Shown: piece by piece, positions 1 to 50,526 of the stretch
How positions within the stretch are numbered: position 1 is the first letter of the stretch
How the letters are laid out: each line of letters starts with the position of its first letter
DNA from: an uncultured Bacteroidota bacterium
GTDB taxonomy: Bacteria > Bacteroidota > Bacteroidia > UKL13-3
Assembly: GCA_903910445.1 (NCBI GenBank)
Contig: CAIVZR010000062.1
Coordinates: forward strand, 1-50,526
Length of the DNA: 50,526 nt
Direction: 5' to 3'
Notes under the pieces: model-generated
What the model was told of the DNA's origin: nothing
What the model saw: the letters and a program-made list of their open reading frames with translations, nothing else
The model's database searches: none
Made by a program: the position numbers and the translations under genes

Positions 1-274
1 CCCCATTGTTCCCAATGTGTTTACACCCAATGGAGATGGTAAGAATGATTTCTTTGAAGTAGGTGGCATTAACCCGAAATGCGATTCGATGGAGATGAAA
101 ATCTATACGCGCTGGGGGCAGCTCGTATTTGAAACAAAGGAAGTTGGCAACTGGTGGGGTGGCAAAAACAATACGACGCCATTGCCCGAAGGCGTTTATT
201 ATTATACCCTTAAGGTGACCAATTTCAAAGGGGATGTCACCAATAAAAAGGGCGATGTAACCATTATCCGATAA
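1..274 (+). CDS. T9SS type B sorting domain (C-terminal end of a secreted protein, partial)
   Basis: This is the 3' end of a gene that begins before the window; the reading frame is already open at base 2 and ends at TAA 272-274. The visible ~90 residues match the gliding-motility-associated C-terminal domain (CHU_C, the T9SS type B sorting signal): PNVFTPNGDGKNDFF near the start, then YTRWGQLVFET, then the PEGVYYYTLKV strand before the end. In Bacteroidota this domain directs a large secreted or surface protein through the type IX secretion system. The cargo domain lies outside the window, so its function cannot be stated. An internal GTG at base 17 should not be taken as a start because the domain clearly begins upstream. 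Confidence 0.9.
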   Translation, partial: PIVPNVFTPNGDGKNDFFEVGGINPKCDSMEMKIYTRWGQLVFETKEVGNWWGGKNNTTPLPEGVYYYTLKVTNFKGDVTNKKGDVTIIR

Positions 275-381
275 TCATTTCTCTAATAAAATAGTTGCTA
301 AATTTCTTGGGAAGTATTTTCAATACACCCATGATTTAACATCTTCTTCATCTGCAAGTTGCGTATTTTTACCTCCCTAAA

Positions 382-1350
382 ATGAAATTCAAATTCAGTA
401 TTCTTAGCATTGCAACTGTGCTCCTTATTATTAGTTCGGCATGGGGCTTCTTTGCACACAAAACCATCAATCGATTGGCCGTATTTACTTTGCCAGAGCC
501 TATCGTGGGCTTCTATAAGCAAAATATAGAGTATATCACTGACCAGGCCACTGCGGCCGATAAGCGCCGATACAGCGACCCAAAAGAGGCGCCTCGTCAT
601 TATATCGACCTCGATCATTTTGAGCAATGCCTACCCATTGATACCATGCCTTTCTTCTGGGATATGGCTAAAGAAAAATTTACCGAAGACACCCTCAATG
701 CCTATGGGATTGTTCCTTGGATTATCAACTGGAAGATGCGTGAACTCACCCAGGCTTTTAAAGACAAGAACAAAGAAAGAATCTTAAGATTGAGTGCAGA
801 TCTTGGCCATTATATCGGTGATGCCCACGTGCCACTTCATACCTCTGAAAACTATGATGGACAAATGACCGACCAAAAAGGGATTCATGGATTTTGGGAA
901 AGCCGCGTGCCGGAAGTATCCTATACACAATACGATTTTTTTGTAGGCACCGCCGAATACCTCGATAGCCCTTTTTATAATGTATGGAAGGCAGTGAAGG
1001 AAAGTTTCAATGCACGTGATAGTGTTTTGCGTTTCGAAAAAATACTCAGTGCTAAATATGCCGACGATAAAAAATATACGCTGGTTGCCAAAGGCGCTAC
1101 CATGGTAAAAGGCTATAGTGAAGAATATACCAAAGCCTATGAACAAATGCTGCATGGTATGGTAGAACGCCGTTTCAGAGCCTCTATTAAATTGGTTGGA
1201 AGCGTTTGGTATACCTGTTGGGTAAATGCAGGCCAGCCTAGCCTGGATGGTATGAGTGATACCCCATTAACCGAAGAACAAAAAAAGAATCTGAATGCAG
1301 AAGAGGAACAATACAAAAAAGGAAAGATTATAGGGAGGCCAGAAAATTGA
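382..1350 (+). CDS. Secreted zinc-dependent phospholipase C / S1-P1 nuclease-like protein
   Basis: A 322-residue protein with an N-terminal signal peptide that would be cut after Ala20, leaving Trp21 as the first mature residue. In phospholipase C and S1/P1 nucleases the mature N-terminal Trp is itself a zinc ligand, so this fits the family well. Further likely ligands are His26, the HYIDLDHF segment at 73-80, Asp140/His143/Asp147 with His149 and His153 in LGHYIGDAHVPLH, and His169/Glu173 in IHGFWES. The family uses three zinc ions to hydrolyse phosphodiester bonds in the periplasm or outside the cell. Whether the substrate is phospholipid or nucleic acid cannot be told from sequence. It stands alone between the T9SS cargo gene and recN. 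A weak -7-like box, TATTTTTA, lies at 364-371. Confidence 0.8.
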   Translation: MKFKFSILSIATVLLIISSAWGFFAHKTINRLAVFTLPEPIVGFYKQNIEYITDQATAADKRRYSDPKEAPRHYIDLDHFEQCLPIDTMPFFWDMAKEKFTEDTLNAYGIVPWIINWKMRELTQAFKDKNKERILRLSADLGHYIGDAHVPLHTSENYDGQMTDQKGIHGFWESRVPEVSYTQYDFFVGTAEYLDSPFYNVWKAVKESFNARDSVLRFEKILSAKYADDKKYTLVAKGATMVKGYSEEYTKAYEQMLHGMVERRFRASIKLVGSVWYTCWVNAGQPSLDGMSDTPLTEEQKKNLNAEEEQYKKGKIIGRPEN

Positions 1351-1450
1351 AATAGGAGGCTCGTTTTATTTTAAAAAAGCAGAATAGCCCTTTATGAATT
1401 AATAAATTTATCACTAAAAATAAAAGCTTAACACGAACTAAAATAAACAC

Positions 1451-3109
1451 ATGTTACTACATTTAAAAATTAAGAATTATATTTTAATCAAAGACCTGGA
1501 TATTGATTTCGAGGAAGGGTTTGCTGTGATTACGGGGGAGACGGGTGCTGGAAAATCTATCCTATTGGGCGCTTTGGGGCTCATTTTGGGCGAGAGGGCG
1601 GAAAGCAAACAACTTTTCAACGACCGAGAAAAATGTGTGATAGAGGGTACTTTCAATATTCGTGATTATGATTTGAAATCCTTCTTTGAAGAGAAAAATT
1701 TAGATTACGATAACCAAACCATTTTGAGAAGAGAGGTTTCCGAAAATGGGAAATCAAGGGCCTTCATTAATGATACACCTGTTACGCTTGTCGATCTAAA
1801 AGAGTTAGGTATTCGATTGGTTGATATACACTCTCAGTATGAAACACTTCAATTGAATTCCGCAAAATATCAAATCGGTTTTATTGATTCATATTGCGGC
1901 AATAAGCCACTCGTTCAACAATACTATGGCCAATACCGCCAATACCGGATTATGCAGATGGAATTGCAATCACTGCTTGAGCAAGAGTCGCAGATGAAAA
2001 AGGATTTGGATTATTATCAGTTTCAATTTAATGAATTGCATGAAGCACAGTTGAATGAAGAAGAGTACGATAATATTCAACAAGAGATTGAAGTATTAAA
2101 TAATGCGGAAGAAATAAAAAACAGTGCCATCAATGCATCGAATATTTTGTTGGAACAAGAATTCAATGTGCTCGATCAAATCAACGAGATAAGACAATTA
2201 TTATCAAGCGTGGCCAAGTATCATGCGCCTTTGGCTTCCTTGCATGAGCGCGTACAAAGCACAGGAATTGAACTCAAGGATATTGCCCGCGACTTACAAC
2301 ATATAGCCGACAGTACTTTTGCCGATGCTGAAAAAATTGCGATTTACAATCAGAAACTACAAACTGTATTTAATCTTCAAAAGAAACACCAGGTACAAAG
2401 TGTTGGCGATTTATTAAAAATTTATCAGGAGCTGGAAGAGCGTATTAATAGCATCACGGGCTTTGATGATAAAATAGCAGAATTAAAATCGGGGATTGTT
2501 CAATTAGAATCGAGCTTAAAATCAACCGCCTTGGAATTGAGTGAGCAACGCAAGGTGGCCATGCCTAAAATTATTGATGCATTGCAACAACTACTGCATC
2601 AAGTAGGCTTAGTGAATGCGGTGGTACAATTTGAGCACCTCATTACCGAAAACAATTATAATGATACGGGCATCGATAAAATTCAATTGATGTTTACTGG
2701 TAATAAAGGAAGTGCTTTGGCACCCATTCATAAGGCAGCCAGTGGCGGTGAGCTCTCCCGATTGATGTTATGTATTAAATATCTGATGGCACAAACGACC
2801 CTCTTACCTACATTAATTTTCGATGAGATAGATACCGGTGTAAGTGGTGAAGTAGCAATGAAGGTGGGAGCTATCATGCAACAGATGGCCAAGAAACATC
2901 AGTTGTTTGCTATCACACATTTACCTCAAATTGCCAGCAAGGGCACCCATCATTATTTTGTATACAAACAATTGCATAACGATATTACAGTCAGTCATAT
3001 ACGTAAGCTTAATGATAATGAGCGCACTATTGAAGTGGCTAAAATGTTAGGAGGGGAGAAACCATCAGAATCGGCTTTGGCAAATGCCAAAGAATTATTA
3101 GCTGGATAA
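1451..3109 (+). CDS. recN: DNA repair protein RecN
   Basis: A 552-residue SMC-like ATPase of normal RecN length. The N-terminal half of the ATPase head carries Walker A GETGAGKS at residues 29-36, followed by the QYETLQL segment. Residues ~150-380 are rich in Glu, Gln and Leu and form the coiled-coil arm. The C-terminal half carries the ABC signature SGGELSR near residue 431 and Walker B LIFDEIDTGVSG near 455, then the ITHLPQIAS His-switch segment. RecN acts in the cytoplasm in recombinational repair of double-strand breaks. It is monocistronic by spacing: 100 bases separate it from the upstream gene and 387 from the next. An AT-rich hairpin sits just after its stop. Confidence 0.97.
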   Translation: MLLHLKIKNYILIKDLDIDFEEGFAVITGETGAGKSILLGALGLILGERAESKQLFNDREKCVIEGTFNIRDYDLKSFFEEKNLDYDNQTILRREVSENGKSRAFINDTPVTLVDLKELGIRLVDIHSQYETLQLNSAKYQIGFIDSYCGNKPLVQQYYGQYRQYRIMQMELQSLLEQESQMKKDLDYYQFQFNELHEAQLNEEEYDNIQQEIEVLNNAEEIKNSAINASNILLEQEFNVLDQINEIRQLLSSVAKYHAPLASLHERVQSTGIELKDIARDLQHIADSTFADAEKIAIYNQKLQTVFNLQKKHQVQSVGDLLKIYQELEERINSITGFDDKIAELKSGIVQLESSLKSTALELSEQRKVAMPKIIDALQQLLHQVGLVNAVVQFEHLITENNYNDTGIDKIQLMFTGNKGSALAPIHKAASGGELSRLMLCIKYLMAQTTLLPTLIFDEIDTGVSGEVAMKVGAIMQQMAKKHQLFAITHLPQIASKGTHHYFVYKQLHNDITVSHIRKLNDNERTIEVAKMLGGEKPSESALANAKELLAG

Positions 3110-3113
3110 ACCA

Positions 3114-3140
3114 TTCGAATATTGCATTCGAAATCTTGTT
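3114..3140 (+). terminator. Candidate terminator after recN
   Basis: The 7-bp inverted repeat TTCGAAT (3114-3120) and ATTCGAA (3126-3132) encloses a 5-base loop and is followed by a T-rich run at 3136-3144. It begins four bases after the recN stop. The stem has only two G:C pairs, so it is a weak terminator at best. Confidence 0.35.
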
Positions 3141-3367
3141 TTTTCAAGCAATTCTTATTTCATATTTCTTCAAAATATTTCTATTCCAATTCTTCAAAAG
3201 ATGATCAAGGTCATCATTTATTTATCAACATTTTGCTGATTTTTTTCGCCTGGAGGGGGTGTTGCATTTTTGGACACTACCCATTTTTGGTATTTATAAA
3301 GCATTTTTTGAGTCCAAATCCGATTCTGTTTATACTCTGAAATGCCTAATTTCATTGAGCTTTAGTG

Positions 3368-3390
3368 TACACGGCAATAAACACCGTGTA
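3368..3390. repeat. 7-bp inverted repeat upstream of the T9SS cargo gene
   Basis: TACACGG at 3368-3374 and CCGTGTA at 3384-3390 are exact reverse complements around a 9-base spacer, about 105 bases before the next start codon. The arms are more GC-rich than the surrounding AT tract. It could be an operator, an mRNA leader hairpin, or a weak terminator. Confidence 0.5.
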
Positions 3391-3496
3391 TTTAAAAAAT
3401 AAATAAATAAAATATTTTTTTATTTAAATTCCATGTTTATAATTACAAAAGTTTTTATCCAATTAAAAGAAACAAAAGCGTATAAAACTAGTATTT

Positions 3497-6400
3497 ATGA
3501 AAGGTATTTTTATAAGAAAAAAAAGCTTCGTAACAATTTTGACTCTAATTCTGAGTCACACGTTATTCTCTCAGGTAGGAAAATTGGCCTTTATTCAAAA
3601 TAAGGGACAATGGCCATCTGACATCAAATTCAAAACAGATTTTATAGGCGGACAAGCGCTGGCAACAACAAGTGGAATGTTGGTAGGCTTGTTTGATTCT
3701 GCTTCCCTCATGCAAAGACAGGAATGGGGGCTGCTTACAGAAGATCAATACACTGGAAATCAGTATTTCGAAGAGCATCCTCAGACACCTGATCTAAAAG
3801 GTCATGGTTGGAGATACCATTTTCTAAATGCAAATCTCTCGATTGTGATTGAAAGTAAGTTTGAAAGCAAAGATTTTTATAATTTCTGGATAGGTGATAT
3901 TAGCCAGCATGCAAGTAAAGTAAGAAGCTACGAGGAAATCACTTATAAGGAAGTATATCAAGGAGTTGATGTTAAGTATTATACTGCTCCTGATGGCTAT
4001 CTTGAGAATGATATCATTGTTAAGCCGTTTGCTAATACAAATAATATCTTATTTGAATTAGAAGGTATTGATGAGCTATCACTCAATGCTTCAGGTGGTT
4101 TGGTTTTAACTACTACCGTTGGTGAAGTCATTGTACCGGCACCAATAAGTTATTTAATCGATTCAAAAGGAAATAAAACACCCATCTTGGTAAGCTTTAT
4201 TTTAGAAAACAACCTTGTTAGATTTTCCATTCCTGTTTATGATAATAGCAAAACCTTGGTTATCGACCCAATTGTATTAAGATGGGCTTCTTGGGCAACG
4301 AATAATACTTCGGCAGCAAGTGGTGCTAATGCACATAACCATGGAGCAGGAATCGACTCATTGGGAAATTTATATATCGCTGGAAAGTTTGATAATACTG
4401 GTTTAATAACTGTTGGCGCATTTAAAGCGACTACCGGAGGAGGTCAAGATATTTTCGCAGGAAAATATACCGAGCCTACTACTCCAGGTGGAACTGGAAG
4501 TCGTATTTGGCAAACATATATTGGTGGAACTCAAACTGAAAATTGTAATGCAGTAGAGATGGGAACCGATGGCTACATGTTTTTAGCCTGTAAAACCACT
4601 TCTGACTTTCCGAAAACGATGGGTACTGGATTTACCGCTGGTAGCTGGACACAACGAACGGCTTCGTCGGGTACTATTGCACAAGCCTTAATATTAAAAC
4701 TTGACCTTCAAGGTAATGGGGCTTTGGCTCGTGAAATTGGTTCAATTTCAAAAGATTATGGTTTTGAAGCAAATGATGTTCGAAGCTTAAAAACAGGGGT
4801 TACTAAATCAAGTTATCACTTAATTTTAGCTGGACAAAGTACGCATCCTAAAAATGTTGGAGTGGCCGATGGTGATTTTCCTGCTCCAAAAACACCTGCT
4901 GGCACTACCTATACAACGCCTAATACTACCAAGGAGGAAAACGCGATAGTAATGAGAATCACAAATAATTTCGACAGTATTTATTGGGTTCGTGATATTG
5001 GTTCTGATTCGGTAACTGCTAAAGATGACTATATTAATATTGTTAAGGTAGATAATGCAGGCAATATATATGCTGGTGGTGCTACAAATGCTACACAATG
5101 TATTTCATATAAAAACCCATCTACACAAACTACGCTCGTTGGAACGCTTGATGGATGGCTTATGAAAATGAATAGCAGTGGAGTGGTACAATGGTCGCGC
5201 TATTATAATAGTAAGACCGCTTCAAATGATACCACTAATATTCTTTGTATGGAGTTGAATAGCACAGATACTGCCATAATTATAGGAGGAATAACCACCG
5301 GCTTGGCTGCTGCTAATATTACAAGCGGTGTAGTTCAAGCAACTTATGGAGGTGGATTATATGATTTGTTCCTTGCAAAAATTCCAACAAGAGGAAATAC
5401 CACTACATGGGGAACTTATTATGGTGGGTCGGATGAGGAAACTAATTTAATGGGATTAAATCTAGATGTTAATGATGATATCTATTTTTTAGGTTATACC
5501 AGGTCAACGAATTATGCTACGGCTTCAAATCCCATACAGGCTGTAAATTATGGAAGTGTTGACGCCGTAATCACAAAACTCAATTCTACTGGCACAACTA
5601 CAATGTATGGAACTTATTTTGGCGGAAGCAGTGGAGATAACGATCCAATTGGTCAAAGAGGTATCATCGTTTCTGGATGCAGAATATATTTAGCAATTTC
5701 ATCTCAATCAAATGATAATCCATTTACTTCTTCAACCTTAACACCTACGAGGGTTTCAGTGAGTATTATTGAGCCAATTGTTGTTTCAATGGCTAACCCA
5801 CCCGATTTGAATGGAAATAAAATTAATTCAAATCAAACTATTTCTTGCGGACAAACGCCCTCAACTTTAACGGCAGGAGTTCCAACATATAATATCGCAG
5901 ATATTAGCAGAAATGCGATTGCGCAAACTTCTGGAACGGCAGGTGCATATCCTTCAGGTAAGCCTACTCCATCAGGTTACCAATGGCAAAAAAGTATAGA
6001 TTATAGATTAACGTGGACTAATATCGCAGGAGCAGTAAGCCAAAATTATAGTCCACCAGCTACTTTTCAAACTACTTATTATAGAAGGGTTGTTTCTGGT
6101 GACTATTGTGTGCCAAACGATTCAGTAGCAGTAATCAATGTAACTGGTGGCCCTAGTGTTGCTCCTACTGCTACATGTGCCGCAAGCACCGTTTCCTTCT
6201 TTGCAAACCCAACAGGTGGTTCAGGCTCTAATACCTTTGTTTGGTCGGGTCCATTATCCTTCTCTTCAACTTTACAAAACCCTCAGATTCTTTCAGCTAC
6301 AAGCGCTGTGAATGGTTATTACACTGTTACTGTTACTGATGCAGGAGGATGTAAGAATACTAAATCATTCTACTTCGACTTTGGTTCATGTTCATATAGC

Positions 6401-6964
6401 GTTGTACTAAGTGTGTCACTGTTAACCTTTGATGCAGTTAAGGTTGGTTCAAAGTCAAAGTTATTATGGCAAACAGCAAATGAACATAATAGTGAATCAT
6501 TTATTGTTCAACGCAGCGCAAATGGAATTGATTGGACTGAAATAGGAATACTTGAGGCTGCAGGAAATTCTTCTGTAACGAAAGGATACCAATTCATTGA
6601 TGTGGCGCCACTTGTAGGCAAAAACATATACCGATTAAAAGTAACTGAATTAGGTGGAAAATTTCAATATTCTTCAGCCAAGAGTTTAACTTTTGAAGGT
6701 TTAAACACAGCACGAATAAATCAAGTTACCCCGAATCCATTTCAAAATTCACTAATGGTTAATTATAATATAATTGACAATGCAAATGTTAGCATTGAAA
6801 TTTTAGATGCTCAAGGTAGAATACTAAGTATTACTAATGAAGTGGCACAAAAGGGAGAGAATACCGTTACAATTAATACTTCTGAATTAACTAAAGGGAT
6901 CTACTTTATTACTGTAAAATGTAATGAGGTGAATACCGGGTATAAAAAATTAATTAAGGAATAA
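3497..6964 (+). CDS. T9SS-exported DUF7948/SBBP beta-propeller protein
   Basis: A 1155-residue secreted protein. After a signal peptide (~1-25) comes a region typical of DUF7948 (~27-250), beginning FIQNKGQWPSDI and ending with the VIDPIVL segment. Residues ~265-740 hold repeated blades of the form 'D..GN.Y..G', as in SBBP beta-propellers (for example DNAGNIYAGGATN and NDDIYFLGYT). Ig-like material with Cys pairs follows (~770-965), including GGSGSNTFVWSG. Then comes an Fn3-like module with SESFIVQRSANG and NIYRLKVTEL, and a T9SS type A sorting domain (~1085-1155) beginning TPNPFQNSL and ending GYKKLIKE. It is expected at the cell surface or released. No enzymatic motif is seen, so adhesion or binding is only a guess. 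The same Fn3-like/type A module recurs in the next gene. Confidence 0.85.
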   Translation: MKGIFIRKKSFVTILTLILSHTLFSQVGKLAFIQNKGQWPSDIKFKTDFIGGQALATTSGMLVGLFDSASLMQRQEWGLLTEDQYTGNQYFEEHPQTPDLKGHGWRYHFLNANLSIVIESKFESKDFYNFWIGDISQHASKVRSYEEITYKEVYQGVDVKYYTAPDGYLENDIIVKPFANTNNILFELEGIDELSLNASGGLVLTTTVGEVIVPAPISYLIDSKGNKTPILVSFILENNLVRFSIPVYDNSKTLVIDPIVLRWASWATNNTSAASGANAHNHGAGIDSLGNLYIAGKFDNTGLITVGAFKATTGGGQDIFAGKYTEPTTPGGTGSRIWQTYIGGTQTENCNAVEMGTDGYMFLACKTTSDFPKTMGTGFTAGSWTQRTASSGTIAQALILKLDLQGNGALAREIGSISKDYGFEANDVRSLKTGVTKSSYHLILAGQSTHPKNVGVADGDFPAPKTPAGTTYTTPNTTKEENAIVMRITNNFDSIYWVRDIGSDSVTAKDDYINIVKVDNAGNIYAGGATNATQCISYKNPSTQTTLVGTLDGWLMKMNSSGVVQWSRYYNSKTASNDTTNILCMELNSTDTAIIIGGITTGLAAANITSGVVQATYGGGLYDLFLAKIPTRGNTTTWGTYYGGSDEETNLMGLNLDVNDDIYFLGYTRSTNYATASNPIQAVNYGSVDAVITKLNSTGTTTMYGTYFGGSSGDNDPIGQRGIIVSGCRIYLAISSQSNDNPFTSSTLTPTRVSVSIIEPIVVSMANPPDLNGNKINSNQTISCGQTPSTLTAGVPTYNIADISRNAIAQTSGTAGAYPSGKPTPSGYQWQKSIDYRLTWTNIAGAVSQNYSPPATFQTTYYRRVVSGDYCVPNDSVAVINVTGGPSVAPTATCAASTVSFFANPTGGSGSNTFVWSGPLSFSSTLQNPQILSATSAVNGYYTVTVTDAGGCKNTKSFYFDFGSCSYSVVLSVSLLTFDAVKVGSKSKLLWQTANEHNSESFIVQRSANGIDWTEIGILEAAGNSSVTKGYQFIDVAPLVGKNIYRLKVTELGGKFQYSSAKSLTFEGLNTARINQVTPNPFQNSLMVNYNIIDNANVSIEILDAQGRILSITNEVAQKGENTVTINTSELTKGIYFITVKCNEVNTGYKKLIKE

Positions 6965-7081
6965 CAAAACTCATTACAACAACAATAAACTAAATTATTA
7001 GCAACTTTTACTGTACGATTTAGGTATTAGAAAATAAAAAAACTAGCATCAGAATCATTACTGTAACAATTTTAAATCATC

Positions 7082-9031
7082 ATGAACACACTAAAAAATT
7101 ATTCTCGAATCACCTTGTTTTTAATTCTATGGTTAGGAAGTTATGCCGTAGGAACTGCCAATGTTATTACCGTTTCATCAGTAGCTGCATTGCAATCTGC
7201 AAGCAATAGTGCTTCAGCAGGGGATACCATTAAATTAGCAAATGGCACGTACCTCAACAACTCGTTAACGCTTAGCACAAGTAATATTACTGTAATGCCA
7301 GTTACCAATGGAGGTGTTTATTTGAATGGTACCAATGCAATAACAATTTCAGGTAATTACATCACTTTTAGTGGGTTTCAATTCACTTCTGGAAGTATTG
7401 CAGGATTTATTATTGAAGTAACTGGAAGTCATAATTTATTAACTCAGCTAAATTTCAATGGTTATTCAGCTCAAAAATATATCAATCTTAAGAATACGGG
7501 TACATATAATGAAATCGCGTATTGTAATTTTGAAGCCAAACCCACTACTGCACCAATTGGAAATTTGATTCATGTAAGTCCACATGCTACGAATCCAGGA
7601 TATCATAAAATTCGTTATAATTCATTTCAGAATATGCCCGGTGCCGGTGGAGATAATGGAAACGAATGTATCCGTATTAGTAACGGAGCAACCTCTACCT
7701 ATATTTCAAGAACTGTGGTTGAGTTCAACTTCTTCAAGAATACGGGCATGGGTGATAGTGAAGCCATCTCGGTGAAGTGTACCGAAAATGTGTTACGCTA
7801 TAATACATTTGTTGATAATCCAGATGCGATGATGACATTTCGTAATGGAAACAATAATGTTGCTTATGGTAATTTCTTTATCCGTTCGGGTGGTATTCGT
7901 GTAAAAGAAGCAAACAATATATTTTGTTATAATAATTATTTTGAAAATGCGGGCCTAGGGAGTATGAATGCAGTGACCTATATATATATAAGCCCTAATT
8001 TAAGTAATATTAATTTCATTCACAATACTTTTTATGAATGTGGAATGATTGATTTGGCAAGTGGAGCAACTGGTAACACTTGGGCAAATAATATATTTAA
8101 AAAGACTACTGGCAATATTTTTATGGGCTCTCCAGCAGGGATCTCATGGGCTGGTAATATTTACGATGGAACACTAGGCGTGACTATTGCCTCTGGAATG
8201 TCCAATGCCAATCCTTTATTAGCTCTGAATGCAGATGGTTATCGAAGCATTACGGCTGCTAGTCCTGCAATAAATTCTGCAAGTACGAGCTACCCATCTA
8301 TTTTAGATATTGCAAGTGTAGATGACGACCCTACTTTATTACAAGATATTAGCAATCAAAGCCGACCTGCAACAGTAACTCAAAAGGATGTAGGTTGCGA
8401 TGAATACAGCACAAGTTCCACAGCGAATCATCCATTGTCATTATACGAAGTAGGCCCTACCTATTTGATAGTCCCACTTCCTGTCACAATGACTTCATTT
8501 GATGTTAATGCAAAGAATAACAAAGCTATTGTTAATTGGTCAACATCATCTGAACAAAACAGCAGCACTTTTGATGTAGAAAAATCACAAGATGGAAAAC
8601 ATTTTGTTAAAATAGCGACCGTAGAAGCGGCACATAATTCATACGTTCAAGTAAACTATTCATATACCGATGGATCGCTTAATGATGGAGTTACCTATTA
8701 TAGATTAAAACAAATTGACTTGAATGGGAAATTTGAATATAGCAAAATCGCAAAATTAAATTATACCGGAAGTAATGTTCTTAAGGTATACCCTAGTCCT
8801 GCATCCGATAAATTAAATCTTCAGTTTGAAACACCTCCAACACCAACGTCTACTGTTAAGATTTTTAATCAGAGTGGTCAGGTTGTAAAAGAAGAGACAT
8901 TTGATATGCTTAAAAAATTAAGTAGCTCTGCTTTACAATGTGATATCAGTGATTTAATAGAAGGTATCTATATCATTCAAATTCTGGATGCAGAATCAAT
9001 CCAGTCATTAAAATTTATCATTAAAAGATAA
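7082..9031 (+). CDS. Polysaccharide lyase family 6 protein with T9SS sorting domain (copy 1)
   Basis: A 649-residue secreted parallel beta-helix lyase. A signal peptide (~1-26) precedes the PL6 helix (~27-450), with many short 'N.I..N.F' rungs. The PL6 core is recognisable: GGDNGNECIRIS at 189-200, DSEAISVKCTENVLRYN at 225-241 and TFRNGNNNVAYGNFF from 252. By analogy with chondroitinase B, Glu227, Lys232 (catalytic base) and Arg254 match the calcium/catalytic set. The usual His after the Arg is Asn255 here. PL6 enzymes cleave alginate or chondroitin/dermatan sulfate by beta-elimination; the substrate here is unknown. Residues ~460-560 form an Fn3-like module and ~565-649 a T9SS type A signal. 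The next gene is a paralog 28 bases downstream, so both are probably co-transcribed. No SusC/D pair is nearby. Confidence 0.87.
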   Translation: MNTLKNYSRITLFLILWLGSYAVGTANVITVSSVAALQSASNSASAGDTIKLANGTYLNNSLTLSTSNITVMPVTNGGVYLNGTNAITISGNYITFSGFQFTSGSIAGFIIEVTGSHNLLTQLNFNGYSAQKYINLKNTGTYNEIAYCNFEAKPTTAPIGNLIHVSPHATNPGYHKIRYNSFQNMPGAGGDNGNECIRISNGATSTYISRTVVEFNFFKNTGMGDSEAISVKCTENVLRYNTFVDNPDAMMTFRNGNNNVAYGNFFIRSGGIRVKEANNIFCYNNYFENAGLGSMNAVTYIYISPNLSNINFIHNTFYECGMIDLASGATGNTWANNIFKKTTGNIFMGSPAGISWAGNIYDGTLGVTIASGMSNANPLLALNADGYRSITAASPAINSASTSYPSILDIASVDDDPTLLQDISNQSRPATVTQKDVGCDEYSTSSTANHPLSLYEVGPTYLIVPLPVTMTSFDVNAKNNKAIVNWSTSSEQNSSTFDVEKSQDGKHFVKIATVEAAHNSYVQVNYSYTDGSLNDGVTYYRLKQIDLNGKFEYSKIAKLNYTGSNVLKVYPSPASDKLNLQFETPPTPTSTVKIFNQSGQVVKEETFDMLKKLSSSALQCDISDLIEGIYIIQILDAESIQSLKFIIKR

Positions 9032-9059
9032 TTCTAATTAAAATTTTGAAAGTACCTCT

Positions 9060-10706
9060 ATGAAAAATTTAAGAAGAATTTTGTTGTCAGTAGCAATTCT
9101 GACAATATTGATGCTGCAAAATACAAATGGATATGCAAATGTGGTTAATGTTACTTCCACTTCAGCATTGCAGTCGGCTTGTAATAGTGCGGCTTCTGGC
9201 GATACCATTGCGCTCGCAAATGGGATCTATTTGAATACAATTTTAACCCTTAATACCAATAATATTACGGTAATGGCTCAGACAGTCGGTGGGGTATTTT
9301 TAAATGGAACCAATGTCATTTCAATTCCTGGGAATTATATCACATTTTCTGGCTTTCAATTTACTTCGGGGAGTATAGCAGGAATTGTAATAGAGGTTGA
9401 TGGGAGTCATAATGTACTAACCCAACTTAATTTTAATGGATATTCTGCCCAGAAGTATATTAATTTAAAATCAACGGGCCAATACAATGAGATCTCTTAT
9501 TGCAATTTCGAGAATAAACCAATTTCAGCTCCTGCGGGAAATTTAATACATATCTCTCCAGATATCAGTAAACCTGGGTATCACAAAATACGTTATTGTT
9601 CTTTTCAAAATATGCCTGGCTTAGGCGGTGATAACGGGAATGAGTGTATTCGAATTAGTAATGGGTCTACATCAACGTATATCTCCAGAACAATTGTGGA
9701 GTATTGCTTTTTCAGTAATACAGGGAATGGTGACAGTGAAGCAATATCGGTAAAATGCACTGAAAATGTATTGCGTTATAATACTTTTACGAATAACCAG
9801 AATGCGATGATGGTATTTCGAAATGGGAATAATAATGTTGCATACGGAAATTTTTTTATTGGAGCCGGAGGTATACGTGTTAAGGAAGCCAATAATATTT
9901 ATTGTTACAATAATTATTTTGAAAATTCTGGAGTGGGAGGTACGATGAATGCTGTAACTTACATATATGTAAGTCCCAACTTAAATAATATTAATTTCAT
10001 TCATAATACTTTCGTAGAGTGCGGTTTAATTGACTTAGCATCGGGTGCAGTAAACAATACCTGGGCTAATAATATTTTCATTAAATCTTCTGGACCTATT
10101 TTCACAGGTTCTAATTCTGGTATTTCATGGGCTGGTAATCTTCATCAAGGATCGCTCGGTCTTACCTTTCCTAACGGTTTTTTAAATACCAATCCATTGC
10201 TTTCAACCAATGCCGATGGTTTCAAAGGGCTAACTTCCAACAGTCCTGCTATTAATGCAGCGAGCTCTAGTTACCCTTCTATTCTTGATATAGCCAATGT
10301 AGACGATGATCCCACGATTTTACTTGATATAAGCGGACTAGCAAGACCTGCTTCAGCTACTTCTAAGGATATAGGCTGTGATGAGTTCAATACAGGAATA
10401 ACTAAAAATCACCCGTTGAAATTATCGGAAGTGGGCCCGAAATACCTTGGGGGTCCTGCACTCGGACTTAATTCACAGGAAGCTATAACTACAAACTATC
10501 GATTGATTTCAAATCCAATCACAAACAAAATTAAATTAGAAAAGACTAACGGCACCGAAGCTTACGAGTTGATAAATTCAAATGGTCAACGTGTTTGGAC
10601 AGGTTCAAATATTGAGGATTTTGACGGTAGTACTTATGCCAGAGGGATCTATTATTTGAGGATTGAAAACAATCAGAAATCACAATTTCTAAAAGTTATT
10701 ATTTAA
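9060..10706 (+). CDS. Polysaccharide lyase family 6 protein with T9SS sorting domain (copy 2)
   Basis: A 548-residue paralog of the preceding gene, aligning without gaps from the signal peptide to about residue 310. It keeps GGDNGNECIRIS, DSEAISVKCTEN and VFRNGNNN at the same residue numbers, so Lys232 and Arg254 are conserved and His is again replaced by Asn. One extra residue appears near the GVGGTMN turn. It lacks the Fn3-like module: the helix is followed directly by a short T9SS type A-like tail (SNPITNKIKLEK ... ARGIYYLRIEN ... FLKVII). The pair is a tandem duplication that diverged mainly at the C terminus. Substrate is uncertain, as for copy 1. It ends 22 bases before a convergent gene. 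Confidence 0.86.
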   Translation: MKNLRRILLSVAILTILMLQNTNGYANVVNVTSTSALQSACNSAASGDTIALANGIYLNTILTLNTNNITVMAQTVGGVFLNGTNVISIPGNYITFSGFQFTSGSIAGIVIEVDGSHNVLTQLNFNGYSAQKYINLKSTGQYNEISYCNFENKPISAPAGNLIHISPDISKPGYHKIRYCSFQNMPGLGGDNGNECIRISNGSTSTYISRTIVEYCFFSNTGNGDSEAISVKCTENVLRYNTFTNNQNAMMVFRNGNNNVAYGNFFIGAGGIRVKEANNIYCYNNYFENSGVGGTMNAVTYIYVSPNLNNINFIHNTFVECGLIDLASGAVNNTWANNIFIKSSGPIFTGSNSGISWAGNLHQGSLGLTFPNGFLNTNPLLSTNADGFKGLTSNSPAINAASSSYPSILDIANVDDDPTILLDISGLARPASATSKDIGCDEFNTGITKNHPLKLSEVGPKYLGGPALGLNSQEAITTNYRLISNPITNKIKLEKTNGTEAYELINSNGQRVWTGSNIEDFDGSTYARGIYYLRIENNQKSQFLKVII

Positions 10707-10728
10707 AAAGAAAGAAATTTAAGATTGA

Positions 10729-11151
10729 TTACTCGAAATAAACCAAAGGTATTCTTTGAGTAAAAACCTCAATGCCATTCACAAATTTCTTCTCCGAATA
10801 CCAAATTATTATTTTGTGTAAAGAAGCAAAGTCGTCGGCCTTTACAGCCAAGGCATGATTGCCTTCTGGATCGAATATAGGAAAGGTGCGAAAATCCTTT
10901 TGTGCCGAGTCGCTCACAATAATATTCCGGGTGATATTTTTTTCAATGGAGTCTTTCACATATACCACGGTTACTCGATCTCCTTGCTTAAGCGCTCCAT
11001 GCGCCTTCAACATCTTAGCATTAAATCCGTTTTCCGAACAGGTAGAGATGCATTCAAATACGCGTTCTTCATTAACCAAAATAAGCCAATGGTCTGCTTT
11101 GGCAATAAGTCCTATAAAAACTAAAAAGAAAATTGTTACGAGTCGTTTCAT
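10729..11151 (-). CDS. Hypothetical secreted protein
   Basis: A 140-residue protein with a clear signal peptide (MKRLVTIFFLVFIGLIAKA). The mature part has two Cys in CISTC, charged beta-strand-like segments, and no motif I recognise. It begins one base after the stop codon of the upstream membrane glycosyltransferase-like gene, so the two are surely co-transcribed and possibly translationally coupled. A periplasmic or surface accessory role beside that enzyme is a guess from position only. Confidence 0.7.
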   Translation of the reverse strand: MKRLVTIFFLVFIGLIAKADHWLILVNEERVFECISTCSENGFNAKMLKAHGALKQGDRVTVVYVKDSIEKNITRNIIVSDSAQKDFRTFPIFDPEGNHALAVKADDFASLHKIIIWYSEKKFVNGIEVFTQRIPLVYFE

Positions 11152-11152
11152 C

Positions 11153-12622
11153 TTACTTCATATTTTTAAGTTCTACATCATTCAATGTTTTATAAATGCG
11201 AATTTCTAAGGTATCACCTCGGCTGCTAAAATTACGATCGTTGCGCACCTGATGCAATAATAAAAAATTCTCATTCTCATCGAGCCAACGTTTTGGAAGC
11301 TGCCCCTCTTGAGGGCAAAATTGAGAATCCCAAATTATGATTGCATCTTTTCTAAATGTGATCGAGTTGTTGATATATAAAATGGATGATGTTTTTTCAG
11401 AATCAAATTTATCCAAATTTAATAAATGTGCCACAAATGGATCGAAGAAATAGAAAAAATTATTTTGCAAATTGTTTTCCTTCACCCATTGACATGATTG
11501 GTATTGAGCCTGCTCCAAATCGCTCAGTTTGTATGGGATATCGTGCCTGTTTTGTTTTAAAGGAATAAAGAAAACAGCGATGATAAATAATACAGCCAAT
11601 ACTTTTGCCCATGTCTTTTGTGCCAGTTTCAATTCCAAGGCCCATTGAAATGCAAAGAAGGAACTTAATCCAATCACAGGCCCAATGCCAGCCATCACCC
11701 TTATAAGCCCTAATGAACCGAAGATACCCAATCGCCAAAAAATACTATGTGCCACAAAGTAGGAAGCAAAACTCCCGAAAATCAAGACAGCGCGAATATT
11801 CAGCAAATGGTCAGATCCAAAATTATTTGATTTGACTTGTTTAGAATAAGCCATCACAAAAATTAGGATTGAAAGTAAAACCATCATTACTTGTGGCAAT
11901 CCAGCGATACTCTCGTTGGCCCCAACAAACTGAAATAAGGAGCCTTTTCCGTAAACATTCACTGCCATGAGGTACGGGTTGGTACTAAAAACCCATTTCC
12001 AATTATTGTATACAATGAATCCTATCACTGAAAAAAGTAAGGTACCAAAGAATAAAAAACCAATGGATTTAAACTGCCGGTAATGAAGAGCCATTAATAT
12101 AAATACAGGCATGATAAGGAAGCCTTCACTGCGAATGAAAGGCATGAAGGAAACAATTATAAATGCCCATTGTGGTTTATTGATTTGATATAAATAGATT
12201 CCTGCAACAAGAAAGAGTGCAAATAGAATTTCGGTGAGTCCACTAAATACACAAACAAAATAAATGGGAACACCGAAAACAAAAACGATACTCAGCCACG
12301 CATATTTTGAATAATGTGCTTTGGCAATGAGATAGCTAATATAGCCTGTAAGCAAGGCACAAATTATATTGAACACTTTCACACCCATAAACCCAAACTG
12401 AGCCCAAGGAGATGCTAAGAGCGTAAATACGGGCTTTCCCCACTGATCCATCAAATTGTCGGGATGTTTATAAGCGAATTTTGCAAATAAGTAATGCATC
12501 CAACTATCGCCACCTCCGTAGGTTCCAATACTGAACCAAGCACACGCTAAAAAAGCCAGTGCATAGAATGCAAGGCAAATTTTTACCATCAGACTATTTC
12601 GTTCCCACCACGGTTGATGCAT
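11153..12622 (-). CDS. Polytopic membrane protein, GT-C glycosyltransferase-like
   Basis: A 489-residue inner-membrane protein with about ten hydrophobic segments between residues 12 and 375 and a soluble C-terminal part (~380-489). The loop after the first membrane segment contains GGGDSWMHY (Asp39), resembling the acidic first-loop motif of GT-C (PMT/GT39/GT83-type) transferases that use polyprenyl-phosphate sugars on the outer face of the membrane. RSEGF and FIVYNNWKWVFSTNPY fall in later loops. I cannot assign a donor or acceptor. It shares an operon with the small secreted protein downstream; dtd, also on this strand, lies 53 bases upstream. Confidence 0.6.
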   Translation of the reverse strand: MHQPWWERNSLMVKICLAFYALAFLACAWFSIGTYGGGDSWMHYLFAKFAYKHPDNLMDQWGKPVFTLLASPWAQFGFMGVKVFNIICALLTGYISYLIAKAHYSKYAWLSIVFVFGVPIYFVCVFSGLTEILFALFLVAGIYLYQINKPQWAFIIVSFMPFIRSEGFLIMPVFILMALHYRQFKSIGFLFFGTLLFSVIGFIVYNNWKWVFSTNPYLMAVNVYGKGSLFQFVGANESIAGLPQVMMVLLSILIFVMAYSKQVKSNNFGSDHLLNIRAVLIFGSFASYFVAHSIFWRLGIFGSLGLIRVMAGIGPVIGLSSFFAFQWALELKLAQKTWAKVLAVLFIIAVFFIPLKQNRHDIPYKLSDLEQAQYQSCQWVKENNLQNNFFYFFDPFVAHLLNLDKFDSEKTSSILYINNSITFRKDAIIIWDSQFCPQEGQLPKRWLDENENFLLLHQVRNDRNFSSRGDTLEIRIYKTLNDVELKNMK

Positions 12623-12675
12623 GAATTTTTGGTTCTTTAATTATGGTGCTAAGATATTATTTTTAAAATTTCTAG

Positions 12676-13128
12676 TCACGATTTATTCTTGGTATCGATA
12701 ATAATAGTTACTGGCCCGTTATTAATGAGTGCTATCTTCATATCGGCTCCAAAGGTGCCTGTGGCAATGGTTTTGCCCAAATCGGTTTGAAGTTTCGCAA
12801 TCATTTTTTCGTATAATGGAATAGCTATTTCTGGTCGCGCGGCCGCTATATAACTAGGACGGTTCCCCTTTTTAGTGGAGGCATGTAATGTAAACTGACT
12901 CACCAGCATCAATTCTCCACCAACATCTATGGCACTTAAATTCATAACCCCATCCGCATCATCGAACAATCGCATATTGCAAATTTTTTGAGATAACCAG
13001 CTTATGTCCTCCTCGTTGTCGGCAGCCTCAATCCCTAATAAAACCAGTAGCCCATTACCAATTTTCGATTTAATAATACCATCAATGGTTACCGATGCTT
13101 CCGATACACGTTGAATAACTGCCCGCAT
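12676..13128 (-). CDS. dtd: D-aminoacyl-tRNA deacylase
   Basis: A 150-residue cytoplasmic enzyme of the usual DTD length. It begins [17 protein letters not shown] and contains the two diagnostic motifs, SQFTLHAS (~77-84) and GPVTIIID (~137-144; the Gly-cisPro motif), which build the active site across the dimer. DTD removes D-amino acids wrongly charged to tRNA. Its start codon lies 42 bases from the divergent pdxJ start, so both promoters must share that gap. Confidence 0.96.
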
Positions 13129-13143
13129 AAAAACTATTTTAAT

Positions 13144-13151
13144 TTACTTTG
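13144..13151 (+). promoter_or_regulatory. Candidate -7 box for pdxJ
   Basis: TTACTTTG, one mismatch from the Bacteroidota TAnnTTTG -7 consensus, lies 19 bases before the chosen pdxJ ATG. No good -33 TTTG is visible at the right distance, so this is a partial match. Confidence 0.4.
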
Positions 13152-13170
13152 CATCGTAGAATTATTTCCG

Positions 13171-13887
13171 ATGACAAAACTTTCTGTAAATATAAACAAG
13201 TTTGCTACCCTACGCAATGCACGTGGAGGCAACAATCCGGATGTGATCAAAGCCGCACTCGATATCGAACGCTTTGGCGCTGATGGCATCACGGTACACC
13301 CTCGCCCCGATGAACGACATATTCGATATGACGATGTATTTGAATTAAAAAAGGTACTCACCACAGAGTTTAATATTGAAGGCAATCCAAGAGAGCAGAA
13401 GTTTATTGATTTGGTATTGGCAGCAAAGCCAACACAGGTAACCTTAGTGCCCGATAGCATCAATCAGCTTACCAGCAATCATGGATGGGACACCTTGGGT
13501 GAGAAGCAATTTCTAATGGAAGTGATTTCATTATTTAAGAAAGCACAAATTCGTGTTTCCATTTTTTGTGATCCCAACATTGAAATGATAGCAGGGGCTG
13601 CCAAAACTGGTACAGATAGAATAGAATTATATACCGAATCGTTTGCAACACAATATCTTGCCAATAAAGAACAAGCCATAAAACCTTATATTGAAGCAGC
13701 CAATATGGCCCATGCTCTTAGCTTAGGCATCAATGCAGGTCACGATTTGAGTCTGGAAAATTTAAAGTATTTCGCTTCGCAAATCAAGCAACTCGACGAA
13801 GTATCAATCGGACATGCCTTGGTATGCGATGCCTTATATCTTGGTTTAGAAAATACTGTACAACTATACAAGCGTCAGCTAAATTAA
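13171..13887 (+). CDS. pdxJ: Pyridoxine 5'-phosphate synthase
   Basis: A 238-residue TIM-barrel enzyme. I start it at the ATG that gives [20 protein letters not shown]. An in-frame upstream start at 13111 would overlap dtd and add non-conserved residues ahead of a likely promoter box. Family motifs include the NARGG loop, the [16 protein letters not shown] segment, TLVPD, the RVSIFCDPN strand, the ELYTE segment and NAGHDL near the end, then EVSIGHALV. PdxJ condenses 1-deoxyxylulose 5-phosphate with aminoacetone 3-phosphate in the DXP-dependent vitamin B6 pathway, as an octamer in the cytoplasm. A hairpin terminator overlaps its stop codon. Confidence 0.96.
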
Positions 13888-13905
13888 TAGCAGACGCTTT
13901 TATTA
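13870..13905 (+). terminator. Candidate intrinsic terminator of pdxJ
   Basis: AAGCGTC (13870-13876) and GACGCTT (13893-13899) form a 7-bp stem with a 16-base loop that contains the pdxJ stop codon; TTATTAT follows. The stem is GC-rich relative to its surroundings. It lies between pdxJ and the convergent rho gene. Confidence 0.5.
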
Positions 13906-13942
13906 TGTAAAATCAGCTTAAGAAATAAAAATTAGCGGATTA

Positions 13943-15700
13943 TTATCCGTTCATGGTAGCAATAAATTCTTCATTGCTGCTAGTTAAACGCATGTGTTTA
14001 AGTAACATTTCAATCGCTTCTTCAGCATTCATATCGCTTAAATGTTTACGCAAGATCCAGATACGTTGTAAGAATTCTTTTGATAATAATAAATCTTCAC
14101 GACGTGTACCTGATGCAGGAATATCAATGGCAGGGTAGACACGTTTGTTCGATAATTTACGATCGAGTTGCAATTCCATATTACCAGTACCTTTAAATTC
14201 TTCAAAGATTACCTCATCCATTTTACTTCCAGTATCGGTAAGTGCAGTAGCAATAATGGTAAGCGATCCACCATTTTCAATTTTACGTGCGGCACCAAAA
14301 AATCTTTTAGGTTTGTGTAATGCATTGGCATCAACACCACCACTTAATATTTTACCTGAAGCAGGAGTCACTGTATTATAAGCACGTGCCATACGAGTGA
14401 TAGAGTCCATAAGAATCACTACATCATGTCCGCATTCAACCATACGCTTGGCTTTTTCGTGAACCATATTACAAAGTTTCACATGCTTATCTGCGGGCTC
14501 ATCAAAAGTACTTGCAACCACTTCAGCACGAACGCTGCGGGCCATATCGGTTACCTCCTCTGGGCGCTCATCAATTAATAATACGATCAAATATACTTCT
14601 GGATGATTGGCAGCAATAGCATTTGCTATATCTTTTAAGAGCACGGTTTTACCTGTTTTAGGTTGTGCTACGATCAATCCACGTTGCCCTTTACCAATGG
14701 GAGCAAACATATCAATCAATCGAGTAGAATAATTGTTACGATTGTAAACCAGGTTTAATTTCTCATCAGGGAAAAGTGGCGTTAAATGCTCAAATGATAC
14801 GCGGTCACGTACCTCGGCAGGTGTACGGCCATTGATGCTAATTACTTTAATGAGCGCAAAATATTTTTCTCCTTCTTTTGGAGGGCGGATTGTACCTTTT
14901 ACAGTATCTCCGGTTTTTAATCCAAATAATTTTATTTGCGAAGGCGATACATAAATATCATCCGGGCTCGGCATATAATTATAGTCACTGCTTCTTAAAA
15001 ATCCGTATCCATCGGGAATTAATTCAAGCACCCCTTGATTGATGATATGATCATCGAATTCATATACGGTGGCAACTTGCTCTTTTTCCTTTTGATTTTG
15101 ATTTGGGTTTTGATTTGGATTCTGACGATTCGGATTTTGCTGATTATTGTTTTGCTCTGTTCCGCGATCCTCTCCCGATTCGTTCTCGGAATTATTATTA
15201 TTTCCGTTTCCGTTATTGTTTTGGGTATTGCCATTCACCTCTTTCTTCTCGTGATTTGGGCGGGCATGAACATTAGGCTGTGGTTTTGGCTTATGTTCTT
15301 CTTTCTTATGTTCTTCTTTTTTCAGCTCCTCTTTTTGTTGAAGGCGTTTGCGTTTGCGTTCTTCGTGCAATTCTTCTTCGGTTTGCTCTTCCGATTTTTC
15401 TTCTTCGTTTGTGGTTTCTTGTAATTCAGGTACTGGAGTTGTTATTTCAGCAATGGTCGTTTCTTCAACTGTTTCATCAGTATCAGATTTCTTTTTACGT
15501 CCACGTTTCTTTTTTTCTGTTGATGCTTCTGCGTCAGAAGTAGCAGTTGCATCGGCCTTATTGGCTTTTTGTTTTAAGATTATATTACCCATGAGTTCTT
15601 GTTTCCCAAGATTTTCGAAATTGGAAATGTTCAGCTTCTGCGCTATTTCCTGTAATTCAGGTATTGGCATTTCGCTTAATTGAGAGATGGTGAAGTTCAT
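13943..15700 (-). CDS. rho: Transcription termination factor Rho
   Basis: A 585-residue Rho hexamer subunit, about 165 longer than E. coli Rho. The Rho_N helical domain is at ~1-44 ([20 protein letters not shown]). Residues ~45-215 are a disordered insert: Lys/Glu-rich stretches, then Asn/Gln/Pro-rich repeats such as [15 protein letters not shown]. The RNA-binding cold-shock fold follows ([15 protein letters not shown], then [11 protein letters not shown]). The ATPase core has Walker A AQPKTGKT, Walker [17 protein letters not shown] and the C-terminal [11 protein letters not shown] and [13 protein letters not shown] motifs. Rho unwinds RNA to end transcription. In Bacteroides thetaiotaomicron a comparable insert is reported to drive condensate formation. 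The gene appears to have a leader of about 240 bases and its own promoter. Confidence 0.97.
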
Positions 15701-15947
15701 AATAGAATGAATTTCTTTATTTGATTTATTAAAATTGAATTTTTACGATTTGCGGAAACAATTTTTAGTAAGCTTGTGATGGAAAACCAAAAACAACAAT
15801 TGCGGGAAACAAGTTAAAACAAAAAATGATTGATTGAATATTTGCCCTCGAAGTGTGTTCTGCCCTGCAAAATCTTTAGCTATGTAATTCTTTTGAGATA
15901 TTAAAAGAATTAATGATGCAAGTATAATGAAAAATATTGTATCCAAA

Positions 15948-15979
15948 CAAAATTATTTTATGATTATTATTATAGCAAA
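15948..15979 (-). promoter_or_regulatory. Promoter of rho (Bacteroidota type)
   Basis: Read on the minus strand, TTTG (15979-15976) is followed after 20 bases by TAATTTTG (15955-15948), an exact match to the TTTG/TAnnTTTG consensus. The predicted transcript start is near 15943, about 240 bases before the rho ATG. A second, weaker box (TATACTTG, 15926-15919) lies just downstream. Confidence 0.6.
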
Positions 15980-16035
15980 TATTGACTTTGAGCCCTATTA
16001 ATGAGCCTTTAAAAAAGGAGATTCATAAAACCAGT

Positions 16036-16065
16036 TTTGTCAATTCATGCCATTGCATACCTTCG
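16036..16065 (+). promoter_or_regulatory. Promoter of the plsC-like gene
   Basis: TTTG at 16036-16039, an 18-base spacer, and TACCTTCG at 16058-16065 match the Bacteroidota -33/-7 consensus with one change (T to C). It ends 11 bases before ATG 16077 and overlaps the alternative ATG at 16047, which decides the start of the gene. Confidence 0.6.
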
Positions 16066-16076
16066 CACTGTCATCT

Positions 16077-16832
16077 ATGAAATATTTAAATATTGCATTT
16101 AAACATATTTGGGGAGTTTGGTTCTATCTGAATCTTGTAATTTGGTTTTTTATCCTGTTCCCCATTTTCTTTGTTTCTCTTAGTTTTGAGAAACTTTACC
16201 CCATTGCGCATCATACGCGTCGGATATGGGGCGCTATTTTACAGGCCGTTTCTTTACAATGGTGGCGGGTTAGTTATAAGGTTCCAATCAACTTTAAAGA
16301 CCAACATTATATTCTTTGCAGTAATCACACCTCCTATCTGGATATTCCAATGATGTGCCTAGCAATCCCGGGTTATTTTAATTATATGGGTAAGGCCGAA
16401 CTTTCAAAAATTCCTTTATTCGGTCGTTTTTTTCGCACCCTAGATATTGCCGTGAATCGCAAATCGGCACGTGATAGCTATCGGGCATTTGAAATGGCTA
16501 AAAAAAGTTTAGCAACAGGAGCAAGTATTGTAATATTTCCCGAAGGTGGTATTCCCGATAGTGCACCTACCATGCGTAAATTCAAACCCGGTGCTTTTAA
16601 GATTGCCTTACAATTGGGCATCCCTGTTTTGCCCATCACTTTTGTAGATAATTGGCGACTCTTGCCCGATGATGGCAAGTATACTGCCTTGCCCGGTTTC
16701 ACCCGCGCCATTGTGCATGCACCCATTGAAGTGGCAGGTCTCACCGATGAAGATTTAAGTGATTTCGCTGAAAAACTTTATAATACAATCAATGGCCCCT
16801 TGATTGAACATGGAGTTGTAAAAGCATCTTAG
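16077..16832 (+). CDS. plsC: 1-acyl-sn-glycerol-3-phosphate acyltransferase (PlsC family)
   Basis: A 251-residue membrane-associated acyltransferase. I use the ATG at 16077 (MKYLNIAFKHIW) rather than 16047 because the promoter overlaps the latter. A hydrophobic anchor spans ~13-37. The acyltransferase block I is SNHTSYLD, giving the HX4D motif at His84/Asp89. Block II lies around GKAELSKIPLFGRFFR, block III is FPEGGIPDS, and block IV is the GIPVLPITFV strand. The family adds the second acyl chain to lysophosphatidate in phospholipid synthesis; some members acylate other lipids. It ends 7 bases before the convergent GH3 gene. Confidence 0.88.
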   Translation: MKYLNIAFKHIWGVWFYLNLVIWFFILFPIFFVSLSFEKLYPIAHHTRRIWGAILQAVSLQWWRVSYKVPINFKDQHYILCSNHTSYLDIPMMCLAIPGYFNYMGKAELSKIPLFGRFFRTLDIAVNRKSARDSYRAFEMAKKSLATGASIVIFPEGGIPDSAPTMRKFKPGAFKIALQLGIPVLPITFVDNWRLLPDDGKYTALPGFTRAIVHAPIEVAGLTDEDLSDFAEKLYNTINGPLIEHGVVKAS

Positions 16833-16839
16833 GATAACT

Positions 16840-19743
16840 TTAACGCAATGCCTCGTATATTACTTGCTGCATTTTACTTCTCACACTTAATTTTAAAATC
16901 TTGTCGTTCTCTTGATCGGGACAAACTCGGTTACTTAGAAAAACAAATACCATATTATATTTTGGATCAGCCCATACACTGATTCCTGTAAACCCAGTAT
17001 GTCCAAAGGTTAAAGTACTTGCCCCATTATACATCACATCGGCATCCGTTGGCTTGCGCTTCTGTTTATCAAAACCCAATCCACGCCGGCTAGTAAGCGA
17101 TTGATATGAAGTAAATAAATCAACCGTTTCAGAACTGAAATATTTTACGCCATTATAGGTTCCTTTATTTAGAAGCATTTGAAAGATAATACTTAAATCA
17201 TAGGCATTGCTAAATAGTCCAGCATGCCCAGCAACCCCACCAAATAGTGCTGCTCCAGGATCATGCACATAACCTTGCAATAATTGTTTCCTAAATACGG
17301 TATCATTTTGTGTGGGAACAATATCCTCTTTTTTATAATAGTGAAGTGGATTGAAGCTGGTAGTGGTAAGTCCTAAAGGTTGGTAAAAAGTTTTATTTAG
17401 GTACTTCTCAAAATCCTGAGCGGTAATTTTCTCAACCAATCGTTTTAATAAAATAAAATCCAGATCGCTATACACATATTTTCCTGGAGGCGCCACCGGG
17501 CTTTTTAGAATCGTCTTCCAAATCACATCCAGATAATTAGCACGCAAATACATACTATCAGCTACCTGTATCGAGTATTTTTTATCAGGTGAATTACGAA
17601 ACGCAGTAGTGTCTTTCATTGCATCTATGTAGAATGGAATCCAAGCCTTTAGTCCCGCTTCATGCAGGAGCACTTGTTTCACTGTAATATCTTTTTTGTT
17701 AGTAGTCTTTAACTCGGGCAGATAAAAGGATAGCTTCTGGTTCAAATCAATCTTTTTCTCATCATACAATTTCATCACCGCCAAATTGGTCGCTGCCACC
17801 TTAGTCACAGAAGCCAAATCGAATAGATTGTCATTATGAACAAACTGTGAATCGGTATTGTAGGTGAAAGTGCCAAATGACTTTTCATAACAAATCATAC
17901 CGTCTTTTGCAACGAGCACCTGACAGGCTGGAAATGCTTTTTCCGCAATGGCCCAGCGTGCAACCGTATCGATATTATTTAAAATTCTGCTGTCGAGTTG
18001 TACCGCTTCAGGTATGGTGTATTGCATCCCTTTCATGGCAGTGGTATTCACCGTTTGATGCAATACATAATGGTTATTCACATTTACTGGCAAGCTCCCC
18101 AAGGATGGTTTCAATCCAAAAATTATTTGCGAAGCGGTGAGCATATTAGCTTCTGTTTCTTCGAAGGCTTCAATTACATTCTTGGCATCATTAAAATTAG
18201 AGAGGCTATATGCATTGGCGAAGTTCACTAGAATCGTTTTTTTCTTTTTGCATAGTGCATTCACAAATGCTGCTTCTGTTGGGGTTATGCCATATTCCTT
18301 GGTGAAAAATCGGCTGGTTCCATGCAGGCTCACAATGACGATATCGTATAAGGCAAGTTTCTTCATCCAGGCGTTCACTTCGGCTTTGGTAAAATTTTTA
18401 TCGGTGGCATACACATCCATTTTTGCATAATGACGCAATTGCACTTGAAAGAAATTCTCTTTCTTATCGCCGATTACCAAACTTGCAATTTTTAATCCCG
18501 GGCGTTTTATCAATGGGAGTAATTGCTGTTGATTCGTCACAATACATACCGACGCATCCGCCATTTGTTGTATCAATAGTTTTGTTTGTGGTGGATTCAA
18601 ATCATCGATCACACATACCGAATCTATTGTATTAAATGTTTTGTAACCACTCCATGCCTTCGCTTTTAAAATGCGTAAAACATGCATATCAATATCTTTT
18701 TCATTGATGATATTGCTATCTAAAGCGCCCTTGATTCTTTGCACTGCCGTAGCTACATCATCCACACAAAGTAGCACATCGCAACCAGCCAAGAGTGCCA
18801 TGAGCTCGGCATCCCCATTCTTGTAGTATTTGGTGACCCCTTTCATGTTTAAAGCATCTGTAAAAATCAAGCCGTCAAATTTCAAGCGTTTGCGTAACAA
18901 ATCTGTTACAATGATTGGTGAAAGTGTTGCTGGTATATTTGGTGTGGTATCAAAGCAAGGCATATTGATATGTGCTACCATCACACCCATGGCGCCCACA
19001 TCACTTAAGTATTTAAATGGAAATAATTCCAATGAATCCAGTTGTTCCAGCGTCTTACACAGGATGGGTAAATCTTTATGCGAATCAACGCCTACATCTC
19101 CATGACCCGGAAAATGTTTGGCAGAAGTGATGATATGCGCTTCTTGCATACCTCTCATATAGGCAGCACTGTATTGTGCCACGCGGTGGGGTTCTTCTCC
19201 AAAAGAGCGATCACCAATCACAGGGTTTAGCGGGTTATTATTAATATCTACATCAGGAGCAAAGTTGATATTGATGCCCATGCGTTTACATTCACGACCC
19301 ACTTCCTTTCCCATCTCATAAATCAAACTATCGTTGCGCATGGCTCCAAGCTGCATCTGTTTGGTGAAGCTGGGAGTATTTTCTAAACGCATACTCAAAC
19401 CCCATTCTCCATCTATGGCAATAAACAAAGGTATTTTAGAAATATTTTGATAGTAGTTGGTTTGTTCCACCTGTTTTGCTGGACTTCCTTTAAAAAATAT
19501 TATTCCACCAACATGATAAGTTTTTATGAGGTCTTCAATCACAAATAAATCTTCCTTGGCGGAAGTAGCTGATACGATAAAAAGTTGCCCAATCTTTTCT
19601 TCCAGTGTCATTGTTTTTAGAAGACTATCAGCCCATTTATTCGGAGCCTTACATGGATGAACCTGAGCGTAACTCGATTGCGCCAAAAGAAATAGAATCA
19701 GGGTAATTAAAGGTTTTAGTAAATTTTTAGTAGCACTCATCAT
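16840..19743 (-). CDS. Fusion of GH3 beta-N-acetylhexosaminidase and serine hydrolase (beta-lactamase family)
   Basis: A 967-residue exported protein (signal peptide ~1-26, SSYAQ). Residues ~35-365 are a GH3/NagZ-type domain: MTLEEKIGQLF, AIDGEWG, GDRSFGEE, KHFPGHGDVGVDSH (His210, Asp220, His222, the NagZ Asp-His general acid/base loop) and IFTDALNMKG with the likely nucleophile Asp296. Residues ~370-580 are a linker domain as in two-domain GH3 enzymes. Residues ~590-965 are a class C beta-lactamase/esterase-like domain with SVTK (Ser645-Lys648), YSD (Tyr758) and HTG (His915). Both halves keep their catalytic residues. This pairing in Bacteroidota suggests periplasmic cell-wall sugar and peptide hydrolysis, although the exact reactions are inferred. 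A TATATTTG box lies at 19769-19762. Confidence 0.88.
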   Translation of the reverse strand: MMSATKNLLKPLITLILFLLAQSSYAQVHPCKAPNKWADSLLKTMTLEEKIGQLFIVSATSAKEDLFVIEDLIKTYHVGGIIFFKGSPAKQVEQTNYYQNISKIPLFIAIDGEWGLSMRLENTPSFTKQMQLGAMRNDSLIYEMGKEVGRECKRMGININFAPDVDINNNPLNPVIGDRSFGEEPHRVAQYSAAYMRGMQEAHIITSAKHFPGHGDVGVDSHKDLPILCKTLEQLDSLELFPFKYLSDVGAMGVMVAHINMPCFDTTPNIPATLSPIIVTDLLRKRLKFDGLIFTDALNMKGVTKYYKNGDAELMALLAGCDVLLCVDDVATAVQRIKGALDSNIINEKDIDMHVLRILKAKAWSGYKTFNTIDSVCVIDDLNPPQTKLLIQQMADASVCIVTNQQQLLPLIKRPGLKIASLVIGDKKENFFQVQLRHYAKMDVYATDKNFTKAEVNAWMKKLALYDIVIVSLHGTSRFFTKEYGITPTEAAFVNALCKKKKTILVNFANAYSLSNFNDAKNVIEAFEETEANMLTASQIIFGLKPSLGSLPVNVNNHYVLHQTVNTTAMKGMQYTIPEAVQLDSRILNNIDTVARWAIAEKAFPACQVLVAKDGMICYEKSFGTFTYNTDSQFVHNDNLFDLASVTKVAATNLAVMKLYDEKKIDLNQKLSFYLPELKTTNKKDITVKQVLLHEAGLKAWIPFYIDAMKDTTAFRNSPDKKYSIQVADSMYLRANYLDVIWKTILKSPVAPPGKYVYSDLDFILLKRLVEKITAQDFEKYLNKTFYQPLGLTTTSFNPLHYYKKEDIVPTQNDTVFRKQLLQGYVHDPGAALFGGVAGHAGLFSNAYDLSIIFQMLLNKGTYNGVKYFSSETVDLFTSYQSLTSRRGLGFDKQKRKPTDADVMYNGASTLTFGHTGFTGISVWADPKYNMVFVFLSNRVCPDQENDKILKLSVRSKMQQVIYEALR

Positions 19744-19761
19744 GTAGGGAACGTATTACCA

Positions 19762-19769
19762 CAAATATA
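19762..19769 (-). promoter_or_regulatory. Candidate -7 box for the GH3/serine hydrolase gene
   Basis: TATATTTG on the minus strand matches the TAnnTTTG consensus exactly and lies 18 bases upstream of the start codon. A matching -33 TTTG is not obvious. Confidence 0.45.
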
Positions 19770-19864
19770 ATTTTAAGCCAACCGATAAATGATTCACTTA
19801 TAAACAAAAACAGTACGAAAAGCACGCTGTTACTTGTTAATTAGACAATGAAATAATGGTAACT

Positions 19865-20107
19865 TTAAAGTGTAATTTTAAATTGATAACCTACTTGCAA
19901 TGCATAGGCAGGATTCATCACTTCCAGAATTATCGGTATGTCCTTAAATTTCAATATTGGTGTAAGTATTCTTGTTGAGTAGGATGGCAAAATTGGCGAG
20001 GTGCCTTTTGGCAAAAGAAGACAAATAAGATTTATCAAAACGAAAATGAATTTTTCACTAAATGCATTGACAATCCTGTTTTTAATTTCTTTCGATTCTT
20101 TTGAGTT
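19865..20107 (-). pseudogene. Possible remnant of an outer-membrane or secreted protein gene (C-terminal end)
   Basis: On the minus strand an 80-codon frame without stops runs from just after a TAA (20110-20108) to TAA at 19867-19865, with no good start codon. Its last ~45 residues look protein-like, with alternating strands and the ending NPAYALQVGYQFKITL, similar in style to the final strand of Bacteroidota beta-barrel proteins. The preceding part is lower quality, as expected if the 5' portion has been lost. It may equally be a chance frame; I have no homology evidence. Confidence 0.2.
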
Positions 20108-20234
20108 TTAGGCAATACACCGTTGTTGTAAGAATTTCGATGCACGAAGTATAAGTGATATCAATTTGGCAAATTTTACATTCTAAGGTAAATTAATTAC
20201 AAAATTCTCACCCCAAATTCTCTTCTACTTCAAT

Positions 20235-20242
20235 TATCTTTG
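20235..20242 (+). promoter_or_regulatory. -7 box of rarA
   Basis: TATCTTTG is an exact TAnnTTTG match and ends four bases before the rarA ATG at 20247. The predicted transcript start would be at or within a few bases of the start codon. No -33 TTTG is visible at 19-20 bases upstream. Confidence 0.5.
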
Positions 20243-20246
20243 CCCT

Positions 20247-21530
20247 ATGCAACCCATACCATTAGCCGAACGCATGCGCCCCAACCAACTCGATGAGGTG
20301 GTGGGACAAAAGCATCTTATAGGAAAGGGTTCGGTTCTACGCAACGCCATTGAAAGTGGTAATATCATGAGTATGATATTTTGGGGACCTCCAGGTGTAG
20401 GTAAAACTACCATGGCCAATATCATTGCACATACTTTGAAACGCCCATTCTTTGGACTTAGTGCGGTAAACTCGGGGGTGAAGGAAATTCGTGAAGTGAT
20501 TGAAAAAACCAATGCACACGATTTGTTTGCTTCGCGTGTACGCCCCATTTTATTTATAGATGAAATTCACCGATTCAATAAATCGCAACAAGATGCTTTA
20601 CTCGGCGTTGTTGAAAAAGGCACTGTAACTCTTATTGGTGCTACCACAGAGAATCCTTCCTTTGAAGTGAATGCAGCGTTGTTATCTCGTTGTCAGGTAT
20701 ATGTATTACAACATTTACAACGCGAAGATTTGGAACTGCTACTAAATCAGGCCTTTGAACGCGATGCCTGGCTTCAATCAAAACATGTCACCATCAAAGA
20801 AAACGAAGCTTTACTAAGATTGAGTGGTGGTGATGCAAGGAAGCTTTTGAACGTATTGGAAATTGTGGTGAGTGGGATGGAACAACAAAATCTGCACGAG
20901 ATAACCAATGAAGTCGTTGAAAATATCGTACAGCAAAAAATGGCATTGTATGATAAGAGTGGTGAGCAACATTATGATATCATCTCTGCCTTTATTAAAT
21001 CGATGCGAGGCAGCGATCCCAATGCGGCGGTATATTATTTAGCCCGTATGCTCGAAGGAGGAGAAGATCCATTATTTATCGCACGACGTATGCTTATCTT
21101 GGCAAGCGAAGATATTGGCATGGCGAATCCCACCGCCTTGGTGATGGCCAATAATGTATATAGTGCAGTGCACGCTATTGGGATGCCTGAAGCCCGAATT
21201 ATATTATCACATGGTGCTATTTATTTGGCCACCTCACCCAAAAGTAATAGTGCTTATATGGCTATTGAAGAAGCGATGCAAACTGTAAGAGAAACCGGTG
21301 ATGCACCCGTTCCGCTTCCTTTGCGCAATGCACCTACCCGACTCATGAAGGATCTAAATTATGGGAAGGATTACCAATATGCACATTCGTATGAAAATAA
21401 TTTTGTGGATTTGGAATTCCTGCCTGCAACGCTTTCTGGTAAGATGTTCTATCAACCAGGAAATAATAATAGAGAAAAGGAAGTAGCTGATAATTTGAGA
21501 AAATTATGGAAAGAGAAATATGGTTACTAA
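20247..21530 (+). CDS. rarA: Replication-associated recombination protein A (RarA/MgsA AAA+ ATPase)
   Basis: A 427-residue cytoplasmic AAA+ ATPase of the RarA/MgsA/WRNIP1 family, close to the usual ~440. The N terminus [17 protein letters not shown] is conserved in the family, which supports the first ATG. Walker A is [10 protein letters not shown] (46-55), Walker [19 protein letters not shown], sensor 1 [20 protein letters not shown], and sensor 2 lies in the GGDARKLLN segment. The C-terminal tetramerisation part includes the conserved SEDIGMANP. RarA acts at stalled replication forks. Its 3' end faces a convergent small gene 16 bases away, with an AT-rich hairpin between them (TTACTA/TAGTAA, 21525-21540). 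Confidence 0.96.
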
Positions 21531-21545
21531 AAATAGTAATGTCTT

Positions 21546-21986
21546 TCAATCCTTTCTTTTCCAGTGAATAATTCTTACTTCATTATCTTCTAAAGCAGCT
21601 TCAGCCTCTACCCAAAACATGGCTCTTTTATTCCAGGATGGGGTACACATAAAAACGGTTCTTCCCGTTGTTTTTCCAGTGGTGTCGGGATAGTGTTGAA
21701 CCGCACTGATGCGTGCTTTCGAGCCCTCAAATGTTATAGGGCATCGTTTCCCATCGATATCGCCTTTACTAAAAAAGTATTCATAAAAATCAATACCTGT
21801 TTCCCATTGCCAGGCAGTGCTGGTGTCTACCCAACGTGTTTTAACTAAATAATCAATATTTTTATAATTGGTGCTATAGGCAGGTTTGAGTAATACAATA
21901 GTATCACCAACCGTGATCTCAACACTTTCTTGAGCGTATAATCCTAAGGTGAAAAATACCAAAAACAAAAACAAGATTTTTTTCAT
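21546..21986 (-). CDS. Hypothetical secreted protein
   Basis: A 146-residue protein with a typical signal peptide ending LGLYAQ at ~19. The mature part is beta-rich and includes EITVGDTIVLLKPAYS, DGKRCPITFEG and a Trp-rich tail (RIIHWKRKD), with two Cys that could form a disulfide. I recognise no domain. It lies 129 bases from the WD40-caspase gene on the same strand; a functional link is not established. Confidence 0.7.
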   Translation of the reverse strand: MKKILFLFLVFFTLGLYAQESVEITVGDTIVLLKPAYSTNYKNIDYLVKTRWVDTSTAWQWETGIDFYEYFFSKGDIDGKRCPITFEGSKARISAVQHYPDTTGKTTGRTVFMCTPSWNKRAMFWVEAEAALEDNEVRIIHWKRKD

Positions 21987-22115
21987 GACAGGCTCAAAAA
22001 TAGCATGTTTAAAAGTAAAGAAATGTTAACGAATAATTTATAATCTTATGCAATAAATGGGTTCCGAGGCATATAGAATAATAAATCAAAAATAGCTGAT
22101 TAGGATTCATTTCCC

Positions 22116-25100
22116 TTACCATACTTCCCAATTATTTTCGGTATTCTCTTTCCTTGAGGTGGGTCGTTGTCGGCCCCCAGTGAGTATTTGTACCTGTGCA
22201 CTCACATAATTTTTCAATTCTTCAATGGTGGTCTTCTGATTCTTATCGATGTCGGCAGCCCCATTTTGCAAAGCATTGAGCACACAATAAGTAAACACCC
22301 CGTTATTCCATTGAGCACTTTCAAGCGCATATTCTTTACCGCCAGCAGCACTTATTACAATGGCTCCGTTGCCATTACTGATATCGCTAAAAAGGTCTTG
22401 CATTAACTCAAAACTATTTTCAAGTCCTATACTATTACTATCGATAATCAAATCGGATCCTCTGGCTGCGATGCCCGAAACACCTGGGTTTGCAGGTCCA
22501 TTCACAACCCTAATATTCTCCGATTTATCAATTTCGCCACTATGGCAAGCATCTACCAATAATAATTTATTTCGTGAAGGAATCCCATCAAGCAAATCTT
22601 CCAGGTCGTCGTATAATAATCCTTTTAACTCGGGATGTTGAAAATCCATATCATAGGTGGCATAATAAAAATCGAGTGACTTGCTTAATAATCCATGGCC
22701 ACTCAAGGAGATGATAACTTTATCATTCACCGATGTTTTCATCAGGAGTTCTTTAAGTGCAAGGATATTGGCTTTGGTAGCTTTCTCATTGGTGAGTAAA
22801 ATTACCTTCGCATTTTTTAATTGGAGTTGTTTCGATAAGTCACTCACATCTTTTTCGGCATACTTCAAATTAAAAGAGCTGTCTTGATAACGACTCACTC
22901 CAATACCAATAAAGTAAGTAGTATAGTTTGCGGCTCCTCCTTCATACACTATTTCAAATTGCTCTTTATAACTTTCCACTCCCTGAGCATTGATGCAGGA
23001 TACGGTAATTTTATTCTTTTCGTTACTTAGGGTTAAAGCACATTCTTCAATTACGGAATTGCCTGTAATAGCTTTCCCTCTTACTCCATACACGGGCACA
23101 TCATTCACCCATACATGTAAACTCTTGAGTGCATATATAGGATCTTCGGCTTTTATTTTGAAATGCAATTCAGATGCTTTGGTGCTGATGGGTATTTGAT
23201 TATTGACAATTGCAATAGTAGGAACATGAAAAGTACCACCCAATTGCTTCTCATCAAAACCTGCTCTCACGAGGCGTTTTTGATAGGCCACATAATACGA
23301 TTTGATTAAAGGAACATTCGGGTTGTTTTTTTCATCTTCAAAAGCCAATCGCGAAATATCGTTCAATATAATATCGGGGCGATTGTATTTTAAATCGAAT
23401 TGCTCGAAGGGATAAATTTCATTTCCAATTCTAAAGGATAATGCCTTCGCGGCACCCTTGGTTGCAAAATAATAACCTTGAGGATTGGTGATAATATAGT
23501 CGTTGCCTCCCTTTAAAATCAGGTAACTCAAGAGCTCCTTCCCACTTGTTATATCCCAAATTTTGAGTTGTGTGTCGAGGCTGCCACTAAAAATATATTT
23601 TTGATTATTGCTGAATAAAACACTTCGTACTTCATTTTGATGCCCTGCAAATGATTTAATTAATGTCCCGCTAGTCACATCATAAAGCCTCACCATAAAA
23701 TCGGCACCTCCACTACAAATTAATTTCCCATTGGCACTAAAGCTGATAGTAGAAAATCCTGCCCCGTATTGTTTAATATGTTTTATTAGTTCGCCCGTTG
23801 TGGCATCAAAAATCTTTATCCAGCTGCCGCCGCAAGCGGCAATGTACTTGCCATCGGGGCTATAGGCTACCGACATGATGGAGGTGTATTTCATGGCAAA
23901 ATTTCCATCCATACTCATCGAAGTTACAGAGCCATACGCCATCACCATCGACGTATCATAATATCCACTAATTAAACTGTGTGATTCAATAGTTTTCGAA
24001 AGTGCTTTACTTTCATAACTATACAGGAGTAACTTCCCATCCAAAGTACCTGCCGCAAAGCTAGCGCCGTCGGGGCTTACCGCCAAGGAACCAATCCCAC
24101 TTTTATCGGCAAAAATGGTTTCCGATTTATTACGATCGGGGCGCCAAAATAAAATATTTCCATCCTTGGTACCCCCGAGATAATTTTTTCCATTGGGTGT
24201 CATGGTAACTGCTTTCATTGGTGCAGATCCAATACTCATATCACCACTATTGCCATTACCAGGAAATGCATACCACGATAATTTACCATTGACACAAGAA
24301 GCCCCAATGGATTTGTTGCGTGTACTGAAAGCGATTTGTGTAATAAACTCGTTTGCGCCTTCGCCTTTGAAAAATGGAAGTAGTTTCCCGCGTTGTAAAT
24401 CCCATACTCCAACATGATTGCCAGTTTCTAAATGCCCTGAAGAGAATGCCAAATAATTTCCCGAACCACTTAAGCTAAGGCTTTGTAGGTATTCGCTGAT
24501 GGAGGCAAAATTGCGAACCACTTTCCCGGTTGCTAAACTATAGAGCTTGGATGTCCAGTCATTACTCGCAGTAAGAAGAAATCGTCCATCGGTACTAAAC
24601 ACTAAATCATTCACCATGCCAGTATGCGCTTTCACCAAATTAACTATATCACCCGATTGATTGAGTAAGGGTTTTCCATCAATGGTTTTCACATTTACAC
24701 TTCCATCTTCTAATGCATACGCTAATTGTGTTCCAGCTTCATTCAGGGTGGAAGTGGTATATCGTAGAGAGTCTTTGGCCCATGCTTCAATTTTTTTCTG
24801 GGTGCTTAACTGATAACATACCAATGATTCATAATTGCTTAATACTACGATATCATGATGGGCACTCATGGCATCTGGACTATAAATTCCAGGCATCGAT
24901 TGTAAGAGTTTACCATCACTCATTGAATAGGTAAGTATTTTTTCTTTTTTATATTCAGAGGTGGCAATGAATAAGGATTTATCATCATCACTAAATTGTA
25001 TCAGCTTTGCATTACTCATTGGTAACTTGCGGTAAGTACTAAAATCGTTGGTATTAAGTAGGAATACGCCATCATCATTCTTGCATGCCAACCATTGATT

Positions 25101-25478
25101 GGAGTGACTTAAGGCAATACAACTAACTGGAGATTTCGGATTAACAAGTTGTTTTAAAATCTTACCCGTGAGTGCATCCCATTTGATAATTCGTTGATCG
25201 TCCCAACTACAGCTATAGATAGTTTTTCCATCTTTACTAATCTGAACAGCATACACCAAACCACGATGACCATTAAATGTGCGGATTAATAATCCGTTAC
25301 TCATATTCCATAATTTGATGGTATTATCACTACTTCCGGTTACTGCATATTGCCCATCGGGGGTCATGCTTACACAACGCACACGGTCGCTATGGCCAAG
25401 CTGCACCATGGTTTCTGCTTGCTGAGCATAGGTATGATAGCTGATAAATAATAGAAGAATGTAAAATAATTGTTTCAT
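22116..25478 (-). CDS. Secreted WD40-repeat protein with C-terminal caspase-like peptidase domain
   Basis: An 1120-residue protein starting with a signal peptide (cut near YAQQ, ~18). Residues ~25-690 hold a long series of WD40 repeats, enough for two propellers; clear blade ends are GSSDNTIKLW, SCSWDDQRIIKW and GSLDTQLKIW. A beta-sandwich-like linker follows (~740-845). Residues ~851-1110 are a peptidase C14 (caspase/metacaspase) domain: YFIGIGVSRYQ on the first strand, catalytic His928 in SLSGHG and catalytic Cys978 in LLLVDACHSGE, so the dyad is intact. No T9SS sorting domain is seen, which suggests a periplasmic location. Caspase-fold enzymes cut after basic or acidic residues; its target is unknown. 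WD40 parts usually bind partners or sense signals. Confidence 0.9.
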   Translation of the reverse strand: MKQLFYILLLFISYHTYAQQAETMVQLGHSDRVRCVSMTPDGQYAVTGSSDNTIKLWNMSNGLLIRTFNGHRGLVYAVQISKDGKTIYSCSWDDQRIIKWDALTGKILKQLVNPKSPVSCIALSHSNQWLACKNDDGVFLLNTNDFSTYRKLPMSNAKLIQFSDDDKSLFIATSEYKKEKILTYSMSDGKLLQSMPGIYSPDAMSAHHDIVVLSNYESLVCYQLSTQKKIEAWAKDSLRYTTSTLNEAGTQLAYALEDGSVNVKTIDGKPLLNQSGDIVNLVKAHTGMVNDLVFSTDGRFLLTASNDWTSKLYSLATGKVVRNFASISEYLQSLSLSGSGNYLAFSSGHLETGNHVGVWDLQRGKLLPFFKGEGANEFITQIAFSTRNKSIGASCVNGKLSWYAFPGNGNSGDMSIGSAPMKAVTMTPNGKNYLGGTKDGNILFWRPDRNKSETIFADKSGIGSLAVSPDGASFAAGTLDGKLLLYSYESKALSKTIESHSLISGYYDTSMVMAYGSVTSMSMDGNFAMKYTSIMSVAYSPDGKYIAACGGSWIKIFDATTGELIKHIKQYGAGFSTISFSANGKLICSGGADFMVRLYDVTSGTLIKSFAGHQNEVRSVLFSNNQKYIFSGSLDTQLKIWDITSGKELLSYLILKGGNDYIITNPQGYYFATKGAAKALSFRIGNEIYPFEQFDLKYNRPDIILNDISRLAFEDEKNNPNVPLIKSYYVAYQKRLVRAGFDEKQLGGTFHVPTIAIVNNQIPISTKASELHFKIKAEDPIYALKSLHVWVNDVPVYGVRGKAITGNSVIEECALTLSNEKNKITVSCINAQGVESYKEQFEIVYEGGAANYTTYFIGIGVSRYQDSSFNLKYAEKDVSDLSKQLQLKNAKVILLTNEKATKANILALKELLMKTSVNDKVIISLSGHGLLSKSLDFYYATYDMDFQHPELKGLLYDDLEDLLDGIPSRNKLLLVDACHSGEIDKSENIRVVNGPANPGVSGIAARGSDLIIDSNSIGLENSFELMQDLFSDISNGNGAIVISAAGGKEYALESAQWNNGVFTYCVLNALQNGAADIDKNQKTTIEELKNYVSAQVQILTGGRQRPTSRKENTENNWEVW

Positions 25479-25601
25479 TAGCTATTAACGATAAGTACTG
25501 CAAGTTAGGAATTATAAAATAATTGAAGATACCTTTAAGAGGGTATTCCAACATATTGCTATTATTCTTAAATTCACGACTTCAAACAAACAGCTCATCT
25601 C

Positions 25602-26639
25602 ATGAAAAATTTCTTCTTCATTCTATGTTTTATAATTATAGGACAATCGTTAAATGCCCAATTATACCCGATTAAAATCAATAATGATTGGGGTTATATT
25701 GATACTACTGGAAAGATCGCGATTGAACCTGCATTTAAATGGGCAGGCTTTTTTATTGATGGTTTAGCATTTGTTTCATCAGGGAAACAATTTGGTTTTA
25801 TTGATGAAACAGGGAAGCTGGTTATCAAAGAGCAGTTTGCTAATGTTTCAAATTTCTCGGAAGGATATGCTAGTTTTTTGGAAGATGAAGATTGGGGTGT
25901 AATCAATACCAAAGGGGAAATAGTGATTGAACCAAGGTTTGCAGCCCCATTAATATTTCATGATGGTTTAGCCAAATTCAAATTGGAACGTGGATTATTC
26001 TCCACTTATGGCTTTGTAAATGCCAAAGGAGACACTGCAATTTATCCCCGATACGAAAAGCTGAGTGAATTTAGTAATGGGGTATGTATGGCTTCAGAAG
26101 ATGGAAGTAAATATGGATATATCAATACCCAAGGCGAATGGGTTATACCAGCAACCATGGATATTGGAGTGATGATGAAAATTAATGGAGAATATGATTT
26201 CAGTGATAAAGATTTTAGCAATGGATTTATTGCAGTTTCTAAAAATGATAAATATGGCTTGATGGATATCAATGGGAAAATGGTGCTCGATTATAAATTT
26301 GATTTCATTGGCAAATACTCCGAAGGACTGGCTCCAGCTAAGAAAGATAGCTTGTATGGCTATATCGATCAACGTGGTAATTGGGTAATTAAGCCCATTT
26401 ATAATGGAGCCGAAATGTTTCGTAATGGATTGGCCGCCGTTTCGAAGGGTCCTTACTTAAGTGAACAATGGGGATTTGTTGATCATTCAGGAAAAGTGGT
26501 TATTCCTTTGAATATTTATGGAAATTTTAATCCATACAAACCGATGGAATTTTTCAAAGGTGCCGTAGCGTGTTATATCACCGAAGGGGTTTTTGGATAT
26601 ATCAATAGAGCAGGAAAGGTGATCTGGAAATTAGAATAG
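25602..26639 (+). CDS. Secreted WG-repeat protein
   Basis: A 345-residue protein with a signal peptide (~1-19) followed by about eight to nine WG beta-hairpin repeats of the pattern 'wGyid..G..vi.P.f....F..GlA.v', for example NDWGYIDTTGKIAIEP, QFGFIDETGKLVI and GYIDQRGNWVIKP. The repeats fill the whole mature protein, with no catalytic motif. WG repeats are thought to mediate binding. It is divergently transcribed from the WD40-caspase gene with 123 bases between the starts, so the two could share regulation. An interaction between them is only a suggestion from position. Confidence 0.88.
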   Translation: MKNFFFILCFIIIGQSLNAQLYPIKINNDWGYIDTTGKIAIEPAFKWAGFFIDGLAFVSSGKQFGFIDETGKLVIKEQFANVSNFSEGYASFLEDEDWGVINTKGEIVIEPRFAAPLIFHDGLAKFKLERGLFSTYGFVNAKGDTAIYPRYEKLSEFSNGVCMASEDGSKYGYINTQGEWVIPATMDIGVMMKINGEYDFSDKDFSNGFIAVSKNDKYGLMDINGKMVLDYKFDFIGKYSEGLAPAKKDSLYGYIDQRGNWVIKPIYNGAEMFRNGLAAVSKGPYLSEQWGFVDHSGKVVIPLNIYGNFNPYKPMEFFKGAVACYITEGVFGYINRAGKVIWKLE

Positions 26640-26653
26640 ATAGTTTGAAATTA

Positions 26654-27967
26654 CTAAGAAGAGATTTCCATTTTTATTTTACGGTTTTTAATCTTCTCAT
26701 TTCGAATCAAGGCAAGGGTTGCCTCCATCTTATAACTTTTGATGGCAGCATACGCCGAATGATCTAATATCTCAATCTTTCCAAGCTCTTCTTTTTGTAG
26801 CTTGCCTTTTTGCAAGAGCATTCCTACAACATCCATCTTATTTATTTTATCTTTTTTCCCTGCCCCAATATATAAGGTCTTCCATTCACATGGCTTGGGT
26901 TTGCTGAACTTTCCTGGGAGCGGAAAATTCTCAGGAGTAGTTTTTAGAAACGGTGGTAAATGATCTTTTTCTTCCAACAGGAAAAAGGCAGTTCCTTTTG
27001 CATTCATCCGTGCAGTTCGACCATTACGATGAATCATGATATCTTCCGAAAGCGGTAATTGATAATGGATGATGGCTTCAATCTCAGGAATGTCCAGTCC
27101 TCTGGCGGCGAGGTCGGTGGTGATGAGTAACTTGGTACTTCCATTACGCAATTTGATTAATGTTTTTTCTCTATCAATTTGCTCAAGCCCTCCATGATAG
27201 AAACCGTGCTCTACTCCAAGTTCACTGAGTTGCTCACTAATACGATCTACCGCATCACGATGATTGCAAAAAACTATTTTTGATTCGTTGCTTAGCCTTC
27301 CAATTAACAGGAGTAATGCATCCAATTTTTCCATGCCAATCGCTCTCACCATTTTCAATGATAAAGTCGTTTCAGCATTTTGTTTGGGCGCCGAGAAATT
27401 CAGTTCTACCGATTTGCGAAGTCCAACAAAGGCAGGAATCTCCTCGAGTTCAGTAGCTGAGGTGAGAATGCGTTTTTGCAAGCCTTTTAGTTCACTAATG
27501 ATAAACGACATCTCATCAGCAAATCCTGCTTCAAGCGATTTATCAAACTCGTCAAGAACGAGGGTATGTACCGTTTTTAAATCGATGTTTTCGTTGCCAA
27601 TATGAAAAGCAATTCTTCCTGGCGTTCCAATGAGCACTGCAGGAGGATGCATCAAATTGTTCTTCTCAATTTTGACAGCATGGCCTCCATAACAACAATT
27701 CACCTTGAAACCCGTGCTCATCTTTTTGAAAACCTGCTCAATTTGCTGCGCCAATTCACGCGTTGGAACAATAACCAAAACCTGCACTCCTTCCTTCTGA
27801 GCGTTTAGAAGCTGCATGATTGGAAGTAGAAATGCCAAGGTCTTTCCAGTACCTGTAGGCGATATCAGAATTACATCGTTGGGTTTTGGAATGGCCTCGC
27901 TGGCGGCTTCCTGCATTTTATTTAACGATGTTATATTAAATAGGCTAAGGGTATTGGTATAATCCAT
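26654..27967 (-). CDS. DEAD-box RNA helicase, DbpA-like
   Basis: A 437-residue ATP-dependent RNA helicase. Motif I is SPTGTGKT (36-43), Ia PTRELAQQ (69-76), Ib GTPGR, and motif II is DEFD (139-142) rather than DEAD. Motif III is SAT (170-172), motif V RGLDIPE, and motif VI HRNGRTAR. After the two RecA-like folds a C-terminal domain of ~75 residues (LYIGAGKKDKINKMDVVG ... IGKIEILDHSAYAAIKS) matches the DbpA RNA-binding domain, which in E. coli DbpA recognises 23S rRNA helix 92. A role in ribosome assembly is likely. The extra-short N terminus lacks a full Q motif. A CAAA-flanked -7 box (TATTTTTG) lies at 28027-28020. Confidence 0.9.
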   Translation of the reverse strand: MDYTNTLSLFNITSLNKMQEAASEAIPKPNDVILISPTGTGKTLAFLLPIMQLLNAQKEGVQVLVIVPTRELAQQIEQVFKKMSTGFKVNCCYGGHAVKIEKNNLMHPPAVLIGTPGRIAFHIGNENIDLKTVHTLVLDEFDKSLEAGFADEMSFIISELKGLQKRILTSATELEEIPAFVGLRKSVELNFSAPKQNAETTLSLKMVRAIGMEKLDALLLLIGRLSNESKIVFCNHRDAVDRISEQLSELGVEHGFYHGGLEQIDREKTLIKLRNGSTKLLITTDLAARGLDIPEIEAIIHYQLPLSEDIMIHRNGRTARMNAKGTAFFLLEEKDHLPPFLKTTPENFPLPGKFSKPKPCEWKTLYIGAGKKDKINKMDVVGMLLQKGKLQKEELGKIEILDHSAYAAIKSYKMEATLALIRNEKIKNRKIKMEISS

Positions 27968-28165
27968 GAGTGATAAAGTAGTGGGGACAATGGTGCAACA
28001 AGGAATCTGGTTGCGTGCTCAAAAATACCAATTAAAAAACAAAGACGATTTCAATGGGTACTGCATCATGAAAGCCAGCTCAAAAAATAAATTCCTTAAT
28101 AAGAAGTTAATACAGGCGTAATAATCTGTTTTTTAACGAGTATTAGGAATAAAAGTCTGAATGAA

Positions 28166-28196
28166 TTGTATAAATAGAAGAAAACACCTATTTTTG
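28166..28196 (+). promoter_or_regulatory. Promoter of the arginine operon
   Basis: TTG at 28166-28168, a 20-base spacer, and TATTTTTG at 28189-28196 match the Bacteroidota -33/-7 consensus, the -7 box exactly. The predicted start of transcription is near 28200, about 40 bases before the first ATG. The -7 box is embedded in a palindrome (28188-28208). Confidence 0.6.
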
Positions 28197-28208
28197 CGCA
28201 AAAAATAG
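28188..28208. promoter_or_regulatory. Palindrome over the arginine promoter, candidate operator
   Basis: TTTTTGCGCAAAAA (28191-28204) is a perfect 14-base palindrome, flanked by CTA and TAG with a one-base offset on the right. It covers the -7 box and the predicted transcript start, an ideal place for a repressor of arginine synthesis. The regulator is not identified; ArgR or the Lrp-family protein at the end of the operon are candidates. Confidence 0.4.
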
Positions 28209-28240
28209 ATAAATAAACTAATTATTATAGTGCTACAGCA

Positions 28241-28831
28241 ATGATTGATTTATTCTTTGAGATTTTAATCGCAAATGCCGCTCACCATCGGTATGCTTCA
28301 CAAATATGTGAAGAGATGGAGCATTCTTCTAAGCAAAGAGGAACAGGTATTTCAAAGCGTTCTCCCGAAATGATTATGGAGAAAATGTCGGCAGGCAAAG
28401 CCGTAATCGCTCTCACCCACGATGGGCAATGGGCCGGTTTCTGCTATATCGAATCGTGGGAGGATGGGAAGTTTGTTTCGAATTCGGGGCTCATCGTTGC
28501 GCCCTCATTTCGCAAAGGTGGACTGGCTCGAAAAATTAAAAATGAAATTTTCGAGTTATCACAAATGAAATACCCCAATGCAAAAATCTTTGGATTAACC
28601 ACCAGTGCTGCGGTGATGCGTATTAATTCTCAAATGGGATACGAACCTGTTATCTATTCGGAAATTACTGAGGACGAAAATTTTTGGGAAGGATGCAAAA
28701 GCTGTGTGAACTATGAAATTCTAATTAGCAAAGGCAAGAAGAACTGTTTTTGCACCGCCATGCTTTTTGAACCCATGGCCGAAATCAAGGAAATGTCACA
28801 ACCTCAACCTTTAAAACAATTGGCTTCATGA
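28241..28831 (+). CDS. GNAT acyltransferase, likely N-acylglutamate synthase of arginine synthesis
   Basis: A 196-residue GNAT-fold protein. The acyl-CoA pyrophosphate-binding loop is FRKGGLARKI (~91-100), preceded by the GLIVAPS strand and followed by the YPNAKIFGLTTS strand. A C-terminal extension carries several Cys (WEGCKSCVNYEI, KNCFCTAM) typical of this subgroup. It is the first gene of the arginine operon and overlaps argG by 4 bases (ATGA). Because no classical argA or argJ is present in the operon, it probably makes N-acetyl- or N-succinylglutamate. With the transcarbamylase residue seen downstream, succinyl-CoA is a plausible donor, but this is inference. I recall a similar Bacteroides GNAT being proposed for this step. 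Confidence 0.78.
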   Translation: MIDLFFEILIANAAHHRYASQICEEMEHSSKQRGTGISKRSPEMIMEKMSAGKAVIALTHDGQWAGFCYIESWEDGKFVSNSGLIVAPSFRKGGLARKIKNEIFELSQMKYPNAKIFGLTTSAAVMRINSQMGYEPVIYSEITEDENFWEGCKSCVNYEILISKGKKNCFCTAMLFEPMAEIKEMSQPQPLKQLAS

Positions 28832-30027
28832 TCCAACCCAAAGTAGTACTTGCATTTAGCGGCGGACTCGATACCTCGTATTGTGCTATCTATCTTTCTA
28901 AAATAAAAAATTTAGAAGTCCATGCCGTATTGGTTAATACTGGTGGATTTTCTGAAGAAGAAATTCAAGAAATTAAGCAAAGAGCCCTAACCCTTGGTGC
29001 GAGATCGTTTGAATGCGTTGATGAAACCACTCATTATTATGATCAATGTATCAAGTATCTCATCTTTGGAAATGTATTAAAAAATAATACCTACCCACTT
29101 TCAGTGAGTGCAGAGCGTATACATCAAGCCACTGCCATTGCACATTATGCGAAGAAAATTGGAGCGCAATATGTTGCACATGGAAGCACTGGTGCAGGCA
29201 ATGATCAGGTTCGTTTCGATATGATATTTAATATCCTCATCCCAGGAGTTGAAATTATTACACCCATTCGTGATCAAAGACTATCACGTGCAGAGGAAAT
29301 TAGTTTCCTGAAATCAAATGGAGTTGAAATGAATTTTGAGAAGGCCCAATACAGCGTAAATAAAGGAATCTGGGGTACCTCTGTAGGCGGTGTTGAAACA
29401 ATTACCTCACATTCGGGTTTGCCCGAAACAGCGTATCCTACCCAACGTACTCAAGAGCAGCCCCTCGATATTACGTTACATTTTGTAGGTGGCGAATTGG
29501 TGGGATTGAATGAATTAAAATATAATAATTCAGTGGAAGCAATTCAAGAATTACAAAAAATGGCGGGGCCTTTTGCTATCGGAAGAGACATACATATTGG
29601 CGATACCATCATTGGGATTAAAGGTCGTGTGGGCTTTGAAGCGGCAGCACCACTTATCATCCTCAAGGCACATCATGCACTCGAAAAGCATGTGCTTACC
29701 AAATGGCAATTATTTTTAAAAGATCAATTATCCGATTGGTATGGCAATTGGCTTCACGAAGGTCAATTTCTGGATCCAGTGATGCGTGATATTGAAGCGT
29801 TCTTCGAAAGCACTCAAATAAAGGTTACAGGTAAGGTATTTGTAACTCTTGCACCATATCGCTTTCAGGTAACAGGCATCGAATCGGAACACGACTTGAT
29901 GTCGGCAAAATTTGGAAGCTATGGCGAAATGAATACTTCGTGGAGCGGAGAAGATGTAAAGGGATTCTCAAAAATATTTGGCAATGCTACCGCCATCTAT
30001 CATCAGGTTAATCAAAGCGTACTTTAG
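28828..30027 (+). CDS. argG: Argininosuccinate synthase
   Basis: A 399-residue cytoplasmic enzyme of the N-type ATP pyrophosphatase fold. The P-loop-like AFSGGLDTSYC is at 9-19; STGAGNDQVRFD (~117-128) binds citrulline/aspartate. It joins citrulline and aspartate using ATP, giving argininosuccinate. It starts inside the last codons of the GNAT gene (ATGA overlap) and ends 5 bases before argC, indicating tight translational coupling. Length is normal. Confidence 0.97.
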   Translation: MIQPKVVLAFSGGLDTSYCAIYLSKIKNLEVHAVLVNTGGFSEEEIQEIKQRALTLGARSFECVDETTHYYDQCIKYLIFGNVLKNNTYPLSVSAERIHQATAIAHYAKKIGAQYVAHGSTGAGNDQVRFDMIFNILIPGVEIITPIRDQRLSRAEEISFLKSNGVEMNFEKAQYSVNKGIWGTSVGGVETITSHSGLPETAYPTQRTQEQPLDITLHFVGGELVGLNELKYNNSVEAIQELQKMAGPFAIGRDIHIGDTIIGIKGRVGFEAAAPLIILKAHHALEKHVLTKWQLFLKDQLSDWYGNWLHEGQFLDPVMRDIEAFFESTQIKVTGKVFVTLAPYRFQVTGIESEHDLMSAKFGSYGEMNTSWSGEDVKGFSKIFGNATAIYHQVNQSVL

Positions 30028-30032
30028 GATAC

Positions 30033-31016
30033 ATGAAGAAAATAAGAATAGGAATTGTAGGCGGAGCTGGCTATACAGGAGGCGAATTAATTCGTTTGCT
30101 ATTGCTTCATCCCTTCGTGGAAATTACAGGGGTAGTGAGTACGAGCCATGCACACCAACCGGTATATTCAGTGCATACCGATTTAATTGGTGATACTGAT
30201 TTGAAATTTACCGATACGTTGCCTGCAGATATCGAAGTTTTGTTTTTATGTGTTGCACATGGTGAAGCCATTAAGTTTCTTCAGCAAAATAATATTGCAG
30301 AGCATATCAGGATTATTGATTTGAGTCAGGATTTTCGATTGCAAGCCACCAATGAATTGGGTGCCAGAAAATTTATTTATGGTCTTCCAGAATTACAACG
30401 CGAACAAATAAAATCGGCTACAAATATTGCCAATCCTGGATGCTTTGCCACCTGCTTACAATTGGCATTATTGCCTTTGGCGGCTTCGAATTTACTGAAC
30501 GATGAAGTGCATGTGCAAGCCACCACCGGTGCTACTGGAGCCGGACAAAGTTTGTCAGCAACTTCTCATTTTGCCTGGAGGAACAATAATTTATCGGCCT
30601 ATAAAGCATTTGAACATCAGCATCTGTTAGAAATTAGCCAGAGCATACATCAATTGCAACCGAGCTTTGATCAACACATCAATTTCATTCCTCAACGAGG
30701 GAATTTTTCGAGAGGAATTTTTGCAAGTACGTATGTGAATTCAAAACTTTCTTTGAATGAGGCATACACACTCTTTGATGAGTATTATTCAACACATCCT
30801 TTTGTTGTTATAAGCAAAGAAAATATTGATTTAAAACAAGTAGTCAATACCAATAAATGTGTGATGTATCTTGAACATCACCACGATAAACTATGGATTG
30901 TGAGTATGATTGATAATTTACTTAAGGGGGCTTCTGGGCAAGCTGTTCAAAATATGAACCTCATGCTTGATTGGCCCGAAACAACAGGATTAAAACTAAA
31001 GGCATCGGCCTTCTAA
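30033..31016 (+). CDS. argC: N-acyl-gamma-glutamyl-phosphate reductase
   Basis: A 327-residue NADPH-dependent reductase. The N-terminal Rossmann loop is GGAGYTGGEL (10-19), and the catalytic Cys137 sits in ANPGCFAT (133-140); the family's substrate loop GATGAGQS and the HQHLLEI segment follow. It reduces acylglutamyl phosphate to the semialdehyde, the third step of the acylated branch. It lies 5 bases after argG and 12 before argD. The enzyme is known to work on acetylated substrates; in Bacteroidetes with the succinyl pathway the homolog uses the succinylated form. Confidence 0.95.
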   Translation: MKKIRIGIVGGAGYTGGELIRLLLLHPFVEITGVVSTSHAHQPVYSVHTDLIGDTDLKFTDTLPADIEVLFLCVAHGEAIKFLQQNNIAEHIRIIDLSQDFRLQATNELGARKFIYGLPELQREQIKSATNIANPGCFATCLQLALLPLAASNLLNDEVHVQATTGATGAGQSLSATSHFAWRNNNLSAYKAFEHQHLLEISQSIHQLQPSFDQHINFIPQRGNFSRGIFASTYVNSKLSLNEAYTLFDEYYSTHPFVVISKENIDLKQVVNTNKCVMYLEHHHDKLWIVSMIDNLLKGASGQAVQNMNLMLDWPETTGLKLKASAF

Positions 31017-31028
31017 TTTGACAACACT

Positions 31029-32183
31029 ATGAATTTATTTGACGTATATCCGCTTTTTAATATTACTCCTGTGCGTGCTTCAGGAAGTTATCTCTGGGAC
31101 GAACATGGAATACAGTACCTCGATTTATACGGAGGACATGCTGTGATTTCTGTAGGACATGAACACCCATATTATGTGAAGCAACTCACCAACCAGCTTC
31201 AGAAAATTGCGTTCTATTCCAACTCTGTTCAGATACCGATGCAAAAGGTATTGGCACAGAAACTAGGAGAGCAAAGTGGGTATCAAGACTATCAATTATT
31301 TTTATGCAACTCAGGTGCTGAAGCCAATGAGAATGCGTTCAAATTGGCGTCGTTTCATACAGGTCGCAAGAAAATTATATCGTTCGAAAAATCCTTTCAT
31401 GGCCGCACTTCTGCTGCTGTGGCTGCCACCGACGATCCATCCATCGTTGCTCCCATTAATGAAACACCCAATATTATTTTCTGCAAATGGAATGATGCAT
31501 CGATGTTGCAACAAATATTTGAAGCCAATGAAATTGCGGCCGTTATCATCGAAGGTATACAAGGGGTAGGAGGTGTAAATATACCAGAGATTACGTTTCT
31601 CCAAAAAATAAAAACACTATGTGATGCGAATGGGGCATTGATGATAGCAGATGAAATTCAATCGGGATATGGCAGAAGTGGAAAATTCTTCGCCCATCAG
31701 TATGCAGATATTCGCCCGGATATTATCACCGTAGCCAAAGGAATGGGCAACGGATTTCCTGTTGCAGGCGTGCTAATTCACCCGAATATAAAACCCAAGC
31801 ATGGTATGCTGGGCACCACCTTTGGTGGCAACTACCTGGCCTGTGCTGCAGCCATTGCAGTACTCGATATCATTAAGCATGAAAATTTAGTAACGAATGC
31901 AAACGAGGTAGGCGAGTATCTCATACATCAGTTGCATGGCATACCTGGCATAAAAGAAATCCGAGGCTTAGGACTCATGATTGGAATTGAACTTCAAGTG
32001 CCTTGTGCTGCCATTCGTAATGAATTATTAAACGAGCATAAAATATTTACTGGATCATCTTCTAATAAAAACACCTTGAGAATTTTACCAGCTCTCAATA
32101 TCTCAAAAACGGAAGCCGATATTTTTATCACTGCCTTTAAAAGCATCATGTATAAACAATTTAAAACAAGCCTTGCACAATAA
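31029..32183 (+). CDS. argD: Acylornithine aminotransferase
   Basis: A 384-residue fold-type I PLP enzyme (class III aminotransferase). NSGAEANENAFKLA (94-107) binds the cofactor phosphate, Asp208 in LMIADEIQSGYGR contacts the PLP nitrogen, and Lys237 in TVAKGMGNGFP is the Schiff-base lysine. TTFGGNYLA follows as usual. It converts acylglutamate semialdehyde to acylornithine using glutamate. It sits between argC and argF', with 16 bases to the chosen argF' start. Confidence 0.95.
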   Translation: MNLFDVYPLFNITPVRASGSYLWDEHGIQYLDLYGGHAVISVGHEHPYYVKQLTNQLQKIAFYSNSVQIPMQKVLAQKLGEQSGYQDYQLFLCNSGAEANENAFKLASFHTGRKKIISFEKSFHGRTSAAVAATDDPSIVAPINETPNIIFCKWNDASMLQQIFEANEIAAVIIEGIQGVGGVNIPEITFLQKIKTLCDANGALMIADEIQSGYGRSGKFFAHQYADIRPDIITVAKGMGNGFPVAGVLIHPNIKPKHGMLGTTFGGNYLACAAAIAVLDIIKHENLVTNANEVGEYLIHQLHGIPGIKEIRGLGLMIGIELQVPCAAIRNELLNEHKIFTGSSSNKNTLRILPALNISKTEADIFITAFKSIMYKQFKTSLAQ

Positions 32184-32199
32184 CCACAATCAAAATACC

Positions 32200-33159
32200 A
32201 TGAAAAATTTCACCTCTTTATCCGATGTTTCCAATATCGACAAACTGGTGCAGGAGGCTTTACAATTGAAGGCCAACCCCTTATCGTTTCGCTCTTTGGG
32301 AGAAGGCAAGACGATAGGGTTGGTTTTTCTAAATCCTAGTTTACGTACCCGAATGAGTACTCAGAAAGCAGCCATGAATCTGGGTTTGAACGTGATGATC
32401 CTCAATGTAAATCAAGAGAGTTGGGCATGGGAGTTTGAGGATGGCGCTATCATGAATGGAATGAAAGTAGAGCATGTGAAAGATGCTGCAGCAGTGATTA
32501 GTCAGTATTGCGATATCGTGGGTATCCGTTGTTTCCCATCATTACAAAATAAGGAAGAAGATACCAACGAATATGTATTGAACCAATTCATGAAATATTG
32601 CCAGGTACCTGTCGTATCATTGGAATCGGCAACACGTCACCCGTTGCAAAGCTTGGCCGACCTGATTACAATAACAGAAGCATGGAATCAACCACGTAAA
32701 CCCAAGGTAGTGCTTACCTGGGCTCCTCATATCAAACCCTTACCACAAGCGGTTGCTAACTCTTTCAGTGAATGGATGTGCAAGGTACCCGTAGATTTTG
32801 TTATTACCCATCCCGAAGGATATGAATTGCACGAGTCGTTTACCCAAGGTGCTACCATTGAATACAACCAGCAGAAAGCCTTGCAGGGTGCCGATTTTGT
32901 GTATGTGAAAAACTGGTCGTCATACCACAATTATGGAAGGATACTTCCAGAGAATAATGATCACTGGCTGCTGAATGAAAAGAGTATGCAGGTAACACAG
33001 AACGCAAAAATTATGCATTGCCTCCCAGTGCGTCGCAATGTGGAATTAAGCGATGTCCTTCTCGATGGCCCAGTTTCTCTTATTCAGCAACAAGCAGGAA
33101 ATAGGTTATATGCTGCACAAGTTGTTTTAAAAGAAATTCTTCAAAGCCTGAATCAATAA
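32200..33159 (+). CDS. argF': N-acylornithine carbamoyltransferase, probably N-succinylornithine type
   Basis: A 319-residue transcarbamylase. I use ATG 32200 (MKNFTSLSDV); an in-frame TTG at 32173 would overlap argD. Carbamoyl-phosphate motifs are NPSLRTR (45-51), RHPLQSLAD and MHCLPVRRN. The protein matches the acylornithine group rather than ordinary ornithine transcarbamylase: it has LTWAPHIKPLPQAVANSF and the HCLPVRRN loop. Residue 90 in NGMKVEHV is Val. At the equivalent position Xanthomonas acetylornithine transcarbamylase has Glu92, Bacteroides fragilis succinylornithine transcarbamylase has Pro90, and Glu92 to Ser, Pro or Val is reported to switch specificity to succinylornithine. 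A succinyl substrate is therefore likely, pending a proper alignment. Confidence 0.88.
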   Translation: MKNFTSLSDVSNIDKLVQEALQLKANPLSFRSLGEGKTIGLVFLNPSLRTRMSTQKAAMNLGLNVMILNVNQESWAWEFEDGAIMNGMKVEHVKDAAAVISQYCDIVGIRCFPSLQNKEEDTNEYVLNQFMKYCQVPVVSLESATRHPLQSLADLITITEAWNQPRKPKVVLTWAPHIKPLPQAVANSFSEWMCKVPVDFVITHPEGYELHESFTQGATIEYNQQKALQGADFVYVKNWSSYHNYGRILPENNDHWLLNEKSMQVTQNAKIMHCLPVRRNVELSDVLLDGPVSLIQQQAGNRLYAAQVVLKEILQSLNQ

Positions 33160-33162
33160 GCA

Positions 33163-33957
33163 ATGCAGACACTACAAATTATAAAAATAGGAGGTGATAT
33201 CATTAATCATGAATTGAAATTAAAGCAATTTATTTCCATGATTTCTGAAATCAAGACAGCGATGATTTTGGTTCATGGTGGCGGTAAACTACTCGATCAA
33301 TTGGCTTCTCGCCTGGGCATCGAGCAGCAAATGGTTGATGGTCGCCGCGTTACAGATGCTGCTACATTGGAACTGGCAAGCATGGTTTACGCCGGAGGAA
33401 TCAATAAAAAAATTGTAGCACTTTGTCAGTCGCAAGGCCTCCATGCCTTAGGTCTCAGTGGAGCAGATAATAATTGCTTGCAGGCCCAGCAACGCAAAAT
33501 TGGTGAAAATGATTTTGGTTTTGTGGGTGATATCAACAAGGAAGGGGTGAATTCAAAATTCATTTCCTTATTGTTATCCAATGATATCATGCCTGTATTT
33601 TGTTCAATCACGCATGATAACCAAGGCCAATTATTCAATACCAATGCCGATACCCTCGCTTCCGTAATCGCTCAGTCGATGAGTTCATTTTATGATGTTA
33701 AATTGATTTATTGCTTTGAAAAAAATGGAGTACTACGAAATATTGATGATGAAGAAAGTGTAATTCCAAGTATCAATACCAACGAATATAAAACACTGCA
33801 ACAAGAAGGAATAATTTCCAAGGGCATGATTCCTAAGCTGGATAATGCCTTCGATGCAATTCAATCGGGTGTGCAAAAAGTAACCATCATGCATGCGCTT
33901 CATATTCTAAAAAATAATCAAGATGAATCCAATGTCGGAACAAAAATTAGCCTATAA
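33163..33957 (+). CDS. argB: N-acylglutamate kinase
   Basis: A 264-residue amino-acid kinase family protein. IKIGGDIIN (~6-14) binds phosphate, LVHGGGKLLDQL (~37-48) is the glycine-rich loop, VDGRRVTDAATLE (~58-70) the substrate-binding segment, and NTNADTLAS the later nucleotide segment. It phosphorylates acylglutamate. It starts 3 bases after argF' and overlaps the argE-like gene by 26-35 bases. I see no extra N-terminal helix of the arginine-sensitive hexameric kinases, so feedback control may rest elsewhere. Confidence 0.93.
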   Translation: MQTLQIIKIGGDIINHELKLKQFISMISEIKTAMILVHGGGKLLDQLASRLGIEQQMVDGRRVTDAATLELASMVYAGGINKKIVALCQSQGLHALGLSGADNNCLQAQQRKIGENDFGFVGDINKEGVNSKFISLLLSNDIMPVFCSITHDNQGQLFNTNADTLASVIAQSMSSFYDVKLIYCFEKNGVLRNIDDEESVIPSINTNEYKTLQQEGIISKGMIPKLDNAFDAIQSGVQKVTIMHALHILKNNQDESNVGTKISL

Positions 33958-35029
33958 GTCGCTGCCAATTGAGGCTTTGCAAAATGGAGCAATCGATTTA
34001 TTGAAGCAATTGATTGCTATTCCATCCTTGAGTAAACAAGAGCATGATACCGCTTCATGTATTGAACAATTCTTGCATTCAAAAAATATTACCACACAAC
34101 GCCTGGGCAATAATGTTTGGGCACGCAATCAGTTTTATGATGAACGCAAACCCACCATCTTACTCAATTCACACCATGATACGGTGAAGCCCAATGCTGG
34201 CTATACCAAGAATCCATTCGAAGCCATTGAAGAAAATGGCAAGCTCTACGGTCTGGGAAGCAATGATGCTGGAGGTCCATTGGTGAGTTTGATGGCAGCC
34301 TTTTTATATTTCTATCCAGTTCCTGAATTGAAATATAATTTTATTTATGCAGCTACTGCCGAAGAGGAAATCTCAGGAAAAGATGGTGTAGCATCTATTC
34401 TCGATAGTATTGGCCCCATTGATGTTGCGATTGTAGGGGAGCCAACGCAAATGGAACTCGCCATTGCCGAGAAGGGATTGTTAGTGATTGATTGTGTATC
34501 CAAGGGTATTTCAGGGCATGCCGCACATCCCAATCCGAATAACGCGATCATCAATGCCCTCGATGATTTACATTGGTTCCGAAATTTTCGCTTTCCAAAA
34601 GTATCTAAATTTTTAGGCGAAGTGAAAATGAGTGTCACCATCATTCATGCGGGTAACCAGCATAATGTAGTACCCGATACTTGTGCCTTTACAGTGGATA
34701 TTCGCACTACCGATGACTATAGCAATCAGAAGGTACTCGATATCGTGCAATCGCATGTACAGTGTGAGGTGACGCCTCGATCGATGATTCTGAATGCTTC
34801 TGCTATCGCCGAAGAACATCCATTGGTAAAGGCAGGAATTCAACTTGGGCGCAAAGTGTATGGGTCGCCTACCAGTTCAGATATGGCGGTGATGAATTTT
34901 CCAGCAGTAAAAATGGGTCCAGGAAACTCTTTGCGTTCGCATACCCCTGATGAATTTATTTTCATTGAAGAGATTGAATCAGGGATAGAAATGTATATTC
35001 AAATGCTTTCAAAAATTGTATTATCATGA
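33923..35029 (+). CDS. argE: M20 family deacylase, acylcitrulline/acylornithine deacetylase-like
   Basis: A 368-residue M20 zinc peptidase-type amidohydrolase. Metal ligands fall in the family motifs: NSHHDTV (His84 and Asp86), GSNDAGG (Asp115), TAEEEISG (the Glu pair at ~147-149), VGEPTQMELA, and the final His in SLRSHTPDEF. The dimerisation lid lies between GLLVIDCVSKG and DIRTTDDY. Either ATG 33923 or 33932 could start it; both overlap argB. In the acylornithine transcarbamylase pathway the acyl group is removed after carbamoylation, so the substrate is probably N-acylcitrulline. It overlaps argH by 4 bases. Confidence 0.9.
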   Translation: MNPMSEQKLAYKSLPIEALQNGAIDLLKQLIAIPSLSKQEHDTASCIEQFLHSKNITTQRLGNNVWARNQFYDERKPTILLNSHHDTVKPNAGYTKNPFEAIEENGKLYGLGSNDAGGPLVSLMAAFLYFYPVPELKYNFIYAATAEEEISGKDGVASILDSIGPIDVAIVGEPTQMELAIAEKGLLVIDCVSKGISGHAAHPNPNNAIINALDDLHWFRNFRFPKVSKFLGEVKMSVTIIHAGNQHNVVPDTCAFTVDIRTTDDYSNQKVLDIVQSHVQCEVTPRSMILNASAIAEEHPLVKAGIQLGRKVYGSPTSSDMAVMNFPAVKMGPGNSLRSHTPDEFIFIEEIESGIEMYIQMLSKIVLS

Positions 35030-36342
35030 GTCATAAAATTTGGCAAAAAAACAATGCTACTTCTAGTGAGCACGCCGATATTGTTGGTAAATTCACGGTG
35101 GGTAACGATCGCGAATTTGATTTTCAACTGGCACGTTACGATGTGATAGGTTCTATGGCACATGCTGAAATGCTCGTGAGTATTGGCTTATTGACTGCTG
35201 ATGAAGGGCAACAAATACAAAACGCCTTACAAGAAATAGCCCAGGAAATTGAAGCGGGAGAATTTAAATTAGATGATACTGTTGAAGATATTCATTCGCA
35301 AATTGAGTATCTGCTCACGCAACGCATTGGTGAAGCAGGAAAAAAAATACATAGTGGTCGCTCCCGCAATGACCAGGTGCTGCTCGATTTAAAATTGTTC
35401 ATGCGAAATGAGTTGGAAGAAATTACTCGCAATGTTCAAATTTTATTTAATGAGCTCATTACCTTAAGCGAAAAAAACAAGAACCATCTTTTACCCGGCT
35501 ATACCCATTTACAATTGGCCATGCCCTCTAGTTTTGGTTTGTGGTTTGGAGCCTATGCGGAGTCACTCACCGACGACTTGGAAATGCTACGTGCAGCACA
35601 TGCCGTATGTAATAAAAACCCTTTAGGATCGGGAGCAGGCTATGGTTCATCGTTTGCCTTAAACCGAACCCTCACCACCGAACTCTTACATTTCGATACC
35701 ATGAATTATAATGTGGTATATGCTCAAATGACAAGAGGGAAGAGTGAAAAAATCATGGCCATGAGCATGTCAACGGTGGCTGCAACTTTATCCCGACTAG
35801 CCTACGATATTTGTTTGTATATGAATCAGGAATTTGCTCTCGTATCCTTTCCCGATTCACTCACCACGGGCAGCAGCATCATGCCACATAAGAAGAACCC
35901 CGATGCATTTGAACTCATCAGGGCGCGTTGCAATAGAATACAAGCCTTGCCCAATGAACTTACCTTACTCACCAACAATTTACCCTCTGGCTATCATCGC
36001 GATGTGCAGCTTACCAAGGAGTGTTTATTTCCTGCTATCGAATCGTTAAAGCAATGCCTCACCATGGCCACGTTTATGCTTCAACATATATCAGTAAAGC
36101 ACGATGCACTTGCTTCATCGCATTTTGATGTATTGTTTAGTGTGGAAGAGGTAAACCAGCAAGTGCATGAGGGCGTGGCTTTCAGGGATGCGTATAAAAA
36201 TGTCGCGTCGGCTATCGAAGGCAATAATTTTCATCCAACAAAAGAAATGCATCATACCCACGAAGGTAGTATGGGCAATTTATGTAATGATAAAATTGTT
36301 GCTCAGTTTAATTCGGTGCTGGGGCAGATTCTTAAAAGCTAA
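35026..36342 (+). CDS. argH: Argininosuccinate lyase
   Basis: A 438-residue member of the fumarase/aspartase superfamily. HSGRSRNDQV (~107-116) and GYTHLQLAMPSSFG are substrate loops; the flexible signature loop TTGSSIMPHKKNPD (~279-292) carries the catalytic Ser near residue 282. It releases arginine and fumarate from argininosuccinate, the last step of the pathway. It is the last gene of the operon and starts within the argE-like stop (ATGA). Its stop overlaps the last codons of the convergent Lrp-family gene by 4 bases. Confidence 0.97.
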   Translation: MSHKIWQKNNATSSEHADIVGKFTVGNDREFDFQLARYDVIGSMAHAEMLVSIGLLTADEGQQIQNALQEIAQEIEAGEFKLDDTVEDIHSQIEYLLTQRIGEAGKKIHSGRSRNDQVLLDLKLFMRNELEEITRNVQILFNELITLSEKNKNHLLPGYTHLQLAMPSSFGLWFGAYAESLTDDLEMLRAAHAVCNKNPLGSGAGYGSSFALNRTLTTELLHFDTMNYNVVYAQMTRGKSEKIMAMSMSTVAATLSRLAYDICLYMNQEFALVSFPDSLTTGSSIMPHKKNPDAFELIRARCNRIQALPNELTLLTNNLPSGYHRDVQLTKECLFPAIESLKQCLTMATFMLQHISVKHDALASSHFDVLFSVEEVNQQVHEGVAFRDAYKNVASAIEGNNFHPTKEMHHTHEGSMGNLCNDKIVAQFNSVLGQILKS

Positions 36343-36800
36343 ATTTTGTAAGCTGTTTCTCGCTTCACTTCTTTGAGTACGATATTGCTATGGTACTGAC
36401 CAATATTGGGAATATTGGAGATGACATTCACCACAAAGTCGTTGTAGGCATTGATATCTTGTGCAACAATTTTGAGCATATAATCGTAGGTACCTGAGAT
36501 GCTAATCACTTCCAAAACTTCTGGCATTTTAAGTACCGCACTTTCAAAACTCATCAATGCTTTTTTCGATTGTTCCTTCAAAACGATATTGCAATAAACG
36601 AGTAAATTTAATCCCACCTTTTCGCGATCCACAAGCGCCACATATTTGGTAATCACCCCTTCCTGTTCCAGGCGTTTCAGGCGTTCGTAGGTAGGCGTGG
36701 TGGATAAGCCAATGCGTTCGCCAATATCTTTCACGGCAATAGTAGAATCCTTTTGAAGGATATTTAAAATTTCGATATCGAGCTTATGAAGTTGACTCAT
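36339..36800 (-). CDS. Lrp/AsnC family transcriptional regulator
   Basis: A 153-residue regulator. The N-terminal winged helix-turn-helix is at ~4-60 (KLDIEILNILQKDSTIAVKD, IGLSTTPTYERLKRLE). The C-terminal RAM/ligand-binding domain (~65-150) contains GTYDYMLKIVAQD, typical of amino-acid-sensing Lrp proteins that form octamers. It converges on argH with a 4-base overlap, so antisense pairing of the two 3' ends is expected. An amino-acid-responsive role, perhaps for arginine, is suggested by place but not proved. Confidence 0.93.
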   Translation of the reverse strand: MSQLHKLDIEILNILQKDSTIAVKDIGERIGLSTTPTYERLKRLEQEGVITKYVALVDREKVGLNLLVYCNIVLKEQSKKALMSFESAVLKMPEVLEVISISGTYDYMLKIVAQDINAYNDFVVNVISNIPNIGQYHSNIVLKEVKRETAYKI

Positions 36801-36925
36801 GAGTGAATGAGGGGCGTATTTATTGATTGTTTATCAGATGTAAAAATAAGAAAAAAACGGAAGTGAGGAGGGATGCGTGTTTTTACACAAATTACTTCCA
36901 CCATTAATTAGTAGCTATCAAGGTA

Positions 36926-36958
36926 TAGCGCGCCTGCGCTGAGGCTTCGGCGGACGAT
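36926..36958 (-). repeat. GC-rich hairpin-forming element at the 3' side of tRNA-Arg
   Basis: Immediately downstream of the tRNA on the minus strand lies a short, very GC-rich block in an AT-rich region. CGCC (36931-36934) can pair with GGCG (36949-36952), or GCCT (36932-36935) with AGGC (36942-36945); a CTTCGG turn is inside. It may be a processing or termination hairpin or a dispersed repeat unit. Confidence 0.4.
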
Positions 36959-36959
36959 G

Positions 36960-37031
36960 TGGCTCCATCGGGAATCGAACTCGAATCTGCGCCTTCGGAG
37001 GGCGCCATTTTATCCATTAAACTACAGAGCC
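36960..37031 (-). tRNA. tRNA-Arg (anticodon CCG)
   Basis: On the minus strand 72 bases fold as a cloverleaf. The acceptor stem GGCTCTG pairs with TGGAGCC (two G-U pairs), the D arm GTTT pairs with AAAT, and the anticodon stem GCGCC/GGCGC is perfect with loop CTCCGAA, giving anticodon CCG at 36998-36996 for codon CGG. The T arm TCGAG/CCCGA has the loop TTCGATT and one A-C mismatch. The discriminator is A and CCA is not encoded. Confidence 0.9.
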
Positions 37032-37151
37032 AGGCTGCAAAAGTAAGAAATAAAAAATGACTGTGTTTTGAGGCTGGAGGAATTAAGTGCAGATTGTTTT
37101 AAATATGCATTTGAAATACGTGCTCTCTACTCGTAAATTATAAATCCACCA

Positions 37152-37181
37152 TTTAATTTTACTCCCTATCCCTTACTTTCG
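37152..37181 (+). promoter_or_regulatory. Promoter of the S46 peptidase gene
   Basis: TTTA at 37152-37155, an 18-base spacer, and TACTTTCG at 37174-37181 resemble the Bacteroidota -33/-7 elements, each with one mismatch. The box ends 21 bases before the ATG. Confidence 0.5.
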
Positions 37182-37202
37182 CAGCTACTAAGTTTACGCA
37201 TA

Positions 37203-39320
37203 ATGAAAAAGTTTTTATTTGTTGCCCTTGCCTTTATTTTATTCTCCTCTCATACCACCGATGAAGGGATGTTTCCACTCACCGAAATCTCCAAATTGGA
37301 TTTGGCTAAAGCGGGATTGAAAATTCCCGTAAGCGATATTTATAACCCCAATGGAACCAGTCTAGTCGACGCTGTAGTACGTGTTGGTGGATGTACAGGT
37401 TCTTTCATCAGCAACGAAGGACTATTCATAACAAACCACCACTGTGGATTTAGTAGTGTGAGTAGCGCTAGTACAGTAGAACATAATTACCTGCGTGATG
37501 GTTATTATGCAGAAACCAAGGAGCAGGAAATTAAAACCGGACTCACAACAAAAATCATCGACTCGTATGTAGATGTATCAGGTATGGTACTTAAAGGCAC
37601 TGCCAATGCCCCAAGCGATGTTGATCGCACTGCTTTGATAAGATCTAATTCACAAGCCATCATAAAATCGGAACAACAAAAAAATGCAAACCTCGATTAT
37701 GAAGTGAGTGAAATGTTCACTGGTCGTACTTATGTATTATTCAGATATAAAACACTTAAAGATATTCGTATTGTTTACAATCCACCCCTCACCATTGGGG
37801 AGTTTGGAGGCGAGAGTGATAACTGGGTCTGGCCACGTCATAATGGCGACTTCTGTATTATGCGTGCCTATGTGGCGCCCGATGGTAGCAGCAAAACATA
37901 CGATAAGGCAAATATTCCTTTTCACCCTAAAAAGTTTTTAAAGGTGAATGCAAAAGGAATTAAGGAAAATGATTTTGTGTTTATTCTTGGATTTCCAGGT
38001 CGCACCTACCGCCATGTTCCATCGCAGTTTGTAGCCTATCAGCAAAATTATTCGATGCCATTCATCGCCGATGTATATGAATGGGAAATTGCGAAAATGC
38101 TGGAGTTGAGCAAGGAAAGTGAAGCCAAACAACTGGCTTATGCATCTCAAATTAAAGGATTAGCAAATACCTCAAAAAATTATCGTGGTAAACTACAAGG
38201 TCTCTCTCGCACGCATTTGGTAGAACAAAAAGTGGCCAACGAAAAATTGATGTTCGATATGTTGAATACGGATGATGCAAAGAGTCCAAATAAAGATCTA
38301 TTTAAGGAAATTGAAACAGCCTACGCCGAACTCAATGCCCACGCAGAAAGAAATGTATGGTTACAACAAAGTCCCAATATCATTCGATTGCTACCTGCTT
38401 GTAATAATTATTTAGCAATAAAAGCCATGTATCAATTAAAGGATACAACCAATGCCAATAAGGTATCGGAAAGCACACGCTCACAAATATTATCATTGTA
38501 TAATCCAGCGGTTGAAATTCCAACCTTAGCACATTTAATTTATATGGCATCTCAATTCAAACCAGAAAACCGAGTGAAAGCGGTGGATCAATTTTTTGGT
38601 GGATTGGATGAGAAAGCCATCTTACAAAAGCTCAATAAAATGTTGAGTAAGTCAATTTTTGGTGATGCTAATAAAGTACGTGCTTCTCTTGCAAAGAAAA
38701 AGGCAAGTGCCATGAAAACGAATGATGAGTTTTGCAAATTCATCCAAGACTTGTACCTGGAGATCAATGAATTCAATAAGTTTATCGGCCCATGGCAATC
38801 GAAAGTTGCTGCGCTTACCACCCGCTATAATGATGCAGAGATGCTCTTGCAAAGCAATAACTATACACCGGATGCGAATTCAACCATGCGTTTAACCTAC
38901 GGACATATCAAAGGATATGCTCCACAAGATGCTGTTTACCACAAGCCATTTACAACACTTAAAGGCATCATTGAAAAGCACACGGCCACTGGTGATTATG
39001 AGATGCCTTCTGTATTGAAAAAATTGATTGAGGAGCAAAATTATGGTGAATGGGCGGATAAAGATTTGGGAGATGTATGTGTAGGATTTTTATACAACCT
39101 CGATACCACCGGAGGTAATAGTGGCAGCCCAGTGCTTGATGCTTATGGTAATTTCATTGGAATCAATTTCGATCGTGCCTATACTGCCACCATCAACGAT
39201 TATGCATGGAACGAAAACTATAGCCGCAGCATTGGTTGCGATGCACGATACATTTGTTTTGTGCTCGATAAATACTCGCATGCAGATGCTTTGCTAAAAG
39301 AAATGGGTGTAAGAAATTAG
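37203..39320 (+). CDS. S46 family dipeptidyl peptidase, DPP11-like
   Basis: A 705-residue exported serine peptidase with a signal peptide (~1-17). The chymotrypsin-like triad is His79/80 in TNHHCG, Asp216 in RHNGDF and Ser640 in GGNSGSPV. An all-helical cap domain lies between the two beta-barrels (~270-560). In Porphyromonas gingivalis, Arg673 marks DPP11 (cuts after Asp/Glu) and Gly673 marks DPP7. Here Arg658 in GINFDRAY is 18 residues after the serine, the same spacing I recall for Ser655/Arg673 of DPP11, so acidic specificity is likely. These periplasmic enzymes release dipeptides for uptake. Length is as in the family. A CHAP protein follows 11 bases downstream. Confidence 0.92.
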   Translation: MKKFLFVALAFILFSSHTTDEGMFPLTEISKLDLAKAGLKIPVSDIYNPNGTSLVDAVVRVGGCTGSFISNEGLFITNHHCGFSSVSSASTVEHNYLRDGYYAETKEQEIKTGLTTKIIDSYVDVSGMVLKGTANAPSDVDRTALIRSNSQAIIKSEQQKNANLDYEVSEMFTGRTYVLFRYKTLKDIRIVYNPPLTIGEFGGESDNWVWPRHNGDFCIMRAYVAPDGSSKTYDKANIPFHPKKFLKVNAKGIKENDFVFILGFPGRTYRHVPSQFVAYQQNYSMPFIADVYEWEIAKMLELSKESEAKQLAYASQIKGLANTSKNYRGKLQGLSRTHLVEQKVANEKLMFDMLNTDDAKSPNKDLFKEIETAYAELNAHAERNVWLQQSPNIIRLLPACNNYLAIKAMYQLKDTTNANKVSESTRSQILSLYNPAVEIPTLAHLIYMASQFKPENRVKAVDQFFGGLDEKAILQKLNKMLSKSIFGDANKVRASLAKKKASAMKTNDEFCKFIQDLYLEINEFNKFIGPWQSKVAALTTRYNDAEMLLQSNNYTPDANSTMRLTYGHIKGYAPQDAVYHKPFTTLKGIIEKHTATGDYEMPSVLKKLIEEQNYGEWADKDLGDVCVGFLYNLDTTGGNSGSPVLDAYGNFIGINFDRAYTATINDYAWNENYSRSIGCDARYICFVLDKYSHADALLKEMGVRN

Positions 39321-39331
39321 CTTTTTCGTTC

Positions 39332-39952
39332 ATGAACAATAAAAGCGCTATTTGGAAATCACGGCTGCTGTGGTCAGTTTTAATTACTGTTACTCTTTCT
39401 TTCGCTACTTTTTTATTCCTGCGTTACCGCACCAGTCACTCCAAGATCAATGACCCACGATGGGGAGAAGTGATAGATAGTTTTCATCATGTGAAAGTTT
39501 ATTATAACGGTAATGTAGCTAATACTGGGGCGCGAAATCTAAGTCCTAAGGGATATAATCTGGGCATAAAATATCAATGTGTGGAATTTGTGAAACGTTA
39601 TTATTACGAATACCTTCATCACCAGATGCCCGATTCGTATGGAAATGCCAAAGACTTTTTCAATGATAAATTACCAGATGCCAGTTTTAGTGAGCGACGC
39701 GGGCTAATGCAATTTCGAAATCCATCAAAGCAAATGCCTGCCGTGAACGACCTGCTTATCTTCGATGGTCATTTGGGCAATCGCTTCGGGCATGTAGCCA
39801 TAATATGTGAAGTGGATTCAACTTCTATCACCATCATACAACAAAACCCAGGCCCAACGGCCCCTTCAAGAGTGCAGCTACCATTGATTCGCGAAGCTGA
39901 TACTTGGAAAATTGATCATGATCGAGTATTGGGTTGGTTGCGGAAATCGTAA
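39332..39952 (+). CDS. Membrane-anchored CHAP domain amidase/peptidase
   Basis: A 206-residue protein with an N-terminal membrane segment (~11-30) acting as an anchor or uncleaved signal. The CHAP (NlpC/P60-related) fold follows: catalytic Cys83 in YQCVEFVKRY and His154 in FGHVAIICEV, with the QNPGP turn after it. CHAP enzymes cleave peptidoglycan amide or peptide bonds, or in some cases glutathionylspermidine. The 11-base gap to the S46 gene suggests an operon, both working on peptides outside the inner membrane. Downstream lie two small palindromes before the convergent TPR gene. Confidence 0.82.
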   Translation: MNNKSAIWKSRLLWSVLITVTLSFATFLFLRYRTSHSKINDPRWGEVIDSFHHVKVYYNGNVANTGARNLSPKGYNLGIKYQCVEFVKRYYYEYLHHQMPDSYGNAKDFFNDKLPDASFSERRGLMQFRNPSKQMPAVNDLLIFDGHLGNRFGHVAIICEVDSTSITIIQQNPGPTAPSRVQLPLIREADTWKIDHDRVLGWLRKS

Positions 39953-39965
39953 GTAAGAAGAATTT

Positions 39966-40006
39966 ATTTATGTTTCATAAATCATCAACCACACTGATTT
40001 AATCAG
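39966..40006. terminator. Two hairpins between convergent genes, candidate bidirectional terminator
   Basis: ATTTATG-TTT-CATAAAT (39966-39982) and CTGATT-T-AATCAG (39994-40006) are perfect small inverted repeats in the 80-base gap between the convergent CHAP and TPR genes. Both are AT-rich, so termination strength is doubtful. Confidence 0.3.
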
Positions 40007-40032
40007 AAGTAATAATTCAAGTAATTTAGAAT

Positions 40033-41445
40033 TTAATTATTGCGAGGATGGTGGGTATCGAGTACCTCCAAAAATTTCTGCACTTGTAAAAGCTCAGGAA
40101 AGAAATCGAAGAAGGCAGTATGCTCATCGAAATTGCGAAGTAAGGCACGCTCAAAAAATGCGATTCCCTCTTTTACCATTCCATTTTTGTAAAGATATCC
40201 TGCTGCTCTGTAGTAGAATTGAGTAACGGTATAATCTTCTTCAATTCTATCGAGTAACATGGTGATAGCACTCTCTTGTTCTCCATTATCAAATTTCACT
40301 GCACTCCAGTCCAGCCACGCTTCGTGTAAGTTCGGATTTAAAGTAGTTGCCTGATCGAAAGCCTTTTCACATTCGTCGATTAGGCCTAGTGAATAAAGTA
40401 CATCTGCATATGCAAACCAATATTCACCGTTCATTGGGTCGATATCGAGGGCACGTTTGTAATAGTGTTGTGCCTCAATCATCTTATCTTCATTATCGTA
40501 ACAAATTCCCAATCCATACCAGGCTTCATCGAGTTGAGGAAGCAGTTGAACTGCTTTTTTGTAATGATTCCTGGCTTCGGTAAAGTCTTCAAGTTGTTCG
40601 TAACACTCACCAATATTGCAATGACAGAAAGCATCTGGGCCATCGAGCTCCATGGTGGTGAGGTAATTATCGATGGCTTCCTTGTACTTACTCAAATGCA
40701 TTTGTGCATTCGCTTTGTTGAAGAAGGCATTGCTTAAATTCTCATCGATTATGATGGCATAATCAAAAGCCCATTCAGCTTTTTCATAGCGTTGCATCTT
40801 ACTGAATGAAATGCCCAAATTGTACCAGGCATTGGCATTATAAGGATGACGGTCAATAAATTTTTCGTAAAACTTGGTGCTTTCTTCGTTATTGCCCAAA
40901 GCTTCATAGCATAGGCCGATTTCAAAAAAAGCTTGCTCGTTATGTTGATCAAATTCAAGACTCCGGGTAAACATTTGTAAGGCCCGTTTAAAATCTTGTT
41001 TGTCTTCATACAAGAAACCGAGATGCATATATACTTCACTCTTCTCATCCGTACATTCTAATGCATTATATAAACAAGCAATGGCCTCATCAAATTTCTC
41101 TTGTATTTCGAGGGAATCCGATTTTGTAATATGAATTTCTGGATTGGTAGGTTCAAGGAGTTCAATTTCCTCAATAATAGCCAATGCACTCACCGCATCA
41201 TCTAACAAATTATGCGCTTGTGCTTTCTTAAGTTTAAAATGAATATTAAATGGACTTTGCTCTAAAGCGATTTGTGAAGCATTAAGGGCTTTGCGTGGTT
41301 TACCCTGAGCAATATAAAATTCGATAATGTCTTCAAAGGTTTCTTCATCAAGGTAGATACTTTCTCGGTTCTGAAGCATTTTCTCAAAACTTTCTACTGC
41401 CCTCCTAACATCATCACTAAAAAAATCGTTTCTGTCAATCATCAT
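40033..41445 (-). CDS. Tetratricopeptide repeat (TPR) protein
   Basis: A 470-residue soluble protein without signal peptide or membrane segment. From ~45 to ~440 it consists of about eleven to twelve TPR units with the usual W/L-G/A-Y-A-F-A-P pattern, for example AWYNLGISFSKMQRYEKAEWAFDYA and AWYGLGICYDNEDKMIEAQHYYKRA. TPR arrays form a superhelical binding surface for protein partners. No fused catalytic domain is present. It has a near-perfect Bacteroidota promoter. Its role is unknown; the fold is certain. Confidence 0.92.
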   Translation of the reverse strand: MMIDRNDFFSDDVRRAVESFEKMLQNRESIYLDEETFEDIIEFYIAQGKPRKALNASQIALEQSPFNIHFKLKKAQAHNLLDDAVSALAIIEEIELLEPTNPEIHITKSDSLEIQEKFDEAIACLYNALECTDEKSEVYMHLGFLYEDKQDFKRALQMFTRSLEFDQHNEQAFFEIGLCYEALGNNEESTKFYEKFIDRHPYNANAWYNLGISFSKMQRYEKAEWAFDYAIIIDENLSNAFFNKANAQMHLSKYKEAIDNYLTTMELDGPDAFCHCNIGECYEQLEDFTEARNHYKKAVQLLPQLDEAWYGLGICYDNEDKMIEAQHYYKRALDIDPMNGEYWFAYADVLYSLGLIDECEKAFDQATTLNPNLHEAWLDWSAVKFDNGEQESAITMLLDRIEEDYTVTQFYYRAAGYLYKNGMVKEGIAFFERALLRNFDEHTAFFDFFPELLQVQKFLEVLDTHHPRNN

Positions 41446-41462
41446 ACCTGCTATTTCTAATT

Positions 41463-41493
41463 CAAATATACCATTTTAAATATTACTGGCAAA
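41463..41493 (-). promoter_or_regulatory. Promoter of the TPR gene (consensus match)
   Basis: Read on the minus strand: TTTG at 41493-41490, exactly 19 bases, then TATATTTG at 41470-41463. This is a perfect TTTG-N19-TAnnTTTG promoter, the best in the window, 17 bases upstream of the start codon. Confidence 0.75.
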
Positions 41494-41640
41494 GTCAAAT
41501 TATAGTCATTACACGGCAAGTTTGTAACGAGTTACTAACCAAGCCTGAAACCTTGAAATAACTGTACTTAAAGCATGCCATTACTTGTTATTAAGGAATG
41601 TTTAAGTCTAAAAAGCTTGATGGTTATTGTGTATAAAGTG

Positions 41641-42123
41641 CTAAAATACCAGATCAATCAGGATGGTTTTACCGTTCACGGTAAATGAATCACCTTTCTT
41701 TTTACCCATTAATTGTATGGCTACGGGTGCTTGGGTAGAAACGATATTGATTTTCACTTCTTCAAATATCTTTCCTCCAATACTGCTTGCAATAAAATAA
41801 TTGATCTCCTTACAATGTATGAATGCACCTGCTTGCACTTCGCTAAAAATAGCATCCACGGGTACTTGTTTTAACTGAGCCAATTGTTTCTTGCCTTCAA
41901 AAAGTTGCAATCCTGCACGGTCACTATCTATTTGTCCCATCACTTTCGTAATCTCATACTTATCACCCATGCTACTTTTTTCTTCTCCATTGGCTGCTTC
42001 CTGGGCGCGTTCCATCGATTCCATGGCTTCTGCCACCTTTGCCTGTAAGAGCTGCTCACAAAAGGATTTGAGCTGTTTCTTAAAAGCTAGCTTGTCGGCA
42101 TTTTTTAATTTGGAAAAATTCAT
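41641..42123 (-). CDS. GreA/GreB-like transcript cleavage factor family protein
   Basis: A 160-residue protein. Residues ~5-75 are predicted coiled coil with an acidic tip segment SSMGDKYEITK, comparable to the GD..ENAEY tip of GreA that enters the RNA polymerase channel. The C-terminal ~55 residues (NIVSTQAPVAIQLMGKKKGDSF) resemble the Gre FKBP-like domain (SP.G.ALLGK..GD). It is more divergent than true GreA. Proteins of this Bacteroidota group are often mislabelled in databases. It probably binds RNA polymerase, but cleavage activity is unproven. Confidence 0.7.
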   Translation of the reverse strand: MNFSKLKNADKLAFKKQLKSFCEQLLQAKVAEAMESMERAQEAANGEEKSSMGDKYEITKVMGQIDSDRAGLQLFEGKKQLAQLKQVPVDAIFSEVQAGAFIHCKEINYFIASSIGGKIFEEVKINIVSTQAPVAIQLMGKKKGDSFTVNGKTILIDLVF

Positions 42124-42216
42124 GATGAAAGGTATGAAGTATAATTCAATTAAGAATTTAACCTACTCGAAGCATTGATTAATTAAAATAATTTTAAAAG
42201 GGAGAAATGATAGCGA

Positions 42217-44298
42217 CTACCAAATTTTAATAATCTCCTTTTTATACATCGCATCACCCTCCTTAATATTAAAGGCTTTGAAGAATTCAGGCATATTGCT
42301 CAAAGGGCCATTGATACGGAACATGGCTGGCGAGTGAACATCACTCATAATTTGCATTGCCAATCGTTTATCAGTGCTTTGTACCATCCAGCTATAAGCA
42401 AATCCAAGGAAATATCTTTGCTCTGGGGTAAGTCCGTTGATGGGCTTGCCTGCCTTGGCTTGTGGGGTTTTCATGAAGGCTTCATATCCCATCACTGCAC
42501 CGCCAAGGTCGGCAATATTTTCACCTAATGTGGCATCTCCACGAATATGCAAGAGCTGGCTATCTGCTGTAAGTGTATACGCGCTGTACTGATCAGAAAG
42601 TAGCTTGGCACGCTCTTGGAATTTCGTTCCATCAGCATCCGACCACCAGCTTTTTAAATTACCCACTTCATCATACAATCGACCATTATCGTCAAATCCA
42701 TGCGTTACTTCATGTCCAATGGTACTGCCTCCAATAATGGCATATAAGATGGCATCATCAGGCATCTCACCCATAGCAAATCCAGGAACGATGATATTGC
42801 AACCAGGAATAACAATTTCGTTGGATGTTGGTTGATAATAGGCGTTATAAGTTTGCGGAGTCATGTCCCAGCGGCTATTATCAATGGGTTTTCCATAACG
42901 TGCTGCCATATCGGCAAATGCCCATTGGTTAACACGCATCATGTTTTTTAGATACTCGTTACGTTTAATATCAATCGAACTCATGTCTCTCCATTTATCA
43001 GGATAACCCATTTTTAAGTTTACCTTACTGAGTTTATAGAGTGCTTTCTCTTTGGTTGAATCGCTCATCCAATCGAGCTTTTGAATATGCTCTTTATATA
43101 CTTCAATAATATTTTTTGCGATTTCGGTGAGTTTCTCTTTGGTATTCTTTGGTAAGAATTTGGCCACGAATTCCTGCCCAATTAATTCACCCAATGCGCC
43201 ATCTGTTTCTTGTACAATTCTTTTCCAACGAGGCTTCTGTTCTTTTTGGCCGCTGAGTTGTTTGCCATAGAATTCGAAATTTTGCATCTCATATTTCTTG
43301 CTCAAATTACCAGCATAGGTATTAATCAGGTTCCAGCGTAAATAGCATTGCCAGTCATAAATTGATTTGGTATCGATGAGTCTATCAAAGGCTTCTATGA
43401 ACTCAGGTTGACCCACATTCACATAATCTACATTCTTCACCCCGATGAGTTCAAAGAAATGACTCCAGTTAAAATGCGGACTGAGTTTTTGTAATTCAGC
43501 CATGGTTTTCTTGTTATAATTCTTCTCTGGGTCGCGGGTGGCTTCCATAGTACGCGCTGCTTTGGCCAAGGCTTCCTCCATTTGATATACGCTAATATCT
43601 GCCGGTACTTTGTTTGTTTTTGATTCACTAAAAATCTGATCTTCCATCAGCATTCCCATCATCTTTTTTAGATGCTCCTTGTATTGCGCACGGATATTGG
43701 TATTGCCAGCATCGGTGTTGAAATAATAATCGCGGTCGGGTAAGCCAATGCCACCTTGCATTATGATGGGGATATATTTTGTTACATCCTTATCATCTTT
43801 ATCAATATAAAAAGTGAATGAGCTGGATGCACCAATCGATTTTAAATGTGCAATAGCACTTAACACATCTTCTTTCGTTTTGATATTATCGATGTTTTTG
43901 AATTCTTCTTTCAATGGCTCAATACCCAATTGATCAATGGCAGCGGTATCCATGCCACTATAGTAACAATCTCCAATTTTTTGTTCGTTGCTCCCCGGCT
44001 TCAAGTCGTTGCGCTGACTGTATCCCACACACATCCCTTTAATAATATTATCAATGCTATCGCCTACCATTAAAAAGATTCCGTTGCTCTTTTCTGATGC
44101 AGGAATCGGGTGTTGCTTGAACCAGGCATTATTAGCATACAAAAAGAAGTTATCGCCTGCAGATAATGTGGTATCGCGGTGATCAACCAAAGGATCGTTG
44201 GTGAATCCTTCATTGGGAGCTACTTTATTGGTATTGGAACAATTGCTGAATAATAGTATTGCAATAGCCAACGGAAAGAACAACTTTTTACTAAACAT
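42217..44298 (-). CDS. M13 family zinc metallopeptidase (neprilysin-like) lipoprotein
   Basis: A 693-residue endopeptidase. The N terminus has a lipoprotein signal with lipobox LFSNC, Cys20 being the acylated residue, so it is anchored in the periplasm or outer membrane. The N-terminal M13 domain runs to ~440; NAYYQPTSNEIVIPG is the substrate-binding segment. Zinc ligands are His529 and His533 of HEVTH, with Glu593 in GENIADLGG; Glu530 is the catalytic base. The C terminus ends KIW, as is usual for M13 (VW/IW). It degrades small peptides and complements the S46 peptidase. A TACCTTCG box (44326-44319) lies 21 bases upstream. Confidence 0.94.
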   Translation of the reverse strand: MFSKKLFFPLAIAILLFSNCSNTNKVAPNEGFTNDPLVDHRDTTLSAGDNFFLYANNAWFKQHPIPASEKSNGIFLMVGDSIDNIIKGMCVGYSQRNDLKPGSNEQKIGDCYYSGMDTAAIDQLGIEPLKEEFKNIDNIKTKEDVLSAIAHLKSIGASSSFTFYIDKDDKDVTKYIPIIMQGGIGLPDRDYYFNTDAGNTNIRAQYKEHLKKMMGMLMEDQIFSESKTNKVPADISVYQMEEALAKAARTMEATRDPEKNYNKKTMAELQKLSPHFNWSHFFELIGVKNVDYVNVGQPEFIEAFDRLIDTKSIYDWQCYLRWNLINTYAGNLSKKYEMQNFEFYGKQLSGQKEQKPRWKRIVQETDGALGELIGQEFVAKFLPKNTKEKLTEIAKNIIEVYKEHIQKLDWMSDSTKEKALYKLSKVNLKMGYPDKWRDMSSIDIKRNEYLKNMMRVNQWAFADMAARYGKPIDNSRWDMTPQTYNAYYQPTSNEIVIPGCNIIVPGFAMGEMPDDAILYAIIGGSTIGHEVTHGFDDNGRLYDEVGNLKSWWSDADGTKFQERAKLLSDQYSAYTLTADSQLLHIRGDATLGENIADLGGAVMGYEAFMKTPQAKAGKPINGLTPEQRYFLGFAYSWMVQSTDKRLAMQIMSDVHSPAMFRINGPLSNMPEFFKAFNIKEGDAMYKKEIIKIW

Positions 44299-44318
44299 AG
44301 GATGAGGAGTTTAAAGCA

Positions 44319-44326
44319 CGAAGGTA
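44319..44326 (-). promoter_or_regulatory. Candidate -7 box for the M13 peptidase gene
   Basis: TACCTTCG on the minus strand matches TAnnTTTG with one change. A TTTG occurs 17 bases further upstream (44347-44344), slightly closer than consensus. Confidence 0.45.
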
Positions 44327-44453
44327 TTGAATTGAAATGAAACCAAAAGGGGGAAAACAAATGCGAATGAAGCTGACTCCAGGAGGCATACGGGATAGAA
44401 AATTTAAAAATCAAGTCATCTAAATTTCGATTCAAAAAACGTTATTTTGCTTC

Positions 44454-45374
44454 ATGTTACCACGATTAGTAATTCACGGAGGCGCAGGCACTATCCTTAA
44501 ATCGGAAATGAGTGATGCAAAAGAACTTGCCTATAAAGGGGCATTGAAGGATTCATTGGATGCTGGATTTAAAATTTTAGAGGCAGGAGGGAATGCTATC
44601 GATGCTGTGACTGCAGCGATTATGTCGCTCGAAGATTGCCCGTTATTCAATGCGGGTAAAGGCGCAGTATTTAATGCTGAAGGCAAACATGAAATGGATG
44701 CAAGCATCATGAGTGGAATCGATTTAAGCGCAGGAGCTGCTACAGGTATACGAAACGTGCGTAATCCCATTGTATTGGCAAAGGCCATCATGCAAAAGAG
44801 TGAGCACGTTTTTTTAATGGGTGAGGGGGCCGAAAAATTTGCGCATAGCCAGGAACTCGCCTTCGAAAACGACGATTATTTTTACGATGCACTCCGCTAC
44901 GAACAATGGCAGAAAATTAAAGCCACCGATACCTTTCAGCTCGACCATACCTCCGAAAAAAAGTTTGGTACTGTGGGTGCTGTCGCTATCGATTCTAATG
45001 GTAATTTGGCCGCAGGAACAAGCACAGGAGGTATGACCAACAAGCGTTTTGGAAGGGTAGGTGATAGCCCCATCATAGGCGCTGGAACCTATGCCAATAA
45101 TAAAACCTGCGCCATCAGCTGCACTGGTCACGGCGAACTATTTATTCGAAGCGTGGTAGCCTACGATATTAGCTGCCTTATGGAATACAAAGGCTTGAGT
45201 TTGGAAGAGGCTTGCCACATTGTGGTTCAAGAAAAGCTTGTGAAAATTGGTGGGGAAGGTGGCCTCATCGCCATTGATGCACTAGGAAATATCGCCCTGC
45301 CTTTCAATAGTGATGGCATGTACAGAGGCTGGATGAAGGGTGCCAACGATTATAAAACTGAAATTTATTCCTGA
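44454..45374 (+). CDS. Isoaspartyl peptidase / plant-type L-asparaginase
   Basis: A 306-residue N-terminal nucleophile hydrolase precursor. It starts LVIHGGAGTI and carries NAGKGAVFN and the autocleavage site before Thr173 in KKFGTVGAVAID, followed by GTSTGGMTNKRFGRVGDSPIIGAGTYA, which contains the substrate-binding Arg and Gly residues. The precursor cuts itself to expose Thr173, giving alpha and beta subunits. It removes isoaspartyl dipeptides and hydrolyses asparagine. No signal peptide is visible, so it is probably cytoplasmic. A TTATTTTG box ends 4 bases before the ATG, and a hairpin terminator follows the stop. Confidence 0.93.
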   Translation: MLPRLVIHGGAGTILKSEMSDAKELAYKGALKDSLDAGFKILEAGGNAIDAVTAAIMSLEDCPLFNAGKGAVFNAEGKHEMDASIMSGIDLSAGAATGIRNVRNPIVLAKAIMQKSEHVFLMGEGAEKFAHSQELAFENDDYFYDALRYEQWQKIKATDTFQLDHTSEKKFGTVGAVAIDSNGNLAAGTSTGGMTNKRFGRVGDSPIIGAGTYANNKTCAISCTGHGELFIRSVVAYDISCLMEYKGLSLEEACHIVVQEKLVKIGGEGGLIAIDALGNIALPFNSDGMYRGWMKGANDYKTEIYS

Positions 45375-45383
45375 TTTCTTAAA

Positions 45384-45411
45384 TAAGTTTATGGAAACTT
45401 AATTGTTTTTG
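45384..45411 (+). terminator. Candidate intrinsic terminator after the asparaginase gene
   Basis: TAAGTTT (45384-45390) and AAACTTA (45395-45401) form a 7-bp stem with loop ATGG, followed by ATTGTTTTT. It starts 9 bases after the stop codon. The stem is AT-rich but the T run is convincing. Confidence 0.5.
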
Positions 45412-45423
45412 CATCAGGTAATT

Positions 45424-45457
45424 ATAGCCATACAACCATCAATACCTAAATGGCTAT
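45424..45457. repeat. 8-bp inverted repeat upstream of the macroglobulin gene
   Basis: ATAGCCAT (45424-45431) and ATGGCTAT (45450-45457) are exact inverted repeats around 18 bases, ending 20 bases before the ATG. They flank the likely promoter region (a box AACATTCG lies at 45467-45474), so an operator is possible. Confidence 0.4.
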
Positions 45458-45477
45458 TTATATTAAACATTCGCAGT

Positions 45478-48400
45478 ATGAAATTTTTCAAACCGTTACT
45501 TAAATATCTGTTTTTCTTCCTCGTTATTTTTTTAGCTAAGAATTTATCTGCTCAGAAAATCCAAGAGAATAAATTGCAGAGTTCTTATAAATACGTTCTT
45601 CGTTTGGATTCGGCACAACTGCGGTTCTTAATTCAAAAAAACAAACTGGATACCGCCTGGTTGTTTAATACCATGGTGGATAGCTTTTTGAGAGACAGCA
45701 ATTATAATTTCGAAAAATTACCCTACGGTACTTATCTCGTATGCCATGTCATCGATCATCAAATTTATTTCAACTCTTATCACCGCCATCCCTTTGGGTT
45801 GGATATATGGGGAGTGAATTCAAAAAATTATATCATCGTTAAAGATCCTCAGGGAAAAATTATTGAAGATGCTAAAGTATCTTTACTCGATGGACGAATT
45901 TGTAATTTCAGTATTGGGATGGCCTCCTATGAGCTGCCCAAATTACCCAATGGTACCTTGGTAAAAATAGAGTATGGTGGCAGCTTCGATTATATGACCA
46001 TCAACCCAACTTATTATAATCCGCCCAAAGTTTCGAATCATTATGCCGATTATTCCCATACTACCATTATGCCTGGTTATATTGCCCTCAATCAGCCTAA
46101 ATACAAGCAAAATGATACCCTCAAGTTCAAAGCGTTTTTGGTGAATGATGATGGCTCCTATTTTTATGAACGACTCTCGGTGTACCTGAGCAGCGATTAT
46201 GATAACAGAGAGAAGCTCATTGGAAAATACAAGTTCAGAACAGCAAGCGCGTATACTGGTCAGTTTGTATTGGGCGATACACTTCCTCCCGATCGCAACT
46301 ATAATCTCATTTTTAGAAATGATCGAAATCAAGAGGTGAAACGAATCAGTTTCTATATTGAGAATTATGAATTGAAAAAGTATTCCTACGATTTAGTGAT
46401 GGCGGCAGGGGTAATTTATCCCGGACAAAAAATTGTGGTTGTTGCCAAAGCCCGCGATGCCAATAATTTACCAGTAATGGATGGTTATGTCAAATTCAAT
46501 GTTAGGCTCTCCAATATTACAGAGGTGAAAACCAATAAATTTTTTGTTCCCAATAAATGGTATCAAAGTATTTATACCTTCGAACGTGAGCTCGACCCAT
46601 CAGGGTATACCACCCTGGAGTTGCCCGATACACTCATGCTGAATTTTAATGCGCAGTTTATTGTTGATGCCACCTTTACCAACGAAGACAATGAATTGAT
46701 CACCCGTTCGACCTATTTCAGTTATGAAAATAAAAACCGAACCTATACCCTCAACTTGAAACAGGATAGCGTACAAGCAAATTATTTTTATCAATCCAAA
46801 GCTACCGAAGCTAATCTCCGACTGGTTACTGTTTATTCAAATTATACCCGACAATCAAAGAATATCACTACCCCGTATATTCAAAAAATAGATTATGCGG
46901 CAATAATCTATGAGCTCTATTCCAACGATACCTTGGTATCACAATTTAATTGTCCCGATTTGCAATATGTAATTTCAATGGGTGGCAAGCGAGCCTGCGA
47001 TTCGGTATTTATTAGTTTGTATAATCCATTGCGTATTCCAATTCATTATGAAATTTATAAGAACAAGAAAAAAGTTGCAGAGGGGAGAGCTGAAACATTG
47101 GATTATAAAGTAGCCGATGCGAGCAGTGAATCGTATTATATTATTTGGGGACATAACTATAAGGGCATGCTTAGAAATAATTACCACACCCAGGCTTTTC
47201 ATTTTCAAGAAAAAAAATTGAATGTCAGTATCGATCAGCCAGAAGAAATCTATCCTGGTCAAACAGTGAATATTAATATCAAAGTTACCGATGCGAAGAA
47301 TCGACCTGTTGATAATGTGAACCTTACTTCGTACAGTGTCAATACCCAGTTTGGAGAAATACCACTACCCGATGTTCCATATATGGGATTGATTAGAAAT
47401 GATGAACCACTGCATTTTACCAGTCCGTATTTTCAAGTGTATAATTGCGCTACCAGCTTGCTTTTGCGTAATTTTCAAGTGGATGCATTGCACCTAAAAC
47501 GCAATGAATGGTATGCGATGGTATATAGTACCCAGGCACAAACCCAATTCAGTTTCAAGTTAAAGAGTAAAGATCCGGAATTTGCAGTATATGCTATTCG
47601 TCAGAATTATATTCAGCCTATAGTAAGTATTATCCTCGATAATCAAATCGTGTATCATTCACGCAATAGCTTCCCTCAGCAATATAGTTTTGTGAGCTAT
47701 GCAGGCAAGCACCAATTACAAATTCGAACCAATGATGCCTTAGTGAATTTTGGTGAAATTGAGATGCAGGATAGCATGAAATATATTCTTGGACTCAATT
47801 TGGATAGTGTAAGTAAGAAGGATACCACACGCATGCCAGTCGGACTTTTTTCGGCCAAGGAGTTTACCAATTACCTTAATCAAACCCTCCTCATTCATAT
47901 TGATGAAGCATTTGATACTATTAAAATTTATCAGGGAGGTCAACTGTGCTTCTTTGGAAATCGTGCTACTATTTATAAAAAAGTAGTGGTTGATAAGGAT
48001 GTATTTTATGCAATAAGCATTGCTGACAGAGGCGAAATGCGCGTTAAGCTGAATAGTTTGTACGAACATGATATTGTATTCGAGCCGAATAAAATTTATT
48101 ATATGAATAAGAGTGAGGTGCGTTCGTATCCTCTCAATACCAAAACAAATAGCGCCTTAATGTATTTTGATAATACTACCAACCCCAATTATAATGCGTA
48201 TTCTTTTCAGCAAGTATATATCCACCCCGACCGCATTATAATTGATACTACTTCCAAAGTTTTAACTACCACCAAAGAGAAAAAACAGCGCCCACGTCCG
48301 TATATCTATTACCGCGATTATCAACCCGACTATCGTAAAAACTCCAATACACTCGTCATCTACCAAAAGCATGAGAATGTACCTTATAAACGGGCCTGGC

Positions 48401-50526
48401 TCATTAGCAAAACCAATGAATCAAAATCACATATCATAACCTATAGTGGCTATATCAGTTATGCCGACTCAGGCACTTACGATTTGGTATTGATTAACGA
48501 TACCGCCATGTGCATCGTCAAAGATTTATTTTTGCCTTCCGATGGAACCTTTCATTTGTTTTTATATGCCAATCAAATTCAGGAAAGCGATCCAGATCAA
48601 ACCTTCGAATACGAACAAGTGGTGAAACGACTCACCAAGATTCCCCTCCGGGTTTTTACCGATTCACCGGTGAGTATCCGTCCGCAGATAATGAAAATAA
48701 CCAAAACGAAGAATAATGTTTCGACCATTTCAGGCAATGTAGTCGATGCGATGTATCACACTCCCTTAGATTATGTAACCATTATCGCAGAAATAAATGG
48801 AGTTTATAAAGGAGGTGCTTTGACCAATGAAGATGGTGATTTCGCTATCAATTTTTTACCTCCTGGAAATTATATGCTTAAGGTTCGTGTGGATGGTTAT
48901 CGGTATCAGGTAATTTATAATTTGAATATTGAAAAGGGTGTAAATGAAATGATAAAGATACGCTTGCTTCATCAGGAAGATAGTATTCAATATGGAGCAG
49001 ATGGCACGGTGGTTTATACGGAGGGGGATATTGATATGGCAGATGTTAAAAGGGGCGAAATGGGTACTCATGTCTCTAGAAAAGAATCAAGAAGTGGAAG
49101 TAGTCGGGTTCAAAACTCATCGAGTGCAACTGAAAGTTATTACGATCAATCAACCAGCAGTTATTATAGTGCGCCTGTTACTATGAGTACAGTCGCAGGC
49201 GTTGCAAGTTATCAAAGGGATTTGAATGAAGTGGTCGTAGTATCGTCGGCCGATTACCTGAATAATGGGGTGATGACACCAGGGGTACCAATTGAAAAAA
49301 TTAATGCAGATAAGATGCAACAACGACTGAATGATATGGCACAGGAAGTGGCTGCCAATAGAGTTCGTAATGTGTTTCGTGATTATGGATACTGGATGCC
49401 AAACCTGCTTACCAATAAACAAGGAAATGCAAACTACACAGTGCAATTCCCTGATAATATCACCAGCTGGAAAACGATGGTTCCTGCCATGAATGGAAAT
49501 CGCCAGAGTGGTTTAACCACCATGATTACGCGCTCTTATAAACCGCTGGTTGGCGCGATGGCCGTACCTAATTTTATGGTAGCAGGTGATCAATTGTTTT
49601 TGAAAGGGAAGGTTATAAACTATACAGGGAATCTGCAACCAGTGAAGATTAATTTCACTTTGAATCAAATGCCACAGCGTACTTTCTTAGCAACCATCGA
49701 TCGCTTGAAAATCGATACCTTTTCGATTGCTGCACTGAAAGCATTCGATACACTTACCACTTCCTTCTCTGTAAAAATGGAGAACGGTTATGCCGATGGT
49801 GAAGAACGTATTATCCCTGTGAAGCCTCGAGGAATTTTGATTTCCAGAAGCACCTATATCCCCATGTTAGCGGATACTCAAGTACAATATATTGTGCCTG
49901 TAGAGATGACAAAAGCAGTGGTATATGTTCACAATTCGGAGATTGAACAACTTCGTCAGGAAATAGAAGAGTTGAAAAATTACAGCTATGGATGTACCGA
50001 ACAAACCACCTCTAAACTTCGTGCATTGCTTGCAGAGAAGAGTATTCAAAAAGCATTAAACAATCCGTTTACAGGTGACAAGCAAATTCACCAATTGATT
50101 AAACGACTTGACGCAATGCGCAATAACAAAGGAACCTGGGGCTGGTGGGAGAATAGTTATGAAGATTACTGGCTTACCATGTATGTGGTGAAAACCCTCA
50201 ATGAGGCAAGGCTTGCAGGCTATTCCAACAATTTGTATTTGCGTGCTGCCAATCGAATGGAATCAGAACTGCCCTCGATGGATATGAATCGTCAACTGGA
50301 AACCATGAACTTATTAAAAGACATGGATCGCAAATTACCATACGATACTTTTTTGAAGAAGATGGAATATATGACCCTGGATATACATCAGAAATTATTG
50401 TACGTTCGATTGATGCAAAAACTAAACAAGCCATATAATATTGGAGATGTGGTGGGTTTGTCGAATACCTTGCCTGGGGGCGCTTTATATTGGGGAGGTG
50501 TGGTTTATAATTATCAGTACGACCAA
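45478..50526 (+). CDS. Alpha-2-macroglobulin-like protein with carboxypeptidase-regulatory insert (3' end missing)
   Basis: The frame is open from ATG 45478 to the window end, 1683 codons, so it is truncated by the window. A signal peptide (~1-26, NLSAQ) is followed by many beta-sandwich macroglobulin-like domains. Residues ~1079-1165 form a carboxypeptidase-regulatory-like domain (STISGNVVDAMY, then TNEDGDFAINFLPPGNYMLKV). A Ser/Tyr-rich linker and LNEVVVV (1249-1255) follow. The macroglobulin C-terminal half begins around FRDYGYWMPNLLTN (1300), and the thioester domain has the motif GCTEQ with Cys1506-Thr-Glu-Gln1509, then GTWGWWENS (1552). Cys and Gln form the protease-trapping thioester in active members. 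It is probably a periplasmic or surface protease trap. Only part of the thioester domain is visible. Confidence 0.85.
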   Translation, partial: MKFFKPLLKYLFFFLVIFLAKNLSAQKIQENKLQSSYKYVLRLDSAQLRFLIQKNKLDTAWLFNTMVDSFLRDSNYNFEKLPYGTYLVCHVIDHQIYFNSYHRHPFGLDIWGVNSKNYIIVKDPQGKIIEDAKVSLLDGRICNFSIGMASYELPKLPNGTLVKIEYGGSFDYMTINPTYYNPPKVSNHYADYSHTTIMPGYIALNQPKYKQNDTLKFKAFLVNDDGSYFYERLSVYLSSDYDNREKLIGKYKFRTASAYTGQFVLGDTLPPDRNYNLIFRNDRNQEVKRISFYIENYELKKYSYDLVMAAGVIYPGQKIVVVAKARDANNLPVMDGYVKFNVRLSNITEVKTNKFFVPNKWYQSIYTFERELDPSGYTTLELPDTLMLNFNAQFIVDATFTNEDNELITRSTYFSYENKNRTYTLNLKQDSVQANYFYQSKATEANLRLVTVYSNYTRQSKNITTPYIQKIDYAAIIYELYSNDTLVSQFNCPDLQYVISMGGKRACDSVFISLYNPLRIPIHYEIYKNKKKVAEGRAETLDYKVADASSESYYIIWGHNYKGMLRNNYHTQAFHFQEKKLNVSIDQPEEIYPGQTVNINIKVTDAKNRPVDNVNLTSYSVNTQFGEIPLPDVPYMGLIRNDEPLHFTSPYFQVYNCATSLLLRNFQVDALHLKRNEWYAMVYSTQAQTQFSFKLKSKDPEFAVYAIRQNYIQPIVSIILDNQIVYHSRNSFPQQYSFVSYAGKHQLQIRTNDALVNFGEIEMQDSMKYILGLNLDSVSKKDTTRMPVGLFSAKEFTNYLNQTLLIHIDEAFDTIKIYQGGQLCFFGNRATIYKKVVVDKDVFYAISIADRGEMRVKLNSLYEHDIVFEPNKIYYMNKSEVRSYPLNTKTNSALMYFDNTTNPNYNAYSFQQVYIHPDRIIIDTTSKVLTTTKEKKQRPRPYIYYRDYQPDYRKNSNTLVIYQKHENVPYKRAWLISKTNESKSHIITYSGYISYADSGTYDLVLINDTAMCIVKDLFLPSDGTFHLFLYANQIQESDPDQTFEYEQVVKRLTKIPLRVFTDSPVSIRPQIMKITKTKNNVSTISGNVVDAMYHTPLDYVTIIAEINGVYKGGALTNEDGDFAINFLPPGNYMLKVRVDGYRYQVIYNLNIEKGVNEMIKIRLLHQEDSIQYGADGTVVYTEGDIDMADVKRGEMGTHVSRKESRSGSSRVQNSSSATESYYDQSTSSYYSAPVTMSTVAGVASYQRDLNEVVVVSSADYLNNGVMTPGVPIEKINADKMQQRLNDMAQEVAANRVRNVFRDYGYWMPNLLTNKQGNANYTVQFPDNITSWKTMVPAMNGNRQSGLTTMITRSYKPLVGAMAVPNFMVAGDQLFLKGKVINYTGNLQPVKINFTLNQMPQRTFLATIDRLKIDTFSIAALKAFDTLTTSFSVKMENGYADGEERIIPVKPRGILISRSTYIPMLADTQVQYIVPVEMTKAVVYVHNSEIEQLRQEIEELKNYSYGCTEQTTSKLRALLAEKSIQKALNNPFTGDKQIHQLIKRLDAMRNNKGTWGWWENSYEDYWLTMYVVKTLNEARLAGYSNNLYLRAANRMESELPSMDMNRQLETMNLLKDMDRKLPYDTFLKKMEYMTLDIHQKLLYVRLMQKLNKPYNIGDVVGLSNTLPGGALYWGGVVYNYQYDQ

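Follow-up and report, generated by a model that had tools for sequence, protein, structure and literature searches.

A WD40-caspase gene and its divergent WG-repeat neighbour in Bacteroidota: a candidate exported two-protein unit

Two divergent genes of an uncultured Bacteroidota bacterium may encode a co-regulated, exported two-protein unit that consists of a WD40-caspase zymogen and a dedicated WG-repeat partner, a reading to which we give about an even chance of being right. The genes lie in the window, namely the whole stretch of 50,526 nucleotides that was analysed, and were defined by ORF calls and Pfam, together with orthologs for the first and a structural model for the second. The metacaspase-like C14 protein of 1120 aa occupies positions 22116..25478 of the minus strand and the WG-repeat protein of 345 aa positions 25602..26639 of the plus strand, with 123 bases between their start codons, exactly as in the preliminary description of the locus. 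That description had also raised, in hedged form, the possibility that the protease has a partner or regulator in the WG protein; at the level of sequence this idea gains support from the conserved linkage of the two genes, the tie of the WG protein to the WD40 half of its neighbour and a conserved dyad in the promoter region.

Domains, catalytic residues and leaders of the two proteins

Pfam recovers WD40 arrays in the 1120-aa protein and matches its last 276 residues to Peptidase_C14 (PF00656; E 4.7e-14, 53.1 bits vs a cut-off of 21.4), in agreement with the WD40 array and caspase originally read from the translation. The catalytic residues had likewise been numbered correctly, as verified by codon, and they are conserved in orthologs: His928 (22695..22697, minus strand) is present in 86 of the 86 aligned family rows, as is Cys978 (22545-22547), although the conservation of the latter is biased by selection, since the Cys motif was required both by the motif filter and by the scan that supplied most of the rows. 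The same partly selected motif, Asp976-Ala977-Cys978 (22545..22553, minus strand; 86/86 rows), contains a candidate S1 acid in Asp976, while a second candidate S1-pocket acid, Asp877 (22848..22850, minus strand; 86/86 rows), aligns with the Asp of the metacaspase NDA motif. By alignment, both acids appear to lie where metacaspases have S1 residues. The S1 residues of Trypanosoma brucei MCA2 (TbMCA2) are given as Cys92, Asp95, Ser156 and Asp211 in PMC4357240, and the last three align with Asp877, Ser926 and Asp976 of the window protein. Asp877 is thus the putative counterpart of Asp95, and the two acids would be equivalent to those of the TbMCA2 pocket, giving an acidic S1 pocket suited to a basic P1 residue, whereas the position of Ser926 is Ala in 32/86 rows and that of Cys92 is Ala, Ser or Thr in 84/86.

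The closest profile relatives with solved structures are metacaspase-4 (E 7.9e-5) and GSU0716 (E 2.4e-4), followed by two weak metacaspase matches (E 0.05 and 0.07). Likeness to metacaspases (T. brucei MCA2, plant type II and yeast) is seen in the profile matches to 6w8s and, weakly, to 4f6o and 7qp0, whereas the putative propeller sensor part distinguishes the window protein from all of these. In the structural model, the stretch from residue 328 to residue 642 has WD40 propellers as its structural matches, the best of them being 5yzv (Z 38.8); the search with the whole caspase model returned propellers only and no caspase-fold match, so that it is from sequence profiles that the caspase fold is assigned. 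From the NCBIfam library, which presumably includes models of T9SS sorting domains, the caspase matched caspase_w_EACC1 and PQQ_ABC_repeats, both below their cut-offs, and the WG protein matched no family, with no T9SS C-terminal sorting domain in either protein at E <= 0.001.

Direct reading of the translations shows that both proteins begin with a hydrophobic leader of Sec type that lacks a lipobox Cys. The leader of the WD40-caspase (residues 1-18; 25425..25478, minus strand) resembles those of many family members and fits the signal peptide previously assigned to the protease, while that of the WG protein (residues 1-19; 25602..25658, plus strand) forms a low-confidence helix in the model. 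For prokaryotic metacaspase-like proteins in general, PMC3501461 notes N-terminal helices that are possibly signal peptides, and counts WD40 domains in 73 (10.9%) of its sequences. With such WD40-containing orthocaspases, as portrayed in PMC3501461 and PMC5756287, the window protein has in common the C14 domain and the His-Cys dyad, but it differs in having its WD40 array N-terminal of the caspase, an export leader (by reading), about 100 conserved residues after the linker and a conserved WG partner gene.

These roughly 100 residues, defined by the family alignment, bear on the p20-only definition of orthocaspases, and they end in a conserved tail (residues 1104-1120; 22119..22169, minus strand) with Gln1104, Pro1106, Thr1107, Arg1109 and an aromatic end. 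Conceivably this tail might serve as a pseudo-substrate, with Arg1109 placed in the S1 pocket. The linker that precedes them is variable, with pLDDT below 50 at residues 980-1001 and 1005-1016 of the model, and yet it carries a [KR]G signature in 66 of 78 family linkers against a shuffled mean of 34.0 (sd 4.1, maximum 46), a significance that is overstated because the family rows are related. Control patterns remain close to their shuffled values (59 vs 58.0 for [DE][GAS]; 64 vs 60.6 for [ST][GAS]). The signature predicts self-cleavage after Arg1006, within Arg1006-Gly1007 (22458..22463, minus strand). According to PMC5756287, MaOC1 self-processes and type II metacaspases cut their own p20-p10 linker, type I enzymes being without processing between p20 and p10.

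The WG protein matches WG_beta_rep (PF14903) in six stretches (E 2.1e-68, 226.4 bits vs a cut-off of 25.6) and, like other proteins of this family, is built of WG repeats over its 345 aa. What distinguishes its subclade is that the genes adjoin those of WD40-caspases, unlike the WG genes of loci L189-L193, near which no caspase motif appears in the fetched stretches (4 kb for L189-L191). A WG paralog with 29% identity is present in another genome of the genus, G004, and no case of WG in viral contigs could be confirmed. Searched by sequence against solved structures the protein gives no match at E 0.1, but by Foldseek its propeller-like model is similar to propellers of the envelope, BamB being one example (E 1.5e-9, TM about 0.4). 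Together with the leaders on both proteins, this resemblance would suit a WG protein that anchors the protease or is cut by it, as would be the case for a scaffold of the envelope that is cleaved once the protease becomes active; propeller likeness is generic, however, and we regard this possibility as quite unlikely. Even less probable is an anti-phage or suicide defence unit akin to known bacterial caspase systems. Its evidence comes from a PADLOC scan of three locus proteins, with two weak matches, one to a caspase model (E 2.3e-8, model positions 8-158 of 453) and one to a HEAT-ARM model lying over the WD40 part (E 7e-18), whereas the caspase looks built for export and the neighbouring genes, rarA (by reading) and a DEAD-box helicase (Pfam), appear to be of the housekeeping type.

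Conservation of the gene pair and phylogeny of the protein halves

The pair is conserved in related genomes, as the preliminary description had proposed to verify: it occurs in four of the five genomes of the genus (including G001, G002 and G003) and in two more distant genomes, L113/G394 and L119, with caspase/WG identities of 59/65% and 33/39%, respectively. Apart from the pair, the flanks of L113, L119 and the genus have in common only two weak matches, of 62 and 85 residues. That the two genes were kept together while their surroundings changed suggests that they work as a pair.

We then compared gene neighbours across the family. WG is the 5' neighbour in 5/63 cases, as against 1/631 among other flank genes (Fisher p 3e-5; p 0.0025 with one count per lineage). 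Of 77 loci, 70 entered the count, and they contain 80 caspase genes: the 5' neighbour is another gene for 63 of these and a further WD40-caspase for 7 (not counted), while for 10, including those of L115 and L121, no neighbour is visible. The dropped loci (L116, L117, L118, L149, L151, L174 and L179) contain no caspase ORF by the motif filter and no WG ORF either. The three other WD40-caspase genes of the window's genome are without a WG neighbour, and well-separated lineages with the pair number only two, the window clade with L113 and L119. (Of note, a candidate further pair in G012 [L084], with a WG protein of 535 aa encoded upstream on the same strand, was not counted, its caspase being very distant [end branch 7.23] and its WG match partial.) The neighbour counts and the distant pairs rule out chance adjacency as the sole cause.

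Phylogenetic trees of the separate halves place the WD40 halves of the paired proteins (residues 319-698 of the window protein; 23385..24524, minus strand) in one clade with SH-aLRT 100 (8 rows, WG not being observable for two); the paired WG proteins also group together (86/91; 19 rows). The caspase halves reject a single clade for the paired proteins (AU p 2.5e-6), in a test whose group was named after an earlier tree had placed L119 apart. All are quick trees with many open forks; L164_0, L165_2, L185_0 and L084_0 had no split motif in the WD40-half tree and were left out, with L042 and L055, from the caspase-half tree.

Because it is the WD40 end of the gene that adjoins WG, the common history of this half with WG may reflect physical linkage alone. 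The genes would then have stayed linked by descent or by their common promoter region in the absence of interaction between the proteins, a possibility that we find rather doubtful; in its favour, the DEAD-box helicase gene likewise stays next to WG in the four pair-bearing genomes of the genus. Against such hitch-hiking, the pair persists at the low identity of L119 while the flanks of L113 and L119 differ, and the fifth genome of the genus, G004 (99% complete), has neither ortholog and yet retains rarA and the helicase gene.

A conserved dyad between the genes

The common promoter region contains an operator-like dyad, ATACC-N8-GGTAT (25529..25546). Its 8-base form, TACC-N8-GGTA, lies upstream of 10/84 WD40-caspase family rows vs 0.64 expected, and altered spacings or order give 0 or 1; once the pair of the window genus and two double entries are removed, 6/78 rows retain it vs 0.59 expected. 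In L113 the dyad is not clearly recognizable (two mismatches). Genome-wide, the 8-base form shows no enrichment (67, 90 and 61 vs 120, 146 and 119 for the reversed control), while the 10-base form is found 10, 5, 11 and 9 times in G000, G002, G003 and G001 (reversed control 5, 2, 3 and 4) and 0 times in G004 (reversed control 10). Of 19 further 10-base sites examined, 11 are inside genes and 8 are intergenic; in the genus, two genes that have this 10-base dyad upstream encode a PQQ/BamB-like propeller and a HisKA_3 sensor kinase.

By comparison with the engineered NarL site printed in PMC4549865, TACC-N8-GGTA has the 7-2-7 inverted-heptamer geometry of NarL, the heptamer consensus being TACYYMT-like in PMC4886647, and is a candidate operator. 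This geometry, the export leaders and the two additional genes behind the 10-base dyad would also be compatible with envelope quality control, in which a BamB-like propeller and a stress-induced envelope protease are governed by a two-component system. We hold this alternative to be unlikely, for the similarity is one of fold only and the dyad targets were drawn from the 8 intergenic sites just mentioned.

Proposed mechanism of the exported unit

In the two-protein unit that we favour, the WD40-caspase would be a metacaspase-type zymogen cutting after Lys or Arg, with the WD40 propellers serving as its receiver. Its dedicated partner, the WG protein, would bind the WD40 half and exert its effect there; the most likely role is that of a regulator or co-sensor, holding the protease off until a signal arrives. 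On activation the enzyme would also cut itself after Arg1006, within the linker that follows the catalytic Cys. A single intergenic region with a NarL-like site would drive both genes, and a two-component response regulator therefore probably switches both. A more specific version can be advanced only tentatively: an extracytoplasmic caspase switch with a lock, in which the WG propeller, bound to the WD40 half, would control a Lys/Arg-specific zymogen within a NarL-type two-component regulon, and in which caspase halves could be exchanged while the WD40-WG recognition module stays conserved.

The class of WD40-caspases is already known, while its conserved WG partner looks new. To our knowledge, little has been established about what triggers bacterial WD40-caspases or about their partners. 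Among the literature matches listed, WG repeats or PF14903 are not linked to caspases, the sole co-mention concerning a human kinase, and the matches listed include few caspase-like switches outside the cytoplasm. With a partner gene, a predicted cleavage site at Arg1006-Gly1007, a predicted preference for Lys/Arg and a candidate operator, a vague class of proteins becomes directly testable.

The conserved gene pair

The preliminary description had placed a WD40-caspase gene beside a divergent WG-repeat gene, and both reading frames were recovered with their domains. The first (22116-25478, minus strand) encodes 1120 residues combining WD40 arrays with a C14 caspase domain, a class already known from the accessible part of PMC3501461; the second (25602-26639, plus strand) encodes 345 residues in which, as proposed, WG repeats fill the protein after its leader, the two start codons being separated by 123 bases. 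Direct reading shows a hydrophobic leader without lipobox cysteine on both products, and an NCBIfam search matched no sorting domain in either. Their AlphaFold2 models are propeller-rich for the caspase (pLDDT 81.3, 36 sequences), residues 328-642 resembling WD40 propellers (5yzv, Z 38.8; the seven-bladed design 7bie, Z 38.6), and propeller-like for the WG protein (pLDDT 85.5, six sequences), which resembles BamB and other propellers at a low TM of about 0.4 (3wj9, 0.58). Our literature search found no report linking WG repeats with bacterial caspases among the matches listed.

Conservation of the pair in related genomes had been named as a check on the link, and the pair is conserved. Within a genus sample of five genomes, it recurs in the same divergent arrangement in G003, G001 and G002, with identities (caspase/WG) of 95/99, 68/72 and 69/70%, respectively. 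The genes surrounding it have changed in G001, where the pair and a DEAD-box helicase gene are retained, and in G002 a gene for 558 residues sits between the caspase gene and that of a 146-residue protein. The fifth genome, G004 (99% complete), gave only partial WD40 matches to the window caspase (best E 2.5e-13) and a WG paralog of 29% identity; it does carry rarA and the helicase gene, at loci apart from each other. In a wider comparison, a WG profile matched six reading frames among the 77 distinct loci that ranked best out of 375 relatives in the named collection; five of these frames are divergent 5' neighbours of a WD40-caspase (L111, L112 and L114, corresponding to G001, G002 and G003, plus L113 and L119), the sixth, in L162, lying far from one. 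The enrichment of WG genes in that 5' position has a p of 3e-5, or 0.0025 counting each lineage once. L113 appears to be G394, from another family of the class, and L119 is labelled Chitinophagaceae; the pair excepted, their flanking reading frames do not match each other, nor those of the genus loci or the window beyond one 62-residue match (with L111) and one 85-residue match (L113 with the window). WG matches below 1e-100 and full-length caspase matches are limited to the same three of 395 class genomes sampled (G002, G394 and the window's own genome, G000), and thus the pair is rare. There is good support for a conserved unit of two genes, while what it means biochemically we infer.

Other arrangements were also seen. 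In G012, which shares the family but not the genus, the gene immediately 5' of a very distant WD40-caspase gene, and co-directional with it, encodes a different WG protein (L084:5759-10868). Three genus genomes carry a second WD40-caspase paralog followed by a leader-bearing protein of 214-216 residues (L041:6330-10420, L047:5893-9984, L049:5985-10084), a neighbour that, by reading, the G001 copy (L048) does not have. Elsewhere in the window, 16840-19743 encodes 967 residues that we take to resemble a fusion of glycoside hydrolase family 3 with a beta-lactamase-type domain, and 28241-36342 reads as a gene run resembling an arginine-biosynthesis cluster, the first gene of which gave a weak GNAT match by search.

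Histories of the two caspase halves

In a quick tree of the 380 residues preceding the NRPD motif, the WD40 halves of the window protein, L111-L114, L119, L115 and L121 form one clade (SH-aLRT 100); the contigs of L115 and L121 begin inside or just ahead of the caspase gene, leaving the WG position outside them. The paired WG proteins likewise group as a single clade (support 86/91, and recovered in 83% of bootstrap trees), whereas for the part after the motif a single clade of those eight sequences is rejected (AU p 2.5e-6, the group having been named after an earlier tree had placed L119 apart). These sequence comparisons suggest that the caspase half was swapped, with WD40 and WG remaining in association. 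Physical linkage alone could be the source of the history shared by WD40 and WG, since the WD40 half lies at the WG-proximal end of the caspase gene.

Protease domain and candidate self-cleavage site

The caspase dyad of the preliminary description, His928 and Cys978, is conserved in all 86 aligned family sequences, together with Asp877 and the Asp976-Ala preceding the cysteine, a motif for which the sequences were partly selected. A profile of the domain retrieved metacaspase-4 (7.9e-5) and GSU0716 (2.4e-4), followed more weakly by two metacaspases (0.05-0.07) and an unrelated transaminase (0.47). The S1 residues of TbMCA2 are Cys92, Asp95, Ser156 and Asp211 in the sections of PMC4357240 available; Asp877, Ser926 and Asp976 would correspond to its Asp95, Ser156 and Asp211, a placement made with TbMCA2 absent from the alignment. 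Also strongly conserved across the family is the C-terminal tail (residues 1104-1120; 22119-22169, minus strand), with Pro1106 in 86 of 86 sequences, Gln1104 in 85, Arg1109 in 84 and a terminal aromatic residue in most.

The linker behind the catalytic cysteine is variable, and residues 980-1001 and 1005-1016 have pLDDT under 50 in the AlphaFold2 model. Among 78 of the 86 sequences (eight without an anchor were left out), [KR]G occurs in 66 linkers vs a shuffled mean of 34.0 (maximum 46) and [KR][GAS] in all 78 vs 61.6 (maximum 70), significance that shuffling overstates because the sequences are related by descent; [DE][GAS] and [ST][GAS] showed no enrichment over shuffles in the same linkers. 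Given this enrichment in an otherwise variable linker, we read [KR]G as a predicted, selected self-cleavage site with basic P1.

A dyad in the shared promoter region

The intergenic motif ATACC-N8-GGTAT is retained in four genus sequences with varying spacer bases, and the same 10 bases are present between the two genes in L119; in L113 only an imperfect form is seen, mismatched at two of eight bases. Its geometry is identical to that of the NarL 7-2-7 site, as given in the portions of PMC4549865 and PMC4886647 at hand. The shorter TACC-N8-GGTA lies upstream of 10 of 84 family genes vs 0.64 expected, although the window genus was itself the source of the motif and two genes or more are double entries; leaving out that genus's pair and the duplicates, it is found in 6 of 78 vs 0.59 expected (L119, L138, L143, L157, L165, L169). 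Over the 84, control motifs (reversed order and four altered spacings) gave 0, 1, 0, 0 and 1. The paralog L041 of the window's own genome has a one-mismatch dyad at -65, and genome-wide the 8-base dyad is not enriched. The 10-base dyad count in the whole of G004, the sole genus member without the pair, is 0 (reversed control, 10).

Nineteen further 10-base sites were fetched from the genus, 11 inside genes and eight intergenic. Of the intergenic eight, one lies upstream of a gene for a HisKA_3 sensor kinase, three (one per genome, with differing spacers; L217:1108, L222:2462, L231:1175) upstream of genes for exported proteins of PQQ-propeller type, and others upstream of TPR-protein genes in two genomes (orthologous, judging from their starts); another follows a gene encoding a REC-GerE regulator, and one falls between a small gene and that of a glycosyltransferase. 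These sites suggest a putative regulon.
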